A DNA stretch of 64,000 bases from Sporocytophaga sp. (GTDB lineage Bacteria; Bacteroidota; Bacteroidia; Cytophagales; Cytophagaceae). The notes under the pieces are model-generated. The model was not told where the DNA came from, did not search any database, and saw only the letters and a list, made by a program, of their open reading frames with translations. The stretch is taken from contig JANQAB010000008.1 of NCBI GenBank assembly GCA_024707265.1, positions 248,001-312,000 of the forward strand, given 5' to 3'. This document shows positions 1 to 64,000 of the stretch, piece by piece. How positions within the stretch are numbered: the stretch's first letter is position 1; every line of letters starts with the position of its first letter. Made by a program: the position numbers and the translations under genes.

Positions 1-610
1 TTCAAAATCCCTCAAACACGCAGCTTTGTACACATATCTTGTAAATGCTGAAGCCATAATAACAAAGAATTTGAAGTAAAGATTATTTATACTGCTTGTC
101 GATCAAAGAATCTTACACTTACTTCGGTTCGTCCGGTTTTGCGAAATTTACTTATTCGCATTTCAGATATGATACTGTGAAATATCAATCAGTAGCGAAA
201 ACCAAAGGCAAATAAGGGTAGCTTAGTGACAAACTACGTGGGATATGCAGTAGCTGGTGTTCTTCTTATTACTTTAAATGCAGGAATTGATTTTCATACT
301 AAATATAGTATTTATGGGGATATAAATTATTCATGATCAGATGCCTTTTACTTGAGATGGAAAATATAAAACTGAAAATTATATTTAGTCGAAGGCTAAG
401 TTGGATATCAATATAAGTTTTTTGATCATCTGAATGCAGGTGTTTATTTTGTAGCTAATAATATTACAAGCACTCAATATTATTATATCGTTTTCCTGAA
501 TCAGCTATTCCCGGTATTGATGCAGACTTTATGCCGAAAACCTTTTGTAGAATCCGGACTGTTTTGTTACATCCAGTGAAGCCGTTTTTTTATGCCGCTT
601 TATACTATAC
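1..610 (+). pseudogene. TonB-dependent receptor remnant (decayed, C-terminal part)
   Basis: No open frame survives, but stitched frames give outer-membrane receptor-like text: around 225-310 a stretch reading NYVGYAVAGV then NAGIDFHTKYSIYGDINY, and around 385-480 KAKLDINIS, KFFDHLNAGVYF and NNITSTQYYY. The pattern of a final barrel strand with 'D-hydrophobic-N-x-S' and 'AGVY..NNIT' resembles the end of a TonB-dependent receptor. Several stops and frame changes interrupt it, and the 5' end lies outside the window. The next two remnants on the same strand are a haem/iron ABC permease and ATPase, which fits a former haem-uptake operon. The limits are approximate. Confidence 0.55.
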
Positions 611-640
611 CATGTTCTTGAGACAACAATGTAAATAATG

Positions 641-1100
641 CAGGAGAATGGACATTGCAATTGCTGAATGTATCGGAAGTGTCATTGCAACAATTTTGGT
701 AGGAGGAACAGTATTGTTTGTGGTTTATGCTTTATGATAGAACTTCAATATTCAAAAGTCTTGAGTCAGGGATGTTCGTGAAGCAGGTGCCTTGATGCTG
801 GGCGCAAACATCACAATGATGAAGAACAAGGTTATGGAATTCGCTGCCTTTCAGGCAGGGATACAGACAACTTTTGTTGGAGTCATCGGGTTTGTGTGGG
901 TGTTAGTTCCATAGCTTATCAGAATTCATTTGGGGATGACAACAGTATCTGGAAGTGATAATGTTATGATAGGAGGAGTTATACTTACCAATGCTGATCT
1001 CATATCCACACTTTTACCTTCTTCCACAGAATCGTCAATAGGGGCAGTTACTTCATTTGATGGATTTCTGTTTTTTATAGCTGTTTAAAAAAAGAAACAA
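641..1100 (+). pseudogene. FecCD-family iron/haem ABC permease remnant
   Basis: Combining frames gives the conserved C-terminal half of a FecCD/BtuC-type permease. REAGALMLGANITMMKNKV at about 780-835 corresponds to the family's 'GE.EA..LGVN....K' segment; FVGVIGFVWVLVP at about 872-914 to 'GFVGLVVPH'; GGVILTNADLIS at about 970-1010 to the 'GA.LL..ADL.AR' helix; and IGAVTSF at about 1038-1060 to the 'PIGxxTxxxGxPFF' loop. An in-frame stop falls after VLVP and another near 1085, and the N-terminal half is largely missing. At about 460 bp it is roughly half of a normal 1 kb permease gene. Family assignment is good; specificity for haem is inferred from the following ATPase. Confidence 0.7.
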
Positions 1101-1111
1101 AGGCTTTTACT

Positions 1112-1790
1112 GATTATGTTGGAAGTCCATTGTATTGTTTCTTTAATAGTGAGTAATAATGGCAGCTTGCAAGTTAACTTTAATCAGCGTCTTTACAGGA
1201 TTTTTTAAGCGAACAGTAGGCGAGCTGATATTGCAAAAGTAAGAGACGTATTGTCTGAGTAAACTGATTTACCATTTTTCTTTTAAATTCATGAAGTAGA
1301 AATGAAGGAAAGGTTCCTCATATTGGTTGCAAAGCTACTCCAAATGATCATAAGATATGCGAAGACTTATGAAACTATTCGAGCCTTATGAATTGGAAGA
1401 TAGGAATTATCAAAGCCTGAGTAGTGGCAAAAACAGAGTGTTTTGTTTGTAGAGTTATCGCTTAGATCAATTTATTGTCAGAAGATTTTTCTGTAAAGCA
1501 TCGAAATTATGGATGAAGTCCTTTTTACCTTAACATATATTGCCAGTCGCATTTTATGACAGTCTTGGTGATATATTGAGAACAAACCTTGTTATTGTAG
1601 GAGTAAGTCATGATTTAAAATTAGCAGCCAAGTTCGCTGACAATCTGATATTAATGAAGATGGAAAGGTTCTGAAGCATGGGGGCGGAAATTATAATTAC
1701 GAGTGAGACTCTGTATCAGATTGTATTTAGTTAAAATTAAACGTCTCGATGAAGCACTAATGCAATTACCAAAGGAAAGGGATTTATTAA
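1112..1790 (+). pseudogene. hmuV: HmuV-type haem ABC transporter ATPase remnant
   Basis: Degraded but recognisable ABC ATPase. A broken Walker A region lies at about 1160-1205 (asparagine-glycine, then a frame-shifted LISVFTG). HEVEMKGRFPHIGCKATPND at about 1290-1345 matches the HmuV 'EVVMMGRYPH' segment. The signature loop at about 1410-1440 reads YQSLSSG and has lost the usual GE/Q. A Walker B-like IMDEV lies near 1507-1520, and the H-loop VSHDLKLAAKFADNLILMK at about 1602-1660. At least four stops or indels interrupt it, so it cannot make a working ATPase. It directly follows the permease remnant in the order receptor, permease, ATPase typical of haem uptake loci. Confidence 0.75.
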
Positions 1791-1812
1791 AGAGTGGTAC
1801 TTGGATAAAATA

Positions 1813-1840
1813 AAAAAGACATCATTTCTGATGTCTTTTT
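1813..1840. terminator. Intrinsic terminator, usable from both sides
   Basis: A perfect 11-bp stem (1813-1823 with 1830-1840) has a 6-base loop and is flanked by A- and T-runs. It sits between the decayed haem locus and the 3' end of the oppositely oriented H1-like gene, and could terminate both. Confidence 0.75.
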
Positions 1841-1861
1841 ATTTTTTAAAGATTAAGCTTC

Positions 1862-2239
1862 TTATTGTTTAGACGCAGCTTTCTTAGAAGCGGACTTCTT
1901 AGAAGCTGCTTTCTTAGAAGCTGCTTTTTTAGAAGCTACTTTTTTAGAAGCTACTTTTTTAGAAGCTGCTTTTTTAGAAGCTACTTTTTTAGAAGCTGCT
2001 TTTTTAGAAGCTGTTTTCTTAGATGCTACTTTTTTAGAAGCTGCTTTCTTAGAAGCTGCTTTTTTAGAAGCTGCTTTCTTAGAAGCTGCTTTCTTTGCTA
2101 CTTTTTTAGCAGCGGCTTTAACTACTTTTTTCACTTTTTTTAGGGTTTTGGTGTCTACTGATTTTAAAACATCTTCAAGTGATTTGAGGAACCCGTCCTC
2201 TATGATCTTGAAAAGTTCTTTGTTACTATATTTTGACAT
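1862..2239 (-). CDS. Histone H1-like, lysine/alanine-repeat DNA-binding protein
   Basis: A 125-aa, extremely basic protein. Residues 1-35 form a short acidic/amphipathic head (KELFKIIEDGFLKSLEDVLK). A linker rich in KK follows, then fifteen near-identical pentapeptides xASKK (x = A, V, T or S) run to the C-terminus, which ends ASKQ. Low-complexity K/A tails of this kind are found in eukaryotic H1, chlamydial Hc2 and H1-like proteins of Bacteroidota, where they bind DNA non-specifically and affect nucleoid compaction. That role is inferred; the sequence shows only composition and repeats. It is a single gene facing the histidine kinase's 3' side, with a terminator just past its stop. The 15-bp DNA repeats make its length prone to change. 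Confidence 0.75.
   Translation of the reverse strand: MSKYSNKELFKIIEDGFLKSLEDVLKSVDTKTLKKVKKVVKAAAKKVAKKAASKKAASKKAASKKAASKKVASKKTASKKAASKKVASKKAASKKVASKKVASKKAASKKAASKKSASKKAASKQ
1865..2089 (-). repeat. Fifteen 15-bp in-frame tandem repeats
   Basis: The xASKK pentapeptides are encoded by 15-bp units that differ mainly at a third position (C or T in the run of pyrimidines) and at the first codon (Ala, Val, Thr or Ser). The array makes up about 60% of the H1-like gene. Unit gain or loss would keep the frame. Confidence 0.9.
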
Positions 2240-2331
2240 TAATTATATAGTCTTTATAAAAAATAAAATAACAGTTTCTTATTACTTTATTGTATTTATA
2301 CTTAAAAATAATAAAAAAGTTTTTTTTTTTA

Positions 2332-2339
2332 CAAATATA
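2332..2339 (-). promoter_or_regulatory. Possible -7 element upstream of the H1-like gene
   Basis: The minus strand reads TATATTTG, an exact match to the Bacteroidota -7 consensus TAnnTTTG, about 90 bp upstream of the start. No TTG lies at the expected 19-21 bp further upstream, so support is partial. The rest of the 346-bp gap at 2240-2585 is very AT-rich and I see nothing else definite in it. Confidence 0.35.
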
Positions 2340-2585
2340 TGGCAAGATACTTTTTAAAAAAAATAATTTTTTTATCTATAAGATTACTCATCAAGTGAAA
2401 ATTTTTAACTGAAATACTTATAATTATTTTTAAATTTTATATTTGTTGTCCTCCTGTATCCCTTTAATATCAATGACTACAGAGTTTAATATGATTGAAT
2501 GAGATTGAAGAGTCTATCTTATCATGACCTCTCTTTATATCAAATAAATAAAGTTGAAGCTTTTTAAAAAAAATATGTACAAATC

Positions 2586-3929
2586 TCAACTCTGAGGTAA
2601 TTTTATGATAGCTCTTGTTCCTTCATCTAGTTTACTTGTTAGAATCAACTCTCCGGATAATCTATGAACAGCTACTTTGGCAAGGTACAACCCCATACCT
2701 GTACCAACTGAGTAGTCGGATCCTTTGTAAAACATTTCGAATACTCTATCCATTTTATTCTCAGTTATTCCAAGTCCATTATCTATTACTTCAAATATAA
2801 TAGCAGAGCTATCTTTACTAACTTTAAGTTCTATAGTAGGTTGTTGCCTGGTCTTCTTTTGAAATACAAATGCATTCAGCAACAAATGCTTTAGTGCGAT
2901 TCTGAAAACTCGAATATCGGTGGTAAAGATCGGAAATGTTTCTGGAACGGAAAGTTGAGCATTGTCAAACAATGCTGGTACTTGTTTCTGAATCTCATTT
3001 CTTAGTTCGGAAATAAGCTGGTGAAGATCGATTGCTTCTTCAGCTATCGGTGTCGCCTGAACCCTTGATAGTTCCAGTAAGGTGGTAATAAGTGCTTCTA
3101 ATTTATCTGAACATGTCCGGATCATGTTTAAAAATGGAATGAATGTACTGTCTTTCAACTCATCTGCAGCTATATCAAGTACGCCATTCAAACTAGTAAG
3201 AGGTCCTTTGAAGTCATGGGATACCTTATATATAAATGAATTTATATCTTCTTCTTTCTTCTTTAGCTCATTCTCTTTTAAAGATCTATCTGCATCAGGC
3301 AATAGCGTTATAATATTTTTATCTGACAGAGATAGTATAGATGCTATATAATCAGTGATCTGATCGTTGAGCTTTACTTGGAGTGGAATCAGGAAACAAT
3401 CTCCATCATAAAAAGTATCTTCGTGGATGAAATTACCTTTTTGGTCTATTAATATTTCTTTTAAATCCGTTTCTTTTAATCTTATGGTTACAGCTGGATT
3501 TATATTTTCGAATGCTTTATTGTATGAAGTTATTTTAAGAAATGAGTCAGTTATTATGATAGGATAGACATATTCCTGAATTTTATTCTTAAGCTCGGTG
3601 GTGGTAAAATCCGGTCTTATCAGACCATTAAGTGAAAATGAATTTCCATTTTCACTTAAGCTAACTGTCCATTCAATCTCAAGTATGCGATTCTTATTTT
3701 TATGTCTGACAATAATAGCAGCAGGATTATTTTTTTCAACTATAGATAGAAAGGAAGTAAAAAGTTTAGCATATTTATCCAGACAGGAATTAAGAAAGTT
3801 CGGTGGTGCTTGCATATCCCCGTCCAATAAGATGGTTCTGCATGAATCATCAACATTCAGAAATGTTCCGTTGATGTCTATCAGGCAAGAGAGCCTTGTG
3901 TGTTCTATATGTCCGTTAGATTTTTCCAT
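2586..3929 (-). CDS. Soluble sensor histidine kinase with N-terminal PAS-like region
   Basis: A 447-aa two-component kinase. Residues 1-210 look like one or two degenerate PAS-type sensor modules; no transmembrane helix or signal peptide is visible, so it should be cytoplasmic. The dimerisation/phosphoacceptor helix holds SHDFKGPLTS with His238 as the phosphorylated residue. The ATPase domain has an N-box Asn at 352 (LLLNAF), DNGLGI at 383-388, an F-box MFYKG at 399-403 and GTGMGL at 409-414. All catalytic motifs are present, so it should be active. No response regulator is adjacent, so its partner and signal are unknown. Divergent from the dacB-like gene with 77 bp between the two starts. 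Confidence 0.88.
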   Translation of the reverse strand: MEKSNGHIEHTRLSCLIDINGTFLNVDDSCRTILLDGDMQAPPNFLNSCLDKYAKLFTSFLSIVEKNNPAAIIVRHKNKNRILEIEWTVSLSENGNSFSLNGLIRPDFTTTELKNKIQEYVYPIIITDSFLKITSYNKAFENINPAVTIRLKETDLKEILIDQKGNFIHEDTFYDGDCFLIPLQVKLNDQITDYIASILSLSDKNIITLLPDADRSLKENELKKKEEDINSFIYKVSHDFKGPLTSLNGVLDIAADELKDSTFIPFLNMIRTCSDKLEALITTLLELSRVQATPIAEEAIDLHQLISELRNEIQKQVPALFDNAQLSVPETFPIFTTDIRVFRIALKHLLLNAFVFQKKTRQQPTIELKVSKDSSAIIFEVIDNGLGITENKMDRVFEMFYKGSDYSVGTGMGLYLAKVAVHRLSGELILTSKLDEGTRAIIKLPQS

Positions 3930-4006
3930 ATGAGGTAAAAGAGAAACTCTTCAGTCTGTAACTTGTTTAATAAATATTTTATTCACTCAAATAATCGTTA
4001 AGATAA

Positions 4007-5476
4007 ATGATTGCCAGAATATTTCCAGTATTAACAATTGGATTGTTATTAATTTTAAACACTGCATTCGCCCAGGGCGCACTGACAGAATTGAAGAAAT
4101 TATCGGAGACGAATGATTTGAAGAGGGGTACTATTTCTTTTTATGCTCATGAATTGTCTTCATCCAAAACAATTCTCAATTACAATGGCAACAAGTTACT
4201 GATACCAGCATCTAATCAAAAATTGCTGACGACAGCTGCTGCATTAAGTATACTTGGGGTTGACTTTAAATTTAAAACATATCTGGAATATGATGGACAT
4301 ATAACAGATAAAGGAATCCTGGAAGGAAACATTTATATCAGGGGAGAAGGCGATCCGACATTTGGTAGTGGCAGGATTTCTCCATCTGAAACATGGAGTG
4401 AAGTACTGAATAAAGTTTGTAAAATATTATCTGATGCTGGTATTAAAAAGATTAATGGTGGTATTATAGGTGATGCATCGTGGTTTGAATATAATTCTAT
4501 ACCTGATTATTGGATCTGGACAGATATCGGCAATTATTATGGTACAGGCACATATGGCTTGAATGTACATGAGAATACCTATAAGCTTTTACTAAAACCA
4601 GGAAAAGCAATCGGTGATTCTGTTGAAATTTTAGGAACGGATCCGGTTATACCTAACATTCAATTTCTCAATTCTATAAAAACTGCTGCTGAAGGAACCG
4701 GGGATAACGGTTATATTTATGGTGCACCTTTTACAAGTTTGAGGACCGTATCAGGAACTATTCCCAAAGGAGGTATTTTTTCAATTAAAGGTTCAATGCC
4801 AGACCCTGCGTATTTTGTGGCATTAGGAGTCAAGGAAGCTTTAGTAAAAAATAAAGTAGAGATCCAGTTGCCTGCAAGCTCTTTATATACTTTTAATGGC
4901 AAGTCCATTGCAGAAAGAAAGATATTGCACACCTTTACCTCTTCCCCTCTGAAAGATATAATAAAGGAAACCAACGTTAATAGTCTCAACCTTTATGCTG
5001 AATCGTTATTAAAAACCATTGGTAAAAAGTTGTATAACGAAGGCACAACTAAAGCTGGAATTAAGGCATTGCAGGAGTTTTGGAACTCTAAAGGTATAGA
5101 TCCTTCTGCTGTTGTTATTTTCGATGGAAGCGGACTTTCTACATTCAATTGGGCCTGTTCTGAAGCACTCAGTCAGGCGCTTTTGCAAATGAGTAAAGAA
5201 AAGTATTATTCCGATTTTTATAACTCTCTTCCTGTCGCTGGAGTAAGTGGTACTTTGAAAAAAGTAGGGAAAGGTACTAAGCTTGAAAATAATATGAGAG
5301 CTAAAAGCGGTAGTATGAAAAGAGTGCTATGTTATTCCGGGTATATTAAAAATCCTGAAACCGGAAAGGAATATTCATTTTCAGTAATGGTAAATAATTT
5401 TGAATGCTCTGCCTCAGCTTTATTACCGAAGCTGGAAAGGATATTTTTATTGTTACAGGCAGGACAACTTAATTGA
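4007..5476 (+). CDS. dacB: D-alanyl-D-alanine carboxypeptidase/endopeptidase (PBP4 type)
   Basis: A 489-aa periplasmic class C penicillin-binding protein that trims or cleaves peptidoglycan cross-links. It has a signal peptide (about 1-22, ending AFAQG). The active-site triad motifs are all present: Ser69-x-x-Lys72 (ASNQK), Ser326-Leu-Asn328 and Lys433-Ser-Gly. The DGSGLS sequence near 373 is also typical of the DacB family, and the long insert between SxxK and SxN gives the expected 450-500 aa length. Monocistronic by appearance: the kinase upstream is divergent and the terC gene downstream is convergent. Confidence 0.93.
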   Translation: MIARIFPVLTIGLLLILNTAFAQGALTELKKLSETNDLKRGTISFYAHELSSSKTILNYNGNKLLIPASNQKLLTTAAALSILGVDFKFKTYLEYDGHITDKGILEGNIYIRGEGDPTFGSGRISPSETWSEVLNKVCKILSDAGIKKINGGIIGDASWFEYNSIPDYWIWTDIGNYYGTGTYGLNVHENTYKLLLKPGKAIGDSVEILGTDPVIPNIQFLNSIKTAAEGTGDNGYIYGAPFTSLRTVSGTIPKGGIFSIKGSMPDPAYFVALGVKEALVKNKVEIQLPASSLYTFNGKSIAERKILHTFTSSPLKDIIKETNVNSLNLYAESLLKTIGKKLYNEGTTKAGIKALQEFWNSKGIDPSAVVIFDGSGLSTFNWACSEALSQALLQMSKEKYYSDFYNSLPVAGVSGTLKKVGKGTKLENNMRAKSGSMKRVLCYSGYIKNPETGKEYSFSVMVNNFECSASALLPKLERIFLLLQAGQLN

Positions 5477-5677
5477 TCTTTATACAGATAGAATCAATGA
5501 GAGCTTTCTGTCTTGATAAAAGATATTTATGGCAATAAATAAAAGTACAGACCAGTGATGTTATTATAAAAATATTAAGGAAGATTGCTTTAAGGACCTG
5601 CAAAAACAGAGCATAATCTGGTTCTTAGATTTCCATATTGGAAAACTCCTTGAATGCTGAGACCTGTAATACCAGGC

Positions 5678-6653
5678 TTATTTATTTTCGTTGGCTTCTA
5701 CAGATTCGTCACTATGCTCTTCATCATTTTGGTCTTTATCTTTTTTAGGAAACCAAATTGAAAAAAGAATTGAAAGGGTAAGTATTCCTGCAACTATCAT
5801 CAGGGCATACTTCATATCTATTTCAAACCAACCAGCTCCACCGGCAACAAGTTTTACACCAATGAATACCAAAATTAAGGAAAGGCCGTAGTGGATGTAA
5901 TGGAATAGCTGCATTATGCCAGCCAAAGCAAAATACAGAGATCTAAGTCCAAGAAGGGCGAAAACGTTTGAAGTATAGACAATAAAAGGATCTTTACTTA
6001 CCGCAAGGATTGCAGGAATTGAATCAGCAGCGAAAACTATGTCTGTTGTTTCTACTACCAGAGTTACAATAAACAAAGGTGTAGCAAACAACTGACCATT
6101 GATTCTGGTGAAGAAAGATGATCCATGATATTCCTTTGTTACCCTTAAGAATTTGTTTACTAAAGTTAGTATTGGGTTTTTTTCAGGATTAATTTCTTCA
6201 TCACTTCCCATAAACATTTTTATTCCGGTAAATATCAAGAAAGCACCCAGAATGAAAACTGTCCAGTGGAAATGATTGATTAAAGAAACGCCGACAACTA
6301 TAAAAAAGAGCTCTAAGTACAAGTGCTCCAATAATACCCCAGAACAAAACCTTTCTTTGATATTCAGCAGGGACTCTGAAATAGTTGAAGATCAGCATGA
6401 ATACAAAAAGGTTATCCACGCTTAAAGATTCTTCAATCAGGTATCCTGTAAGAAATTCAAAAGCAGCAGTTTTACCTTTCCAGAAATAAACAAAAATATT
6501 GAAAGCAATTGCCAGACCTATCCAAAATGCAGACCACCATAAAGCAGATTTAACAGTAACAGTTTCAGTTTTTCTATTCAGAACAAACAGGTCCAGAATC
6601 AGAAGTCCCAGTACTAAAATATTAAAGATTACCCAAAAATAAATGTTCTCCAT
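5678..6653 (-). CDS. TerC/Alx-family membrane protein, frame interrupted once
   Basis: Two overlapping frames join into one 324-aa TerC-family integral membrane protein. The N-terminal part (6653 to about 6308) carries EESLSVDNLFVFMLIF, the family's acidic transmembrane motif. The C-terminal part continues at IVVGVSL and includes a second motif VETTDIVFAADSIPA. The join is a run of six A on the plus strand (6302-6307); with five the protein reads GALVLRALFIVVGVSL without interruption. The family exports metals such as Mn2+ (Alx/TerC); the substrate here is inferred. A short Asp/Glu-rich cytoplasmic tail ends the protein. It follows dedA at the end of the nuo block. Confidence 0.85.
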
Positions 6654-6742
6654 TAAATCGATTGGTCAGCAAATACCCTAATAAAATCCAATAAAATTAA
6701 TTAAAAGAACAGACAATGAAAGTAAAATAATTGAAAATTTTT

Positions 6743-7390
6743 TCAGGCCTGTTCGTTAGTCTTTTTCACTTTCCGTCTTTCAGAAAGGTATGTTTTTATG
6801 ACAGGAATCCATGTGATGATGACTATTCCTCCTATGAATAATTCAAGGTGTTCTTTTATTTGCGGGAACATTATTCCTAAAAAATAGCCTAATAAAAGCA
6901 TTGAAAAGACCCAAAGTAATCCACCTATTACATTATAGGCAAGAAACTTTCTGAAGTTAAATTTTACAACTCCTGCGAAAATAGGTGCGAATGTTCTTAT
7001 AATAGGTAAGAATCTCCCCATTATTAAAGCTAAACCTCCATATTTAATAAAGAAGGCCTCAGCGGCCAATACATATTTCTTTTTAAATAGGAGTGTATCT
7101 TTTCGGGAAAGCAATGCTTCTCCCATTTTCTTCCCAAAGGCATAACCTACAAGGTTACCAAGTACCGCAGAAAGTGATATGGTACCTAAGAGAAGGACAA
7201 TAGACGTATTCAATATGCCTGTAGCACAGAATATTCCTGTTGTAAAGAGAAGTGTGTCACCTGGCAGGAAAAAACCAAAAAACAAACCGTTCTCTATAAA
7301 AACAACTAGAAGGATTAAAGTTACACCTCCAAACAGAATCAGTTTCTCGGGATCGATTAATTGCTGGAAGAGGTGTAGTATAGAATCCAT
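6743..7390 (-). CDS. DedA-family (SNARE-associated/VTT) membrane protein
   Basis: A 215-aa polytopic inner-membrane protein of the DedA family, linked elsewhere to phospholipid (undecaprenyl phosphate or phosphatidylethanolamine) flipping and envelope homeostasis. Seen directly: ENGLFFGFFLPGDTLLF near the N-terminus, a GNLVGYAFGKKMG segment, and the conserved GRFLPIIRTFAPIFAGV helix with its Arg and Pro residues, followed by a GGLLWVFSMLLLGYFLG helix. It starts 28 bp after the nuoN stop on the same strand, so may be transcribed with complex I, although it is not a complex I subunit. Confidence 0.9.
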   Translation of the reverse strand: MDSILHLFQQLIDPEKLILFGGVTLILLVVFIENGLFFGFFLPGDTLLFTTGIFCATGILNTSIVLLLGTISLSAVLGNLVGYAFGKKMGEALLSRKDTLLFKKKYVLAAEAFFIKYGGLALIMGRFLPIIRTFAPIFAGVVKFNFRKFLAYNVIGGLLWVFSMLLLGYFLGIMFPQIKEHLELFIGGIVIITWIPVIKTYLSERRKVKKTNEQA

Positions 7391-7418
7391 TATAAAACTA
7401 TTTGATTAAACTTCTGTC

Positions 7419-8807
7419 TTAGGTTAAAGACTTTATAGCATCAATAAACAGGCCAGGAGTTACTCCTAGTAAAATTATTAAACTGCCTATTAATACTAAT
7501 ACAGCTTTATTTATAACAGTAAGGTGTATTGATTCCGTTTCAGATTCGCCGGAATACATTGAAATAATTACTCTGAAATAGTAGTAAACGCTTATTAAAG
7601 AACCTAGTACGGCTACAATTACCAAGCCCAAATAGCCTTCCTGAAGGACTGCTGAGAAGAGATAAAATTTTGCAAAGAATCCGATAGCAGGAGGGATACC
7701 TGCCAATGAAAGCATAGAAATCACCATTATTACAGCCAGCAAAGGATGTGATTTACCTAAGCCACTGAATGATTCAAAAGAATCACTTCCTTTGATTTTA
7801 ACTACATAATGGAGAACTGCAAATGCACAAAGTGTTGATAGTGCATACGAAGATGTATAAAGTACCAATGCGCTCTGACTATCGTAGTTTTTAAGAAGAA
7901 TAGTCATTAGCATGTAACCAGCCTGAGCAATACCAGAATACGCTAGCATTCTTTTTACACTGGTCTGATATACAGCAAGTATATTTCCTGTTAAAATGGT
8001 AAAGATAATAATCACTGATAGAGTAGAACCCCATTGCGGAAGCAGTGAAGTAAATGATGTATTGAATAATCTATAGAAAGCTGCAAATGCTGCAGTTTTT
8101 ACGATAGTTGCCATGAAGGCTGTAATAACTAGAGGTGCTCCTTCATAAACATCAGGTGTCCAGAAGTGGAATGGTACTGCAGAAACTTTGAATGCAAGAC
8201 CAATCATTACCATAAATACACCTGTGTAAAATAAGACAGATACAGTGCCTGAATTATCAGATGCAATAAGTGCAATTTCATGGATATTGAATGTCCCGGT
8301 GGCACCATATAAAAGAGCAATTCCAAACAATAATATACCTGAAGCAAAAGCACCCATAATAAAGTACTTTAATGAAGCTTCATTTGAAGACAATTCATGT
8401 TTTCTGCTACCTGCCAGAATAAACATTGGAATAGAAAGGATTTCAATTCCAAGGAAAAGCATTGCAAGATGGGTAAACGATACCAGAACAATCGCTCCGG
8501 TTAATGTAAACATTATCAGAGAATAATGATCCGCCTGATTAAATTCATTAGAATCATACTGATCTTTAGAGATAAAAAACCAAACAAGCGCCATCAGAAT
8601 AATCAGACCTGAAAACACTCCCGCATAATGATCAAATACAACCATATTAGGAAAGTACTGATATGCAGAAGTCAACTCAGATAGGTTTACACAAAATACA
8701 CCAGTAAGACCAAGAACTAAAATTGTCCAAAGGTATTTTCTGAATCCGAATATCTCGGATAACATTGAAACGATGCCAAGTAATGCTGTTAGAATTAATG
8801 TTTTCAT
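7419..8807 (-). CDS. nuoN: NADH-quinone oxidoreductase subunit N
   Basis: A 462-aa antiporter-like membrane subunit of complex I, last of the 14 nuo genes here. About 13-14 hydrophobic helices. Lysine-containing helices and the conserved FKVSAVPFHFWTPDVYEGAP segment of the proton-translocating Mrp-like fold are present, as is KRMLAYSGIAQAGYML around the broken helix. It begins 3 bp after the nuoM stop. Normal length and no interruption. Confidence 0.95.
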   Translation of the reverse strand: MKTLILTALLGIVSMLSEIFGFRKYLWTILVLGLTGVFCVNLSELTSAYQYFPNMVVFDHYAGVFSGLIILMALVWFFISKDQYDSNEFNQADHYSLIMFTLTGAIVLVSFTHLAMLFLGIEILSIPMFILAGSRKHELSSNEASLKYFIMGAFASGILLFGIALLYGATGTFNIHEIALIASDNSGTVSVLFYTGVFMVMIGLAFKVSAVPFHFWTPDVYEGAPLVITAFMATIVKTAAFAAFYRLFNTSFTSLLPQWGSTLSVIIIFTILTGNILAVYQTSVKRMLAYSGIAQAGYMLMTILLKNYDSQSALVLYTSSYALSTLCAFAVLHYVVKIKGSDSFESFSGLGKSHPLLAVIMVISMLSLAGIPPAIGFFAKFYLFSAVLQEGYLGLVIVAVLGSLISVYYYFRVIISMYSGESETESIHLTVINKAVLVLIGSLIILLGVTPGLFIDAIKSLT

Positions 8808-8810
8808 CGG

Positions 8811-10278
8811 TTATTTCAAACTTAAAGATGTCCCTGTTCCTTTGATTAATGCTTTAACTGCTGGTTCCGAAATTTCAAGGAATGTTTCAGGGTAGATCCC
8901 CATCCAGAATATTAAAATGATAATTGGTATTAATACCAGTTTTTCGCTTGTAAAAAGATCTGTAAATCCTGAAGTTAAGTTGTTGGTTTCTCCCAACATG
9001 ATCTTCTGGAAGCTCGATAACATATATACAGCACCAAGTATTATAGAAACTCCTGCTACTGCCGCTATCCATGGATTGTACTGGAATATTCCGACGAAAA
9101 GAAGGAACTCACCAGGGAAACCTCCTGTAAATGGCAGTGCAATGCTGCTGAAAAGCAAAATGATAAATGTAACAGTAAAGAAAGGTGCAACATTTCTTAT
9201 ACCTCCTAAAGAAGAGAGTTCAAGTGTTTTGGTTCTGTCAAATAGAACATCAATTACAAAGAACAATCCTACAACATTGATTCCGTGGGATAACATTTGA
9301 ATAATACCTCCCTGAAGACTTTCTTCTCCAAGTGTAAATATTCCCGCTGCAATCAGACCTACGTGAGCAATTGAAACATAGGCAATCAGTCTCTTGAAGT
9401 CTTTTTGTTTAATTGCTATGATCGAAGCATAGATAATTCCGATAACGCTAAGGATAATTGCAGGCATTCCATATGTATGAACAGCTTCTGGTACAAGAGG
9501 AAGAATCCATCTGATTACTCCGTAAATACCCATCTTTAGCATAATTCCAGAAAGAAGCATCGTACCCTGAACCGGCGTTACAGTATAGGTATCAGGCTGC
9601 CACGTATGGAATGGGAAGATCGGCATTTTGATAGCAAATGCCAGGAAGAAAGCAAAGAACACAAGAGCCTGATCTGTTGAACTTAATGAACTTCCAACAG
9701 CATAGAATTGATTAATGTCAAAAGAACCGTTTGGAGTCTGTAAATACAGATAAATGATAGCAATAAGCATTAATAAACTGCCTGCAAGTGTATATACGAA
9801 GAACTTGAAAGTGATTTTTTTTTCTGTTTTCACCCCCCCAGATCAAGGCAATGAAATAGATCGGAATAAGTGCTAATTCCCAGAATATATAGAATAGGAA
9901 AGCATCACGAGCTACAAATACACCAACAAGCGCAGACTGCATTATTAATATAAGCCCATAGAAGTAGTTGCTGTTAGCAAATGTTCTTCTGAATGAAGAA
10001 AGGATAATTAAAGGAATAAGAAAGGTAGTAAGCATTACCAGAAGTATGCTGATTCCGTCCATTCCTACACTGAATGATATCCCCATTGATTTTACCCAAG
10101 GTACTGATGTAGCATAAGCCAATGTATCTTGAGGATTAAATTTTAAGAGTAAAACCAGAGAATAAGCAAATTCAGCTAATGCGACTGTAAATGCAAATTG
10201 TTTTGCCCTATTGTCAGGAAGCAGGAATGAAATTAAACCTGCTACCAGCGGTAGAAAAATTAAAATACTGGTTTCCAT
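8811..10278 (-). CDS. nuoM: NADH-quinone oxidoreductase subunit M, frame interrupted once
   Basis: Two overlapping frames make a 488-aa antiporter-like subunit. The N-terminal part ends its true homology at IWGGENRK and the C-terminal part resumes at ITFKFFVYTLAGSLLML. The break is a run of nine T on the plus strand (9815-9823); eight would restore R-K-K-I-T-F-K-F. Landmarks include FFAFFLAFAIKMPIFPFHTW and the KRLIAYVSIAHVGL broken-helix segment. It overlaps the nuoL stop by one base (TAATG). The rest of the frame is clean. Confidence 0.92.
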
Positions 10279-12194
10279 TAAAACTTGATAATCGTGTTAA
10301 AGAACAATATTAATATGATGCCAATAACCATAGCAAACATGTAAAAACTGATGCTACCGTTTTGTAGAAATCTTAAACCTGCACTGCCTCTGTCTATTCC
10401 TTTACCCCAGGCATTTACAAAGTTGTCAATAATTTTTTTCTCAAACACTTTGTAGAAAATATCTCCAAGCCAGTAAAGAGGTTTTACTATCAGAGTTCTA
10501 TAGATTTCGTCGATGTAATATTTGTTGTATAATACTTTGTGAGGAGCAGAAAGATCGGATCCCTCAGGAGCAGGAACTACTTTTTTGGATATGTAAACTA
10601 ATGCCGTAATTGCAATTACCAATAAAACTGCTCCAACTGATATACCCATTAGCATTAATTCTGTTGAATGGCTTAATGCATGTCCTGCATGCTGGTTAAT
10701 CGGTACTATTACAGGACTTAAGAATGATTTAAGGAAGTTACTGCCTCCAAGAACTTCCGGAACACCCACAAAACCACCAATTACTGAAAGTACTGCAAGC
10801 ACCATCAATGGAATAGTCATGATAAGTGGAGATTCATGTAAATGCGATTTCTGATGCTCAGTACCTCTGAATGATCCGAAGAAAGTTAAGAAAACCAGGC
10901 GGAACATATAGAATGTCGTCATCAATGCACCTAAAACTCCAAGTGCCCATAGGATAGGGGAGTGCTCATAAGCATGAGCCAGAATTTCATCTTTAGAGAA
11001 GAAACCGGCAAATGGTGGAATACCTGCAATGGCAACAGTTCCTATTATAAACGTAGCGAATGTAATGGGAAGTTTTTTCCAAAGTCCACCCATGCTTCTG
11101 ATATCCTGTTCACCGCTCATAGCGTGAATGACGCTACCAGCTCCAAGGAAAAGAAGTGCTTTAAAGAATGCGTGAGTGCCTACATGGAATATTGCTGTTG
11201 AATAAGCTCCCAATCCAAGAGCGAAGAACATATAGCCTAACTGGCTTACTGTAGAATAAGCCAATACTTTTTTGATATCGTTTTGAACCAGACCTATTGT
11301 AGCTGCAAAAAGAGCAGTTGTAAGACCGATAATTTGAATTACTTCAAGAGTAAATGGAGCTAATGAGAAAAGTACATTTGATCTTACAATCATGTAAATA
11401 CCTGCTGTAACCATGGTAGCTGCGTGAATAAGCGCAGAAACCGGAGTCGGACCTGCCATCGCATCTGGTAACCATGTATAAAGTGGTATTTGTGCACTTT
11501 TACCGGTTGCTCCAAGGAATAATAACAAAGTGATTGCTATTAGTACAGGTTGAGCAACACCTGGTTTGAATATTGTTTGAGCTTGTTCGAAAACAGCGCT
11601 ATATTCAAGACTTCCGAATGTTACGATGATCAAAAGCATTCCTAGTAGGAAACCAAGATCACCGATACGGTTCATAATGAATGCTTTTTTAGCAGCATTG
11701 TTATAATTATTGTTTTTAAACCAGAATCCGATAAGGAGATAAGAGCAAAGTCCTACACCTTCCCAGCCTGCGAAAAGAACAAGGAAGTTAGAGCCCATCA
11801 CAAGGATCAACATGGAGAAAACAAATAGATTCAGATATGAAAAATACCTTGCAAATCCTTCGTCATGAGACATGTATCCAGCAGAATACAAATGAATTAA
11901 GAACCCAACTCCTGTAATGATTGTCATCATCGTAACAGAAAGCGGGTCTATAAGAAATGAAAGCTTAATATCGATTGAACCTGCTGAAATCCAGTTGAAA
12001 TAAGTAAGCGTTTCGGATTGAATGCTTCCGTTTAATACATTGATCAAAAGGGAAAGCACAATAAGGAAGGATCCAAGGATACTCCCGCAACCAACAATCC
12101 CTACAAGGGCTTTGTTTAATTTTTTATTAGCTAAACCAATTATCAAAAATCCAATAAGAGGTAAAACAGGTATTAACCAGGCTAATTGTAACAT
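10278..12194 (-). CDS. nuoL: NADH-quinone oxidoreductase subunit L
   Basis: A 638-aa antiporter-like subunit with about 16 membrane segments and the long C-terminal lateral helix region. Conserved features include FAGWEGVGLCSYLLIGFW, TWLPDAMAGPTPVSALIHAA, KKVLAYSTVSQLGYMFFALG and FAGFFSKDEIL. This distal subunit carries one of the proton channels. It lies between nuoK and nuoM, the usual order. Confidence 0.96.
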   Translation of the reverse strand: MLQLAWLIPVLPLIGFLIIGLANKKLNKALVGIVGCGSILGSFLIVLSLLINVLNGSIQSETLTYFNWISAGSIDIKLSFLIDPLSVTMMTIITGVGFLIHLYSAGYMSHDEGFARYFSYLNLFVFSMLILVMGSNFLVLFAGWEGVGLCSYLLIGFWFKNNNYNNAAKKAFIMNRIGDLGFLLGMLLIIVTFGSLEYSAVFEQAQTIFKPGVAQPVLIAITLLLFLGATGKSAQIPLYTWLPDAMAGPTPVSALIHAATMVTAGIYMIVRSNVLFSLAPFTLEVIQIIGLTTALFAATIGLVQNDIKKVLAYSTVSQLGYMFFALGLGAYSTAIFHVGTHAFFKALLFLGAGSVIHAMSGEQDIRSMGGLWKKLPITFATFIIGTVAIAGIPPFAGFFSKDEILAHAYEHSPILWALGVLGALMTTFYMFRLVFLTFFGSFRGTEHQKSHLHESPLIMTIPLMVLAVLSVIGGFVGVPEVLGGSNFLKSFLSPVIVPINQHAGHALSHSTELMLMGISVGAVLLVIAITALVYISKKVVPAPEGSDLSAPHKVLYNKYYIDEIYRTLIVKPLYWLGDIFYKVFEKKIIDNFVNAWGKGIDRGSAGLRFLQNGSISFYMFAMVIGIILILFFNTIIKF

Positions 12195-12210
12195 CTTTTA
12201 TCTATTTATT

Positions 12211-12525
12211 CTACCACTTTAATTTATTCAGAGAATTTATATCTACCGATCCTGTATTTCTGTATATCATTACAAGAATTGCCAGACCGACAGTAATTTC
12301 AGCCGCTGCAACTGCCATGATAAAGAAAACGAATACTTGTCCTGAGGCATCATTATGAAATACAGAAAATGCCACAAGCAAAAGGTTTATAGCATTCAGC
12401 ATCAGCTCGATGGACATAAATATGATAATGATATTCCTTCGTACAAGAACCCCCATAACGCCTATCGCAAAAAGGATGCTTGCAAGAACAAGGTAGTTTG
12501 TAACTGTGTTTGATAAAACTTGCAT
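12211..12525 (-). CDS. nuoK: NADH-quinone oxidoreductase subunit K
   Basis: A 104-aa three-helix membrane subunit. It has the conserved glutamates in the helix [18 protein letters not shown] and in [15 protein letters not shown], both implicated in proton coupling in the family. It sits between nuoJ and nuoL with short gaps (18 and 16 bp), consistent with one transcript. Confidence 0.95.
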
Positions 12526-12543
12526 GATCTGCTATTTCAATTA

Positions 12544-13047
12544 TTAATGATCTTTAAGATTCTTTTTTCCCAACATCACAGCTCCGATCATTGCAGAAAG
12601 GAATAGTGTGGATGAAACTTCAAACGGAAGCAAATATTCATCGAAAAGGATTTTGCCCAGGTTTTTAACTGAACCCATATCTGCATTTACGGCCTGAGCT
12701 GCTTCAGCCTGATTAAGACCTTTAACAGCTCCCAACAATACGATAAGCAACAAGCCTCCTGAAATAGCACCTGCTATTTTAGGGAGCATAGACTTGCCTG
12801 TTTCCGTAGTTTTATTGAGGTTTAAAAGCATGATAACAAAGAGGAACAAAACCAAAATTGCTCCAGCGTATACAATGATATGCACAATGAAAAGAAATTC
12901 TGCATTCAAAAGAACGTAGTGGCCTGCTATAGAAAAGAAAGTCAATATCAGAAATAATACACTATACACGGGGTTTTTAGAAAATATAACCGCCAATGCA
13001 GCACCTATCGAAATGATAGACAAAATCAAAAATACCAACTGATCCAT
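12544..13047 (-). CDS. nuoJ: NADH-quinone oxidoreductase subunit J
   Basis: A 167-aa membrane subunit with five predicted helices. The conserved VYAGAILVLFLFVIMLLN helix with its pi-bulge region follows FLFIVHII. A final helix, SSTLFLSAMIGAVMLGKK, ends the protein. Two bases separate it from the upstream nuoI stop. Confidence 0.94.
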   Translation of the reverse strand: MDQLVFLILSIISIGAALAVIFSKNPVYSVLFLILTFFSIAGHYVLLNAEFLFIVHIIVYAGAILVLFLFVIMLLNLNKTTETGKSMLPKIAGAISGGLLLIVLLGAVKGLNQAEAAQAVNADMGSVKNLGKILFDEYLLPFEVSSTLFLSAMIGAVMLGKKNLKDH

Positions 13048-13049
13048 CG

Positions 13050-13581
13050 TTACTTTTTGTAAGGTTTATAAGTTTTGGGATGTGCGCTTGTTCCTACTGG
13101 TTGAACAAGTTTATCTTTTCCGAAAATAAAGTTCGATCTGTCGAAGTTTGCAGGTGCAAGCTCTTCTGTAAGATATACAGCATCTTTTGGACAAGCTTCT
13201 TCACAAAGACCGCAGAAAATACATCTAAGCATGTTTATTTCGTATGTCTTAGCATATTTTTCTTCGCGATACAGATGTTCTTCACCTTTTTTTCTTTCAG
13301 CAGCAACTATTGAAATAGCCTCAGCAGGACAAGCTACAGCACACAGACCACAGGCGGTGCAGTTTTCTCTGCCTTGCTCATCTCTTTTCAGAATGTGTCT
13401 GCCTCTGTAAACCTTACTGAACTCTCTTTTTTTGCTCAGGATATTGAATGGTCGGTTTTCTTTTAAAGAAGTGTTTGATGGTGATCATCATCCCGCCAAA
13501 TATTGCAGGGAGATACATTCTCTCCTTCAATGTCATTTCTTTATTTACGACAACCTTTGATCTGTTAGATAAAGAGTGCAT
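13050..13581 (-). CDS. nuoI: NADH-quinone oxidoreductase subunit I (2x 4Fe-4S), frame interrupted once
   Basis: The start at 13581 (MHSLSNRSKVVV) reads through MTLKERMYLPAIFGG to IQYPEQKK and then shifts. The other frame continues REFSKVYRGRHILKRDEQG to the two ferredoxin clusters, CTACGLCAVACP and CIFCGLCEEACP (N6a/N6b). The break is a run of seven A on the coding strand near 13432; six would restore the frame and give a 176-aa protein of normal length. Only the last 60 codons form an ATG-started open frame, which could be mistaken for a small stand-alone ferredoxin. Position between nuoH and nuoJ confirms the identity. Confidence 0.9.
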
Positions 13582-13588
13582 AACTGAT

Positions 13589-14632
13589 TTATTTTAATAC
13601 AATGATTAAAAGTCCTGTAATAATTATATTGATCAAAGCCAATGGTATAAGCATTTTCCAGCCCATTCTCATTAATTGATCGTATCTGAATCTTGGAAGT
13701 GTCCATCTTACCCACATGAATAGGAATATGAACAATATGATTTTCGCGAAAAGGAAAATTGTTCCCAGAATAGTTACCAGATTATGAGGTAATCCTAGCT
13801 GATCCATGAACGGGAAATTATATCCACCGAAATAAAGCGAGCTCATAATCGCAGCAGATATGAACATATTAGTGTACTCTGCGAAAAGGAAGAAACCAAG
13901 TTTCATACTGCTATACTCTGTATGATATCCTCCCACCAGTTCATTTTCAGATTCAGGAAGGTCAAAAGGAGTTCTGTTACATTCTGCGAAGGCACAAATC
14001 AAAAAGATTAAGAATCCCAGAGGCTGATAAATGATGTTCCAGGAAGCTCCTGATATACCGAATATCGGTGTACCCTGCTGTTGTACGATTTCACCAAGAC
14101 TTAATGTTCCTGTTGTCATTATAAGAGCAATGATAGATAAACCCATTGCAATCTCATAACTGATCATTTGAGAGCTGGCTCTCAATGCTCCAAGAAGTGA
14201 GAATTTATTGTTTGATGCCCATCCACCAATCATGATTCCATAAACTCCAATAGAAACAACTGCAAATACATAAAGAACACCGATGTTAAGGTCGGTTATT
14301 TGCAGGCTGATGACTCTGTCAAATAATTCCAGTGAATTGCCCCAAGGAATTACCGCACTTGTCATTAGCGCTGTTGTCATGGATATAGACGGACCTAAAA
14401 TAAACAAGGCCTTATCTGCATGCTTGGGTATAAATTCTTCTTTTAAAAAGAATTTTACTCCATCCGCGAGTGGTTGAAGAAGACCGAAAATTCCGGCTCT
14501 GTTAGGACCCAGTCTGTCCTGAATAAATGCGGCTACTTTTCTTTCAGCATACGTGCTATATAGCGCAAATAAAAGAGTAATGCCGAAGACGGCTACAATT
14601 AATACAATCTTATCTATCAGAAATATTTCCAT
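13589..14632 (-). CDS. nuoH: NADH-quinone oxidoreductase subunit H
   Basis: A 347-aa membrane subunit at the quinone site. Typical blocks are YAERKVAAFIQDRLGPNRAG, GLLQPLADGVKFFLKEE, ECNRTPFDLPESENELVGGY (the acidic loop lining the quinone chamber), and a C-terminal FMWVRWTLPRFRYDQLMRMGW. It overlaps the end of nuoG by 23 bp. Confidence 0.96.
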   Translation of the reverse strand: MEIFLIDKIVLIVAVFGITLLFALYSTYAERKVAAFIQDRLGPNRAGIFGLLQPLADGVKFFLKEEFIPKHADKALFILGPSISMTTALMTSAVIPWGNSLELFDRVISLQITDLNIGVLYVFAVVSIGVYGIMIGGWASNNKFSLLGALRASSQMISYEIAMGLSIIALIMTTGTLSLGEIVQQQGTPIFGISGASWNIIYQPLGFLIFLICAFAECNRTPFDLPESENELVGGYHTEYSSMKLGFFLFAEYTNMFISAAIMSSLYFGGYNFPFMDQLGLPHNLVTILGTIFLFAKIILFIFLFMWVRWTLPRFRYDQLMRMGWKMLIPLALINIIITGLLIIVLK

Positions 14633-15578
14633 AACCTATGTTCTTCGGTGCATCTACTTTTATTCCCTGTAAATATTTATTTTGAGCCTGAACAGAATTT
14701 TTCTGAATCGGAGCAGGTCCTTCTACAGTCCAGTCGCTGGTTAATTTTTTCTCAAATCTACAATCGTTGCAAATGAAATCTTCAACTTCTCCATACTGAT
14801 CTTTTCTTCCGGTTACTCTGAAAACTTCATCTCCTTTCATCCAGATAGTAGTTTTTCCGCAGCATTTATCGCAGTTACGATGAGCATACATTGGTTTTAC
14901 AAACCAAACCCTGCTTTTAAAACGGAAGGTTTTATCTGTAAGTGCTCCAACCGGACAAACATCGATTACGTTACCTGAAAAATCATTTTCGATTACGTTT
15001 TCAATATAAGTACCAATTTCGGCAGCATCTCCTCTGTTAAGAACACCGTGAACACGTTCATTGGTGATTTGATTCGCAGTAAAGACACATCTGTAGCAAA
15101 GAATACATCTTGTCATGTGCAATTGTATTTTGCTACCGATATCTATTTTATCAAAAGATCTTCTTTCTTCTTCGTATCTGGTCTTTGCAGAACCATGCTC
15201 AAATGCCAGGTCCTGTAAATGACACTCTCCAGCCTGATCACAGATTGGGCAATCAAGAGGATGGTTTATTAATAAGAATTCGACTACGCCTTTTCTTGCT
15301 TCAAGAACTTCAGGAGAAGTGATGTTCTGTACAACCATACCGTCCTGAACAGGAGTGGAGCAGGAAGCAACCAGTTTCGGCATTGGTCTTGGATCTTTAG
15401 CAGAACCAGCGGCTACTTTTACAAGACAAGTTCTGCATTTTCCTCCTGAACCTTTAAGTTTAGAGTAATAACACATGGCAGGAGGTACAAGATCGCCTCC
15501 GATTTGTCTGGCAGCATTCAGGATTGTGGTTCCTGGTTCTACCTCTGTTTCAACACCATCTATAGTTACCTTAATCAT
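14610..15578 (-). CDS. nuoG: NADH-quinone oxidoreductase subunit G, short form (Fe-S only)
   Basis: A 322-aa protein against 700-900 aa for the classical subunit. The N-terminal 2Fe-2S domain has CYYSKLKGSGGKCRTC and a later CSTP. Next come the His/Cys 4Fe-4S motif HPLDCPICDQAGECHLQDL, a ferredoxin-like CILCYRC with CPVGALTD, and a last module HRNCDKCC...FICNDCRF that matches the 4Fe-4S entry of the molybdopterin-oxidoreductase fold. The large molybdopterin-like domain is absent and the gene ends cleanly, overlapping nuoF by 4 bp at its start and nuoH at its end. Short NuoG versions of this type occur in Cytophagales, so I read it as a natural form rather than a truncation. Confidence 0.9.
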   Translation of the reverse strand: MIKVTIDGVETEVEPGTTILNAARQIGGDLVPPAMCYYSKLKGSGGKCRTCLVKVAAGSAKDPRPMPKLVASCSTPVQDGMVVQNITSPEVLEARKGVVEFLLINHPLDCPICDQAGECHLQDLAFEHGSAKTRYEEERRSFDKIDIGSKIQLHMTRCILCYRCVFTANQITNERVHGVLNRGDAAEIGTYIENVIENDFSGNVIDVCPVGALTDKTFRFKSRVWFVKPMYAHRNCDKCCGKTTIWMKGDEVFRVTGRKDQYGEVEDFICNDCRFEKKLTSDWTVEGPAPIQKNSVQAQNKYLQGIKVDAPKNIGYGNISDR

Positions 15579-16933
15579 TGTAATACAGTATTTAATTCTC
15601 TTTTATAATCCGCACTGTGTGCAAATGGACTATGTGCTACTTTTTCAGGAAATTTAACATGGTATTCAAATTCCTCTCTGAAGTGTCTGATGTGACTTGC
15701 TACTGGCCATGCTGCCGCATCTCCAAGAGGACAGATTGTATTTCCCTCAATTTTCTTGGCAATGTCAACCAAAAGATCGATATCACTCATTGATCCATGT
15801 CCGTGTTCTAATCTGTGCAATACTTTTTCCATCCATCCCGTACCTTCTCTGCAAGGACTGCACTGACCGCAAGATTCATGATGGTAGAATCTTGTAAAGT
15901 TCCATAGATTTCTAACAATGCAAGTGGTCTCATCCATGGCAATAAATCCACCAGAACCAAGCATAGAGCCGCTGGCAAAGCCTCCTTCAGAAAGTGATTC
16001 GTAGCTCATTAATCTTGCTACACCTTCTTTGGTTTTGTAGAATAGCTCTGCTGGTAAAATAGGTACAGAAGAACCACCTGGTACAACAGCTTTAAGCGTA
16101 TGTCCGGCTCTGATTCCTCCGCAATACTCGTCAGAATTTAAGAATTCGTCAACTGGCAAACCCAATTCGATTTCATAAACTCCCGGTTTATTCATATGTC
16201 CGCAAGCAGAGATCAGTTTGGTTCCTGTAGATCTGCCCACGCCGATTTTAGCATATTCATCACCACCCATGTTAATGATAGGAACTACTGTTGCCAGTGT
16301 TTCCACGTTGTTTACCACTGTAGGGCAGTTGTAAAGTCCTGATATAGCAGGGAATGGAGGCTTCATTCTTGGATTTCCTCTTTTTCCTTCGAGTGATTCT
16401 ATCAAAGCGGTTTCTTCACCGCAGATATAAGCACCACCACCTGGCTGTACATAAATTTCAAGATCGTATCCTGAGCCAAGAATATTTTTTCCAAGGAAGC
16501 CATTGTGTTTTGCTTCTGCAATAGCATTCTCAAGAATATCTACTATCCATCTGTATTCACCACGGATGTATATGTAGGTTGAGTTTGAACCTAAAGAATA
16601 GCTTGAAACAATCAAACCTTCAATAAGAATGTGAGGGATATATTCCATTAAAAATCTATCCTTGAATGTACCTGGCTCACTCTCGTCAGCATTACATACC
16701 AGATATCTTGGTTTATCGGATTTTCTGTCCAGGAAACTCCATTTCATACCGGTAGGGAAACCGGCACCACCACGTCCTCTTAGTCCTGATTTCTTCACTT
16801 CTTCCATCACGTCGTCAGGAGACATGGTTTTCAGAGCTTTTTCAACTGAACGGTATCCGCCATTTGCTCTGTAAACGTCAAAGGATTTAATCCCCGGAAC
16901 GTTTATATTTTCTAATAATAATTTCCTGGCCAT
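15575..16933 (-). CDS. nuoF: NADH-quinone oxidoreductase subunit F (FMN, NADH-binding)
   Basis: A 452-aa catalytic subunit that oxidises NADH. GLRGRGGAGFPTGMKW binds NADH/FMN, and YICGEETALIESLEGKRG is the FMN-site region. CGQCSPCREGTGWM plus a later NTICPLGD cysteine ligate the N3 4Fe-4S cluster. Its ATG overlaps the nuoE stop by one base, and its 3' end overlaps nuoG by 4 bp. Confidence 0.96.
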   Translation of the reverse strand: MARKLLLENINVPGIKSFDVYRANGGYRSVEKALKTMSPDDVMEEVKKSGLRGRGGAGFPTGMKWSFLDRKSDKPRYLVCNADESEPGTFKDRFLMEYIPHILIEGLIVSSYSLGSNSTYIYIRGEYRWIVDILENAIAEAKHNGFLGKNILGSGYDLEIYVQPGGGAYICGEETALIESLEGKRGNPRMKPPFPAISGLYNCPTVVNNVETLATVVPIINMGGDEYAKIGVGRSTGTKLISACGHMNKPGVYEIELGLPVDEFLNSDEYCGGIRAGHTLKAVVPGGSSVPILPAELFYKTKEGVARLMSYESLSEGGFASGSMLGSGGFIAMDETTCIVRNLWNFTRFYHHESCGQCSPCREGTGWMEKVLHRLEHGHGSMSDIDLLVDIAKKIEGNTICPLGDAAAWPVASHIRHFREEFEYHVKFPEKVAHSPFAHSADYKRELNTVLQ

Positions 16934-17484
16934 TAGATCTCGTATTTATTATCAGGATTAAAATCTTCTTGTCCTAGTCTTGTAATAATTTTGTCCATCT
17001 TTTCTTCGGTAAGATGTTCATAGTAGAACTTACCGATCTGAGCCATTGGAGCATAACCGCAGGCGCCGAGGCATTCAACAGCTTTCAGGGAAAACTTATT
17101 GTCAGGAGTTGTTTCTCCGACTTTTATTCCAAGTTTCTTTTCTGTATAGTCAATAATCTGATCTGCTCTGTTATGCATACAAGGACCTGTTCTGCAAAAC
17201 TCTATCAGGCATTTACCAACAGGTTTCAAGTTAAACATTGTATAGAATGTTGCCACCTCGTAAACCTCAATTGGTTTAATGTTCAACAGAGAGGCTACAT
17301 AATCCATTACAGGAACTGAAAGCCATCCGTCAAACTCTCTTTGTGCAAGATGGAGAATAGGAAGTAATGCAGATTTTTGCCTGCCTTCAGGGTATCTGGA
17401 AATGATCTCCTGAACCTTTTTCAGCTTTTCTTCTGAAAATTTGATTTCTGATTGTACTGTTCCCATTGTATTTGCTGTAGGCAC
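16933..17484 (-). CDS. nuoE: NADH-quinone oxidoreductase subunit E (2Fe-2S)
   Basis: A 183-aa thioredoxin-fold 2Fe-2S subunit partnering NuoF. The cluster ligands are in FCRTGPCMHN and AVECLGACGYAPM. The sequence YEVATFYTMFNLKPVGK is characteristic of the family. The gap to nuoD (80 bp) is the largest inside the nuo block, leaving room for an internal promoter, although no clear motif is visible. Confidence 0.95.
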   Translation of the reverse strand: MPTANTMGTVQSEIKFSEEKLKKVQEIISRYPEGRQKSALLPILHLAQREFDGWLSVPVMDYVASLLNIKPIEVYEVATFYTMFNLKPVGKCLIEFCRTGPCMHNRADQIIDYTEKKLGIKVGETTPDNKFSLKAVECLGACGYAPMAQIGKFYYEHLTEEKMDKIITRLGQEDFNPDNKYEI

Positions 17485-17564
17485 TTAGTTTTTGACGAAG
17501 GAAAACCGCACAAAAACTTTTTACTCAGTTTATATTAAACTCAAATTTATAAAATCTTATGAAA

Positions 17565-18773
17565 TCAGGCATCCATTTCACCTGCAATCAGGTTAAGGCT
17601 ACTCATGGTCATGACAGCATCAGAGATTGTGGCTCCTTTGATCATTTCACCATAAGCCTGATAGTAAACGAAACCAGGTCTTCTAAAGTGTAGTCTGTAA
17701 GGCATTCTGCCTCCATCACTTATCAGATAAAATCCTAGTTCTCCGTTAGCACCTTCAATGCTATGGTAAATTTCACCTTTAGGTACTTCAATTTCTCCCA
17801 TCACTATTTTGAAGTGATAGATCAATGCTTCCATGTTGGAATATACTTCCTCTTTTGGAGGTAGATAGATATCCGGAACTTCTGCATGGTAAGGCCCTGA
17901 AGGTAGTTTTTCCAATGCCTGACGAATGATGCTAAGGCTTTGCCACACTTCTTCATTTCTTACCATAAAACGGTCGTAAGTATCACCGTTTGTTCCTATT
18001 GGTATTTCAAAGTCAAAATCCTGATATGAAGAGTAAGGATTCATAACTCTGACATCGTAGTCAACGCCTGCAGCTCTTAAATTAGGACCTGTGAACCCGT
18101 AATTTAATGCTCTCTCGGCAGAAATAGCTCCCACACCTATAGTTCTGTCCATGAAAATTCTGTTACGGTTAAACAGATTATCCATTTCTTTCCACACAAT
18201 TGGGAATTCTTCAAGTAGTGTTTTTATTTTAGCAAAGGCAGCAGGGGTGAAATCTCTTTCCAAACCTCCGATGCGGCCAATGTTTGTTGTAAGTCTTGCT
18301 CCGCAGATCTCTTCAAATATCTCATAAATTTTCTCCCTTTGCTGCATAACATAAAGGAAGCCTGAATAAGCGCCGGAGTCAACCCCAAGAATACTGTTGC
18401 AGATAAGATGATCCGCTATCCTTGAAAGCTCCATGATGATTACTCTGAGGTATTCAACTCTTTTAGGAACTTCAACACCAATTAATTTCTCAACAGTCAT
18501 ATGCCAGCCCATATTGTTAATAGGAGCAGAGCAATAGTTAAGACGATCGGTGAGGGGAGTAATCTGATAGAAAGGTCTTCTTTCAGCCAGTTTTTCAAAA
18601 GCACGGTGGATGTAACCAATTGTAGATTCAGAATCAACAATTTTTTCTCCATCCATCTTTAGAATATTCTGGAATACACCGTGTGTCGCCGGGTGAGTTG
18701 GCCCGAGATTCAGTGTAGTCAGTTCACTCTGGTCTGTAACTTGTGTATTAGTGTTGTTAGGTTGTGTAAGCAT
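17565..18773 (-). CDS. nuoD: NADH-quinone oxidoreductase subunit D
   Basis: A 402-aa hydrogenase-like large subunit at the quinone site. Conserved LNLGPTHPATHGVFQ near the N-terminus, GYIHRAFEKLAE, RADHLICNS-like helix residues, and a C-terminal RLHFRRPGFVYYQAY are present. It is separate from nuoC, not fused as in Escherichia coli, and starts 5 bp after the nuoC stop. Confidence 0.96.
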   Translation of the reverse strand: MLTQPNNTNTQVTDQSELTTLNLGPTHPATHGVFQNILKMDGEKIVDSESTIGYIHRAFEKLAERRPFYQITPLTDRLNYCSAPINNMGWHMTVEKLIGVEVPKRVEYLRVIIMELSRIADHLICNSILGVDSGAYSGFLYVMQQREKIYEIFEEICGARLTTNIGRIGGLERDFTPAAFAKIKTLLEEFPIVWKEMDNLFNRNRIFMDRTIGVGAISAERALNYGFTGPNLRAAGVDYDVRVMNPYSSYQDFDFEIPIGTNGDTYDRFMVRNEEVWQSLSIIRQALEKLPSGPYHAEVPDIYLPPKEEVYSNMEALIYHFKIVMGEIEVPKGEIYHSIEGANGELGFYLISDGGRMPYRLHFRRPGFVYYQAYGEMIKGATISDAVMTMSSLNLIAGEMDA

Positions 18774-18778
18774 AACTG

Positions 18779-19282
18779 TTATCTGCCAAACAAGGAATCG
18801 TCTTTATCCGTTCTCGTTGAATCTTCTAATGCGTATTCTTTTCTTAAAGGAAAATAGCCCAGATCATCAACATTTAAAATTCTTTTCAGATTTGGATGTC
18901 CTTTAAACTGGATACCAAAAAAGTCATAGGTTTCTCTTTCCATCCAGTTTGCACCTGAGAAAACCGGAGTTGCAGAATCGATTACAGGATCATTTTTCGG
19001 AAAAAATGCCTTTAATCTGATTCTTTTATTTTTAGGTAAGTTATGCAAATGATAAACAGCCCCTAGAACTTCTTCCGGCGCTGTAAAGTGAACTCCTGTG
19101 ATATCTGTGAGAAACTGGAACTCAAGTTCCTGATCATTATAGACAAATCTGAGAATATCAAGTAGAGATTCTCTCTTAATTGTGAAGGTAAGTAAATTGT
19201 ATGGTTCTTCTACCTTGAGGATGGCGTCGCCGAACTTTTCAGTAAGTTTTTCCTGTATCCTCTGATGGGTTAGTTCTTCCAT
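18779..19282 (-). CDS. nuoC: NADH-quinone oxidoreductase subunit C
   Basis: A 167-aa peripheral-arm subunit of the 30-kDa family. The signature region ANWMERETYDFFGIQFKGHP followed by LKRILNVDDLGYFPLRKEY is complete. It abuts nuoB (one-base overlap) and nuoD. Confidence 0.95.
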   Translation of the reverse strand: MEELTHQRIQEKLTEKFGDAILKVEEPYNLLTFTIKRESLLDILRFVYNDQELEFQFLTDITGVHFTAPEEVLGAVYHLHNLPKNKRIRLKAFFPKNDPVIDSATPVFSGANWMERETYDFFGIQFKGHPNLKRILNVDDLGYFPLRKEYALEDSTRTDKDDSLFGR

Positions 19283-19819
19283 TATTCTATTCCGTAAGAA
19301 GCTAGTAATTGTTTGTATTCAGGAGTATTTCTTCTGTTAAGTGGTTCATTTTCCACCAGCTCCTGTATTTTCATAAGTCCGTCAAGTATCTGTTCAGGTC
19401 TTGGAGGGCATCCTGGAACATAAACGTCTACCGGAATGATCTTATCTATTCCTTGAAGTACACTGTAAGTATCAAATATTCCACCGCTTGAAGCACATGC
19501 TCCGACAGCCATTACCCACTTTGGTTCAGCCATTTGTTCATATACCTGACGTACGATTGGTCCCATCTTTTTTAGCGATTGTCCCCATCACCATCAGAAG
19601 GTCTGCCTGTCTTGGAGAAAAGCTAGGTCTTTCAGCACCGAATCTTGCGATATCGTAATGAGAGCCCATGGTAGCCATAAATTCAATACCGCAACAAGAA
19701 GTTGCAAATGGTAAAGGCCATACAGAATGCTTTCTCGCAAGGCCAACAGCTTTGTCTAAGCTTGTAGCAAAGAAGCCTGGTCCGTCAAAACCGGCAGGTG
19801 GATGAACTATATTTGCCAT
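19282..19819 (-). CDS. nuoB: NADH-quinone oxidoreductase subunit B (N2 cluster), frame interrupted once
   Basis: Two overlapping frames make a 178-aa subunit. The N-terminal frame holds [19 protein letters not shown] with the paired cysteines of cluster N2 and runs to MVMGTIAKK. The C-terminal frame resumes [18 protein letters not shown] and has [10 protein letters not shown] and [10 protein letters not shown] with the remaining ligands. The break is a run of six A on the coding strand (about 19565-19572); five would read [10 protein letters not shown]. All four cluster cysteines are present once joined. Confidence 0.92.
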
Positions 19820-19847
19820 AATTTAGAATGATTCTAATGTTGATAAT

Positions 19848-20228
19848 TTAATCCCATTCAAGGGCACCTTTCTTTATTATATAGACAAAGCCTATAATAA
19901 ATGCACCCATGAAAAGTAACATTTTAAGAAAATCGTCGATTCCTTTTTGGGCAAATTCTTTGAAATTTACAGCCCAAGGGTAGAAGAAGATCACTTCAAC
20001 ATCAAACAGGACGAAGAGTGTAGCAACCAGGAAATACTTGATGGAGAATTGCATTCTGGCGTTGCCGACAGAGTCAATTCCACTTTCAAATGTTTCGGTT
20101 TTATGTTTGGTAGTTATTTTGGGACCAAGAATGTAGCTGGCTAGAAGACTGACGCTGACGAATCCAGCGGCGACCAGAAATTGAATTGCAATTGGGAAAT
20201 AAGGACTGGATAATATTTCTTCCTTCAT
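19848..20228 (-). CDS. nuoA: NADH-quinone oxidoreductase subunit A
   Basis: A 126-aa three-helix membrane subunit, first gene of the nuo cluster. KTETFESGIDSVGNARMQFS is the conserved quinone-site loop and LFVLFDVEVIFFYPWA the conserved acidic second helix. The remaining thirteen subunits follow on the same strand with short gaps or overlaps, implying a polycistronic transcript starting in the 20229-20589 gap. Confidence 0.95.
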   Translation of the reverse strand: MKEEILSSPYFPIAIQFLVAAGFVSVSLLASYILGPKITTKHKTETFESGIDSVGNARMQFSIKYFLVATLFVLFDVEVIFFYPWAVNFKEFAQKGIDDFLKMLLFMGAFIIGFVYIIKKGALEWD

Positions 20229-20589
20229 ACTTCTTTTTTAATTGGTTTTAATCTCATTTTGTCGAATGAAATTGTAATTCTTAAAGGACAGATTGTAACT
20301 AGTAACGAGATTTTGTTGATGTTTATGAAAAAAACAAGATCTACAATAGTTTTATTCTTCATAAGATACAGCGTAAAATTATACAATTTCTTTCACAAAA
20401 AAACATTTTGCACAAATTTTTGGCACACCTCCTATTACAGGAAAAAATCCTAAATAGTTTCAGAGAATAAATAATTCACGAATTTATTCTGGGATAATTT
20501 ATATATACATATTTTTGTATTCCGACTTCCTTAAATCAGGTGAGTTGTCCAGAGAATGTATATGTACTAAATATCATTCTCTATCATTT
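20229..20589. other. Divergent intergenic region (nuo operon and CNNM/CBS gene)
   Basis: About 360 bp of AT-rich DNA between two divergent transcription units. It must hold the nuo promoter, but I find no exact TAnnTTTG element on the minus strand and no hairpin of note. An open TTG-started extension of the plus-strand gene reaches into it (from 20515) and is judged unlikely to be translated. Confidence 0.6.
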
Positions 20590-21906
20590 ATGCTATTAGA
20601 TGTTTTCTATACCTTATTACTTGTTTTTTTAAACGGTTTTTTCGTTGCCGCTGAATTTGCAATTGTTAAAGTCCGGTCTTCTCAATTGGAAGTGAAGGCT
20701 GCCGGAGGAAATAAAACAGCGGACCTCTCCTTGAATATTCTCAAAAACCTGGATGGTTACCTGTCTGCCACTCAGCTTGGAATTACTCTTGCAAGTCTTG
20801 GTCTCGGTTGGATTGGCGAGAGCGTTGTTACGAGAATTATCCTGAATATAATTGAGTTTCTGGGATATGAAATTAACGCTGATCTTTTACATAAAATTGC
20901 TTTAGTACTTTCTTTTGGAATTATTACTGTTTTACACATTGTTTTCGGTGAACTTGCCCCTAAGTCCATCGCAATACAAAAACCGGAAGAAACCACATTA
21001 TCATTATCTTATCCTTTAAGGTTTTTTTATATTGTATTTAAACCTCTGATCTGGGTTTTAAACGGGTTTGCATCAGTTATATTAAGAATGTTAGGCTTTA
21101 ACATGTCTGATATTCATGAAATTCATTCTGCTGAAGAACTTCAATTGATTTTGGACCAAGGGAAAGTTTCAGGTGCAATACAGCCAAGCGCTCATGAGCT
21201 GATTAAAAATGTGTTCAGCTTTAACCTTATTACTGCAAGGCAAATAATGGTGCCCAGGACTAGTATCAATGCTATAGACGAGGACACTTCTCCTGAAGAG
21301 ATTTTGGATAAGGTCATTAATGAAGGCTATTCAAGAATGCCTGTTTATCGGGAAACTATTGATAATATCATTGGTCTTGTATATACTAAAGACCTGCTCA
21401 AAATGATCAACAAAAAGGAAGATATTAACCTTCAGAAGGTAATAAATCCTCCCTATTTTATACCTCAGACCAAAAAAATCAGTGAGCTTCTAAAGGAATT
21501 GCAGGAGAAGCACCTTCACATGGCCATAGTTACCGATGAGTTTGGTGGTGTTGCCGGTATTGTGACCATTGAGGATATTCTTGAAGAACTTGTAGGAGAA
21601 ATTCAGGATGAGCATGACGAGGAAGCTCCTTTTGTGGAAAAGACCAATGAAGAAGAATTTGTAGTTAATGCTCTTTCTACTATAGAAGATGTTAATGAGT
21701 ATTTGCCTATTCCTTTGCCTAAAAGCGGAGATTACGATACTGTTGCAGGCCTTGTAAATAAGGTCTTCGGAAGAATTCCGGATCTTAGCGAAAAGATTAA
21801 ATTTGAAAGATACGAAATTTCAATTTTGAAAAAATCCAAACAGAGTGTATTGGTAGTAAAAATGAACCTGCTTGAGGAGGCACCTGAAGATAATGAGGAA
21901 AAATAA
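20590..21906 (+). CDS. CNNM/CBS/CorC transporter-domain membrane protein (hemolysin-like)
   Basis: A 438-aa protein from the chosen ATG at 20590, where a hydrophobic helix starts (MLLDVFYTLLLVFLNGFFVA). A TTG 75 bp upstream would add 25 non-conserved residues. The N-terminal CNNM (DUF21) domain has AEFAIVKVRSSQLE and SATQLGITLASLGLGWIGE. A CBS pair follows (MVPRTSINAIDED... and HLHMAIVTDEFGGVAGIVT), and then a C-terminal CorC/HlyC domain ending in KMNLLEEAPEDNEEK. The family is tied to Mg2+/Co2+ homeostasis; 'hemolysin' is a legacy label. The next gene's ATG overlaps its last 14 bases, so the two are probably co-translated. Confidence 0.9.
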   Translation: MLLDVFYTLLLVFLNGFFVAAEFAIVKVRSSQLEVKAAGGNKTADLSLNILKNLDGYLSATQLGITLASLGLGWIGESVVTRIILNIIEFLGYEINADLLHKIALVLSFGIITVLHIVFGELAPKSIAIQKPEETTLSLSYPLRFFYIVFKPLIWVLNGFASVILRMLGFNMSDIHEIHSAEELQLILDQGKVSGAIQPSAHELIKNVFSFNLITARQIMVPRTSINAIDEDTSPEEILDKVINEGYSRMPVYRETIDNIIGLVYTKDLLKMINKKEDINLQKVINPPYFIPQTKKISELLKELQEKHLHMAIVTDEFGGVAGIVTIEDILEELVGEIQDEHDEEAPFVEKTNEEEFVVNALSTIEDVNEYLPIPLPKSGDYDTVAGLVNKVFGRIPDLSEKIKFERYEISILKKSKQSVLVVKMNLLEEAPEDNEEK

Positions 21907-24756
21907 CGCATTCCGGAGAATCGTTATATTTTTATTTTTTTCTTTACCATAATTTCGAATGCTGTCTATGCTCAATATGTAGAAACCGGGCAGGACCCTT
22001 CACGGCTCAGGTGGAAACAAATAGTAACAAAGAATTTTCAGATTATCTATCCCTCAGAAATTGAAGAAGAGGCTTTAAGAACTTCCCGTTCTTTGGAGAA
22101 GGTCTATTTATATGTTTCTTACAGTCTCAATCATGAACCTAAAAAAATATCTGTTATTCTTCATCCACAGTCAAGCGTATCTAATGCATTTGTAGTCTGG
22201 GCTCCAAAGAGGGTAGAGTTTTATACTATTCCTGATCAGGATATCTATCCGCAAAACTGGATAGATCAGTTGGCAATACATGAATTCCGGCATGTTGTGC
22301 AGCTTGATAAACTGAATCAGGGCCTCACAAAGATTTTATATTTCCTGCTTGGGCAGCAGGCAATAGGTGCAGTTACCGGGCTTTATCTGCCTCTCTGGTT
22401 TCTGGAAGGGGATGCTGTGGTTACGGAAACTACATTGTCTCATACAGGAAGGGGCAGGTTGCCTGAATTTACCATGCCTTTGAGAGCACAAGTACTGCAA
22501 AGAAAAATTTACAGCTATGAGAAGGCATATTTCGGTTCATTCCGTGATTTTGTTCCTAACTACTATTATCTGGGATACCAACTTGTAGGATATACCAGAA
22601 ACAGATATTCTTCGGAAGTATGGAGCAAATCAATGGACAATGCAGCAAGAAGACCTTATAACCCTATGCCATTCAATCAGGGAATTAAAAGATCTACAGG
22701 ATTATCTAAGTGGAAGCTTTATGATTCCTGCATGTATTTTTTGCATAATCAATGGAGGCTTCAGCGAGATTCAACCATATTTTCAGATTTGGTGGATACG
22801 ATACATTTTAATGCCTCCAAAACTTTTACAAGCTACCGTTTTCCTCAATACCTATCTGATGAAAAGGTTATAGCTCTAAAGTCTGGTCTTGGAGATATTC
22901 AGCAATATGTGTTGACAGGGCCTGGGAATAAAGAGAAAACCATATTTGTGCCAGGTTATTTTAATCCTCAGATGCTTTCTGCATCTCATAATAAAATCGT
23001 TTGGGCTGAATATGGTTTTGACAAAAGATGGAGTAATAGAATTTATTCCAATCTCATTGTTTTTAATGCTGATAAAAGAAGAAATCAAAGGCAGAAACTT
23101 ACCCGGAATAAACATCTCTTTGCACCTGCCTTCTCGAAGGATGGGAGCATGATTGCTGCTGTTGAATCAAAAGAAAACGGAAAGTATTGTATCTCTCTCT
23201 TTGAAACTCAGTCGGGCAAACTTTTAAAAGAAATATATCATCCTGAAAACGATTATCCGATAATGCCTTCATGGAACAATGATGGGAGTAGGCTCTATGT
23301 AATTATGCTGGATGACGATGGCAAAAGGATTGATGAAATATCAATCAGTAATTCTGAAATCAAAACAGTTTTCAGATCAGGATATAAAGATATCTCGCAA
23401 CCTGTGGTATCATCAGATCATATTTTTTTCAGGAGTGTTTATTCCGGAATAGACAATATTTATGCCTTTCGTTTTAAAGATTCATCGGTATATCAGGTTA
23501 CATCAGTACATTATGGAGCATTTGATCCTTGTTTAAATAGAAGTCAGGATACCCTACTGTTTTCGAGCTATACAGCAAATGGATATCAGATATCTGGTAT
23601 TCCTCTTGATACTGCAAATTGGATAAGTATGAGCGATATTAAAGATCAATCAGTAAAGCTTTATCCGGAATTGGTTAAGCAGGAATTAGGTATTCCTCTA
23701 CCTGTTTTAAATACAGATACAGCTGCAGAAAGATCAATTATTAAAAGATATAGAAAAGGCACACACTTGTTCTATCTGCACAGCTGGGCGCCTCTTTACA
23801 TCAATACCAATACCTATGAAGTAAATTCAGGTGTAACATTGTTTTCCCAGAATAAATTGAGCACAGCTATTAGCAAATTAGCATATCTATACAATTATAG
23901 TGACAGGACAGGCACTACAGAAGGCTCATTTACTTATAAAGGTTGGTTTCCTGTTTTGTCCTTAGCAGCTTCACGAGGGCGGAGGCTAGGGCTCGATACT
24001 ACCGGTAATGATGCTATATTTAAATTTCAGGAAGACAAACTTACTTTGTCTGTTTCTGTACCATTGAATTTGACAAGAGGTAAATATGGTCAGGGAATCA
24101 CTTCTTCAATATATAATCATACTTCCAACTATACCGGAAATAATGAAACACCTGCATATTTTAGGACAGGGGTTAGAAATATTTTTGAATATGACCTTAG
24201 AGGATTTAGATATCTGAAAATGGCCCCCAGGGACCTATTTCCCCGATGGGGGCAAATATTCAGATTAAACTTTCGGCAATCTCCATTTGGTAAATTTGAC
24301 TATGGCAATTCTTTTGTAGGCCAGGCAGCTCTGTTATTTCCGGGCATATTAAAACATCACAGTTTCAGAATTGACTTTGGAAGTCAAATAAATGAAAATG
24401 GCAGATATATATTTTCAAACTACCTTTTATATCCTCGAGGTCATTTTAGTCAGGTGAACCAAAAGTTTTCACGAATTATTACAGAATATCGGTTTCCTCT
24501 TTGTTATCCCGATTGGAAGGTAGGACCAATTCTTTATTTAAAAAGAATAAAGGGGCTATTATTTTATGACTATGGGGAAGGGAGAAATAAAGGAAATTTA
24601 AGATACTATAAATCTACCGGAGTTGAACTAACCGGAGATATGCATTTATTTAATTTTGTTGCACCAATCGAATTAGGAGCCAGAGGAATTTACTTCCCGC
24701 ATGATCAGAATTTTAGTGTCGAATTTTTATTCAATATAAATTTTTCAGCTCTTTAA
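21893..24756 (+). CDS. HEFRH-motif / beta-propeller / outer-membrane barrel protein, frame interrupted in the signal peptide
   Basis: The longest open part starts only at a TTG at 22093, but upstream DNA encodes MRKNNAFRRIVIFLFF and, in the next frame, FTIISNAVYAQYVETGQDP: a complete signal peptide broken at a run of seven T near 21936 (eight would join it). The joined protein is 954 aa. After the signal come a peptidase-like domain with AIHEFRHVVQL (an HExxH zinc motif) and, about 30 residues on, WFLEGDAVVTET, where a Glu could be the third ligand; then TolB/WD40-like repeats (FSKDGSMIAAVES, SWNNDGSRLYVI); then about 350 residues of alternating strands ending in FNINFSAL, typical of an outer-membrane barrel. 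Function is not known to me. Confidence 0.75.
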
Positions 24757-24908
24757 TTTAAGTTATTGATTTTTAAGTTTTTTTTGATTTATGGGATCCA
24801 ATTATTAAACTTTTTATCGATTTTTTACTGTTTTTGTGTGACTTTTTTAATAAAAAATAGTAATTATACAAACAATTAATTCTTTCAATTAAAATCGTTT
24901 TTTGCCAC

Positions 24909-25403
24909 ATGCACAAATTTTCTGTTAGATTGATCGTATTGGTAGTTCTACCTTTTCTTTTTTCATTCAGAAATTCAGAAGTAATAACTGGGGAAAAATT
25001 AACCGCAGCAGATACTTCGGCATTATTTGTTTGTACTGTTGATGATAAACCAATGGTAATTAAGAATATTAATGCTTATATGAGAACAGTGACAGGTGGT
25101 TACCGTCAATTATCATTGAGCAATGATAGATTCAGTAAATTTTTTCTTATAAAGCCAGAAGTAGCTGAAATAAAACTAGGAGCAAACACATTAAGACAAG
25201 TTGTCATTCATTATACCGATCCTGCAAACTTAAATCTGTACAAACCTCTTTCAGGTGTATTAAAAATTAAAGTACTCGATGAGAATAAAAAAGTACTTTC
25301 CGGTGAATTTGAAATGGAATTGACTTGTAAAAATAATCCTTCCAAAAAGATTAAGATCAAAAACGGTAAATTGATCAATATCCCTATAGTTTACCTGCAA
25401 TAG
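24909..25403 (+). CDS. Secreted or periplasmic protein of unknown function
   Basis: A 164-aa protein. The N-terminus MHKFSVRLIVLVVLPFLFSF looks like a signal peptide or anchor. The mature part is mostly beta-prone with a basic C-terminus (KNNPSKKIKIKNGK). A single cysteine pair (Cys at FVCTVDD and LTCKNN) could form a disulfide. I do not recognise the family. It is separated by about 150 bp from the barrel protein upstream and by 127 bp from the glucosidase downstream, so probably has its own promoter; none is clear. Confidence 0.6.
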   Translation: MHKFSVRLIVLVVLPFLFSFRNSEVITGEKLTAADTSALFVCTVDDKPMVIKNINAYMRTVTGGYRQLSLSNDRFSKFFLIKPEVAEIKLGANTLRQVVIHYTDPANLNLYKPLSGVLKIKVLDENKKVLSGEFEMELTCKNNPSKKIKIKNGKLINIPIVYLQ

Positions 25404-25530
25404 AAGATCGAGGCAAATAGTAGCCAGCTTTATTTATTATTTTCTTGCAATTTATCATCTGTCCTCCTTGTATAATCGTTACAGGAGTATTAAAATCTTT
25501 TTTTATATTTAAAGAAAAATGTTTTGAGGG

Positions 25531-28200
25531 ATGACAAATTTTGAAAAAGAGAGAGTAAATATTACGAGAAGTAATCGCGGGTGGAAAAAATGGGGACCTT
25601 ATTTATCCGAAAGGCAATGGGGAACAGTAAGAGAAGATTACAGTCCTTTTGGTTCAGCTTGGGAATATTTTTCATTTGATCAGTCACGTCACAGAGCATA
25701 CAGGTGGGGAGAGGATGGAATATCAGGAATTTGTGATTATAAGCAGCTTCTCTGTTTTTCAGTCGCAATGTGGAACGAAAAAGACCCCTTCATAAAGGAT
25801 AAACTTTTCGGTCTTACCGGAAACCAGGGAAATCATGGTGAGGATGTAAAAGAGGTTTATTATTACCTCGATAGTACGCCTACACATTCCTACATGAAAT
25901 TTTTATACAAGTACCCTCAGACTGAATTCCCATACTCTAATTTAATACTTGAAAATAAAGTCAGAGGAAAGCTGGATCCGGAATATGAATTGATGGATAC
26001 CGGTGTATTTGATGAAGATAGATATTTTGATGTATATACTGAATACGCTAAAGCAGATATGGAAGATATGTGCATTCGTATTACAGTTCATAATAGAGGC
26101 CCGGAAACATCTACAATACACCTGCTACCAACTATATGGTTCAGAAATTTCTGGTCATTTTTAGAAGAACCTTACAGACCTTCAATTTCTGCAGATAAAA
26201 ATAAATCACTATTAGTTGAGCATAAAGACTGGGGATTGTATAATCTTTATTACGAAGGTAAGCCTGATTTACTGTTTTGTGATAATGAAACCAATCATGA
26301 GTTAGTATATGGGCACGCTCCGACTGAAGGATATTGGAAAGACGGTATCAATTTCCATGTAGTAAATGGAAAACCAACCGTAAATCCAGAGTTAACGGGC
26401 ACTAAGGCGGCATTGCGATATGCGTTGACCATAGAACCAGGACAATCTAAAGAAATCCGACTAAGACTTAGTGATCAGCCTGTTCAGGATGCATTTGAAG
26501 ATTTCGAATTTATATTCAGATCAAGAATCAAAGAAGCTGATGTTTTTTATGATGAACTAGCAGAAGGCATCACTGATCCTGATTTAAAAAGTATACAGCG
26601 TCAGGCGTTTGCAGGAACGCTTATCTCCAAACAGTTTTATTATTTCGATGTGTCCTTGTGGTTGAAGGGGGATCCTGGATCTACACCACCACCGGAAAGA
26701 CTTCATGGTAGGAATAAAGACTGGATGCACCTGAACAACATGGAAATTATTTCCATGCCTGATAAATGGGAATATCCATGGTATGCAGCCTGGGATCTTG
26801 CATTTCATTGTATAACTATTGCAATGGTGGATCCTGACTTTGCCAAACGTCAGCTCATTCTCTTGTTAAGAGAATGGTATATGCATCCGAATGGGCAAAT
26901 ACCTGCATATGAATGGAGCTTCAACGATGTTAACCCTCCTGTACATGCCTGGGCTTGTTGGAGGGTTTATGAAATAGAAAGAGATTTCTTCGGAAAAGGT
27001 GATATTAACTACCTTGAAAGAGTATTTCACAAACTTATGCTCAACTTCACCTGGTGGGTAAACCGCAAAGACAGTGAAGGTCATAACATATTTGAAGGAG
27101 GCTTCTTAGGCTTGGATAATATTGGTGTCTTTGACAGAAGTAGCCCATTGCCGACAGGTGGGAAAATTGAGCAGGCAGATGCAACAAGCTGGATGGCTAT
27201 GTATTCTCTGAATATGCTAAGGATTTCTCTTGAGCTGAGTAAGAACAACTCTTCTTATGAAGATACTGCTTCAAAGTTTCTTGAGCATTTCCTATACATT
27301 ACGGGTGCCATTGTAAATCTGAATGGTTCTAAATACAGTCTTTGGGATGAAGGGGATGAGTTTTTCTATGATGTGTTAAATCTTCATAACGGACAGTTCA
27401 TTCCTATGAAGATTAGGTCCATGGTTGGCTTGATTCCGATATTTGCGGTTGAAACGCTGGAACCTGAAATAATTGAAAAGTTCCCGCATTTCAGCAGAAG
27501 ACTTGAGTGGTTCCTAAATTACAGACCAGAACTTGCAAAACTGGTGTCCAGAAGAGAGATAGAGCATGAAGGGGTTAGAAGAAGATTTTCACTTATAAGG
27601 CAAAATAAATTGAAGGCCATTTTGAAGAGAATGCTAGATCCTAATGAATTTCTCAGTGATTATGGTATCAGAGCGCTTTCAAAGTTTCATAAAGACAATC
27701 CATACGAATTCCCTACCAAGGATCACGTTTACAGCGTTACCTATAACCCAGGAGAGTCGGAAAGTGGAATGTTTGGAGGGAATTCTAACTGGAGAGGTCC
27801 GATATGGTTCCCTGTAAACTATCTTATCATTGAATCGCTGATGAAATTTTACAATTATTACGGAGATGAAGTGCAGGTTGAATGTCCTACCGGTTCAGGA
27901 GTAATGATGAACCTCAAGGAAGTTGCCGAAGAGATAAGCCGTCGTCTTGTAAAAATATTTCAGAGGGATGAAAACGGGAGTCGTCCCGTTTATGGTGCAG
28001 ATGAAAAATTCAGCAAAGATCCGCATTTTAAAGATTATATCCTGTTCTATGAGTATTTCCATGGCGATAATGGAAGAGGGATCGGAGCATCTCATCAGAC
28101 AGGATGGACAGGTTTGGTTGCTGCATTGTTAAATACAAGATTTAAAGAGAAAAAAACTGCAAAAGGCAGTGTGAAAACTGCATCTGCAAAAAATACTTGA
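25531..28200 (+). CDS. GH63-like glucosidase (MGH1-like glycoside hydrolase)
   Basis: An 889-aa protein with no signal peptide, so cytoplasmic. The N-terminal beta-rich half ([20 protein letters not shown]) is followed by an (alpha/alpha)6-barrel with [24 protein letters not shown] and [20 protein letters not shown], the acidic-residue segments expected at a GH63 active site, then [18 protein letters not shown] and [10 protein letters not shown] near the end. GH63 enzymes remove glucose from alpha-linked oligosaccharides; bacterial members often act on mannosylglycerate, glucosylglycerate or related compatible solutes. Substrate is not determinable from this sequence. mltG follows after 18 bp. 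Confidence 0.82.
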
Positions 28201-28218
28201 TTGCTGTTTATTTGATTA

Positions 28219-29281
28219 ATGGCAAAGAAGAAAAAGATAAAAAGAAGCTATAATGCAGAGTCTCATGGCATATCATTTAAATGGTATGCCTGGGGAACTC
28301 TGGCTTTAGCCATTGTGGTCCTGTATTATGTTTTCCTTTTTCCGAATTTCAAATCCCGCTCTCAAAAATTCTATTACTATCTTCCTGGGAGGGCGTCTTC
28401 ACATTACCTGGCAGATTTACTTAATGAAGAAAATGTATTAAAGTCATCCTTGACATTTAAGCTTGCTGCAACTCTCTTTGATGTAAATGCTGACGAAGGT
28501 CTTTATGAATTCAAAAAGGACTGGAATAACCTTCAGATCCTTTTTTTATCTGAAAGGAAAACCTGCAAAAGAAGCGATGACAATTAATATTCCGGTAATA
28601 AGAAGTCGCAAGAAATTAATCAATCTTTTGTCTAAGGAAATAGGAGTAGAAACTGATTCTTTAAAAGCTGCTCTGAAAAATTCATTGTATTTAAAAGAGC
28701 TTTCAGGACTGGATAATGAAGCATTTTACAGTGTATTTTTACCTGGAGAATTAAAGGTCTATAAAACATGCAACAGCTATCAATTGATAGACTTTGCCTA
28801 CAGTAGGTATGAGCAGTTCTGGAATAACTGGAGGGCAGAGAAAGCCGAAGCGGCAGGGTTAATGCCTGAAGAAGTTGTAATTTTATCTTCTATAGTTTAT
28901 TCTGAATCAAAACTAAAAGAAGAAATGCCCATGATTGCGGGTCTCTATATTAACAGATTGAATAATAATATGAGACTGGAATCTGACCCTACTGTTGTAT
29001 TTGCTCATAATAGATTCAATATGCGAAGAGTCTTTAACAAGCATAAACAGGTAAAATCGAAATATAATACTTATAGAAACAAAGGCTTGCCTCCCGGGCC
29101 GATAAGCACAATACCACTATATGTTATAGATTCTGTGCTTAACTTTGTGCCTCATCGATTCATCTATTTTTGTGCTAAAGATGATATGTCGGGATGTCAT
29201 GTATTTGCGGAGACTTTCGATGAACATAAGAAAAATGCCATCTTATATCAAAAAAAACTTGACAGCCTGAAGATAAAATAA
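28219..29281 (+). CDS. mltG: Endolytic murein transglycosylase (YceG/MltG), frame interrupted once
   Basis: Two overlapping frames form one 353-aa protein. A basic N-terminal tail (MAKKKKIKRSYN), one membrane helix (about 25-45, WYAWGTLALAIVVLYYVFLF), a LysM-like region, then the catalytic YceG domain with ILSSIVYSES carrying the conserved Glu, AGLYINRLNNNMRLESDPT and GLPPGPISTI follow. The first frame derails at a run of seven T (28540-28546); with six it reads LQILFYLKGKPAKEAM and continues. The family cleaves nascent glycan strands and limits their length. A strong terminator begins at the stop codon. Confidence 0.88.
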
Positions 29282-29320
29282 AAAGTGCTGAAGGAATTTT
29301 ATATCACCTTCAGCACTTTT
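29281..29320. terminator. Intrinsic terminator with 14-bp perfect stem, bidirectional
   Basis: 29281-29294 pairs perfectly with 29307-29320 around a 12-base loop, with A/T runs on either side. It ends mltG (plus) and the small minus-strand gene that stops at 29340. Confidence 0.85.
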
Positions 29321-29339
29321 AGCTTTTAATTGATATAAT

Positions 29340-29571
29340 TTATTTGCTTACCGGTTCAGAAATAGGAACCATTGTCAATATTTCCATCAAACCATCACTG
29401 ATCATTCCTTTTACTTCTTCAGGCGATTTACCTAATCTATCAGTAAGTTTTTCAATAAGTATTTCTTCTTTGGAAATCAAATTCCTTTTTCTCACGTTGG
29501 GACATCCTGATTTTCCTAACAGCTTTGTTGATATGTCCTTGTACCTGTCTTAAATATCTTGACTTTTTCAT
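29340..29571 (-). CDS. Small conserved-looking basic protein, frame interrupted once
   Basis: The minus strand reads MKKSRYLRQVQGHINKAVRK to MSQREK, then shifts at a run of five A (about 29491-29495). In the next frame it continues NLISKEEILIEKLTDRLG, KSPEEVKGMISDGLMEIL and ends EPVSK. With four A the ORF is 76 codons from an ATG to a stop placed 20 bp before the shared terminator. The coherent helical text on both sides of the join argues for a real gene. I do not recognise the family. Confidence 0.5.
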
Positions 29572-29715
29572 AAAAGTATAATTAAAGTTTTCTAATCATT
29601 TTAAAAATGTATTCCAATAACAGCATTCGCTGTAATTTGTTGTCCATGAATGGAAAATTTGCTGATTAATTTTATTTTGCATCCTTTATAATTATAACCA
29701 ATAGAACTCTCAATT

Positions 29716-30618
29716 TTGCTGAAAATTGCCTGGTCAAAAGAATTTAATCACCCTCTTCCTCATGGGCATAGGTTCCCTATGATTAAATATGATTTAATCC
29801 CTGAACAATTGCTTTACGAAGGAACAATTAGTTCTGAGAATTTATTTAAGCCCACTTTTTTAAGTGAAGAAAATATTCTTAAAACTCATACTGATGAGTA
29901 TTGGCATAAACTCAAATATCTTGAATTGTCTCCCTCAGAAATAAGAAGGACTGGATTCCCATTGAGTAAGGAACTTATTGACAGAGAGGTGCTCATTATG
30001 GGAGGGACATATGAAGCATCTTTGTTTGCGAGAAAATACGGTATTGCAATGAATGTTGCCGGGGGGACACACCATGCTTACACCCATAAAGGAGAAGGAT
30101 TTTGTCTCTTGAATGATAATGCCACTAGTGCTAATATTTTGATAGCTCAAAAGCTTGCAACAAAAGTACTGATTATAGATCTTGATGTGCACCAGGGGGA
30201 TGGGACTGCTGAGATTTTCAGAAATAAAAAGGAGGTTTTTACCTTTAGTATGCATGGTGCCAATAATTTTCCTGCGAAAAAGGAAAAATCGGACCTTGAT
30301 ATTCCTTTGCCAGATAAGACAGGAGATAAAGAATATCTGAAGATATTGGATACTACATTAAATACCCTGTTGGAGAAAGTTCAACCCGACTTCATATTTT
30401 ATCAATCAGGTGTGGATGTACTATCCTCTGATAAGCTGGGGAAATTAGGGCTCTCCCGGGAGGGTTGTAAGCAAAGAGATTTTATGGTGCTTGATCTTTG
30501 CAAACGAAATAATATTCCTCTGACCATAAGTATGGGAGGAGGTTATTCTGAAAACCTCACAGATATTATTGAAGCGCACTGTAATACTTTCAGACTTGCT
30601 CAAAGTATTTTCTTTTGA
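29716..30618 (+). CDS. Histone deacetylase family (acetoin-utilisation-like) protein
   Basis: A 300-aa arginase/deacetylase-fold Zn enzyme. GGTHHA (catalytic His119/His120), GFCLLND, DLDVHQGDGT (Zn ligands Asp157 and His159), SGVD (third ligand Asp234) and the terminal SMGGGYS with the catalytic Tyr are intact, so it should be active. Family members deacetylate acetyl-lysine in proteins or small amides; the substrate is unknown here. The start is a TTG at 29716, giving LKIAWSKEF, the family's usual beginning; no ATG fits. It stands alone, with a divergent small gene upstream and a convergent MFS gene downstream. Confidence 0.88.
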   Translation: MLKIAWSKEFNHPLPHGHRFPMIKYDLIPEQLLYEGTISSENLFKPTFLSEENILKTHTDEYWHKLKYLELSPSEIRRTGFPLSKELIDREVLIMGGTYEASLFARKYGIAMNVAGGTHHAYTHKGEGFCLLNDNATSANILIAQKLATKVLIIDLDVHQGDGTAEIFRNKKEVFTFSMHGANNFPAKKEKSDLDIPLPDKTGDKEYLKILDTTLNTLLEKVQPDFIFYQSGVDVLSSDKLGKLGLSREGCKQRDFMVLDLCKRNNIPLTISMGGGYSENLTDIIEAHCNTFRLAQSIFF

Positions 30619-30690
30619 GGAAAAAGACAGTTTTTGCTGAAAGATCAGAAAAATTACTAAACTATTTTAAAATGAATAGTTTAAGTGGGG

Positions 30691-31968
30691 CTATTTATGG
30701 ATTAATAATTTTTTCATTGTTTTGATGGGAGCAAATTTGCTGAAAGACAATTGAATCTTTTCATCCTGAAGTTTGAAACTGAGCAGAGAAGCCAGGCCAA
30801 TAAATAATATTAATACAGAAAAAATAAAATGGAACGTAATGCCTGCATCCAATAAAATCCCCGTGGTTAAAGGCCCTACAGCTGTACTTAATATATTAAC
30901 TGAGGTAAATACTGATTTAAGGTTAGCAAGAGACTTTAATCCATATATCTCTGCAATCATGCATGATTCAAGTGTTATACCTGATCCTACAGAAACTCCT
31001 GCAAGGAACATTGCTGCGAATATTGCATAAGGATGATTGATGTATAATAATGTTATAATAGACATCGCAAACGGCCACAGAAAGTAAGGAAATACCTTTG
31101 TGGCACTTTTTCTATCCAGGAGATTCCCGGTAAAAAAAGTAGAGATAAAATTACCTGAAGCAAAGAATGGAAAGGCAAAGGCTATAAGTTCTGGTGAACA
31201 GTTTTTACTTTGCGCTATCGGAACAAGGAAAAACATCAATGTCGTAACCAGAAATGACAATAGAAACACCGGAAATGCGACAATATAAAATCTTTGATCT
31301 TTGAAGAGTTTTTTAATTTTCCATTTTTTGTTAGAGTGTTGTGGTTTTACTTTAGGTTTGGTGCCTGGGAATTTTTCAAATACCTTATTTTTTTGTTTTA
31401 AAAGGAATATAGCCGGAATAAGAATTAGTGCCAGAACCATTGAACTATAAAAGATAGCTGGTCTCCACCCATAGTGATGGACGCCCCAGGCTACAACTAA
31501 GGGGAGAATAGCCTCTCCTAATGGTGTACCAATAATTGCCAGGCTTAAGGCTTTCCCTCTGCATCTTTTAAACCGCTGACTTATGATCGTTAATGAAGTA
31601 TGATTCATAAGACCTTGTCCCGAAAGCCGCATACCTAATACAGCAATAAAAAGGAACACAAGGTTATAAGAAAAGGACAATAGGCTGCAGGACACGACAA
31701 GCCCGATCGCTACCCATAATGTATAGGTAAATATTTTAGTCTGATCGATAAGTTTACCAAGATAGAAAACCAAAACCCCGCTGGTTATGGTTGCCACGGA
31801 ATATATTAGAGCAAAGCCAGTCGTGCTCAGCTGAAACTCCTGGATCATATCAGGGATGTATAAAGAAAAAAGAAAAGTCTTTCCGAAGCCTGCAAAAAAT
31901 GTGAGAAGGATAGCAACGAAGAGAAGCTTCTTATTGGAGTAAAACAACCTGAAGTAAATCATTTCCAT
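30691..31968 (-). CDS. MFS transporter
   Basis: A 425-aa protein with about 12 transmembrane helices in two halves joined by a basic cytoplasmic loop (KFPGTKPKVKPQHSNKKWK). An LGKLIDQTK loop between helices 2 and 3 resembles the MFS motif A, and a GTPLGEAILP segment lies in helix 5. It resembles monocarboxylate/oxalate-formate antiporter-like MFS proteins, but substrate cannot be told. Two ATGs (31968 and 31962) are possible. Divergent from doxX with 91 bp between. Confidence 0.85.
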   Translation of the reverse strand: MEMIYFRLFYSNKKLLFVAILLTFFAGFGKTFLFSLYIPDMIQEFQLSTTGFALIYSVATITSGVLVFYLGKLIDQTKIFTYTLWVAIGLVVSCSLLSFSYNLVFLFIAVLGMRLSGQGLMNHTSLTIISQRFKRCRGKALSLAIIGTPLGEAILPLVVAWGVHHYGWRPAIFYSSMVLALILIPAIFLLKQKNKVFEKFPGTKPKVKPQHSNKKWKIKKLFKDQRFYIVAFPVFLLSFLVTTLMFFLVPIAQSKNCSPELIAFAFPFFASGNFISTFFTGNLLDRKSATKVFPYFLWPFAMSIITLLYINHPYAIFAAMFLAGVSVGSGITLESCMIAEIYGLKSLANLKSVFTSVNILSTAVGPLTTGILLDAGITFHFIFSVLILFIGLASLLSFKLQDEKIQLSFSKFAPIKTMKKLLIHK

Positions 31969-32059
31969 ATATACGTAACGGGTAAAAAAATAGTGTAAAA
32001 TTTCATTGCGAAAAACTTAGATTTAAGCTGTATTGTTCATAATATAAAAGGAGGACCAT

Positions 32060-32497
32060 ATGGATTTAATACAAAAAGCTTACTCCTGGAAAGAAGTACA
32101 TCGAGATTCATTGATAGTAGCCGGATTAAGAGTGCTTTTAGGGATATATCTGATGGTGAAAGGGATTTTATTTATTTCAGACACCACTGCTTTACAAAAC
32201 ATTATCTCTACTAGTAGTATGGAATTCGGAGCTGTAGTAATTGCTCATTATGTTGCATTAATGCACCTCACGGGTGGAGTTCTGATTGCCATGGGGACTA
32301 TTACCAGAGTGGCTACACTATTTCAGTTGCCTATATTGATTGGTGCGATCATATTTAATGCAAGAAATTACGTTATTACAATACATTCGGAATTGTTGAT
32401 CTCAATACTTGTATTGCTATTACTCGTATTCTTTCTGTTTTACGGATCAGGTGTTTATTCTGCAGATTATATGCTGAGGAAATATGATAATAACTAA
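32060..32497 (+). CDS. DoxX-family membrane protein
   Basis: A 145-aa protein with four membrane helices. AGLRVLLGIYLMVKGILF and the central HLTGGVLIAMGTITRVATLFQLPILIGAI fit the DoxX/DoxD family, poorly characterised proteins linked to redox or stress responses. Unusually for this genome it has a strong Shine-Dalgarno AAGGAGG at 32048-32054, five bases before the ATG. Confidence 0.82.
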   Translation: MDLIQKAYSWKEVHRDSLIVAGLRVLLGIYLMVKGILFISDTTALQNIISTSSMEFGAVVIAHYVALMHLTGGVLIAMGTITRVATLFQLPILIGAIIFNARNYVITIHSELLISILVLLLLVFFLFYGSGVYSADYMLRKYDNN

Positions 32498-32525
32498 AAG
32501 GTTCCGGTTAATCCGGAATCTTTTT
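32496..32525 (+). terminator. Intrinsic terminator after the DoxX gene
   Basis: The stem TTCCGG/CCGGAA is extended by A/T and G-C pairs with one G-U wobble, has a 5-base loop and is followed by a T-run. It overlaps the stop codon region of the DoxX gene. Confidence 0.75.
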
Positions 32526-32553
32526 ATTTTTACTACTTATCTAAATTATTCAA

Positions 32554-34107
32554 GTGCATAATAACTACTTTTTTATAGCCAAATTGGCATCAGCCCTTCA
32601 GTCTTTAAAAGGATTCGAAGTGGTAGATTGTTTTAGTCAGGAAAAAGAAGAATTAATTGTTGTCTTTAAGAAAGAAGAAAAAGAGTTTTTTGTTCAGGCT
32701 CATTTTCAAAATACTTTTTCATGTATGTTTTTCCCGGATGATTTCAGAAGAGCCAGGCAGAATTCAGTCACTCTTTTTCAGGAAATACTAGGCCTGAAAG
32801 TAACTAAAGTTGAAGCTGCATTGAATGAAAGATGTATCGTATTTTCTTTTGATTCAGGTAAATCTCTTGTTTTTAAACTGTTTGGTAATCGAGCTAATGT
32901 CATTCTGTTTGATCTTGACAGGGTTGTAAAAATTTTTAAAAATAACCTGAAACTGGATTTGGATTTATCTCTGCAAAAACTGAACAGGACTCTGGACCTT
33001 TCACTTACAAAGTTTCAGGAATTAAATGGCAATCTTAATACTTTCCTTCCTACTTTAGGAAAAGAAGCGCTCGCCTGGTTAGAGAAAAAGGATTATGAAG
33101 AAATGCAGCTTGAAGCCAAATGGAATAACCTTACTTCCTTACTTTCATATTTGAAAGGTTCTGATATTTATATTGTTACTGATGAAAAGGGTAAACCTGC
33201 AATTAGCCTGTTGCCTGAGGATAGGTACCTTGAGAAATATGATAATCCTATAATGGCAATAAATGCCTTTTATAGGCAATACATTAAGGACCTTCACATT
33301 CATACTATCAAGGAAGAGCTCTTTAGGGATATGGACCGAAGGTTAAAGCATTCCAAAGCAGTGGTAGCTGATTCTCAGAAACGACTTAAGGAAATCCAGG
33401 AACGCATTCCAATGGATCAGACAGCTGACGTGATTATGGCTAATTTGCATGCCATTCCACAAGGGGTTGAAAAGGTTATCTTATTTGATTTTTACAGAAA
33501 TGAAGAAAGAGAGATTAAACTTAATTCAAAATTGTCTCCCCAGAAAAATGCGGAGATTTTATATAAAAAATCTAAATCAAGGTTTAAGGAAATAGATGTG
33601 CTCGAAAATCTTATTCTGCAAAGGTTAGATCTTATTCAACAACTGGATACTGACAAAGAAACTGTCAGCAAAATTGAGGATCCCAGAGAGCTAAAAACTT
33701 ATCAGAATAAGTATTTTAAAACCAAAGAAACAGAACGAGTGCTTCAGGAGGGACCTTATAAAACATATGATTATATGGGTTATAAGATCCTGGTTGGAAA
33801 ATCAGCTAAAGCAAATGAAGAATTGACATTTAAAACGGGTAAAAAAGATGATCTTTGGCTGCATGCAAAGGATGTAGCGGGGTCTCATGTGATTATACAG
33901 CAGAGACCGGGGCAGAATTATCCTATCCCTGTGATCGAACGTGCGGCCTCCCTTGCAGCTTTTTATTCAAAGAGAAAAACAGATTCCCTTTGCCCGGTGA
34001 TGTATACTCAGAAAAAATTTGTGCGGAAAATCAAAGGTGCAGCTCCTGGTATGGTAAAAGTTGAAAAGGAGACTGTGATTATGGTTGTTCCTTCAGGGAT
34101 GGATTAA
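32554..34107 (+). CDS. RqcH/Rqc2-like NFACT protein (ribosome quality control)
   Basis: A 517-aa protein beginning at a GTG (32554). NFACT-N domain first, a long coiled-coil middle (DMDRRLKHSKAVVADSQKRL and later helices), then an NFACT-R (DUF814) domain with GYKILVGKSAKANEELTFK, DDLWLHAKDVAGSHVII and FYSKRKTDSLCPVMYT. Homologues bind stalled 50S subunits and recruit tRNA-Ala to add C-terminal Ala tails. The RNA-binding core is intact. It converges with rlmH, nine bases apart. Some databases call the family fibronectin-binding; this intracellular form has no signal peptide. Confidence 0.88.
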   Translation: MHNNYFFIAKLASALQSLKGFEVVDCFSQEKEELIVVFKKEEKEFFVQAHFQNTFSCMFFPDDFRRARQNSVTLFQEILGLKVTKVEAALNERCIVFSFDSGKSLVFKLFGNRANVILFDLDRVVKIFKNNLKLDLDLSLQKLNRTLDLSLTKFQELNGNLNTFLPTLGKEALAWLEKKDYEEMQLEAKWNNLTSLLSYLKGSDIYIVTDEKGKPAISLLPEDRYLEKYDNPIMAINAFYRQYIKDLHIHTIKEELFRDMDRRLKHSKAVVADSQKRLKEIQERIPMDQTADVIMANLHAIPQGVEKVILFDFYRNEEREIKLNSKLSPQKNAEILYKKSKSRFKEIDVLENLILQRLDLIQQLDTDKETVSKIEDPRELKTYQNKYFKTKETERVLQEGPYKTYDYMGYKILVGKSAKANEELTFKTGKKDDLWLHAKDVAGSHVIIQQRPGQNYPIPVIERAASLAAFYSKRKTDSLCPVMYTQKKFVRKIKGAAPGMVKVEKETVIMVVPSGMD

Positions 34108-34116
34108 AATAGCTTT

Positions 34117-34590
34117 TCAATCGTGATGATATTTTTCACCCTTTATAATTGTAAAAGCCCGGTATAATTGTTCCGTAAAAAACAACCTGACCATCTGATG
34201 TGAGAACGTCATTTTGGATAAAGAGATCTGGTCTTTAGCTTTTTCATACACGTCATCTGAAAATCCAAAGGCTCCGCCTATTACAAAAATTAAGGCCTGA
34301 GCACCGGAGTTCATTTTTTTCTGAATAAATCCTGAAAACTCTCTTGATGTAAAATCTTTTCCTTTCTCATCCAGTAATATGATTTGGTCACCAGCCGAAA
34401 CCTTTGCCAGTATAAGTTTCCCTTCCTCTTCCTTTAGCTTAAGAGTGGTTAATTTGGAACCTCCTTTTACATCAGGTAGAGTGATCAATTCAAAAGTTAT
34501 ATAATGCTTTAGTCTGGAAATATACTTATCAATTCCTTTATTCATGAAATCTTCTTCTGTTTTTCCTACGACAAGCAACTTTATTTTCAT
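34117..34590 (-). CDS. rlmH: 23S rRNA (pseudouridine1915-N3)-methyltransferase
   Basis: A 157-aa SPOUT methyltransferase. LLVVGKTEEDFMNKGIDKYI at the N-terminus, LLDEKGKDFTSREFSGFI, the knot loop FVIGGAFGFSDDV, then LSKMTFSHQMVRLFFTEQLY and YHHD at the end are all standard. It methylates the pseudouridine in helix 69 of assembled 70S ribosomes. Complete and of normal length. Confidence 0.96.
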   Translation of the reverse strand: MKIKLLVVGKTEEDFMNKGIDKYISRLKHYITFELITLPDVKGGSKLTTLKLKEEEGKLILAKVSAGDQIILLDEKGKDFTSREFSGFIQKKMNSGAQALIFVIGGAFGFSDDVYEKAKDQISLSKMTFSHQMVRLFFTEQLYRAFTIIKGEKYHHD

Positions 34591-34711
34591 TATTTTGTAT
34601 TATATGGGAAAAACAATTTTTAAAATAATAATAAAAATATCCTTTTTCCGGTTTTGATTTCGTAAAGGTTTCAATTTAGTTTGAATTGACAAAAAAATAG
34701 GTGTGGTTTGA

Positions 34712-35344
34712 ATGAAAAAATGGTTTTTTATAATTTTTATTAATTTACTTTCTTTAAATCTATTCGCTCAAAATAAGACTGATTCATTAATAACTGTTTA
34801 TCTGCAAGAAGCTAAAGTTTTAATTGCCAGAAATAATTTTAGTGAAGCTGAAAAGACTATTAAAAAAGTTTTTGATACAAAAAGCGTACTGCCCGATGAG
34901 ACAGTATATCTCTATGGTATAACTCAGTTTGGACTTGGTAATTATAAAGGAAGTATAACAGCAATGGAAAAATACCTGAGTTTGACAGGTAAAAAAGGAG
35001 AATATTATAATGAGGCACAGCAATACATTAAAGATGCCCATTGCCATGAATCCGGATATTATGAAGCTGTTGAAATATGCGACATGTGTTTTGGCAGTGG
35101 AGATGAAGAGGCTCCTTGTCCGAATTGCAGAGGAAAGGGGAAGATATTATGCACTGTTTGTAAAGGGAGCGGAGTCAATCGTGACAGTAAAAGTTATGGA
35201 GATTCTTACCACAAATGTAATAAATGCGAAGGAACGGGGTTTGGAAACTGCGGACAATGCAAGGGTAAGGCGATAGTACGTATTGCATGCATCAGTTGCC
35301 AGGGATCAGGAAAAATCAAAGTGAGAAGGAAATGCAATAAATAG
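34712..35344 (+). CDS. Exported TPR protein with DnaJ-type zinc-finger repeats
   Basis: A 210-aa protein. An apparent signal peptide (MKKWFFIIFINLLSLNLFAQ) is followed by a TPR-like helical region (residues about 25-110: LIARNNFSEAEKTIKKVF, YLYGITQFGLGNYKGSITA). A Cys-rich domain with CxxCxGxG-type motifs ends it: CDMCFGSG, CPNCRGKG, CTVCKGSG, CNKCEGTG, CGQCKGKA and CISCQGSG. These resemble the zinc-binding centre of DnaJ, but no J-domain is present. A zinc-finger chaperone-like module behind a secretion signal is unusual. Single gene; role unknown. Confidence 0.78.
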   Translation: MKKWFFIIFINLLSLNLFAQNKTDSLITVYLQEAKVLIARNNFSEAEKTIKKVFDTKSVLPDETVYLYGITQFGLGNYKGSITAMEKYLSLTGKKGEYYNEAQQYIKDAHCHESGYYEAVEICDMCFGSGDEEAPCPNCRGKGKILCTVCKGSGVNRDSKSYGDSYHKCNKCEGTGFGNCGQCKGKAIVRIACISCQGSGKIKVRRKCNK

Positions 35345-35405
35345 AACAAGGGAAGGATCTTTTTGTCTTAATTTTTATTGATTATTTTTCCTGAAAATAT
35401 TTCCC

Positions 35406-36611
35406 TTGGAAAACCAATCAGAAAATCAAAAAAGTGAGAAGCTGTTGTTATTTGTATTAGCAGCTATCAATTTTACTCACATCATGGACTTTGTTATCAT
35501 GATGCCAATGAATCCTGTATTGCAATCAGTGCTGGATATCAACAATAAACAATTCTCTCTCTTAGTCGCGGCTTATGCTGCAAGTGCCGGTATATTTGGT
35601 TTTCTGGGTTCATTCTACATCGACAGGTTTGACCGGAAAACAGCATTGTTAGCGCTTTATTTTGGTTTTATAGTTAGCACGCTTGGCTGCGCTTTGGCAC
35701 AAAGCTATAGTATATTTCTAGCTGCGAGATTTATGGCCGGCGCATTCGGTGGCATATTGGGAGCTTTGGTGTTGGCTGTCATAGGTGATGCTGTTCCGGA
35801 AGAAAGAAGAGGGAAAGCTACCGGATTTGTAATGGCTGCATTTTCCGCTGCTTCTATTGCCGGAATTCCTCTTGGTTATTTTCTCGCAGTAAAGATTAAC
35901 TGGCATATGCCCTTTTTTCTAATTACTACATTATCTTTGGGAGTATGGGGTGTTGCCTGGAAGACCTTTCCATCTCTCAGGAGCCATATTTCAGTAGGCA
36001 TAAAGCAAAATCCCTTTGCTTTGATAAAGCATATTTTTAGCAACTCCAATTTGTTATGGGCTTTGTTGTTTACGTTTTTTTTAATGATAGCCGGACTTAC
36101 TGTTATTCCATTCATAAGTGACTATATGGTAAAAAACGTAGGTTTTGATAAAGATCAGATTGCATATATCTATCTGTTTGGAGGTCTTGCCACATTTTAT
36201 TCCAGTCCGGCAATAGGTAAACTGGCAGATCTGCATGGGAAAAGGAAAGTGTTTATCATCATGGCATTGATTTCAATTATCCCTATCATGCTTGTTACCA
36301 ATCTCCCTCAGGTACCGAAATATGTTGCTTTCCTTGTTACTACTTCTTTCTTTATTGCATTCGGAGGACGGTTTGTGCCCGCTATGGCTATGGTTACTTC
36401 CTGTGTGGAGAAGAAACAGCGGGGAGGTTTCATGAGTTTCAATTCTTCTGTACAGCAGTTATCTTCTGCATTATCTTCAGTGTTGGGAGGACTTATTATT
36501 TCAACTACTCTAGATGATAAAGTCTCCGGTTTCTGGAAGCTTGGTCTTATCGCAAGTATAGCCACTGTTCTTTGCGTATTGATCTCTATGAAGGTTAAAC
36601 AGGTGGAGTAA
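35406..36611 (+). CDS. MFS transporter (AraJ/DHA1-like efflux)
   Basis: A 401-aa protein with 12 helices. GFLGSFYIDRFDRKTALL is MFS motif A, ARFMAGAFGGILGALVLAVIGDAVPEERRGKA covers helix 4 and motif B-like residues, and GFVMAAFSAASIAGIPLGYFLA is helix 5. The resemblance is to sugar/arabinose-efflux and drug-proton antiporter subfamilies; substrate unknown. The start is taken as TTG at 35406 (ENQSENQKSEK); no ATG lies nearby upstream in frame. Confidence 0.85.
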   Translation: MENQSENQKSEKLLLFVLAAINFTHIMDFVIMMPMNPVLQSVLDINNKQFSLLVAAYAASAGIFGFLGSFYIDRFDRKTALLALYFGFIVSTLGCALAQSYSIFLAARFMAGAFGGILGALVLAVIGDAVPEERRGKATGFVMAAFSAASIAGIPLGYFLAVKINWHMPFFLITTLSLGVWGVAWKTFPSLRSHISVGIKQNPFALIKHIFSNSNLLWALLFTFFLMIAGLTVIPFISDYMVKNVGFDKDQIAYIYLFGGLATFYSSPAIGKLADLHGKRKVFIIMALISIIPIMLVTNLPQVPKYVAFLVTTSFFIAFGGRFVPAMAMVTSCVEKKQRGGFMSFNSSVQQLSSALSSVLGGLIISTTLDDKVSGFWKLGLIASIATVLCVLISMKVKQVE

Positions 36612-36968
36612 ATAAATATTATTATTGTTAGTCATATTGTATCCACTATAATCAATAGCTCCGAATGTTTAAAGATTCAATCGTAACAAAAGATTATATT
36701 AGAGGTAACAATGATGTACAGATGTTCTCAGAACTTCTTCTAAACGAAAACGGATTAAGAAGAAATCGACAATAACGGGAATGAATGATCAGCATGTAGT
36801 TTAGTTGACTTTAGAAACATGAGTATACATGGATTCAGACGAAGCTTAGATATCTTTTTGAACCTACAATTTCAGGAACTCTGAAAATAGAACTGATTAC
36901 AAATATTATTACTTACTTTAAGGAAAATATAGATAAAGTAGGTTTGCATATAGCTTGAACGAAGTATT
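36612..36968 (+). pseudogene. Gene-free 357-bp gap, possibly a decayed gene
   Basis: This stretch has codon-like text but no long ORF. An ATG near 36666 opens about 36 codons (MFKDSIVTKDYIRGNNDV, then FSELLLNENGLRRN) before a stop, and the region around 36865-36955 reads GTLKIELITNIITYFKENID, KVGLHIA in another frame. The first piece faintly recalls the start of an ECF sigma factor ('DYI.GN...F..LL'), but this is too weak to call. No repeats or hairpins stand out. Confidence 0.3.
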
Positions 36969-37646
36969 ATGAGGTCATTTGTTTTATCGGATATTCATGG
37001 GTGTGCTGTAACGCTCAGGCATATGTTAGAATCGATTATAAATCTAACCAAACAAGATTCCTTATATTTTCTGGGGGATTATATTGACCGGGGGCCTGAT
37101 AGCAAAGGTGTAATTGATTATATTCTGGAATTAAAAGAGAAAGGGTATAACGTAAGATGTCTTTTGGGGAATCATGAGGATATGTTGCTTCAGAGTTTTT
37201 CAGATAGCACTTATGAAAGAATGTGGATTTTAAATGGAGGCGATACTTCACTGAAGAGTTTTGGAGTTTCAACGATACATGAACTTGAAGAAAAATATGT
37301 GTCTTTTTTTAAAGAACTTGAGCTATATATAGAACTGGACGGTTATATATTGGTTCATGCAGGTTTGGACTTTAAATCTGATAATATTTTTTCTGGAAAA
37401 GATGTGCTTGTATGGACAAGGTATTCAGAAGTTGATCCGTTGAGGACTGGAAATCGGATAGTAGTACATGGGCACACTCCAATGGATCAGGAAAGGATTT
37501 TATCTAAGTTAAATTCATCCCATGAAAATTTTGAGATTAATATTGACGGAGGTTGTGTTTATGCATTAAGTGCTCGTAAATACGGTTATTTATGCTGCCT
37601 TCACCTCGAAACAAAAAAGATATTTTTTTCTGAAAACCTCGAATAG
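36969..37646 (+). CDS. PPP-family metallophosphatase (serine/threonine phosphatase or Ap4A hydrolase-like)
   Basis: A 225-aa calcineurin-like phosphoesterase. The metal-binding motifs are complete: DIHG (8-11), GDYIDRGPDSKG (36-47), GNHE (67-70), VHAGLD and the late VHGHTP. The pattern and length fit the bacterial PrpA/PrpE/ApaH-like PPP group, which dephosphorylates proteins or cleaves diadenosine tetraphosphate. Which of these applies is not decidable from sequence alone. The ATG at 36969 gives MRSFVLSDIHG, the usual start. Confidence 0.88.
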   Translation: MRSFVLSDIHGCAVTLRHMLESIINLTKQDSLYFLGDYIDRGPDSKGVIDYILELKEKGYNVRCLLGNHEDMLLQSFSDSTYERMWILNGGDTSLKSFGVSTIHELEEKYVSFFKELELYIELDGYILVHAGLDFKSDNIFSGKDVLVWTRYSEVDPLRTGNRIVVHGHTPMDQERILSKLNSSHENFEINIDGGCVYALSARKYGYLCCLHLETKKIFFSENLE

Positions 37647-37652
37647 CAATAA

Positions 37653-38225
37653 TTACCACTCAACGGCAGGCTTGGCAGGAGCGGGCTTTACTTCTTCAAT
37701 ATGTTTCATGGCAGATTTTAAGCTGCTGATTTGATTTTTTATCAATTTATCATTGTCAATTTTATGACTGTCCCAGGATTTCTGAAACCCCGCAAATTTT
37801 TCTTCCTCTAATGGCTTTTCTTTTCCGGTTGGGACATATTGAAAGTTCCTGTTTTGCTGATAATATTCAAAAACAAAATCACTAAAGCTGTAGCGGTATT
37901 TATTGTCTTTTACTTCAATCAGTACATTGTACCTGATAGCACCATGTACCTGCTTGGAAACAACACCCTTGTTATAAACAAGGTAATATCCCTTGGCCGT
38001 TAGCTTACCTGCAGCAGAGTCAAGCTCTATTGATTTGGAAGTGGTTTTATGATGTTTGTAAATCCAGTTTTTAGCCTGAACGTATAATTGTTGAGCACTG
38101 GCTCCACTATCAATAATGATATCAGTATAAGTAATTTTCCCGTTTGAATCTTTAGGTAGATTGATCTGAGCAAAAGTGGTCTTAAAGGAAAGAAGTGTGA
38201 TGGTGATAAATATGAATATTCTCAT
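37653..38225 (-). CDS. Exported DUF4468 (TBP-like fold) protein
   Basis: A 190-aa protein. A signal peptide (MRIFIFITITLLSFKTTFAQ) is followed by the Bacteroidota DUF4468 pattern: GKITYTDIIIDSGASAQQLY, a VQAKNWIYKH helix, GKLTAKGYYLVYN, and IRYNVLIEVKDNKYRYSFSD. A Lys/Pro-rich tail (EEVKPAPAKPAVEW) ends it. The family is exported and of unknown function. It faces the phosphatase gene tail-to-tail, 6 bp apart. Confidence 0.8.
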   Translation of the reverse strand: MRIFIFITITLLSFKTTFAQINLPKDSNGKITYTDIIIDSGASAQQLYVQAKNWIYKHHKTTSKSIELDSAAGKLTAKGYYLVYNKGVVSKQVHGAIRYNVLIEVKDNKYRYSFSDFVFEYYQQNRNFQYVPTGKEKPLEEEKFAGFQKSWDSHKIDNDKLIKNQISSLKSAMKHIEEVKPAPAKPAVEW

Positions 38226-38263
38226 ATTTTAAATTTATTAAAATTAACAGGTATATAAAACAA

Positions 38264-38299
38264 AAAAAGCCTTCAAATTTTTCAATCTGAAGGCTTTTT
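38264..38299 (-). terminator. Intrinsic terminator of the tRNA-Asp unit
   Basis: A 12-bp perfect stem (38264-38275 with 38288-38299), 12-base loop, starting immediately after the tRNA 3' end on the minus strand and followed by a T-run in that direction. Confidence 0.85.
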
Positions 38300-38300
38300 G

Positions 38301-38374
38301 CGGACTGGACGGGACTCGAACCCGCGACCTCCGCCGTGACAGGGCGGCATTCTAACCAGCTGAACTACCAGTCC
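38301..38374 (-). tRNA. tRNA-Asp (anticodon GTC)
   Basis: A 74-nt cloverleaf on the minus strand. The acceptor GGACTGG pairs with CCAGTCC, the discriminator is G (38301), the anticodon stem CCGCC/GGCGG encloses CTGTCAC with anticodon GTC, and the T-arm GCGGG-TTCGAGT-CCCGT is perfect. CCA is not encoded. Flanked by a matching promoter upstream and a terminator one base past its end, so it is a one-gene unit. Confidence 0.96.
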
Positions 38375-38454
38375 AATATTTTCAATAAGTCTTTTCTAAT
38401 TTTAAAACCTAAACTTTCTTTTTGTTTCGGCTACCTCTTTCGTTTAAGGTGGTG

Positions 38455-38485
38455 CAAAGCTATATCTTTTATTCATACAATGCAA
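38455..38485 (-). promoter_or_regulatory. Bacteroidota-type -33/-7 promoter for tRNA-Asp
   Basis: On the minus strand TTG (38485-38483), 20 bases, then TAGCTTTG (38462-38455), an exact TAnnTTTG. Spacing and both boxes match the consensus of the phylum's primary sigma factor. Transcription should start near 38448, about 74 nt before the tRNA. The rest of the 38375-38725 gap shows only the terminator of the next gene. Confidence 0.65.
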
Positions 38486-38673
38486 GCCCCTCTCAAAAAA
38501 AAGTTAATATTTTTTTTATTTTTTATGTAATGTCTTCACAACCAGTATTAAAAAAAAGACAATTTTTATTTTACATTTTACCCAAAATGAAAATAGGGTT
38601 TGATGAAACTGAATATGGGAGGAGAATTCGAAAAATTTGTATGACTTTTTATATTAATATCATCTCGGTAAAC

Positions 38674-38705
38674 AAAAAAAGCTATCTGTCAGGATAGCTT
38701 TTTTT
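38674..38705 (-). terminator. Intrinsic terminator of the giant T9SS gene
   Basis: A 13-bp stem (A7-GCTATC with GATAGC-T7) has a 6-base loop and lies about 20 bp past the stop codon. Confidence 0.85.
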
Positions 38706-38725
38706 TGCAGAAAATTAAATATGTT

Positions 38726-41700
38726 TTACTCTTTTGAAATTTTTCTGATCGACTTTCCTTTATCAGTTTCGATTTCCATGTAGTAAATACCATTACTCAT
38801 GTTAGTCATTTCAATCTGGTTGGCAGATTTAAGGTTAAGAACAATACGACCAAGATTATCACGAACGATTATTGATTTGATATTCAGAGCGGTTTCAATT
38901 GTTATCTTTTCCGAAGTAGGGTTTGGGTAAACTAAGATTTCAGTTACATTTCCTATTGAACCAGGAATACCAGTACATACACCATTTCCAACTACTAAAG
39001 TGCTGGAAGTTTTACAACCAAGCTTGTCTGTGACAGTATAAGTATATGATCCAGCCTGAACATTACTTAATTTAGAAGATGTTGATGAATGGTTTTCCCA
39101 GGCATATTGATATTCAGGCACACCGCCACTGACACCAAGACTAATACTTCCATCTGCTGCCCCAGGGCAACCTTCATCTTCAATTGAAGAAGTTACCGTC
39201 ATTTTGGAAGAACTGCTTGAAAGTTCAATTGATTTAGTGACCATGCAGTTTTGATTGTCTGTTATTACAACTGTATAATTGCCAGGGGCAAGATCACTGA
39301 TTTTTTCAGTACTAAGGCCATTATTCCACTCGAATTGATATGGAATCGCTCCTCCGCTCACTTGTAGTTCAATAGATCCGTTTTTATCATATGAACAATT
39401 AGGGTTTATGGTTGATGCACCAACATACATTAACTGTTGTTCTGTAATTGTGAAATCTCTAATTCCGATACAACCTATTGCATCTTGAACAAGTACACTA
39501 TAACTTCCTGCCTCAAGGTCTGAAATGGAATTGCCAGTGGATCCGGTATTCCATGTATAACTGAATGGTGCCGTTCCTCCTAAGACAGATGATATCGTAA
39601 TTGTTCCATCAGCTTTACCTTCACAGCTTGGACTGGTAATGATAGGATTGATAGTCATTGGTTGCGGTTGATCTACTGTTTCTGTCAATTCCTTTTTACA
39701 TCCATTGCCATCAGTGATGACAACAGTATAGATTCCGGAGAAGAGGTTGGTGGCATTTGGCCCCGTAACAACCGGCGGATTCCAGGTATAGTTATATGGG
39801 CTTGTACCTCCGGTTACTTTTACAGCAATTGAACCCGAATTATCAGCAAAACATTTTGCATTAGTGACATCAGTTGTTGCTACTAAGGCAACTGGTTGAG
39901 CGATAGTCACTGATTTGGTTGCACTACAACTTTTACTGTCTTTAATGGTAACTGTATAAGTTCCCGGACTAAGACCGGTCGCTACAGAACTTGTACCTCC
40001 TGATGGTGCCCACGAATAGGTGTAAGCAGGAGTTCCTCCAGTTGGGGCTAGTGTGGCACTACCATCTGCTGCACCAAAGCAGCTTACGTTGGTAGATATA
40101 GACATTGCGTTGATGGCATCTGGTTGATTTATGGTAATAGATTCTGTTACAGAACATCCAAGCTCATCTGTTATCGTGCAGGTATAATTACCTGCAGGAA
40201 GGCCGGATAAGGAAGCTCCTGATCCGCTTACCGGAGACCAGATATAAGTATAGGTTCCGCCACCACCAGTCGCAGATATAGTCGCAGATCCGTCAGACTT
40301 TCCGAAGCAGCTTACATCTGTTTTTGCAGATGAGGCCAGAAGTGTAGAAGGAGAGGTGATTGTTACAGATTTTTGAATGGTGCAGCCATTTGCATCTGTG
40401 ACAGTACATGTATAAATTCCGGCAGAAAGGCCTGCGGCTTTTGCAGCGGTTCCTCCTGACGGAGACCAAGAGTATGAATATGGTGCAGTTCCTCCGGTGG
40501 GAGCCACTGTTGCCTCGCCTGAGCTACCATCTAAGCATGTTACGTTTTTCTGTGTAGTTGTAGCTGCCAGTGCTGCAGACGGCTGACTGATCGTAACTGA
40601 CTTTTCAATAAAACAAGACTTTGCATCAGTGATTTTACATACATAGGTACCTGCGCTGAGGTTGGATGCAATAGCTGCTGTTCCTCCGGATGGTGACCAG
40701 CTGAAAGTATATCCGGCAGTTCCTCCAATTGGCACAACAGTAGCACTTCCATTATTTCCACCAAAGCAGCTTACATTTGAATGAGTTGATAGGGCCGAAA
40801 GATTCGGAGGGTTTTCAATGTTTACAGTAGAGGTGGCCTTACAACTTTTTGAATCAGTAACTGTCAAGGTATATACTCCTGCAGCAAGGTTGCTTGCAGT
40901 GGCCGTTGTTCCGCCGGATGGTGACCAGGAGTATGTGTAAGGGGCATTTCCGTTTGATGCAGTTGCAACAGCGCTTCCGTTGTTTCCGCCGAAACAGCTG
41001 GGGGATGTTTTTACAATTGCAATACCAATAGAAGCCGGCTGAGTTATAGTAACTGTTTTTGTTGAATAGCAGCCTTTGCCGTCAGAAACAGTTACTGTGT
41101 AACTTCCGGCAGCTAATCCGGTTGCTGTTGAAGTTGTACTGGATGCGTTGGTCCATGAATATTGATAAGGTGTTATCCCGCCTGTTGCCGAGATAGCAAT
41201 AGTACCATTATTTCCTCCATAACAAGTAGGATTGGTCTGGGTTGCATTTAGCGCAGGTCCAGGACAAGGTGCTAAAATCTCTAGTTTTGGCCCATTGCCA
41301 TTGATGTTCTCTTTGGAGTTGAAATAGATTCTTGGAAAGCTTTGCTCTATATTTTTAATAACCAAAGTGATTTTGGTTCTTCCAGCTGCTCTTTCACTCT
41401 TAATATAGTTAGTAATATCCCAGTAATATGTATTGTAGGTATATCCCTTAACTACAGTTGTATCAAGGGCAACAGAAGAGATAGCAGGCTGGTTGTTCCA
41501 GGTTATAGTATTTTCCGTCCAGTTCGTTGAGGAAGTATAAACCCCCACAGCTATAGAAGATTTTTTATCTGTATCAGTTTCTTCAATATAACCATACAGT
41601 TTAAGTCTGGCAGATAAAATACTGTCTTTATAATCAGAAATATCAAAAGTTATAAAAGTATTTCTGTTATTTCCTTCTGGTAATAACACTTTTGAGACCA

Positions 41701-44437
41701 GGAATTGAGGGTCAAGTGTACCGTAAGTATTATTCTTAAATGAAGTATCATACCTTGCATTTTGAACATAAGCATCATGGATAGGAGAATAAGAAGATGT
41801 ATCCTGATAAATTTTCTTAAACACTGCAGTGTATGTTGTATTGGTCAAAGGTGTTGAGATGATCTGATCAGCGCTTCCTCCATGAACCCAATGATCAAAT
41901 ACATAAGGAATACCATTGACAGTTTGAGGTGAAACAGGACTGATGGAACGTTCTACTCCTTGCACGGAAAGGGTGGAATATGGAGTAGATTTTGGTTGTC
42001 CGTCTATTTTCAGTTGTAAGCCTGCTGGTTCAGTAGCAAGTGTAAGTGTAGATTTTTTAGGGAAAATTTCAACATAAGCAGTATCGGTAAGCCCCAGGTT
42101 ATCTTTAACTATGAGTTTAATTCTGAACCATACATTGTCTTCAGTTTCCCCTGAAGTAGGAATGGTAAATGTCCCATTTTTAATTCCATTTAAAGGAAGT
42201 CCATCATGCACGTGTGTGTTATGATGAAAGTCAAATAACCATGTAAAGGCAGAAGCTGGAAGTGTACCATCTTCAGGGTCAGTACCAGAGCCGCTAAAAG
42301 TAATTACATCTCCTCCCTTATAAAACGCCTCGTTGATAGGTGTTAAAATAGTGGCTACAGGCTTGGAGTTTTTGGGACCTACAGTCAGTACAGCTACATT
42401 ACTTGTCTCGGAACCTGCTGAGTTACTTACTTCAACCGAATATTCACCGGCATCTCCAGAGGTAGTTGCAGAAATTGTATAAGTAGAAGAGTTGGCATTA
42501 GGAATATTTATTCCGTTTTTCATCCATTGATAGGTGAATGGTGCTGAGCCCGTAACTGTTACAGAAAATGTGACAGGCTGAGTTTCGAATATGCTTACGC
42601 TTTGAGGATGGTTTACGATTTCCGGAGCAGAGTTACCCGAATATACGATTTTGTATACAGCTCTATTGGATCTGCTGAGATAATATAAATTTCCGTCAGC
42701 TCCTGCGTCTATTGCAACCGGAGCTCCAGCCACATTCGCAGAAAAGGTTTGTCTTTTGAAATTGTTAGTCGGGTCCACAAAGTTGATCCAATTGTTGCAG
42801 TAATCCATAAAGAAATACATGCCTAAATATTTGGATGGATAATTGGTGGATTGAGGATTGAAGAATGTTCCTCCTGTTATAGCACAGCCTGTACTGTCAG
42901 TTGTGGTATGACCATATGCATAAACCGGACTGGTAAAATCCGGATTAGTAGTTTTACCTTCTGTTGAAGGCCATCCGAAATTTTTTCCTCCGATTGTTAC
43001 ATCGTTTATTTCCTCCCAAGCATCTTCACCAACATCGTTTACATATATTTTACCGGTTACTGGTTGTACATCAAAAGTGAAAGGATTCCTGAGTCCGTAT
43101 GCCCAAACTCTTTTTCTTTTTTCAGAGCCAGTAGGAAAGGGATTGTCAGCAGGAACACTGCCATCAGGATTTATTCTAAGGATCTTACCAAAATAACTGT
43201 CAAGGTTTTGTGATACGTGAGGAGTAACCTTTTGCTGATTATCACCTGTTGCTATATATAGTTTACCATCTTTTCCAAAAGCCATTGCCCCTCCATTGTG
43301 ACTGACAGACTGATCACTCAACGTTTCCAGTTCCAATAGAACCAATTCGCTGCCTGCTACAACTACATCTCCATTCATAGTAAAACGACTTACTCTATTG
43401 TGGATTCCGCTTGAATTAACAGTATAGTATAAGTATATATAATTATTAGTCTCAAAATCCGGATCAAGGGCAAGACCGATTAAGCCTCTTTCACTATAAC
43501 TTCCGAATTGAGACAGATAAACTGCAGTCTGAACGGTAATCGCAGGGGTGGAAAGTAAATTTCCGTTTTTGATTATTCTGAGTTTTCCTTCCTGCTCACA
43601 GACAAAGATTCTTCCATCAGGAGCACATACCATTACTGTTGGATTTGCAAGATTTGAAGCAACAACAGAATGAACAAAAGTAGCTGTTGGAGCAGATGTT
43701 TCAACGAGTGTTAATGTTCCGAATATATCAGCAGTTTTATAAGCAAGATTTTTATCAGGTCCTGTAACGACTTCAGATCCCATGAAATTATCACGGGTTG
43801 ATGCTCCGTCATTATCACAATAGGCGAGGGCAAGCCCCATCTTTTTATTTACAACCAGATTCGCTTTAGGGTTGCTGGCTGCTCCATATTCAAAAGCATC
43901 TGTATAAACTGTAATAGCTACTTCCCAGGTATATACATCACCATTTTTAGTCCATTTAACATTGACGTGGTCGTTGAAAAGACGAGGATTGCCATCAGTG
44001 CCAATATCTACGGCATCCAATAATGTTGATATATGATAAGCAAAGGCATTGTAGTTTTTTTCATGATCTCCACCAGATTTGTTTTCATCCAGAAGGACTT
44101 CAAAACAATCATCTTCCCAATAATTTACAAGTGGTGCTGCTGTTTTGTCGCTTAAAACGTTATCTGTGATTTCTCCTAAAATATAAAGTTTATCGGCATC
44201 CCATGTAGCTTTAAATCTTCCTGAAAAATCTGCTGCTGTTGGTGTTGAACCCAGCCAAGTCTGATCAATATAATACCAGTTTGCTAAAGCCCAACAGGCA
44301 TCGCTTCCAACTCCATCTATAACCGGAGCAGTCTGAGCTTTGGGAGCTTCATAATCTCTGGCAAAAGATAATTGTGAAAACAAGGTGATCAGCAATACTA
44401 GTCCCGTTTTTAATAAAAACCTTAATTGATGTGTCAT
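38726..44437 (-). CDS. Giant T9SS-secreted protein: CBM9-like, sugar-dehydrogenase propeller, Ig, DNRLRE, ten SprB repeats
   Basis: 1903 aa from the ATG at 44437, chosen because a good signal peptide (MTHQLRFLLKTGLVLLITLF, then SQLSFA) follows; a TTG at 44476 would prepend 13 residues. In order: a CBM9-like domain (VIDGVGSDACWALANW, YWEDDCFEVLLDEN); a PQQ-type glucose/sorbosone-dehydrogenase propeller (ERGLIGLALDPDF, GKDGKLYIATGDN, WAYGLRNPFTFD, VGEDAWEEIN, GGKNFGWPSTEG); an Ig-like domain; a PKD-like segment; a DNRLRE/CBM96-like domain (TFITFDISDY, WTENTITWNNQP); ten SprB repeats of about 76 aa; and a type A T9SS sorting domain (VYPNPTSEKITIE to KSIRKISKE). Likely a cell-surface or secreted carbohydrate-active protein. 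No partner gene is adjacent. Confidence 0.9.
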   Translation of the reverse strand: MTHQLRFLLKTGLVLLITLFSQLSFARDYEAPKAQTAPVIDGVGSDACWALANWYYIDQTWLGSTPTAADFSGRFKATWDADKLYILGEITDNVLSDKTAAPLVNYWEDDCFEVLLDENKSGGDHEKNYNAFAYHISTLLDAVDIGTDGNPRLFNDHVNVKWTKNGDVYTWEVAITVYTDAFEYGAASNPKANLVVNKKMGLALAYCDNDGASTRDNFMGSEVVTGPDKNLAYKTADIFGTLTLVETSAPTATFVHSVVASNLANPTVMVCAPDGRIFVCEQEGKLRIIKNGNLLSTPAITVQTAVYLSQFGSYSERGLIGLALDPDFETNNYIYLYYTVNSSGIHNRVSRFTMNGDVVVAGSELVLLELETLSDQSVSHNGGAMAFGKDGKLYIATGDNQQKVTPHVSQNLDSYFGKILRINPDGSVPADNPFPTGSEKRKRVWAYGLRNPFTFDVQPVTGKIYVNDVGEDAWEEINDVTIGGKNFGWPSTEGKTTNPDFTSPVYAYGHTTTDSTGCAITGGTFFNPQSTNYPSKYLGMYFFMDYCNNWINFVDPTNNFKRQTFSANVAGAPVAIDAGADGNLYYLSRSNRAVYKIVYSGNSAPEIVNHPQSVSIFETQPVTFSVTVTGSAPFTYQWMKNGINIPNANSSTYTISATTSGDAGEYSVEVSNSAGSETSNVAVLTVGPKNSKPVATILTPINEAFYKGGDVITFSGSGTDPEDGTLPASAFTWLFDFHHNTHVHDGLPLNGIKNGTFTIPTSGETEDNVWFRIKLIVKDNLGLTDTAYVEIFPKKSTLTLATEPAGLQLKIDGQPKSTPYSTLSVQGVERSISPVSPQTVNGIPYVFDHWVHGGSADQIISTPLTNTTYTAVFKKIYQDTSSYSPIHDAYVQNARYDTSFKNNTYGTLDPQFLVSKVLLPEGNNRNTFITFDISDYKDSILSARLKLYGYIEETDTDKKSSIAVGVYTSSTNWTENTITWNNQPAISSVALDTTVVKGYTYNTYYWDITNYIKSERAAGRTKITLVIKNIEQSFPRIYFNSKENINGNGPKLEILAPCPGPALNATQTNPTCYGGNNGTIAISATGGITPYQYSWTNASSTTSTATGLAAGSYTVTVSDGKGCYSTKTVTITQPASIGIAIVKTSPSCFGGNNGSAVATASNGNAPYTYSWSPSGGTTATASNLAAGVYTLTVTDSKSCKATSTVNIENPPNLSALSTHSNVSCFGGNNGSATVVPIGGTAGYTFSWSPSGGTAAIASNLSAGTYVCKITDAKSCFIEKSVTISQPSAALAATTTQKNVTCLDGSSGEATVAPTGGTAPYSYSWSPSGGTAAKAAGLSAGIYTCTVTDANGCTIQKSVTITSPSTLLASSAKTDVSCFGKSDGSATISATGGGGTYTYIWSPVSGSGASLSGLPAGNYTCTITDELGCSVTESITINQPDAINAMSISTNVSCFGAADGSATLAPTGGTPAYTYSWAPSGGTSSVATGLSPGTYTVTIKDSKSCSATKSVTIAQPVALVATTDVTNAKCFADNSGSIAVKVTGGTSPYNYTWNPPVVTGPNATNLFSGIYTVVITDGNGCKKELTETVDQPQPMTINPIITSPSCEGKADGTITISSVLGGTAPFSYTWNTGSTGNSISDLEAGSYSVLVQDAIGCIGIRDFTITEQQLMYVGASTINPNCSYDKNGSIELQVSGGAIPYQFEWNNGLSTEKISDLAPGNYTVVITDNQNCMVTKSIELSSSSSKMTVTSSIEDEGCPGAADGSISLGVSGGVPEYQYAWENHSSTSSKLSNVQAGSYTYTVTDKLGCKTSSTLVVGNGVCTGIPGSIGNVTEILVYPNPTSEKITIETALNIKSIIVRDNLGRIVLNLKSANQIEMTNMSNGIYYMEIETDKGKSIRKISKE
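38975..41254 (-). repeat. Ten tandem SprB-type repeats (about 228 bp each)
   Basis: Each unit follows CxGxxxGSAxxxxxGGxxPYxYxWxxxG, then LxAGxYTxxVTDxxGC and xxxVTIxQP. Units 2-6 are most alike (shared WSPSGGT), while units 8-10 diverge. Cysteines at the start and in the D-x-x-G-C turn of each unit could pair. The array fills 2.28 kb of the gene. Confidence 0.9.
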
Positions 44438-44609
44438 TGCGTTTTTTAGAAAGAGAATTAGTGGATTTAAAGTCAATCAATTATAAATAAAGTCCAATTT
44501 AAGAATTTTAACGCTCTTAATGAAATCAATTTATCGAAATGTACATAGGGGGAAGCTCAATTGCTCCATACTTTAATATTGAAAAAAATAATCATTTTTG
44601 AGTATAAAA

Positions 44610-44644
44610 AAAAAGAGACTGTCTTTTTTAGACAGCCTCTTTTT
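44610..44644 (-). terminator. Intrinsic terminator after the transketolase genes
   Basis: Stem AAAAGAG-x-CTGTC with GACAG-x-CTCTTTT, interrupted by one mismatch, beginning about 25 bp past the stop of the C-terminal transketolase subunit gene. Confidence 0.75.
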
Positions 44645-44669
44645 CAAAATTATAATAACTTATATGAAG

Positions 44670-45647
44670 TTATACACTTAAGGTTTTCATTGCGGCCTTT
44701 CTTTCAACTACCTTCATTGCTGCTTTAACAATGTCATTTGCAGTCAATCCGTATTTTTCCATAAGCTGATCAGGTGTACCGCTTTCTCCAAAGCTATCAT
44801 TTACCGCAACAATCTCGAGTGGTAATGGATAGTTTCTGGATAGTACCTGAGCAATGCTTTCTCCTAAGCCACCACTAACCTGATGCTCTTCTGCAGAAAC
44901 AGCGCATTTGGTTTTTTGGACAGACTTAAGAATAGCAGCAGTATCTAATGGCTTAATGGTGTGGATATTAATAATTTCAGCATCAATTCCTTTTTGTTCA
45001 AGAATTTCTCCGGCCTTTATTGCTTCCCAAACCATGTGACCTGTAGCAAAGATGGAAACATCCGCACCTTCGTTTAGAAGAAGTGCTTTTCCAATTTCAA
45101 ACTTCTGATCTTTCGGAGTGAAGTTTGGTACAGCTGGTCTTCCGAATCTTAGATATACCGGACCATAATGATTAGCTATGGCAATTGTAGCAGCTTTAGT
45201 CTGGTTAAAATCGCATGGATTGATGACCACCATATGAGGAAGCATTTTCATCATTCCAATATCTTCAAGAATCTGGTGTGTGGCACCGTCTTCACCCAGC
45301 GTAAGTCCGGCATGAGAGGCACAGATTTTAACGTTTTTTTCGGAATAAGATACTGACTGTCTGATCTGGTCAAATACCCTTCCGGTAGAGAAGTTTGCAA
45401 AAGTACCTGTATATGGAATTTTCCCACCGATAGTTAATCCTGCAGCCAAACCTATCATGTTTGCTTCGGCAATTCCTACCTGAAAAAATCTGTCAGGAAA
45501 TTCTTTAATAAAATCTCCCATTTTTAAGGAACCTATGAGGTCGGCACAAAGAGCTACAACATTGGAGTTCAATCTTCCTGCTTCAACCAGACCTACTCCA
45601 AATCCTGATCTTGTATCTATTTTTTCTTCGAATGTAAATTTCTTCAT
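44670..45647 (-). CDS. Transketolase, C-terminal subunit (Pyr and C domains)
   Basis: A 325-aa protein. It carries the pyrimidine-binding domain with VGIAEANMIGLAAGLTIGGK (the catalytic Glu region of the family), SHAGLTLGEDGATHQILEDI, and the C-terminal domain (GADVSIFATGHMVWEAIKAG, VSAEEHQVSGGLGESIAQVL). With the gene upstream it makes a two-subunit transketolase of the pentose phosphate pathway, moving two-carbon units between sugar phosphates with ThDP. The intergenic gap is 32 bp, so the pair is an operon. Confidence 0.92.
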   Translation of the reverse strand: MKKFTFEEKIDTRSGFGVGLVEAGRLNSNVVALCADLIGSLKMGDFIKEFPDRFFQVGIAEANMIGLAAGLTIGGKIPYTGTFANFSTGRVFDQIRQSVSYSEKNVKICASHAGLTLGEDGATHQILEDIGMMKMLPHMVVINPCDFNQTKAATIAIANHYGPVYLRFGRPAVPNFTPKDQKFEIGKALLLNEGADVSIFATGHMVWEAIKAGEILEQKGIDAEIINIHTIKPLDTAAILKSVQKTKCAVSAEEHQVSGGLGESIAQVLSRNYPLPLEIVAVNDSFGESGTPDQLMEKYGLTANDIVKAAMKVVERKAAMKTLSV

Positions 45648-45679
45648 TTTCTTAAGAGCAATAAAAATTTTAAGATGGA

Positions 45680-46549
45680 TTAATAATCGCCAAGAGTTTC
45701 CTCAAGTTGTGCAAGTGCCTTTGCCAGTTGTTCATCATTTGGAGCTGCACCATGCCATTTATGTGATCCCATCATGTAATCAACACCATAGCCCATTTCG
45801 GTCTTCAATAAAATTGCAATTGGCTTTCCTTGTCCTGTAAGTGACTTTGCCTTTTGAAGTGTTTCTGTAATGACTTCCATTTTATTGCCTTCCGCACATT
45901 CAAGAACCTTCCAGCCAAACGACTCATATTTAGCTTTAAGATCTCCCAACGACATAACTTTATCACAAGGCCCGTCAATTTGTTGTCCGTTGTAATCTAC
46001 TGCAGCTATTACATTATCTACTTTATGATGAGCTGCATACATTAAAGCTTCCCAAACCTGGCCTTCCTGTTGCTCACCATCGCCCATTAATACATAAACC
46101 AGTCTGTTATCTTTATTTAATTTCTTTGCTTGTGCTGCACCTACTGCTACAGATAGACCTTGTCCGAGTGAACCGGAAGCGATTCTGATGCCAGGAAGTT
46201 TCTCTTCTGTTGCAGGATGTCCTTGTAATCTGGAATTAAGTTTTCTGAACGTACCTAGTTCTGAAGCTGGGAAATACCCTGCTCTTGAAAGGACGCTGTA
46301 CCAAAGTGGTGAAATATGTCCGTTGGATAAGAAGAATAGGTCTTCATTTATCCCGTCCATAGTAAACTGGGTATTATGCTTCATTTCTCTGAAATAAAGC
46401 GCTACAAGATAGTCTGCGCAACCAAGTGACCCGCCTGGGTGGCCTGAGCTGCAGCAATGTACCATTCTTACAATATCTCTTCTCACCTGTGAAGCAATTT
46501 TCTTCAGCTCCTCCACAGTGGTGGTCTTTTCGACATTTTCAATTAGCAT
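45680..46549 (-). CDS. Transketolase, N-terminal subunit (ThDP PP domain)
   Basis: A 289-aa protein. GHPGGSLGCADYLVALYFREM, HISPLWYSVLSRAGYFP and the ThDP/Mg motif GDGEQQEGQVWEAL followed by VDYNGQQIDGP are the standard N-terminal transketolase blocks. The separate N and C subunits are a natural arrangement in many bacteria and archaea, not a frameshift: each half has its own ATG and stop with a 32-bp gap. Confidence 0.93.
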   Translation of the reverse strand: MLIENVEKTTTVEELKKIASQVRRDIVRMVHCCSSGHPGGSLGCADYLVALYFREMKHNTQFTMDGINEDLFFLSNGHISPLWYSVLSRAGYFPASELGTFRKLNSRLQGHPATEEKLPGIRIASGSLGQGLSVAVGAAQAKKLNKDNRLVYVLMGDGEQQEGQVWEALMYAAHHKVDNVIAAVDYNGQQIDGPCDKVMSLGDLKAKYESFGWKVLECAEGNKMEVITETLQKAKSLTGQGKPIAILLKTEMGYGVDYMMGSHKWHGAAPNDEQLAKALAQLEETLGDY

Positions 46550-46778
46550 AAATGATTGTTCCTGGTTTTATCCGATTTATTATTCTGAATAAAAAGAATT
46601 CTCTAGCTTGGACCTTTTATCAAACTGCTAATTTAGTAATTATTTTTTTAGCAAATTTTAATTTTTATATGAGACTGGGAACTTGAATCAGATAAAAATT
46701 AAATTAAACAGGAAATGGGTTTTGAAGTGCTTTATATCGAGTTGAATTTTAGGGTTTAATTGTTGGATTGGGTGAAAT

Positions 46779-46815
46779 AAAAAGAGGCTGAACCTTCAGA
46801 ATACAGCCTCTTTTT
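46779..46815 (-). terminator. Intrinsic terminator of the glycogen synthase gene
   Basis: A 12-bp perfect stem (46779-46790 with 46804-46815) has a 13-base loop, just 3' of the stop codon on the minus strand. The rest of the 46550-46822 gap is AT-rich with no clear motif. Confidence 0.85.
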
Positions 46816-46822
46816 AAAAAAG

Positions 46823-48619
46823 TTATAAATAATTTAAAGCCAGATCGTAGGCTCGTTCATAGTATACGGAAAGATTTTTCCAGTCAAATGTCTCAGAAGA
46901 GCTTTCAACCAGGTTTCTTTGCGTAATCCTTTCCCTTCTTGCAAGTTTAACAAATGAATAAAGCTGATCTGTAAGCTGATTTGCAGCTTCATCAAAGCTC
47001 TTGTACCTTCTGTTTACAACATAAAGTCCTTTTTCTTCATGTTGAGGTATGTTTGAAAGGATATAATCACCAAAACCGGAAAGGTCACTCGTTACAGCAG
47101 GCACTCCGCTTGCAATAGATTCAAGTGGTGTATATCCCCATGGCTCATAATAACTTGGGAAAATTCCCAAATGACAACCTCTTACGAACTGGCCGTATTC
47201 CATACCAAATAATGGGTTGGTTGGAGATATAAAATCAGGATGATATACGATTTTTACTCTGTCATACCAGTTGTTTACCAGATTGGCGGTCCTCAGGAAA
47301 CTCAGGATATCATCGTATTGGTCATGTATTAGATTATGCGTTACTACAAATGGAAGGTGATTAGATTTCCAGGATTGAAGTATTCTTCTTAATCTTAATC
47401 TCCAGTATTCGTCAACAAAATTATTGAGGTTTGGCATCGTGATGTCACCACTCGCTGCCGCTTCATTGAAAAGTCTTTCCCCTACCTGTTTTTCAATGGC
47501 TTTGCAATCCTGTCTGACTTCCTCCATTACTGCTCTGGATTGTAGGACCGATGGGTTTATAGAGTGATAAGGTTGTTTGGTAATAAAGAACATTACAACG
47601 GTCATATCCATATTTTCCTGCCTCATTCTCCAGTTTAATCTGGCTAGAGCTTCCAGCGTCAGGTCAAAACCTTTGTTTTTGTATTCATATCTGCCGGAAG
47701 TGAAGAAATAAAGTGTTTTATCCAGATCAAAAGAGTAGCTGTGAAAGAAATGTCCCATTATGAATTGGTGGATCTTTTCTTTGTATTCCTTATGGAGGTT
47801 TTGAAATTCATGAAGTGCGGTAAAGCGCTCGATATTCAGACCATTTGGGAGAATCAGATCAGGATTTCTGCCGAGCAATGAAGCACATTCTCTGGCAGTG
47901 ACTTCACTTACTGTACTAAATACATGTGCACCATGAGCGGCAGCGCGTTCAATTTTAACAGAAGTTTCTATGTTAAAATTGACAGCTTCTTTTTCCCAGT
48001 CATAAAAGGGGAGATGGTCGTAAAAATGCGCATCATTCATTGCCAGGTATCTGCCAAGAAGCGTTGCGTGGGTAGTAAATACAGTGGTAGCCTGTAAGTT
48101 ATCTCTTCTTATTGCCGGAATTGCAGTTCCTGCCATCCATTCATGGAAGTGACCAATAATTTTTTTATCGGTTACAAGAGTAAGCTCTGCAAAATATAAT
48201 TTAACCAAGTGCCCAAATGCTATAACCTGATTTATAAGGTCGTCACCTTCAGGAGAAGAAATTCCGTGGTGTTCCCACAGAATGTACTTAACTTCATTTA
48301 ATTTATTATAAATACTAAACGGGTTCAAAAGAATCACTCTGGGTTTTCCGGAAACGAGCCAGTAGCCATAATGAACTTCATATCCAAAACTTCTGAGTTG
48401 CTTGGCAGCCTGATAGAATGGATCATCTTCGTTTTCAACAGGTTCAAATTCAGCTGGCATTCTGCTATGAACGTATGGACCAATCAGACAATAGTTTTCA
48501 TCCCACTTCTCAATCATGCTTGGGACCTTTGAACGAATGACGGTATAAATTCCGCCTACCTGATTGCAAACCTCCCAGGCAATCTCTACTAATAAGGTAT
48601 CTGCATGTTTTTTATCCAT
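46823..48619 (-). CDS. GT3-type (eukaryotic-like) glycogen synthase
   Basis: A 598-aa glycosyltransferase. The start VCNQVGGIYTVIRSK with LIGPYVHSRM is the hallmark of family GT3 (yeast/mammalian Gsy) rather than bacterial GT5 GlgA. HFHEWMAGTAIPAIRR, VFTTHATLLGRYLA, ILPNGLNIERF, FTSGRYEYKNKGFDLTLEAL, the PSYYEPWGYTPLE donor-site Glu motif and TSDLSGFG are present. It should add glucose from a nucleotide sugar to glycogen-like glucan. GT3 enzymes are known in Bacteroidota. It is next to the transketolase pair on the same strand but ends in its own terminator. Confidence 0.92.
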   Translation of the reverse strand: MDKKHADTLLVEIAWEVCNQVGGIYTVIRSKVPSMIEKWDENYCLIGPYVHSRMPAEFEPVENEDDPFYQAAKQLRSFGYEVHYGYWLVSGKPRVILLNPFSIYNKLNEVKYILWEHHGISSPEGDDLINQVIAFGHLVKLYFAELTLVTDKKIIGHFHEWMAGTAIPAIRRDNLQATTVFTTHATLLGRYLAMNDAHFYDHLPFYDWEKEAVNFNIETSVKIERAAAHGAHVFSTVSEVTARECASLLGRNPDLILPNGLNIERFTALHEFQNLHKEYKEKIHQFIMGHFFHSYSFDLDKTLYFFTSGRYEYKNKGFDLTLEALARLNWRMRQENMDMTVVMFFITKQPYHSINPSVLQSRAVMEEVRQDCKAIEKQVGERLFNEAAASGDITMPNLNNFVDEYWRLRLRRILQSWKSNHLPFVVTHNLIHDQYDDILSFLRTANLVNNWYDRVKIVYHPDFISPTNPLFGMEYGQFVRGCHLGIFPSYYEPWGYTPLESIASGVPAVTSDLSGFGDYILSNIPQHEEKGLYVVNRRYKSFDEAANQLTDQLYSFVKLARRERITQRNLVESSSETFDWKNLSVYYERAYDLALNYL

Positions 48620-48976
48620 TCAACTACTACTTTAAAGTTTAAAATATGTTAGGTTATTAATTATCCAAAATTAATTTTAAAAAAGACATATGAAAATAAA
48701 AGCAAGCGATAAGAACGAAAAAAAGGTATTTATGTTATAAATATTTTATAAGTCTTAATTGTTTAGCCTGGAATATCATATATTTCCTCAAACTCTTTGT
48801 GATGCAGCCAAAAAAACTTATAAATCCTTTTATTTGGAAAAAAATGTTTTTTTTAATAAAATAAATTTTAAAATATAACTATTTGGTTTTTAGGTGTTAG
48901 TATCTAAAGTTACATTGAGGTATATGTTCGGAAATTATATTTTATAAATTTGCAGTAATACTATTGTTAACAAAAT
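48620..48976. promoter_or_regulatory. Divergent intergenic region, with -7 element for accA at 48945-48952
   Basis: A 357-bp AT-rich spacer between glycogen synthase and accA. TAAATTTG at 48945-48952 (plus strand) matches TAnnTTTG exactly and would place the start near 48959, about 18 nt before the ATG. No good TTG lies at the proper distance upstream; TTG at 48915 is 27 bases away. Nothing else is recognisable in the gap. Confidence 0.4.
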
Positions 48977-49924
48977 ATGTTATTGGACTTTGAAAAACCA
49001 ATCGCGGAACTGGAAGCTAAGTTAATTGATATGAAGTTGCTGGCTCAGGAAAATAATGTGGATGTTTCCTCTGCGGTTAAATCTTTAGAAGAAAAAATCA
49101 AGACTTTGAAAAAAGAAACTTACTCTAACCTTACCAGATGGCAGAGGGTGCAATTGTCCAGACATCCGGACAGACCGTACACACTCGATTATATCAATGC
49201 CATTGCTGATAAATTTATTGAGTTGCATGGAGATCGTTCAGTAAAAGACGATAAAGCTATGGTTGGTGGACTTGCTCAAGTCGGCGAGCATTCTGTAATG
49301 ATTATTGGCCATCAGAAAGGAAGAAATACCAAACAAAGACAATTGAGAAATTTTGGGATGGCTAACCCTGAAGGCTACAGAAAAGCACTTCGCCTTATGA
49401 AAATGGCAGAAAAGTTTGATGTACCTATAGTTACATTTATTGATACTCCCGGAGCTTTTCCTGGTCTTGAAGCTGAGGAAAGAGGTCAGGCTGAGGCTAT
49501 TGCGAGAAATATCAAAGAGATGTTTATGCTAAAAGTGCCGGTAATATGTATCATAATCGGTGAAGGAGCTTCCGGCGGAGCTTTGGGAATTGCAATAGGA
49601 GACAAGGTGTTAATGTTGGAAAATACCTGGTATTCAGTTATTTCTCCGGAATCCTGTTCTTCCATTTTATGGAGAAGCTGGGACTACAAAGAGCAGGCTG
49701 CAGAAGCTTTAAAACTTACAGCAACCGACATGCATAAAAATAAAATGGTTGATGATATTATCAAAGAACCTCTTGGCGGCGCTCACGTAGATCCTGTTGG
49801 AACAGCTAAGAAAATCAGAAAAGTAATACTTGATAATATAGATCAATTATCAAAGTTTTCATCTGAAGAAAGAATAGCTCAAAGAATTGATAAATTTGGT
49901 GCAATGGGAGTCTTTGTCGAATAA
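48977..49924 (+). CDS. accA: Acetyl-CoA carboxylase carboxyltransferase, alpha subunit
   Basis: A 315-aa protein. The N-terminal coiled part ([20 protein letters not shown]) and [73 protein letters not shown] and [21 protein letters not shown] are the conserved AccA blocks. With AccD (not in this window) it transfers the carboxyl group from biotin to acetyl-CoA in fatty acid synthesis. A strong terminator follows. Confidence 0.97.
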
Positions 49925-49946
49925 TTCAATTTTTTGAAGAAATAAT

Positions 49947-49987
49947 AAAAGCTGTTTAGGAAACAATTAGGACCTAAACAGCTTTTT
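49947..49987 (+). terminator. Intrinsic terminator after accA
   Basis: A 14-bp perfect stem (49947-49960 with 49973-49986) has a 12-base loop and a T-run, 22 bp past the accA stop codon. Confidence 0.88.
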
Positions 49988-50038
49988 GTTTTTATAAATA
50001 TCCGGAAAATCAACATTACTTTTTAGATAAATTTATTC

Positions 50039-50884
50039 ATGAATTTACACGTAATAAATACAGGATTTTTTAAGCTTGATGGTGGAGCTATGTTTGGTGT
50101 AGTACCTAAAACACTCTGGCAAAAGACTAATCCGGCTGATAAAAAAAATTTATGCACCTGGGCAATGCGCTGCCTCCTCATTGAAGATGGGAATAAACTT
50201 ATATTAATAGACACTGGTATTGGAGATAAACAAGATGAAAAGTTTTTAAGCCATTATTATTTGCACGGTGATGATACTCTGATTAAATCTATACATAAGG
50301 CAGGTTTTTCGGAAAATGATATTACAGACGTGATATTGACCCATTTACATTTCGATCATTGCGGAGGGGCAACTAAATACAATAAAGATAGAACGAAAAT
50401 TGAACCGACTTTTAAAAATGCCGTTTATTGGTCTAATGAAGATCACTGGAAATGGGCTTCAATTCCAAATCCTAGAGAAAAGGCGAGTTTTTTAAAGGAA
50501 AACTTATATCCACTTAGAGAAAGTGGCAAACTTGAATTTGTAGGCATCAGAGAGGAGACGCCTTTCAAATCGATAGATTTTTTATTTGTAGACGGACATA
50601 CTGACAAGCAGATGATTCCAGTTATAAATTATAAGGGAAAGAAAATAGTTTTTGCCGCAGATCTGTTACCTTCAGTTGGGCATATACCTATTCCTTATAT
50701 CATGGCCTATGATACTCGACCATTGATATCGATGCAGGAAAAGGAAATCTTTTTTACAGATGCAATCAGCAATGATTACATCATCTTTCTGGAGCATGAC
50801 TCCACGAATGAGTGCTGTACTGTTCAGGAAACGGAAAAGGGATTTAGAGTAAAAGATACATTTAAATTAAAAGAAGTGTTGTAA
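50039..50884 (+). CDS. MBL-fold metal-dependent hydrolase
   Basis: A 281-aa metallo-beta-lactamase-fold protein. The metal motif THLHFDHCGG has His102, His104, Asp106 and His107; LIDTGIGDK precedes it, and DGHTDKQMIPVI with FAADLLPSVGHIP provides later ligands. The shape is that of the AHL-lactonase/quorum-quenching-like or GloB-like group. Substrate is not evident. The patatin gene starts at the base right after its stop, so the two are an operon. Confidence 0.88.
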   Translation: MNLHVINTGFFKLDGGAMFGVVPKTLWQKTNPADKKNLCTWAMRCLLIEDGNKLILIDTGIGDKQDEKFLSHYYLHGDDTLIKSIHKAGFSENDITDVILTHLHFDHCGGATKYNKDRTKIEPTFKNAVYWSNEDHWKWASIPNPREKASFLKENLYPLRESGKLEFVGIREETPFKSIDFLFVDGHTDKQMIPVINYKGKKIVFAADLLPSVGHIPIPYIMAYDTRPLISMQEKEIFFTDAISNDYIIFLEHDSTNECCTVQETEKGFRVKDTFKLKEVL

Positions 50885-51661
50885 ATGAAAATCGGATTGA
50901 CACTTTCCGGCGGAGGAGCAAGGGGGATTGCTCATCTTGGAATTTTAAAGGCATTAGAGGAAAAAGGATTAAAGCCGGATATGATCTCCGGCGTAAGTTC
51001 AGGAGCAATCGTCGGAGCATTGTATGCAGCAGGACTAAAACCTGAACAAATTCTGACTACCCTTTTGAAACCCAGGATGTTTAAGTATTTCAGGCCAGCC
51101 TGGAGCAAATTCGGGCTCTTAAATATGCAAAGGCTGATTCCAATTTATAAATTATATCTCCCTTGTCTGACTTTTGAAGAACTTAAAATAAAGCTATTTA
51201 TATCCGCAGCGGATTTAAAAGAAGGGAAAACCATTTATTTTGACAGCGGAAATCTGATTGAGCCTATACTTGCTTCTGCTTGTATTCCATTGCTTTTCGC
51301 TCCATTTGTTTATGGGGAAAAAAGACTTGTTGATGGAGGAGTTATTAATAATCTGCCAGTAGAACCTCTTATTGGTAAAGTGGATTTACTTATTGGCGCT
51401 CACGTTAATCCTAACAATCCGAGTTATGAAGTTACATCAATAAAATCAATGGTAGAAAGAACATTTAATCTGGCAGTTGGTTGTAACGTAAAGCCAAGGA
51501 AAGATTATTGTGATTTGGTCATTGAACCGCAAGCCCTGTGCAAATACAGGATTTTTGATTTGGGTAAAGCGGAAGAAATTTTTAATATCGGATATGAAAG
51601 TGCTTTAGAAACGATTTGCAAAAATGAAAAAATAGATAATTTTCTAAAACAGAAACCTTAA
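50885..51661 (+). CDS. Patatin-like phospholipase
   Basis: A 258-aa serine hydrolase. GGGARG at 9-14 (oxyanion hole), GVSSG at 36-40 (nucleophile Ser38) and VDGG with Asp150 complete the catalytic dyad. No signal peptide is present, so it is a cytoplasmic RssA-like lipase rather than the outer-membrane PlpD type. The ATG touches the previous stop (TAAATG), indicating translational coupling with the MBL hydrolase. Confidence 0.92.
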   Translation: MKIGLTLSGGGARGIAHLGILKALEEKGLKPDMISGVSSGAIVGALYAAGLKPEQILTTLLKPRMFKYFRPAWSKFGLLNMQRLIPIYKLYLPCLTFEELKIKLFISAADLKEGKTIYFDSGNLIEPILASACIPLLFAPFVYGEKRLVDGGVINNLPVEPLIGKVDLLIGAHVNPNNPSYEVTSIKSMVERTFNLAVGCNVKPRKDYCDLVIEPQALCKYRIFDLGKAEEIFNIGYESALETICKNEKIDNFLKQKP

Positions 51662-51826
51662 TAAACGAGTAAATTTTTATTATTTAAAAAAGGAAAATTT
51701 ATATTACAAATAATATCCAATCCATCCTGAGGTAATTAATTTCAGGTTTTGGATTTTTTAAGTTTTTATTTGAATTAAAAGTGAATTATTAGGATATTTG
51801 ATAAGCAAAATTTCCAATCTTAGGAT

Positions 51827-52276
51827 ATGAAGAAACATTTAATAATTGCCACCCTAGCTCTTACCGCAATTTCCTCCGTTTCCGCACAGAACGACAAAAC
51901 AAAATCAAAATCATTAACTTTTACGTATGTAAGTGCTGATGCGAAACTGACTAAGTACCATACCGAAGATGAGTTGAAAGGTCTTGGAAAACTAGAACTT
52001 ACGCAGCTATACATGGAAAGAATTAAAATCCTTACAGAGGTTGTTCCTTATCTGGCTTTACAATCTAAGCCTGGAGCTACTCTGAAAGAAATGGGAATTC
52101 CTGAAACACCTTTGAATCTTGAACATGTTGAGAAAGAAGTGAAAAATAAAGGAACCTACCTTAATGCAGTTCAAAATACATTGGATGATATCATTCCATA
52201 TGCAGACAAAGGCAATATTATCTGGTCTATTATGTTTTTTGAAGAAATTATAAAGAAAGCAGAAGCTGGTCACTAA
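51827..52276 (+). CDS. Small exported protein of unknown function
   Basis: A 149-aa protein. Its clean signal peptide is MKKHLIIATLALTAISSVSA, cleaved before QN. The mature part is helical and charged (GLGKLELTQLYMERIKILTE, VEKEVKNKGTYLNAVQNTL, FFEEIIKKAEAGH). No cysteines or known domain. Its own terminator follows and no operon partner is seen, so it is probably a periplasmic single-gene product. I do not recognise it. Confidence 0.7.
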   Translation: MKKHLIIATLALTAISSVSAQNDKTKSKSLTFTYVSADAKLTKYHTEDELKGLGKLELTQLYMERIKILTEVVPYLALQSKPGATLKEMGIPETPLNLEHVEKEVKNKGTYLNAVQNTLDDIIPYADKGNIIWSIMFFEEIIKKAEAGH

Positions 52277-52280
52277 AAAT

Positions 52281-52309
52281 AAAAAAGTCCCGAAATCCGG
52301 GACTTTTTT
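52281..52309. terminator. Bidirectional intrinsic terminator
   Basis: A 12-bp perfect stem (52281-52292 with 52298-52309) has a 5-base loop and A/T tracts on both sides. It separates the small exported protein gene from the convergent tyrS gene, which ends at 52315. Confidence 0.88.
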
Positions 52310-52314
52310 ATTTT

Positions 52315-53594
52315 TTAATTTACTTTTAATAGGAAATAATTTTTCTTCCCTTTTTGAACAAGCAGATATTTATCCTGGAGTAATGTATAATCAATTCGTT
52401 GTTCTGACTCGATTTTTATTTTGTTAATACTTACGCCTCCACCCGTTATCATTTTTTCTCGCCTCTCCTTTAGACGAAAATATCACATTTCCTGTTGCAA
52501 TTGAAAGTAAATCAGTGATAGTAGCTGTATCCGCAAGCACATCTTTTGTTATTTCAACTTGTGGCACACCTTCAAATACAGATAAAAGGGTATTTTCGTC
52601 CAGGCTTTCAAGATCTTCAGTTGTAGACTTCCCGAATAATATTTCGGAAGCTTTAACAGCAGTAATATAATCCTCTTTGGAATGGACACGTGTTGTTATT
52701 TCTTCAGCCAGAGCTTTTTTGAAGTACTCTTAAATGAGGAGCAGTTTCATGTTCTTTCTCCAATGCTTCGATTTCCTCTTTAGTCTTTAATGTAAAAATT
52801 CTTATGAATTTTTTGGCATCATCATCTGCACTATTCAGCCAGAACTGGTAGAACTTATAGGGAGATGTCATCACAGGATCTAACCAGATATTACCTCCTT
52901 CAGACTTTCCAAACTTAGTACCATCCGCTTTTGTCAGCAATGGGGTGGTCAAAGCAAAAGCTTCTCCTCCTTCCATTCTTCTTACAAGTTCAGTTCCTGC
53001 AGTAATATTGCCCCACTGATCAGAACCTCCCATCTGTAGACGGCAGTTTTTATTTTTGTATAAATGAAGGTAATCATAGCCTTGAAGTAACTGGTAAGAA
53101 AACTCAGTAAATGATATACCGGTTTCAAGTCTCTTCTTTACAGACTCTTTCGACATCATGTAATTAACGGTCAGATGTTTTCCCACATCTCTCAAAAAGC
53201 CTATAAAGCTAAAATCTTTAAACCAGTCATAGTTGTTAACTACCTCTGCAGCATTCTCTCCTGTAAAAGAAAGGAATTTCGACAGCTGTTTTTTTACACA
53301 GTTCTGATTATGAGTTAACGTTTCTTCTGATAGCAGTTTGCGCTCTTCCGATTTCCCGCTTGGATCTCCGATCATTCCGGTAGCACCTCCAACCAGAGCA
53401 ACAGGTTTATGACCTGCGTTTTGAAAGTGAACAAGGATCATCACCTGAACAAGATTACCTACTGTAAGTGACGACGCTGTAGGATCAAAACCGATGTAAC
53501 CCGATGTAATTCCTTTATTCAGAAGTTCTTCCGTCCCTGGCATGATATCGTGAACCATGCCTCTCCATTTAAGTTCTTCAACAAAATTTTTCAT
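52315..53594 (-). CDS. tyrS: Tyrosyl-tRNA synthetase, frame interrupted twice
   Basis: The open frame from 53594 covers 296 residues and stops early at [10 protein letters not shown] second frame continues [20 protein letters not shown] through [21 protein letters not shown], and a third carries the S4-like tail [15 protein letters not shown] to [10 protein letters not shown]. Both breaks are runs of six A in the coding strand (near 52716 and 52456); five A at each gives a normal 425-aa enzyme. Class I motifs: [14 protein letters not shown] (HIGH region, with Thr where the first His is usual), [33 protein letters not shown] and KFGKS. It charges tRNA-Tyr and is essential. Confidence 0.92.
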
Positions 53595-53615
53595 TATTCA
53601 GATATTAAAAGACCG

Positions 53616-53623
53616 CAAAGATA
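53616..53623 (-). promoter_or_regulatory. -7 element of the tyrS promoter
   Basis: The minus strand reads TATCTTTG (53623-53616), an exact TAnnTTTG, with TTC at -33 spacing of 19 in place of TTG. The 5' leader would be only about 15 nt. Confidence 0.5.
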
Positions 53624-53734
53624 GGAAAATCAATTGATTCCTGAAGTGGAAGAACTGTAAATGTCATAATAATAATTTAGGCTCTGTTATTAAAAATTAC
53701 TTAACTTTAACAGTTAAAATAAAATATTCAGATC

Positions 53735-54757
53735 GTGGCTGTAAGTCCTGATAGTGTAATTAAAGATCTTAAAAACGGGAAATATGCTCCGGTTTATTTT
53801 CTGCAGGGAGAAGAACCTTATTTCATAGACACAATCTCTGAGTTTATTGAGAAAAATTGTCTCAATGAATCAGAGAAAGGCTTTAATCAGACAGTATTGT
53901 ATGGTAAAGATGTTAACATCAGCACCATAATGCAAAATGCAAGGAAGTTTCCTATGTTTTCTGATAAGCAGGTTGTGATTGTTAAAGAAGCTCAGGAAAT
54001 TTCTGATTTGGGAAAAGAAGCGGGAGACAAGTTGCTGGATGCTTATATTCAAAATCCTTTGGCATCAACAGTATTGGTGTTTTGCCATAAGTATAAAACA
54101 GTTGATGGAAGAAAAGCAATTGGTAAAAGTCTTGAAAAACATACTGTATTTGTCAATTCCAAAAAGCTTTATGATAACAAAATCCCGGAATGGGTAGACG
54201 GATATTTTGCTGATAAAGGATTTAAGGTAAACCCCAGAGCAGCGGGCATGATCAGCGAATATATCGGTAACAACCTGAGCCGGATTGCCAATGAAATTGA
54301 TAAGCTTCTGATCAATCTAAAGGAAAAAGTAGTGATAGATGAAGCTCTTGTTGAGAAGTATGTTGGGATTAGCAAAGAGTACAACGTATTTGAGCTTCAA
54401 AATACTTTAATTAAGAGAGACGTTCTTAAAGCTAACCGGATCCTGAAATATTTTGAGGCTGATCCTAAAAGCAATCCTGCAATTCCAATAATTGTTACTT
54501 TGTTTAATTTCTATACGAAGGTTCTGATGATTCATGCGGCAGAAGACAAGTCTGAAGGAGGTCTGGCAAAGTTGCTGGGAGTGAATCCTTTCTTTGTGAA
54601 AGACTACATTGCTGCAGCTAAGAGTTATCCTCCTCATAAAGTCGTTAACATCATTCATTACATTCGTCAGGCAGACCTGATGTTAAAAGGAGTAGATAAT
54701 GTAAGTGTCGGAGAGGGAGATATTTTGAAAGAACTTGTATTTAAAATTCTGCACTAA
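53735..54757 (+). CDS. holA: DNA polymerase III subunit delta
   Basis: A 340-aa clamp-loader delta subunit starting at GTG 53735. PVYFLQGEEPYFIDTISEFI at the N-terminus, KQVVIVKEAQE, and the C-terminal domain-III helices (PIIVTLFNFYTKVLMIHA and IIHYIRQADLMLKGV) fit the family. The protein opens the beta sliding clamp. Divergent from tyrS. Confidence 0.9.
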   Translation: MAVSPDSVIKDLKNGKYAPVYFLQGEEPYFIDTISEFIEKNCLNESEKGFNQTVLYGKDVNISTIMQNARKFPMFSDKQVVIVKEAQEISDLGKEAGDKLLDAYIQNPLASTVLVFCHKYKTVDGRKAIGKSLEKHTVFVNSKKLYDNKIPEWVDGYFADKGFKVNPRAAGMISEYIGNNLSRIANEIDKLLINLKEKVVIDEALVEKYVGISKEYNVFELQNTLIKRDVLKANRILKYFEADPKSNPAIPIIVTLFNFYTKVLMIHAAEDKSEGGLAKLLGVNPFFVKDYIAAAKSYPPHKVVNIIHYIRQADLMLKGVDNVSVGEGDILKELVFKILH

Positions 54758-54888
54758 TTCAAAAACAGGTAATTAATCCGTTTTTAGTTTTAATGATCCG
54801 ATTCAATTTTTATTTTTACGAAAATAAAAGTTGAAATAATACCGTTTACGCTTTAAAAATTCATATTAGTTTTATTAAATAAGGCACT

Positions 54889-57800
54889 ATGCTGAAAAAA
54901 CTTTTAATTTTTTTCTTATATACTCCTGACTCCTCTTTTTGTGCGTGCTCAGAATACAATGGTCAAAGTTTCTTATGACCAATTGTTCAGAGATGGGGTG
55001 GAGCTTTTAGATAAAGAAAAAATATGCCGCCGCCCGCAATGCATTTGAGAAATATGTAGGTCAGGGAATAAATGATCTGAAAACCATAGATGCAGAATAT
55101 TATATTGCCTATTCTGCTTTGAATCTCTTTAATCCTGATGCAGAGCCTCTTTATAAGCAATTCATTTCAAAATATCCATATCACGCAAAGGCTTCTTTAG
55201 CTCATTTCGATCTTGCTACTTTCTACTATAATGGTAAGAAGTATGAGAAAGCAATACAATATTTTGAAAAGGTAAATCACGAGAACCTGAATGAAGAGCA
55301 ACAGCTTGATGCGAATTTTAAACTGGCCTATTCTTATTTAAATGTGAAAGCCTTTGATAAAGCAGTGCCTCTGTTTAATAAAATCAAGGGAGGAAAGCAC
55401 AAGTATACCTATGCTGCCAGCTACTATGCCGGTTATCTTGAGTTCAGAAATGGTGAATACGATGCCGCTTTAGCTGATTTAAAGAAAGCAGAAGAAAATG
55501 AATCATATAAGCCACTTGTGCCTTATATGATTGTAAATATCTATTATAAGAAAGGCGAGCTGGATCAATTGATAGCCTATGCAGGAACAGTTACTAGCAG
55601 TAAGCAGGATATTCAGAATGCAGATGAATTTTACCTGCTGACAGGTGAAGCTTATTTTAGAAAAGAAGAATATCTGAAAGCTGAAGAAAATTTTTCTAAA
55701 TACATCCGCACAGCAAAAGTAAAAGCAAATCCTGAGATTCAATACAGATTATCCTATTCCCAATTCAAGAATGGACAGTATGAAGATGCTGCCGAAAATT
55801 TTAAGGTGCTGGCCATTGGTAATGACTCCATCTCTCAGGCCAGTGCATATTATCTTGGTGTTTCTTATCTGCAGACAGGTAAGAAAGACTTCGCGGTGAC
55901 TGCTTTTGATCAGGCCAGGAAAAGTAATCAGAACAAGGATATTCAGAAAGAAGCTTTGTTTAATTATGGCAAAGTAAATTTTGATCTTGAAAGATATACT
56001 CAAGCAATTCCTGCCTTAAAGGAATTTTTGAAAACTTATCCTACAAGCACTCATGTGCCTGAAGCAACAGAAATACTCAGTGAGTCTTTATTAAAAACAA
56101 AAGACTATTCTGATGCAATCTCATACATTGAAGGTATTAAATCCAGAAGTCTTAGAATAAATGCTACCTATCAGATTGTAACTTTTTTTGAAAGGTACAG
56201 AGCTGTTGAATAATAACAATTTTCAGGAAGCAATTGATATGTTTAACAGATCACTGGAATATCCTATTAATAAAGATTATGTGATTTATGCAAACTACTG
56301 GAAAGGTGAAGCTTTATCATACCTCAAAGATTACAATGCAGCAATAAACGCTTATGCAGCTGTATTTACAAACACCAGGGAGGATAATGAATATTATCTG
56401 AAAACAAGATATGGAATAGGATATGCCTATTATAACACCAAGCAGTTTGACAAAGCATTGCCTCATTTCAGAGCTTATGTAGATAAAGTAAAAGCTGATA
56501 AGAATAAACAAAACTACAATGATGCTTTGCTGCGATTAGCTGATTTGTATTATGTAACTAAACAATACGAGCAGGCAATCAAATACTATGATGAGGCAGT
56601 TGCAGATAAGAGTTCTGATATTGATTATGCCTATTATCAGCGTGGTCTTGTAAAAATGAACTTAGGTGAAGTGCTGGAAGCCAAGACCAATTTTGAAGCT
56701 GTAATCAAGCGTTATCCTAATTCTTTATATTATGATGATGCGTTATTTCAGGAAGGACAATTGGAGCTTCAGACAGGTGAAAACAGTGACGCAGTAAAGG
56801 CTTATAGTGCTTTGATCGGTATAAAACCGGGAAGTCCATATGCGCCATATGCCTATAGCAGAAGAGCGATAGCATATTTTAACCTGAAAGATTATGAGAA
56901 AGCAATAAAGGATTATCAGTACATTCTGGACAATCTTCCTACCCATGAAGAATCTCAAAATGCACTTAAGGGAATTCAGGAAGCATTGGCCGCTGCCGGA
57001 AGAGAAGAAGAGTTTCCTACGATACTTGCAAAGTTCAAAGAGTACAATCCTGACAATAAAGAATCTGCTTCTTTAACAGTTCTTGAGTTTGAAAATGCAA
57101 AAGCACTTTATAACAATCAAAAGTATCCTCAGGCTATTCAGTCATTCTTGACTTTTATCAGTGGAAATCCGGGTAACCCAAATGTCAAAGAAGCTCAGTA
57201 CTATATGGCTGAATCTTACTACAGACAAAACGAATTGACAAGTGCTATTGAATATTATAAAAAAGTAATTGAGGACAGAACAAGCAGTTATTATAACAAA
57301 GCAATTCAAAGGCTGGCAGATCTAAGTCTTTTAAATAAGGATTATCAATCTGCGAAAAATTATTATCAGATTCTTTTAGCTCAGGCCCGAGGAAAGAAAG
57401 ACAGGTCTATTGCAAATGTTGGTCTTGTGGAAGCGTATTACAATACTCAAAAATACGATTCTGCTACTTACTATACCTCTGAAATTCTGAAACAAGGCAA
57501 TTCCACTCTGGATGCAGAAAGTAAAGCGATGCTTTATCAAGGTAAGATTGCAATGGCTAAAGGAGAGAATGATAAAGCTGTAGATCATTTCATTCAGACA
57601 ATAAACGCTGCTAAAGATATCAATGCTGCAGAAGCACAATATCTCATGGCAAAGATTCAATACAATGATAAAAAGTATAAGCAGTCTCTGGAAACCCTAT
57701 ACGATCTGAATAACAACTACTCTATATACGATGATTGGTTAGGACGTTCGTTTTTGCTTATAGCGGAAAATTTTGTTGCCCTTAACGAACTGTTCCAGGC

Positions 57801-57987
57801 AAAGGCCACATTAAAGTCAATTATAGAAAAATCACCTCATAAAGAGACTGTAGAAAAAGCCAAGGTGCGATTAAGTGAACTGGAATCAAAGGAGAAGGAT
57901 AAAGATAAAGATAAAGATAAAGCGAAGGATAAGGGGAAAGAAAGTGAGATAGAAGAAAACGGACAGGAGGGAAATAGCAATGAATAA
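54889..57987 (+). CDS. Exported TPR-repeat protein, frame interrupted three times
   Basis: The joined reading frame gives about 1031 aa. A signal peptide (MLKKLLIFSYILLTPLFVRA, then Q) is hidden by a first break at a run of seven T (about 54908-54914). Frame 2 reads NTMVKVSYDQLFRDGVELLD and breaks at a run of six A (near 55018). The rest, KYAAARNAFEKYV, continues through many TPR units (YLKAEENFSKYI, AIPALKEFLKTYP, ALPHFRAYVDKVK) with a third break at a run of seven T (56183-56189). It ends with a charged KDKDKDK tail. Every break is fixed by removing one base. TPR scaffolds of this size usually sit in the periplasm and bind partner proteins; the outer-membrane gene downstream overlaps its 3' end by 8 bp. 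Confidence 0.85.
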
Positions 57988-59641
57988 CGGAAAAAAGACT
58001 TTTATGAGATCATTTACAATAGCAGTTATCTCAGCTGTTGCTGTTTCATTTTTTAACGCTGCTTTTGGTCAGGGCGAAATAGAGGATAAGGTTGTGATTA
58101 TTGAAAAAGAAAGAAAACTTGATCTGCCTGAAGCGAACAGAAACTTTGAGAAGGTACATTTTGATGTGAAGACACCTCCTGCCAAGCCGCAGGAATATAA
58201 GCTTGAGGAAGTGAAGCTAAACTTACCTAATCTTCCCAGCAAAATAAAGCTGCTTATGATGCCGGATGAACCTTTGAAGAAGTTTTATGGCAATTATGTG
58301 AAAGCAGGCTTTGGTAATTACGGCACACCATATCTGGAAGCTTTTATTAACAGTAAGAGAAGTGAGAAATATCTTTACGGACTTCATTATAAGCATTACT
58401 CATCCAAAAATGGTCCGGTCGGCAAATCCCTATCAGGAATGAGTGATAACCTGGCGGAAGCTTATGGTAAATACTTTACTTCAGGCCAGGTGATCAGTGG
58501 CGGTGTTGGATATTCCAGAATGAGATTCAACTATTATGGTGGTGATGAAAATCTATTGAAGCTTCAGGATATAAAGCAGGTCTATCAATTGTTTAATGTC
58601 AATGCAGGCATTGAAAATCTTGATAAAACTAATCAGATCAGTTATAAACTTGGATTAAATTATTATCATTTAAGCGACAGGTTTAAAGCAAAAGAAGGTG
58701 AGTTTCTTGCAGACTTTAATGGTGTTTATAAGCTGGATGAAGACAGGAAAGTTAATGTAGGTGCGATACTTTCTTTATCAAATAGAAAAGATTCAAGTAA
58801 AGTTAACAGGGCATTTTTTATACTGAAGCCTTCATATTCTATGGTAATGGATAAAATAAGGCTAAATCTTGGATTCAATGTAGCTTATACAAATGATTCT
58901 GTTAAATCTGTGAAAGGTGTGCATCTATATCCTAATTTGAAAGCGGAGTATGATGTTGTAGACAAGCAATTGATTGCTTATGCCGGATTGGATGGGGAAA
59001 TGCAAAAGAACACACTGAGGAAGTTTGTATATGATAACCCTTATCTTGGGAATAACGCTGCTATATTGCACACAAACAAGTCCATTGAGTTTTTTGTAGG
59101 AGCCAAAGGTCATGTTATTGGAAAACTGAATTATAATGCAAGATTCTCTTATCAGAATTATAAAAATCTCTATTTTTTCAATAATGGAAATCCTGATACT
59201 TCAAGATTTGTTACCCTATACGACAACGGAAATACTTCCCTTACCCAACTGACCGGGGAAGTGTCATATGATGTTTCAAAGGAGTTGTTGGTGGAGTATA
59301 AATTGAATTACTATGGGTACAATGTCAGCAACTTTGAATATGCATGGCAAAGGCCCTCATTTTATACGTCTTTTAGCGGAAGGTATAATTTGGAGAAAAA
59401 AATATTTATAAATGTTGATATTTACTATATTAGCGGATTAAAAGCTAAAAACTTTGTAAAGAACGAAGTCGTAAAACTAAAACCTATAACCGATCTTAAT
59501 CTTAAGGTCGAATATAGATTTTCACCGGCTTTTTCTGCGTTTTTGGAATTTAATAATATATTATCTAAAAAATATCAAAGATATTTGTATTACCCGGTTA
59601 AAGGAATTAATGTATTGGGTGGCCTAACTTACTCGTTTTGA
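57980..59641 (+). CDS. Outer-membrane beta-barrel protein (TonB-receptor-like, no plug visible)
   Basis: A 553-aa protein. A signal peptide (MNNGKKTFMRSFTIAVISAV to AFGQ) and about 80 residues of Lys/Pro/Glu-rich periplasmic text precede the barrel strands (NYVKAGFGNYGTPYLEAFIN, LYGLHYKHYSS, VSGGVGYSRM-like). It ends in GLTYSF, an aromatic outer-membrane C-terminus. No TonB-box or plug domain is obvious, and the barrel is shorter than a full receptor. It probably belongs to the Bacteroidota-specific 'TonB-dependent receptor-like' barrels of unknown role. Overlaps the TPR gene by 8 bp and touches the next gene. Confidence 0.75.
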   Translation: MNNGKKTFMRSFTIAVISAVAVSFFNAAFGQGEIEDKVVIIEKERKLDLPEANRNFEKVHFDVKTPPAKPQEYKLEEVKLNLPNLPSKIKLLMMPDEPLKKFYGNYVKAGFGNYGTPYLEAFINSKRSEKYLYGLHYKHYSSKNGPVGKSLSGMSDNLAEAYGKYFTSGQVISGGVGYSRMRFNYYGGDENLLKLQDIKQVYQLFNVNAGIENLDKTNQISYKLGLNYYHLSDRFKAKEGEFLADFNGVYKLDEDRKVNVGAILSLSNRKDSSKVNRAFFILKPSYSMVMDKIRLNLGFNVAYTNDSVKSVKGVHLYPNLKAEYDVVDKQLIAYAGLDGEMQKNTLRKFVYDNPYLGNNAAILHTNKSIEFFVGAKGHVIGKLNYNARFSYQNYKNLYFFNNGNPDTSRFVTLYDNGNTSLTQLTGEVSYDVSKELLVEYKLNYYGYNVSNFEYAWQRPSFYTSFSGRYNLEKKIFINVDIYYISGLKAKNFVKNEVVKLKPITDLNLKVEYRFSPAFSAFLEFNNILSKKYQRYLYYPVKGINVLGGLTYSF

Positions 59642-59643
59642 CA

Positions 59644-60735
59644 ATGATAGAAATTTACATAAAAGATTTACTCTATACCTATGATTGCGTGGTGATACCC
59701 GGATTCGGAGGGTTTATTACGAACTACTCTTCGGCCGATATCCATCCTGTCAGCAATAAGTTTATACCACCCGTTAAAAAAATTGCGTTTAATGGGCAAC
59801 TAATCAATAATGATGGCGTATTGATAGGCTATGTGGCGGAAATTGAGGGTGTTGATAGGAGGCTTGCAAATCAAATGGTTGAAACCTTTGTAAGCAACCT
59901 TAAAGAAAATCTGAAAAGGTATAATCAATATTTTTTTAAAGGCTTAGGAGGTTTCTTCTATAATGCAGATGGTTTATTGGAGTTTGAGCCGGAGAATAAA
60001 ATAAATTACCTGGATGATAGTTTTGGATTATCTGAATTATATTTCAAACCAATAGATAGAGATTCTAATATGGCAAAAGTACCAACCAGAGGCCTTAGAC
60101 CTCCGGTAAAAAAAGCGGCAGAAAAACCAGAGCCTGTTACGCTGGATGAGAATGGCAATCCGGTAGTAAAAGAAAAAAACAGAGGAGTTAAAGTTATTTT
60201 AGTATTACTTCCAATTCTTGTTTTGGGAATTGCAGGAGCATTTCTATACACCCAGAAAAATAATAGCCTGAGCAGCGTTTTCCCATTTGACCTACTCAAT
60301 AAAACTGAAGCTCCGATTGCAGAGAAAGTTGAACCACTTGTCAAAGATGAAGTCATTGCAGAAGTAGCAGAAATTGCTGAGGAAATGGCACCTGTCAATC
60401 CAGAAGCTTATCAGCCAGAGCACAACAACATTGAATTAAGTACAGATATTTCTTCTTCAGCCAAAGCAGCAGAGCCGGTTAAGGCTCCTGCAATAACAGA
60501 CAAGTCCGGTCGTTTCTTTATCATAGTAGGCTCTTTTGCAAAAAGAGACAACGCTTACAGACTTAAGAAGAAATTTGACAAAGAAGGTATAGATGCTACT
60601 TTAATTAAGCCATCCAGAACCAACAAATTTTACAAAGTTTCCGTTGCGGATTTCTCTGATAAAGAGGAAGCTAAAAGCAAATTGGAAGATTACAAATCAA
60701 AATACGGGAGCTCAACCTGGGTGATGACTTTTTAA
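59644..60735 (+). CDS. HU-CCDC81 / SPOR-domain inner-membrane protein
   Basis: A 363-aa protein from ATG 59644, 3 bp after the barrel gene's stop. The N-terminal HU-like CCDC81 domains occupy about 1-135 (IYIKDLLYTYDCVVIPGFGG, YFFKGLGGFFYNADGLLEFE). A basic linker, one membrane helix (VKVILVLLPILVLGIAGAFL) and an acidic periplasmic spacer follow, then a C-terminal SPOR domain (FFIIVGSFAKRDNAYRLKKK to GSSTWVMTF). SPOR domains bind denuded septal peptidoglycan; the HU/CCDC81 part may bind DNA or a partner in the cytoplasm. Such proteins are Bacteroidota-specific and look like links between chromosome, septum and wall. Confidence 0.88.
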   Translation: MIEIYIKDLLYTYDCVVIPGFGGFITNYSSADIHPVSNKFIPPVKKIAFNGQLINNDGVLIGYVAEIEGVDRRLANQMVETFVSNLKENLKRYNQYFFKGLGGFFYNADGLLEFEPENKINYLDDSFGLSELYFKPIDRDSNMAKVPTRGLRPPVKKAAEKPEPVTLDENGNPVVKEKNRGVKVILVLLPILVLGIAGAFLYTQKNNSLSSVFPFDLLNKTEAPIAEKVEPLVKDEVIAEVAEIAEEMAPVNPEAYQPEHNNIELSTDISSSAKAAEPVKAPAITDKSGRFFIIVGSFAKRDNAYRLKKKFDKEGIDATLIKPSRTNKFYKVSVADFSDKEEAKSKLEDYKSKYGSSTWVMTF

Positions 60736-60819
60736 TTACCCTGATTAAAAAATCAAATCAGTTTGAACTATTATTGAAGTAAACAACTTAGTAGTTATCT
60801 TGAATTTGGAATAGAACGA

Positions 60820-61722
60820 ATGAATAATCAGGAAAAACAGGTTATAAAAAACGAAAGAATAGGGGCAATGACTTCCATCGGAATTCATTGCCTTCTTGCT
60901 GTTTGTCTCTTTTTTCTTTTAGCCTGGGATAAGCCTGATCCACTCATTGACGGAGACGGCGGAAAAGGAAAGGGCGGAGTGGTCCTGAATTTTGGTATTG
61001 ATCCTGCAGGATATGGAGATCTTCAAAATACCGGTCCGGTAGGAGATTCCGAAAATGACAACCCAGCACCCGGAGAACCTGCTCCCAATGAAATGGAATA
61101 TGTAGAAGAGCCAGTTGCAGAAGAGATTCCTGAAAGTACAGATGGAGACATTGTAACTGGTACTGAAGCAAGTGCTTATCAGTTGGAGGAGAAGAAGGAA
61201 GAGGCAAAAAAGAAAGTAGAAAAGAAGGATTTAGAGATAAAGGAACAAAAGAAAGAGCCTAAAAAGGAACAGACTGTCACTACTCAGGCCCTTTTCCCGG
61301 AAAAATCAGGTGCTGGCGGAACTTCGGGCACAAGCCAATCAGGATCCAATAATAATGGAGATAGAAAAGGTGCAGTAGGAGATCAAGGTGATCCTAATGG
61401 TTCTCTGAATTCAAATGCGCTATATGGCACTCCGGGTGACGGAGGTCCGGGACCCAGACTGGAACTTACAGGCTGGAGTCTGGCATTCAGACCGGAAAAA
61501 GATGTGACCAATGAAAACGGAAAGATCGTTTTTAATATAGAAGTGGATGAAGAAGGTGAACTGACAAGAATTACAGTTCTTGAAAAAACAGTTAGCCCTT
61601 CGCTGGTAAAATATTACCAGGATGAAATTGAAAGAAAATGGAGTGTGGAGAGGACCAGAGACAACGTAAAGCCCCCGCCAAGAGCTTCAGGAAAATACAC
61701 CATTATTGTGCGGTCGAGATAA
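60820..61722 (+). CDS. TonB-like energy transducer protein
   Basis: A 300-aa protein. A cytoplasmic stub (MNNQEKQVIKNERIG) precedes a single N-terminal membrane helix (AMTSIGIHCLLAVCLFFLLA). Next come a periplasmic Pro/Glu/Gly/Lys-rich low-complexity spacer (EEKKEEAKKKVEKKDLEIK and GTSGTSQSGSNNNGD) and a C-terminal beta domain (GKIVFNIEVDEEGELTRITV, YYQDEIERKWSVERT) ending KYTIIVRSR. This layout matches TonB family transducers that connect the proton motive force to outer-membrane receptors. No ExbB/ExbD genes are adjacent. It lies in the same operon as the outer-membrane barrel and SPOR genes, before folC. Confidence 0.82.
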   Translation: MNNQEKQVIKNERIGAMTSIGIHCLLAVCLFFLLAWDKPDPLIDGDGGKGKGGVVLNFGIDPAGYGDLQNTGPVGDSENDNPAPGEPAPNEMEYVEEPVAEEIPESTDGDIVTGTEASAYQLEEKKEEAKKKVEKKDLEIKEQKKEPKKEQTVTTQALFPEKSGAGGTSGTSQSGSNNNGDRKGAVGDQGDPNGSLNSNALYGTPGDGGPGPRLELTGWSLAFRPEKDVTNENGKIVFNIEVDEEGELTRITVLEKTVSPSLVKYYQDEIERKWSVERTRDNVKPPPRASGKYTIIVRSR

Positions 61723-61723
61723 A

Positions 61724-63019
61724 GTGAATTCATTTCAGGAAACAGTAAAATATTTATATGAGAGCCTGCCTATGTTTGAAAAGGTGGGCTCCTCTGCTTT
61801 AAAGAGTGGCCTTGACAATATTAGCTCCCTTTGCGAAGCGCTCGATAATCCTCAGAACAGCTTTCCTTCCATCCATATTGCCGGAACAAACGGGAAAGGG
61901 AGTTCATCTCATTTTCTTGCGGCTATATTGCAGGCTGCGGGATATAAAGTGGGGCTTTTTACATCTCCTCATCTGAAAAGCTTTGCAGAGCGAATCAAAG
62001 TGAACGGAGAGAATATTCATGAAGGGATTGTCGTAAACTTTGTGCAAAATCATAAATCCCTTTTTGAAAAGTTAAATCCTTCATTTTTTGAAATGACTAC
62101 CATTTTGGGATTTGATTATTTCAGATCACAAAAGGTTGATATAGCTATTATTGAAACCGGTCTTGGTGGAAGATTGGATTCTACTAACATCATTCAACCT
62201 CTAGTATCACTCATTACCAATATCAGTCTTGACCATCAGAATATACTTGGAGATACATTGATTAAGATTGCTGGAGAAAAAGCAGGGATCATTAAACATG
62301 GTGTTCCAGTGATTTTAAGTGAAATGCAGGAATCTATAGCAGAGGTGTTTGTTCAGACTGCTCAAACCAAAAAAACTACTATTACATTTGCATCATCCGA
62401 ATTCAGCCTGATTAATAAAAGGCTTGAGAATGGATATTTGATATCAGATGTATTTCACAATGGCTCATTGAAATATAAGGATTTGAAATCAGGTCTTCCG
62501 GGTTTGTATCAATTAAAAAATCTTGCAGGAGTCTTGGAAACAGCAGAAGTTTTAAATCAAAAGGGATTTAGAATTAATGAATCAGCTATCCGTAAAGGAA
62601 TCGAAGAAGTTGTGGGGCTGACAGGCTTAAAGGGGCGATGGCAGGTGTTGGGAACTAATCCCATGATGGTATGTGATACAGGTCATAATGAGGCTGGAAT
62701 AAAGGAGGTTTTGAACCAGCTTAAATGTTATTCATATAAAAGCCTTTTTATAGTATTTGGCGTGGTGAAGGATAAGGATGTTTCAAAAATCCTTGCACTT
62801 TTGCCTAAAGATGCAATCTATTATTTTTGCATGCCTAAGATTCCTCGCGCTCTTGATGCAGATGTATTGTTGCAGGAAGCTGAACAATATGGCTTGAAAG
62901 GAGAAGTTGAGAAAGATGTCAATATTGCGCTTCAAAAAGCAAAGGCTGTAGCATCACAAGATGATTTTATATTTATCGGAGGTAGTACATTTGTAGTATC
63001 TGAGTTGGACACAATATAG
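61724..63019 (+). CDS. folC: Folylpolyglutamate/dihydrofolate synthase
   Basis: A 431-aa protein starting at GTG 61724, one base after the TonB-like gene's stop codon; a TTG at 61706 inside that gene is less likely. The Mur-ligase-like P-loop GTNGKGSSSHFLA, then FTSPHLKSFAERIKVNGE, ETGLGGRLDSTN, LDHQNILGDTLIKIAGEKAG and the C-terminal VCDTGHNEAGI are typical. It adds glutamate to dihydropteroate and folates. Confidence 0.94.
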   Translation: MNSFQETVKYLYESLPMFEKVGSSALKSGLDNISSLCEALDNPQNSFPSIHIAGTNGKGSSSHFLAAILQAAGYKVGLFTSPHLKSFAERIKVNGENIHEGIVVNFVQNHKSLFEKLNPSFFEMTTILGFDYFRSQKVDIAIIETGLGGRLDSTNIIQPLVSLITNISLDHQNILGDTLIKIAGEKAGIIKHGVPVILSEMQESIAEVFVQTAQTKKTTITFASSEFSLINKRLENGYLISDVFHNGSLKYKDLKSGLPGLYQLKNLAGVLETAEVLNQKGFRINESAIRKGIEEVVGLTGLKGRWQVLGTNPMMVCDTGHNEAGIKEVLNQLKCYSYKSLFIVFGVVKDKDVSKILALLPKDAIYYFCMPKIPRALDADVLLQEAEQYGLKGEVEKDVNIALQKAKAVASQDDFIFIGGSTFVVSELDTI

Positions 63020-63039
63020 TTAGTAGTACTTATTAAAAA

Positions 63040-63699
63040 ATGGGAAAGAATAAATTAAAAAGGTTTGCCGTAAATGCTCAAAGAAGGAATGTAGTAGAGC
63101 CAGGTAAGGAAATTTTTGAGAAGATTAAAGGCAATTGGAACAACTTTTTTGATAATAAAAATGAAATAATACTTGAATTAGGTTGCGGAAGAGGGGAATA
63201 TACTACAGGCTTAGCCGCGCTTTTTCCTCAGAAAAACTATATAGGTGTTGATATAAAGGGAGCCAGAATCTGGAAAGGCAGCTGTGTTGCGGAAGAAAAT
63301 AACCTTACCAATGCTGCGTTTCTGAGAATAAGAATGTATGAGCTGGAGAATTTCTTTGTAGAGGGAGAAGTCGATGAAATCTGGATTACTTTTCCTGACC
63401 CGAGACCTGTTGATAAGCATGAAAAGCACAGATTGACCTATCCGAAATACATTGATAGTTACCTGAAGATTCTGAAACCGGGAGGGATACTTCATTTAAA
63501 AACAGATAATCTTCAATTGCATGAATATACTTTATCGGTCATGGAAAATTATAAGGATCGTATAAAATCAATTGTTCATACAGAGGATCTTTATAATTCC
63601 CCAATTCTTTCTGATCATTACGGTATTCAAACAACTTATGAGCGCAGATTCTTAATGGAAAATGCGCGTATCAATTACTTGAAAGTAGAGTTCAACTGA
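63040..63699 (+). CDS. trmB: tRNA (guanine46-N7)-methyltransferase
   Basis: A 219-aa Rossmann-fold methyltransferase. ELGCGRGEYTTGLAALFPQ and YIGVDIKGARIWKG form the SAM site. EIWITFPDPRP is the characteristic TrmB motif, and LKTDNLQLHEYTLSVM and TTYERRFL complete it. It makes m7G46 in tRNA variable loops. Starts 20 bp after folC on the same strand. Its last 25 bp overlap the convergent kinase gene. Confidence 0.95.
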   Translation: MGKNKLKRFAVNAQRRNVVEPGKEIFEKIKGNWNNFFDNKNEIILELGCGRGEYTTGLAALFPQKNYIGVDIKGARIWKGSCVAEENNLTNAAFLRIRMYELENFFVEGEVDEIWITFPDPRPVDKHEKHRLTYPKYIDSYLKILKPGGILHLKTDNLQLHEYTLSVMENYKDRIKSIVHTEDLYNSPILSDHYGIQTTYERRFLMENARINYLKVEFN

Positions 63700-64000
63700 T
63701 CAGGTTGACCTCTTTTTTCCATTGTATTGACCCAATTATAAAGGATATTGACATCTTCGAGCTTGCAAAGCTCTGTACCTGGATTCATCGTTGCAGCAGT
63801 TCCACAGGCAATTCCGTATTTCAGAGCATCCTGATGATTCCATCCTCTTGAAAGAGAAAGAACGATCCCTGCCACCATGCTGTCTCCGGCTCCAACTGTA
63901 CTTTTTTTGGCAGCAGACGGTGCCGATATATGATTTACTCCCTCTTTCGATGCAATGAACGCCCCGAAAGCACCAAGGGAAACGACCATAATTTCGATAT
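63675..64000 (-). CDS. PfkB-family sugar kinase, C-terminal part (runs off window)
   Basis: The visible 108 or so residues are the C-terminus: MVVSLGAFGAFIASKEGV, KSTVGAGDSMVAGIVLSLSR with the catalytic-base GAGDS motif and anion hole, and an NPGTELCKLEDV tail typical of 1-phosphofructokinase or 6-phosphofructokinase II (PfkB). The frame continues past 64000 without a stop, so the start lies outside the window. Confidence 0.88.
   Translation of the reverse strand, partial: IEIMVVSLGAFGAFIASKEGVNHISAPSAAKKSTVGAGDSMVAGIVLSLSRGWNHQDALKYGIACGTAATMNPGTELCKLEDVNILYNWVNTMEKRGQPDQLNSTFK

Follow-up and report, generated by a model that had tools for sequence, protein, structure and literature searches.

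A minus-strand gene in a 64,000-nucleotide stretch of Sporocytophaga sp. DNA (the window) encodes a modular protein of 1903 aa, in which a glucose/sorbosone dehydrogenase-type (GSDH) propeller with a predicted six-bladed fold retains an invariant His, Arg and Asn and has lost the two arginines expected at the carboxylates of PQQ. The reading favoured here, to which we give slightly less than an even chance, is that of a carbohydrate oxidoreductase directed at chain ends, either tethered or released, whose cofactor site has been remodelled. Published work is cited by PMC accession throughout.

An earlier note on this DNA had placed a 1903-aa protein at 38726-44437, and the ORF is present there; the strand, which had been omitted, is the minus strand, the plus strand across this interval being packed with stops. 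The start codon of the 1903-aa version is the ATG at 44437 (window numbering), and an alternative TTG at 44476 gives the longest ORF of 1916 aa. A DUF4468 gene lies downstream and two transketolase halves lie upstream, and no SprF-like gene was found among the eight neighbours scanned. The immediate neighbours were kept in the three other genomes of the genus examined (3/3), with one extra ORF, four genes from the gene, in two of the genus genomes; these neighbours were not kept in two Cytophaga-type genomes nor around the related proteins L027 and L028. Two terminator-like hairpins are included in the table below, such matches being no commoner over the region (5) than in shuffled sequences (mean 4.7). 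An operon with transketolase was considered and is unlikely, given the hairpin in between and the loss of the neighbours in the Cytophaga-type genomes and around L027 and L028. Near the Cytophaga and L027/L028 relatives, two TamB genes, an Omp85 gene, a histidine kinase, a TonB-dependent-receptor-like gene, a Big_7 protein and one GH16 gene (near L027) were seen, and no common carbohydrate cluster was found among the neighbours examined.

Table. Features of the gene for the 1903-aa protein and its flanks (window numbering; residue numbers refer to the protein).
Feature	Position	Strand	Basis
Whole coding sequence	38726..44437	(-)	1903 aa + stop; ORF calls, Pfam, orthologues
N-terminal signal peptide, residues ~1-26	44360..44437	(-)	visual inspection: basic N-terminus and hydrophobic core
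CBM9 domain, residues 40-246, putative aromatic clamp Trp107 + Tyr233	43700..44320	(-)	Pfam CBM9_1 8.5e-37
GSDH six-bladed propeller (predicted), residues 252-600	42638..43684	(-)	Pfam, AF2, structure comparison, alignments
Ig domain, residues 605-683	42389..42625	(-)	Pfam Ig_3 + I-set
Beta-sandwich domain, residues 691-800 (resembles Big/PKD by eye)	42038..42367	(-)	AF2 strands, high pLDDT
Small beta-domain, residues 801-879 (resembles PEGA by eye)	41801..42037	(-)	AF2 strands
CBM96/DNRLRE domain, residues 880-1054	41276..41800	(-)	Pfam CBM96 2.8e-29; NCBIfam DNRLRE 1.2e-26
Ten SprB repeats, ~76 aa each, residues 1066-1828	38954..41242	(-)	Pfam SprB
Type A T9SS sorting domain, residues 1836-1902	38732..38932	(-)	TIGR04183 2.1e-19
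Terminator-like hairpin, between gene and upstream transketolase genes	44609..44645	(-)	16 pairs, T tail
Terminator-like hairpin, downstream of gene	38264..38299	(-)	16 pairs, T tail

The domain matches lie far beyond chance. Pfam identified CBM9_1 with 127.3 bits against a cut-off of 23.4, GSDH at residues 264-522 (E 1.2e-52), Ig_3 at 605-672 (E 8.5e-11), I-set at 605-683 (E 4.2e-9), SprB in ten stretches (E 2.5e-102) and Por_Secre_tail at 1836-1900 (E 1.1e-17); these matches and that to CBM96 all exceed the curated cut-offs, as do the NCBIfam matches to the DNRLRE domain and to the type A sorting domain TIGR04183. The ten SprB repeats and the T9SS signal of the earlier note were thus recovered. 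Its domain list stands as far as it goes and lacked the Ig domain and the two beta-domains at 691-800 and 801-879, for which no Pfam name was found and whose strands AF2 predicts with high confidence. The CBM9 and CBM96 domains, described there as flanking the propeller, do lie on either side of it, yet about 280 residues intervene between propeller and CBM96. Of the 97 proteins surveyed, which include the best 80 of 341 stretches, 77 carry the Ig domain and both beta-domains together with the propeller. An AF2 model of 851 aa, from CBM9 to the second beta-domain, reached a pTM of 0.54 with low confidence in its CBM9 part, which was covered by four sequences only, and the model was not used for claims on domain packing.

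The propeller itself was modelled by AF2 with a pLDDT of 92.4 and a pTM of 0.92, and on this model the six-bladed fold of sGDH is secure. Its best structural match was the Pyrobaculum sugar dehydrogenase 3a9g (Z 43.1, rmsd 1.9, 321 aligned residues), followed by Acinetobacter sGDH 1cq1 (Z 40.6) and E. coli YliI 2g8s (Z 40.4); the best chain of hedgehog-interacting protein (HHIP) reached Z 36.3 and fungal AA12 structures Z 31.4-31.7, with 6jt5 at Z 31.7 and 17% identity. Scored for the 1903-aa protein, the PQQ subfamily model TIGR03606 gave 99.6 bits, its cut-off being 434.55, and since the score is below the cut-off, the propeller was not placed in that subfamily. The genome holds four other GSDH matches, among them the canonical-looking paralogue L001 (385 bits), in which both arginines are kept. 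Another GSDH paralogue, L004 1501-2175 (G000:C1:230480-231154), carries FHGSWN and HRPCG and fits the AA12 ligand spacing taken from PMC6881789.

For the cofactor site, sGDH ligand positions were transferred through E. coli YliI (L026), the sGDH numbers Arg228, Asn229 and Arg406 being those that we take to belong to the aligned sites. Conservation was scored over 93 non-duplicate members from several phyla, the window included, drawn from the 97 proteins. Among the matches listed, His380, Arg450 and Asn451, which align with the catalytic His144 and the PQQ-contacting Arg228 and Asn229 of sGDH, were invariant (93/93), whereas the Arg406 position was occupied by Arg in eight and by Lys in one of the 93, and the Arg408 position by Arg in none. 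The YliI arginines at these two positions correspond to Ala572 and Val574 of the 1903-aa protein, a pairing that was identical in MAFFT and in HMMER (clade profile against YliI). Cys547 sits opposite the YliI lysine taken for Lys377, where Lys was seen in 0/97 of the matches listed. Positions characteristic of the clade, again among the matches listed, are Glu316 (93/93), Arg317 (91/93), Asp545 (93/93) and Cys518 and Cys547 (91/93 each); the Glu316-Arg317 pair lies early in the propeller and is aligned with Gln-Gly of YliI. The 1903-aa protein thus shares with the sGDH-type enzymes 3a9g, YliI and 1cq1 the six-bladed fold, the catalytic His and the Arg-Asn pair after it, and differs from them in the two arginines missing near the C-terminal end, in the cysteine at the Lys position, in the new Glu316-Arg317 and Cys518/Cys547 and in being a modular T9SS cargo. 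Absence of PQQ-site residues, named beforehand as the finding that would speak against the enzyme, was found by half: His, Arg and Asn are kept, while the expected carboxylate arginines are not. Equally, the sugar-oxidase propeller proposed earlier is borne out in its complete sugar-dehydrogenase-type fold and not in those arginines.

Precedent for such a site comes from the fungal CcPDH. PMC6881789 names His144, Arg408 and Lys377 as ligands of sGDH, Lys377 being located at the C-7 carboxylate of PQQ, and His363, Arg430, Asn431 and Arg621 as those of CcPDH; AA12 is described there as having no Lys377 equivalent. Lys377 is not a strict mark, because the paralogue L001 has Ala there. For YliI, a spectral shift has been reported that can serve to follow PQQ binding (PMC13088180). 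CcPDH binds PQQ although it lacks ligands seen in the bacterial enzymes (PMC4133262), and is thus a PQQ enzyme with altered ligands (PMC6881789, PMC4133262). Like the 1903-aa protein, CcPDH (AA8-AA12-CBM1) is a secreted propeller joined to a carbohydrate-binding module, with PQQ-ligand positions that depart from the canonical ones (PMC6881789); it differs in its heme cytochrome domain, which was not found in the 1903-aa protein, and AA12 structures are less similar to the propeller. The AA12 ligand His560 and the Trp563-Asn564 ligand loop (His-x-x-Trp-Asn) are absent from the 1903-aa protein, which has DYCNNW at that place. Heme as electron acceptor was considered and dismissed, as the 1903-aa protein contains no CxxCH motif and no invariant Met was present in the four CBM9 sequences aligned. 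PqqC gave no match in the four genus genomes (4/4) and PqqE remained below the cut-off in 4/4, with no control genome over the cut-off either. A working active site may be argued from the invariance of His, Arg and Asn in 93/93 members across several phyla; loss of both carboxylate arginines could also mean loss of the cofactor altogether. As a separate observation, L003 and L016-L020 form a sister clade of the propeller, in which one PQQ arginine is kept in the motif N/D-R-P.

In the CBM9 domain, Trp107 and Tyr233 align with the residues that form the clamp of TmCBM9-2, Trp71 and Trp175 (PMC8280721), which by our count are positions 72 and 176 of the chain. The pairing of Trp107 with Trp71 is firm, and that of Tyr233 with Trp175 falls in a weakly scored stretch (-0.2 and 2.8 bits). 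Both clamp positions were aromatic in all eight non-duplicate CBM9-carrying proteins found, the window included, among the matches listed. In PMC8280721, a Tyr/Trp clamp is reported to bind, and the reducing end is regarded by its authors as the preferred ligand of CBM9 clamps. The idea that the protein captures polysaccharide ends therefore gains weight from the two aromatic positions of the putative clamp, but non-reducing ends were bound as well in that study.

Orthologues were searched in 59 genomes, the own genome included. Full-length orthologues of 84-90% identity were found in 3/3 other genus genomes examined, and orthologues of 42-47% identity in two genomes of a second genus in the family (Cytophaga-type), the match in one of them lying at G014:C1 1400944-1404996; a third genome of that genus (G017) showed a match to the SprB region alone among the matches listed. 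Relatives of the CBM9 domain were found as stand-alone proteins in G005, G007, G012, G013 and G044. The 97-protein survey comprised the best 80 of 341 confirmed stretches from a contig profile scan and 17 proteins from the genome search, with domain presence scored by purpose-built HMMs that had been trained on the orthologue sequences; removal of the duplicates L046, L088, L089 and L035 (of L010, L012, L013 and L015) left 93. Among the matches listed, CBM9 was present in 9/97, all from Cytophagaceae or unclassified Cytophagales, CBM96 in 36/97, and a tandem SprB array (at least ten SprB matches) in 4/97, all of the window's genus. Proteins from Chitinophaga, Niastella and many other bacteria (L027-L106) share the propeller subfamily and the order GSDH-Ig-beta-domains, and differ in that CBM9 and the tandem array are rare. 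In the propeller tree, from which L005, L097 and the duplicates were left out, the eight non-duplicate CBM9-carrying propellers formed one clade with a support of 0.995, the link between the genus and L027 being weaker (0.729); the Arg-keeping test set in this tree comprised six proteins, with L038 and L082 (Arg) and L092 (Lys) outside it.

The SprB array was found to follow a pattern of its own. At its place the Cytophaga orthologue L046 carries Ig_7 repeats according to Pfam, with no SprB at E 1e-5, and the SprB model made here gave four to five scattered matches each in L010, L011 and L046, L010 and L011 having been judged by this model and L046 also by Pfam. In L027 and L028 the CBM9 domain is present and the array absent. 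Sequence comparison thus indicates that the array is exchangeable between orthologues, a view that rests on the phyletic pattern more than on rate. Within the genus, identity is 88-95% in propeller and CBM9, 80-85% in the array and 74-88% in the Ig domain; against Cytophaga, it is 56-62% in propeller and CBM9 and 26-28% in the array region. The faster change of the array within the genus does not mark it as a mere spacer, because the Ig domain changes as fast. A comparable arrangement of catalytic N-terminus, Ig-like part, SprB repeat and type A signal is found in fucoidanase Fhf1 of Formosa haliotis, which differs in being a GH107 hydrolase with one SprB repeat and is active without both repeat and signal (PMC7698502).

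SprB repeats occur at no fewer than 11 places in the own genome (150 of 300 candidates scored), of which six, the window included, end in a type A domain, four in type B and one in OmpA. The last, L107 7634-14301, combines SprB repeats with a C-terminal OmpA domain, lacks a T9SS signal and is spread over two adjacent reading frames. L109 4879-13469 and L111 2772-16996 are long SprB-repeat regions with type B ends, broken into several reading frames. L113 5532-10834, L114 5584-10824 and L115 4520-9307 are three look-alike clusters, each with an SprB-repeat type A cargo beside two further proteins, one of about 700 aa and the other larger. The C-termini are nearly identical in two of these cargoes.

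The 1903-aa protein is, as judged from its sequence, a T9SS type A cargo, and the secretion route proposed in the earlier note is corroborated by SprA and PorV matches over the cut-off in the genome. SprA, the T9SS translocon, is divided between two reading frames (G000:C5:88654-95539, outside the window), which join near 92864; one of the matches contains a single TAG. This split is either an assembly error or a real break. Type B signals (TIGR04131) gave 37 matches in the own genome, 27 of them over the cut-off; the 1903-aa gene is absent from these 37 and matches the type A model instead. GldJ was represented by matches below the cut-off only.

The SprB repeats had suggested a surface enzyme that moves with the gliding machinery, and this reading has become improbable. 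In Flavobacterium johnsoniae the type B signal of SprB directs even an amylase to the gliding tracks, while SprB fitted with a type A signal either did not move or was released (PMC12618676); the 1903-aa protein resembles the gliding adhesin SprB of that species in its repeats and T9SS export, and differs in its type A instead of type B signal, in the lack of an SprF-like gene among the eight neighbours scanned, in having ten repeats and in its enzyme-like N-terminal part. Six of the at least 11 SprB places end in type A, as noted above, and the array is missing or replaced in orthologues, Cytophaga included. For Cytophaga hutchinsonii, PMC8564354 reports, as data not shown, that the SprB homologue is dispensable for gliding. 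On the side of motion, there is RemA, a type A protein involved in gliding, whose foci were mobile in 86% and immobile in 55% of fluorescent cells (PMC12618676), and C. hutchinsonii deleted for PorV, which shuttles type A cargo, was impaired in gliding, in the use of cellulose and in the localisation of cargo, the authors suggesting other T9SS adhesins in that species (PMC8564354); by analogy, gliding may involve type A cargo. Because of the type A signal, the signal-swap data and the array pattern, the likelier fate of the 1903-aa protein, by analogy, is static display on the cell surface or release, and movement along the cell is less likely.

As to the propeller, the main rival to the oxidoreductase is a non-catalytic, carbohydrate- or matrix-binding scaffold as in HHIP, whose propeller shares the fold, with the 1903-aa protein acting as a plant cell wall adhesin; this we regard as unlikely. 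In its favour, nearly all members of the clade have changed at the Arg406/Arg408 and Lys377 positions, HHIP comes next among the structural families, with heparin complexes among its solved structures, and the remaining domains of the protein are binding modules; on the other hand, the invariance of His380, Arg450 and Asn451 in 93/93 of the matches listed is more than a dead fold needs, an argument weakened by the fact that HHIP, too, keeps the putative catalytic His (PMC4133262). The fold and the catalytic trio would equally suit an ordinary PQQ aldose dehydrogenase like YliI, using PQQ imported from outside; this we consider distinctly unlikely, for the arginine pair shared by YliI and L001 is Ala572/Val574 here, the TIGR03606 score stays far from its cut-off, and the genome also carries the canonical-looking paralogue L001, with both arginines kept. 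A lactonase or other hydrolytic propeller, acting on sugar lactones made by other enzymes, has very little in its favour: lactonase-type propellers do appear in the structural list (Z 24-25), far under the dehydrogenases (Z 43) and level with unrelated NHL propellers (Z 24-26, top 26.0).

Under the favoured oxidoreductase reading, the protein would be exported through SprA/PorV as a stand-alone T9SS type A cargo, after which it would be either released or fixed to the cell surface. Chain ends of glucan or xylan would be gripped by the CBM9 clamp, with CBM96 as a second carbohydrate contact, and the propeller would oxidise the exposed reducing-end sugar (C1 to lactone), His380 acting as the base and Arg450/Asn451 lying at the cofactor. 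The cofactor may be PQQ or a similar small redox molecule, presumably held in a remodelled way, because the PQQ carboxylate arginines are gone and the Glu316-Arg317 pair is new to the clade. The SprB array would serve as an exchangeable stalk, about 760 residues long, that determines reach and would not be a component of motility. What the analysis shows is the domains, the modelled fold, the pattern of conservation, the class of the sorting signal and the exchange of the array among orthologues; the cofactor, substrate, reaction, anchoring and stalk function are deduced from these.

In the main-text literature searched, no description of this protein was found, nor a paper naming both Cytophaga hutchinsonii and sorbosone dehydrogenase, nor activity, cofactor or localisation results for any member of the clade. 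CX11_GM003851, a CBM9 protein in a Sporocytophaga transcriptome (PMC10992098), may be an orthologue.

SprB repeats appear from these data to be a poor sign of gliding and look here like an exchangeable stalk. The clade of at least 93 distinct proteins would carry the name of PQQ sugar dehydrogenases through its family, and the question it raises is whether PQQ is used at all. A bolder possibility, which we hold to be improbable, is that a widespread GSDH clade keeps His-Arg-Asn and swaps the PQQ grip for Glu-Arg and Cys pairs, with another mode of PQQ binding or another cofactor, and that its CBM9 branch performs extracellular oxidation of cellulose reducing ends, a missing step in gliding cellulose degraders. 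Cellulose-digesting Cytophagaceae are described in PMC6247017 as having neither LPMOs nor cellobiohydrolases, their attack on cellulose being unexplained. If true, cellulose degraders of the Cytophagaceae would carry a chain-end-directed oxidative enzyme, which would bear on that attack.
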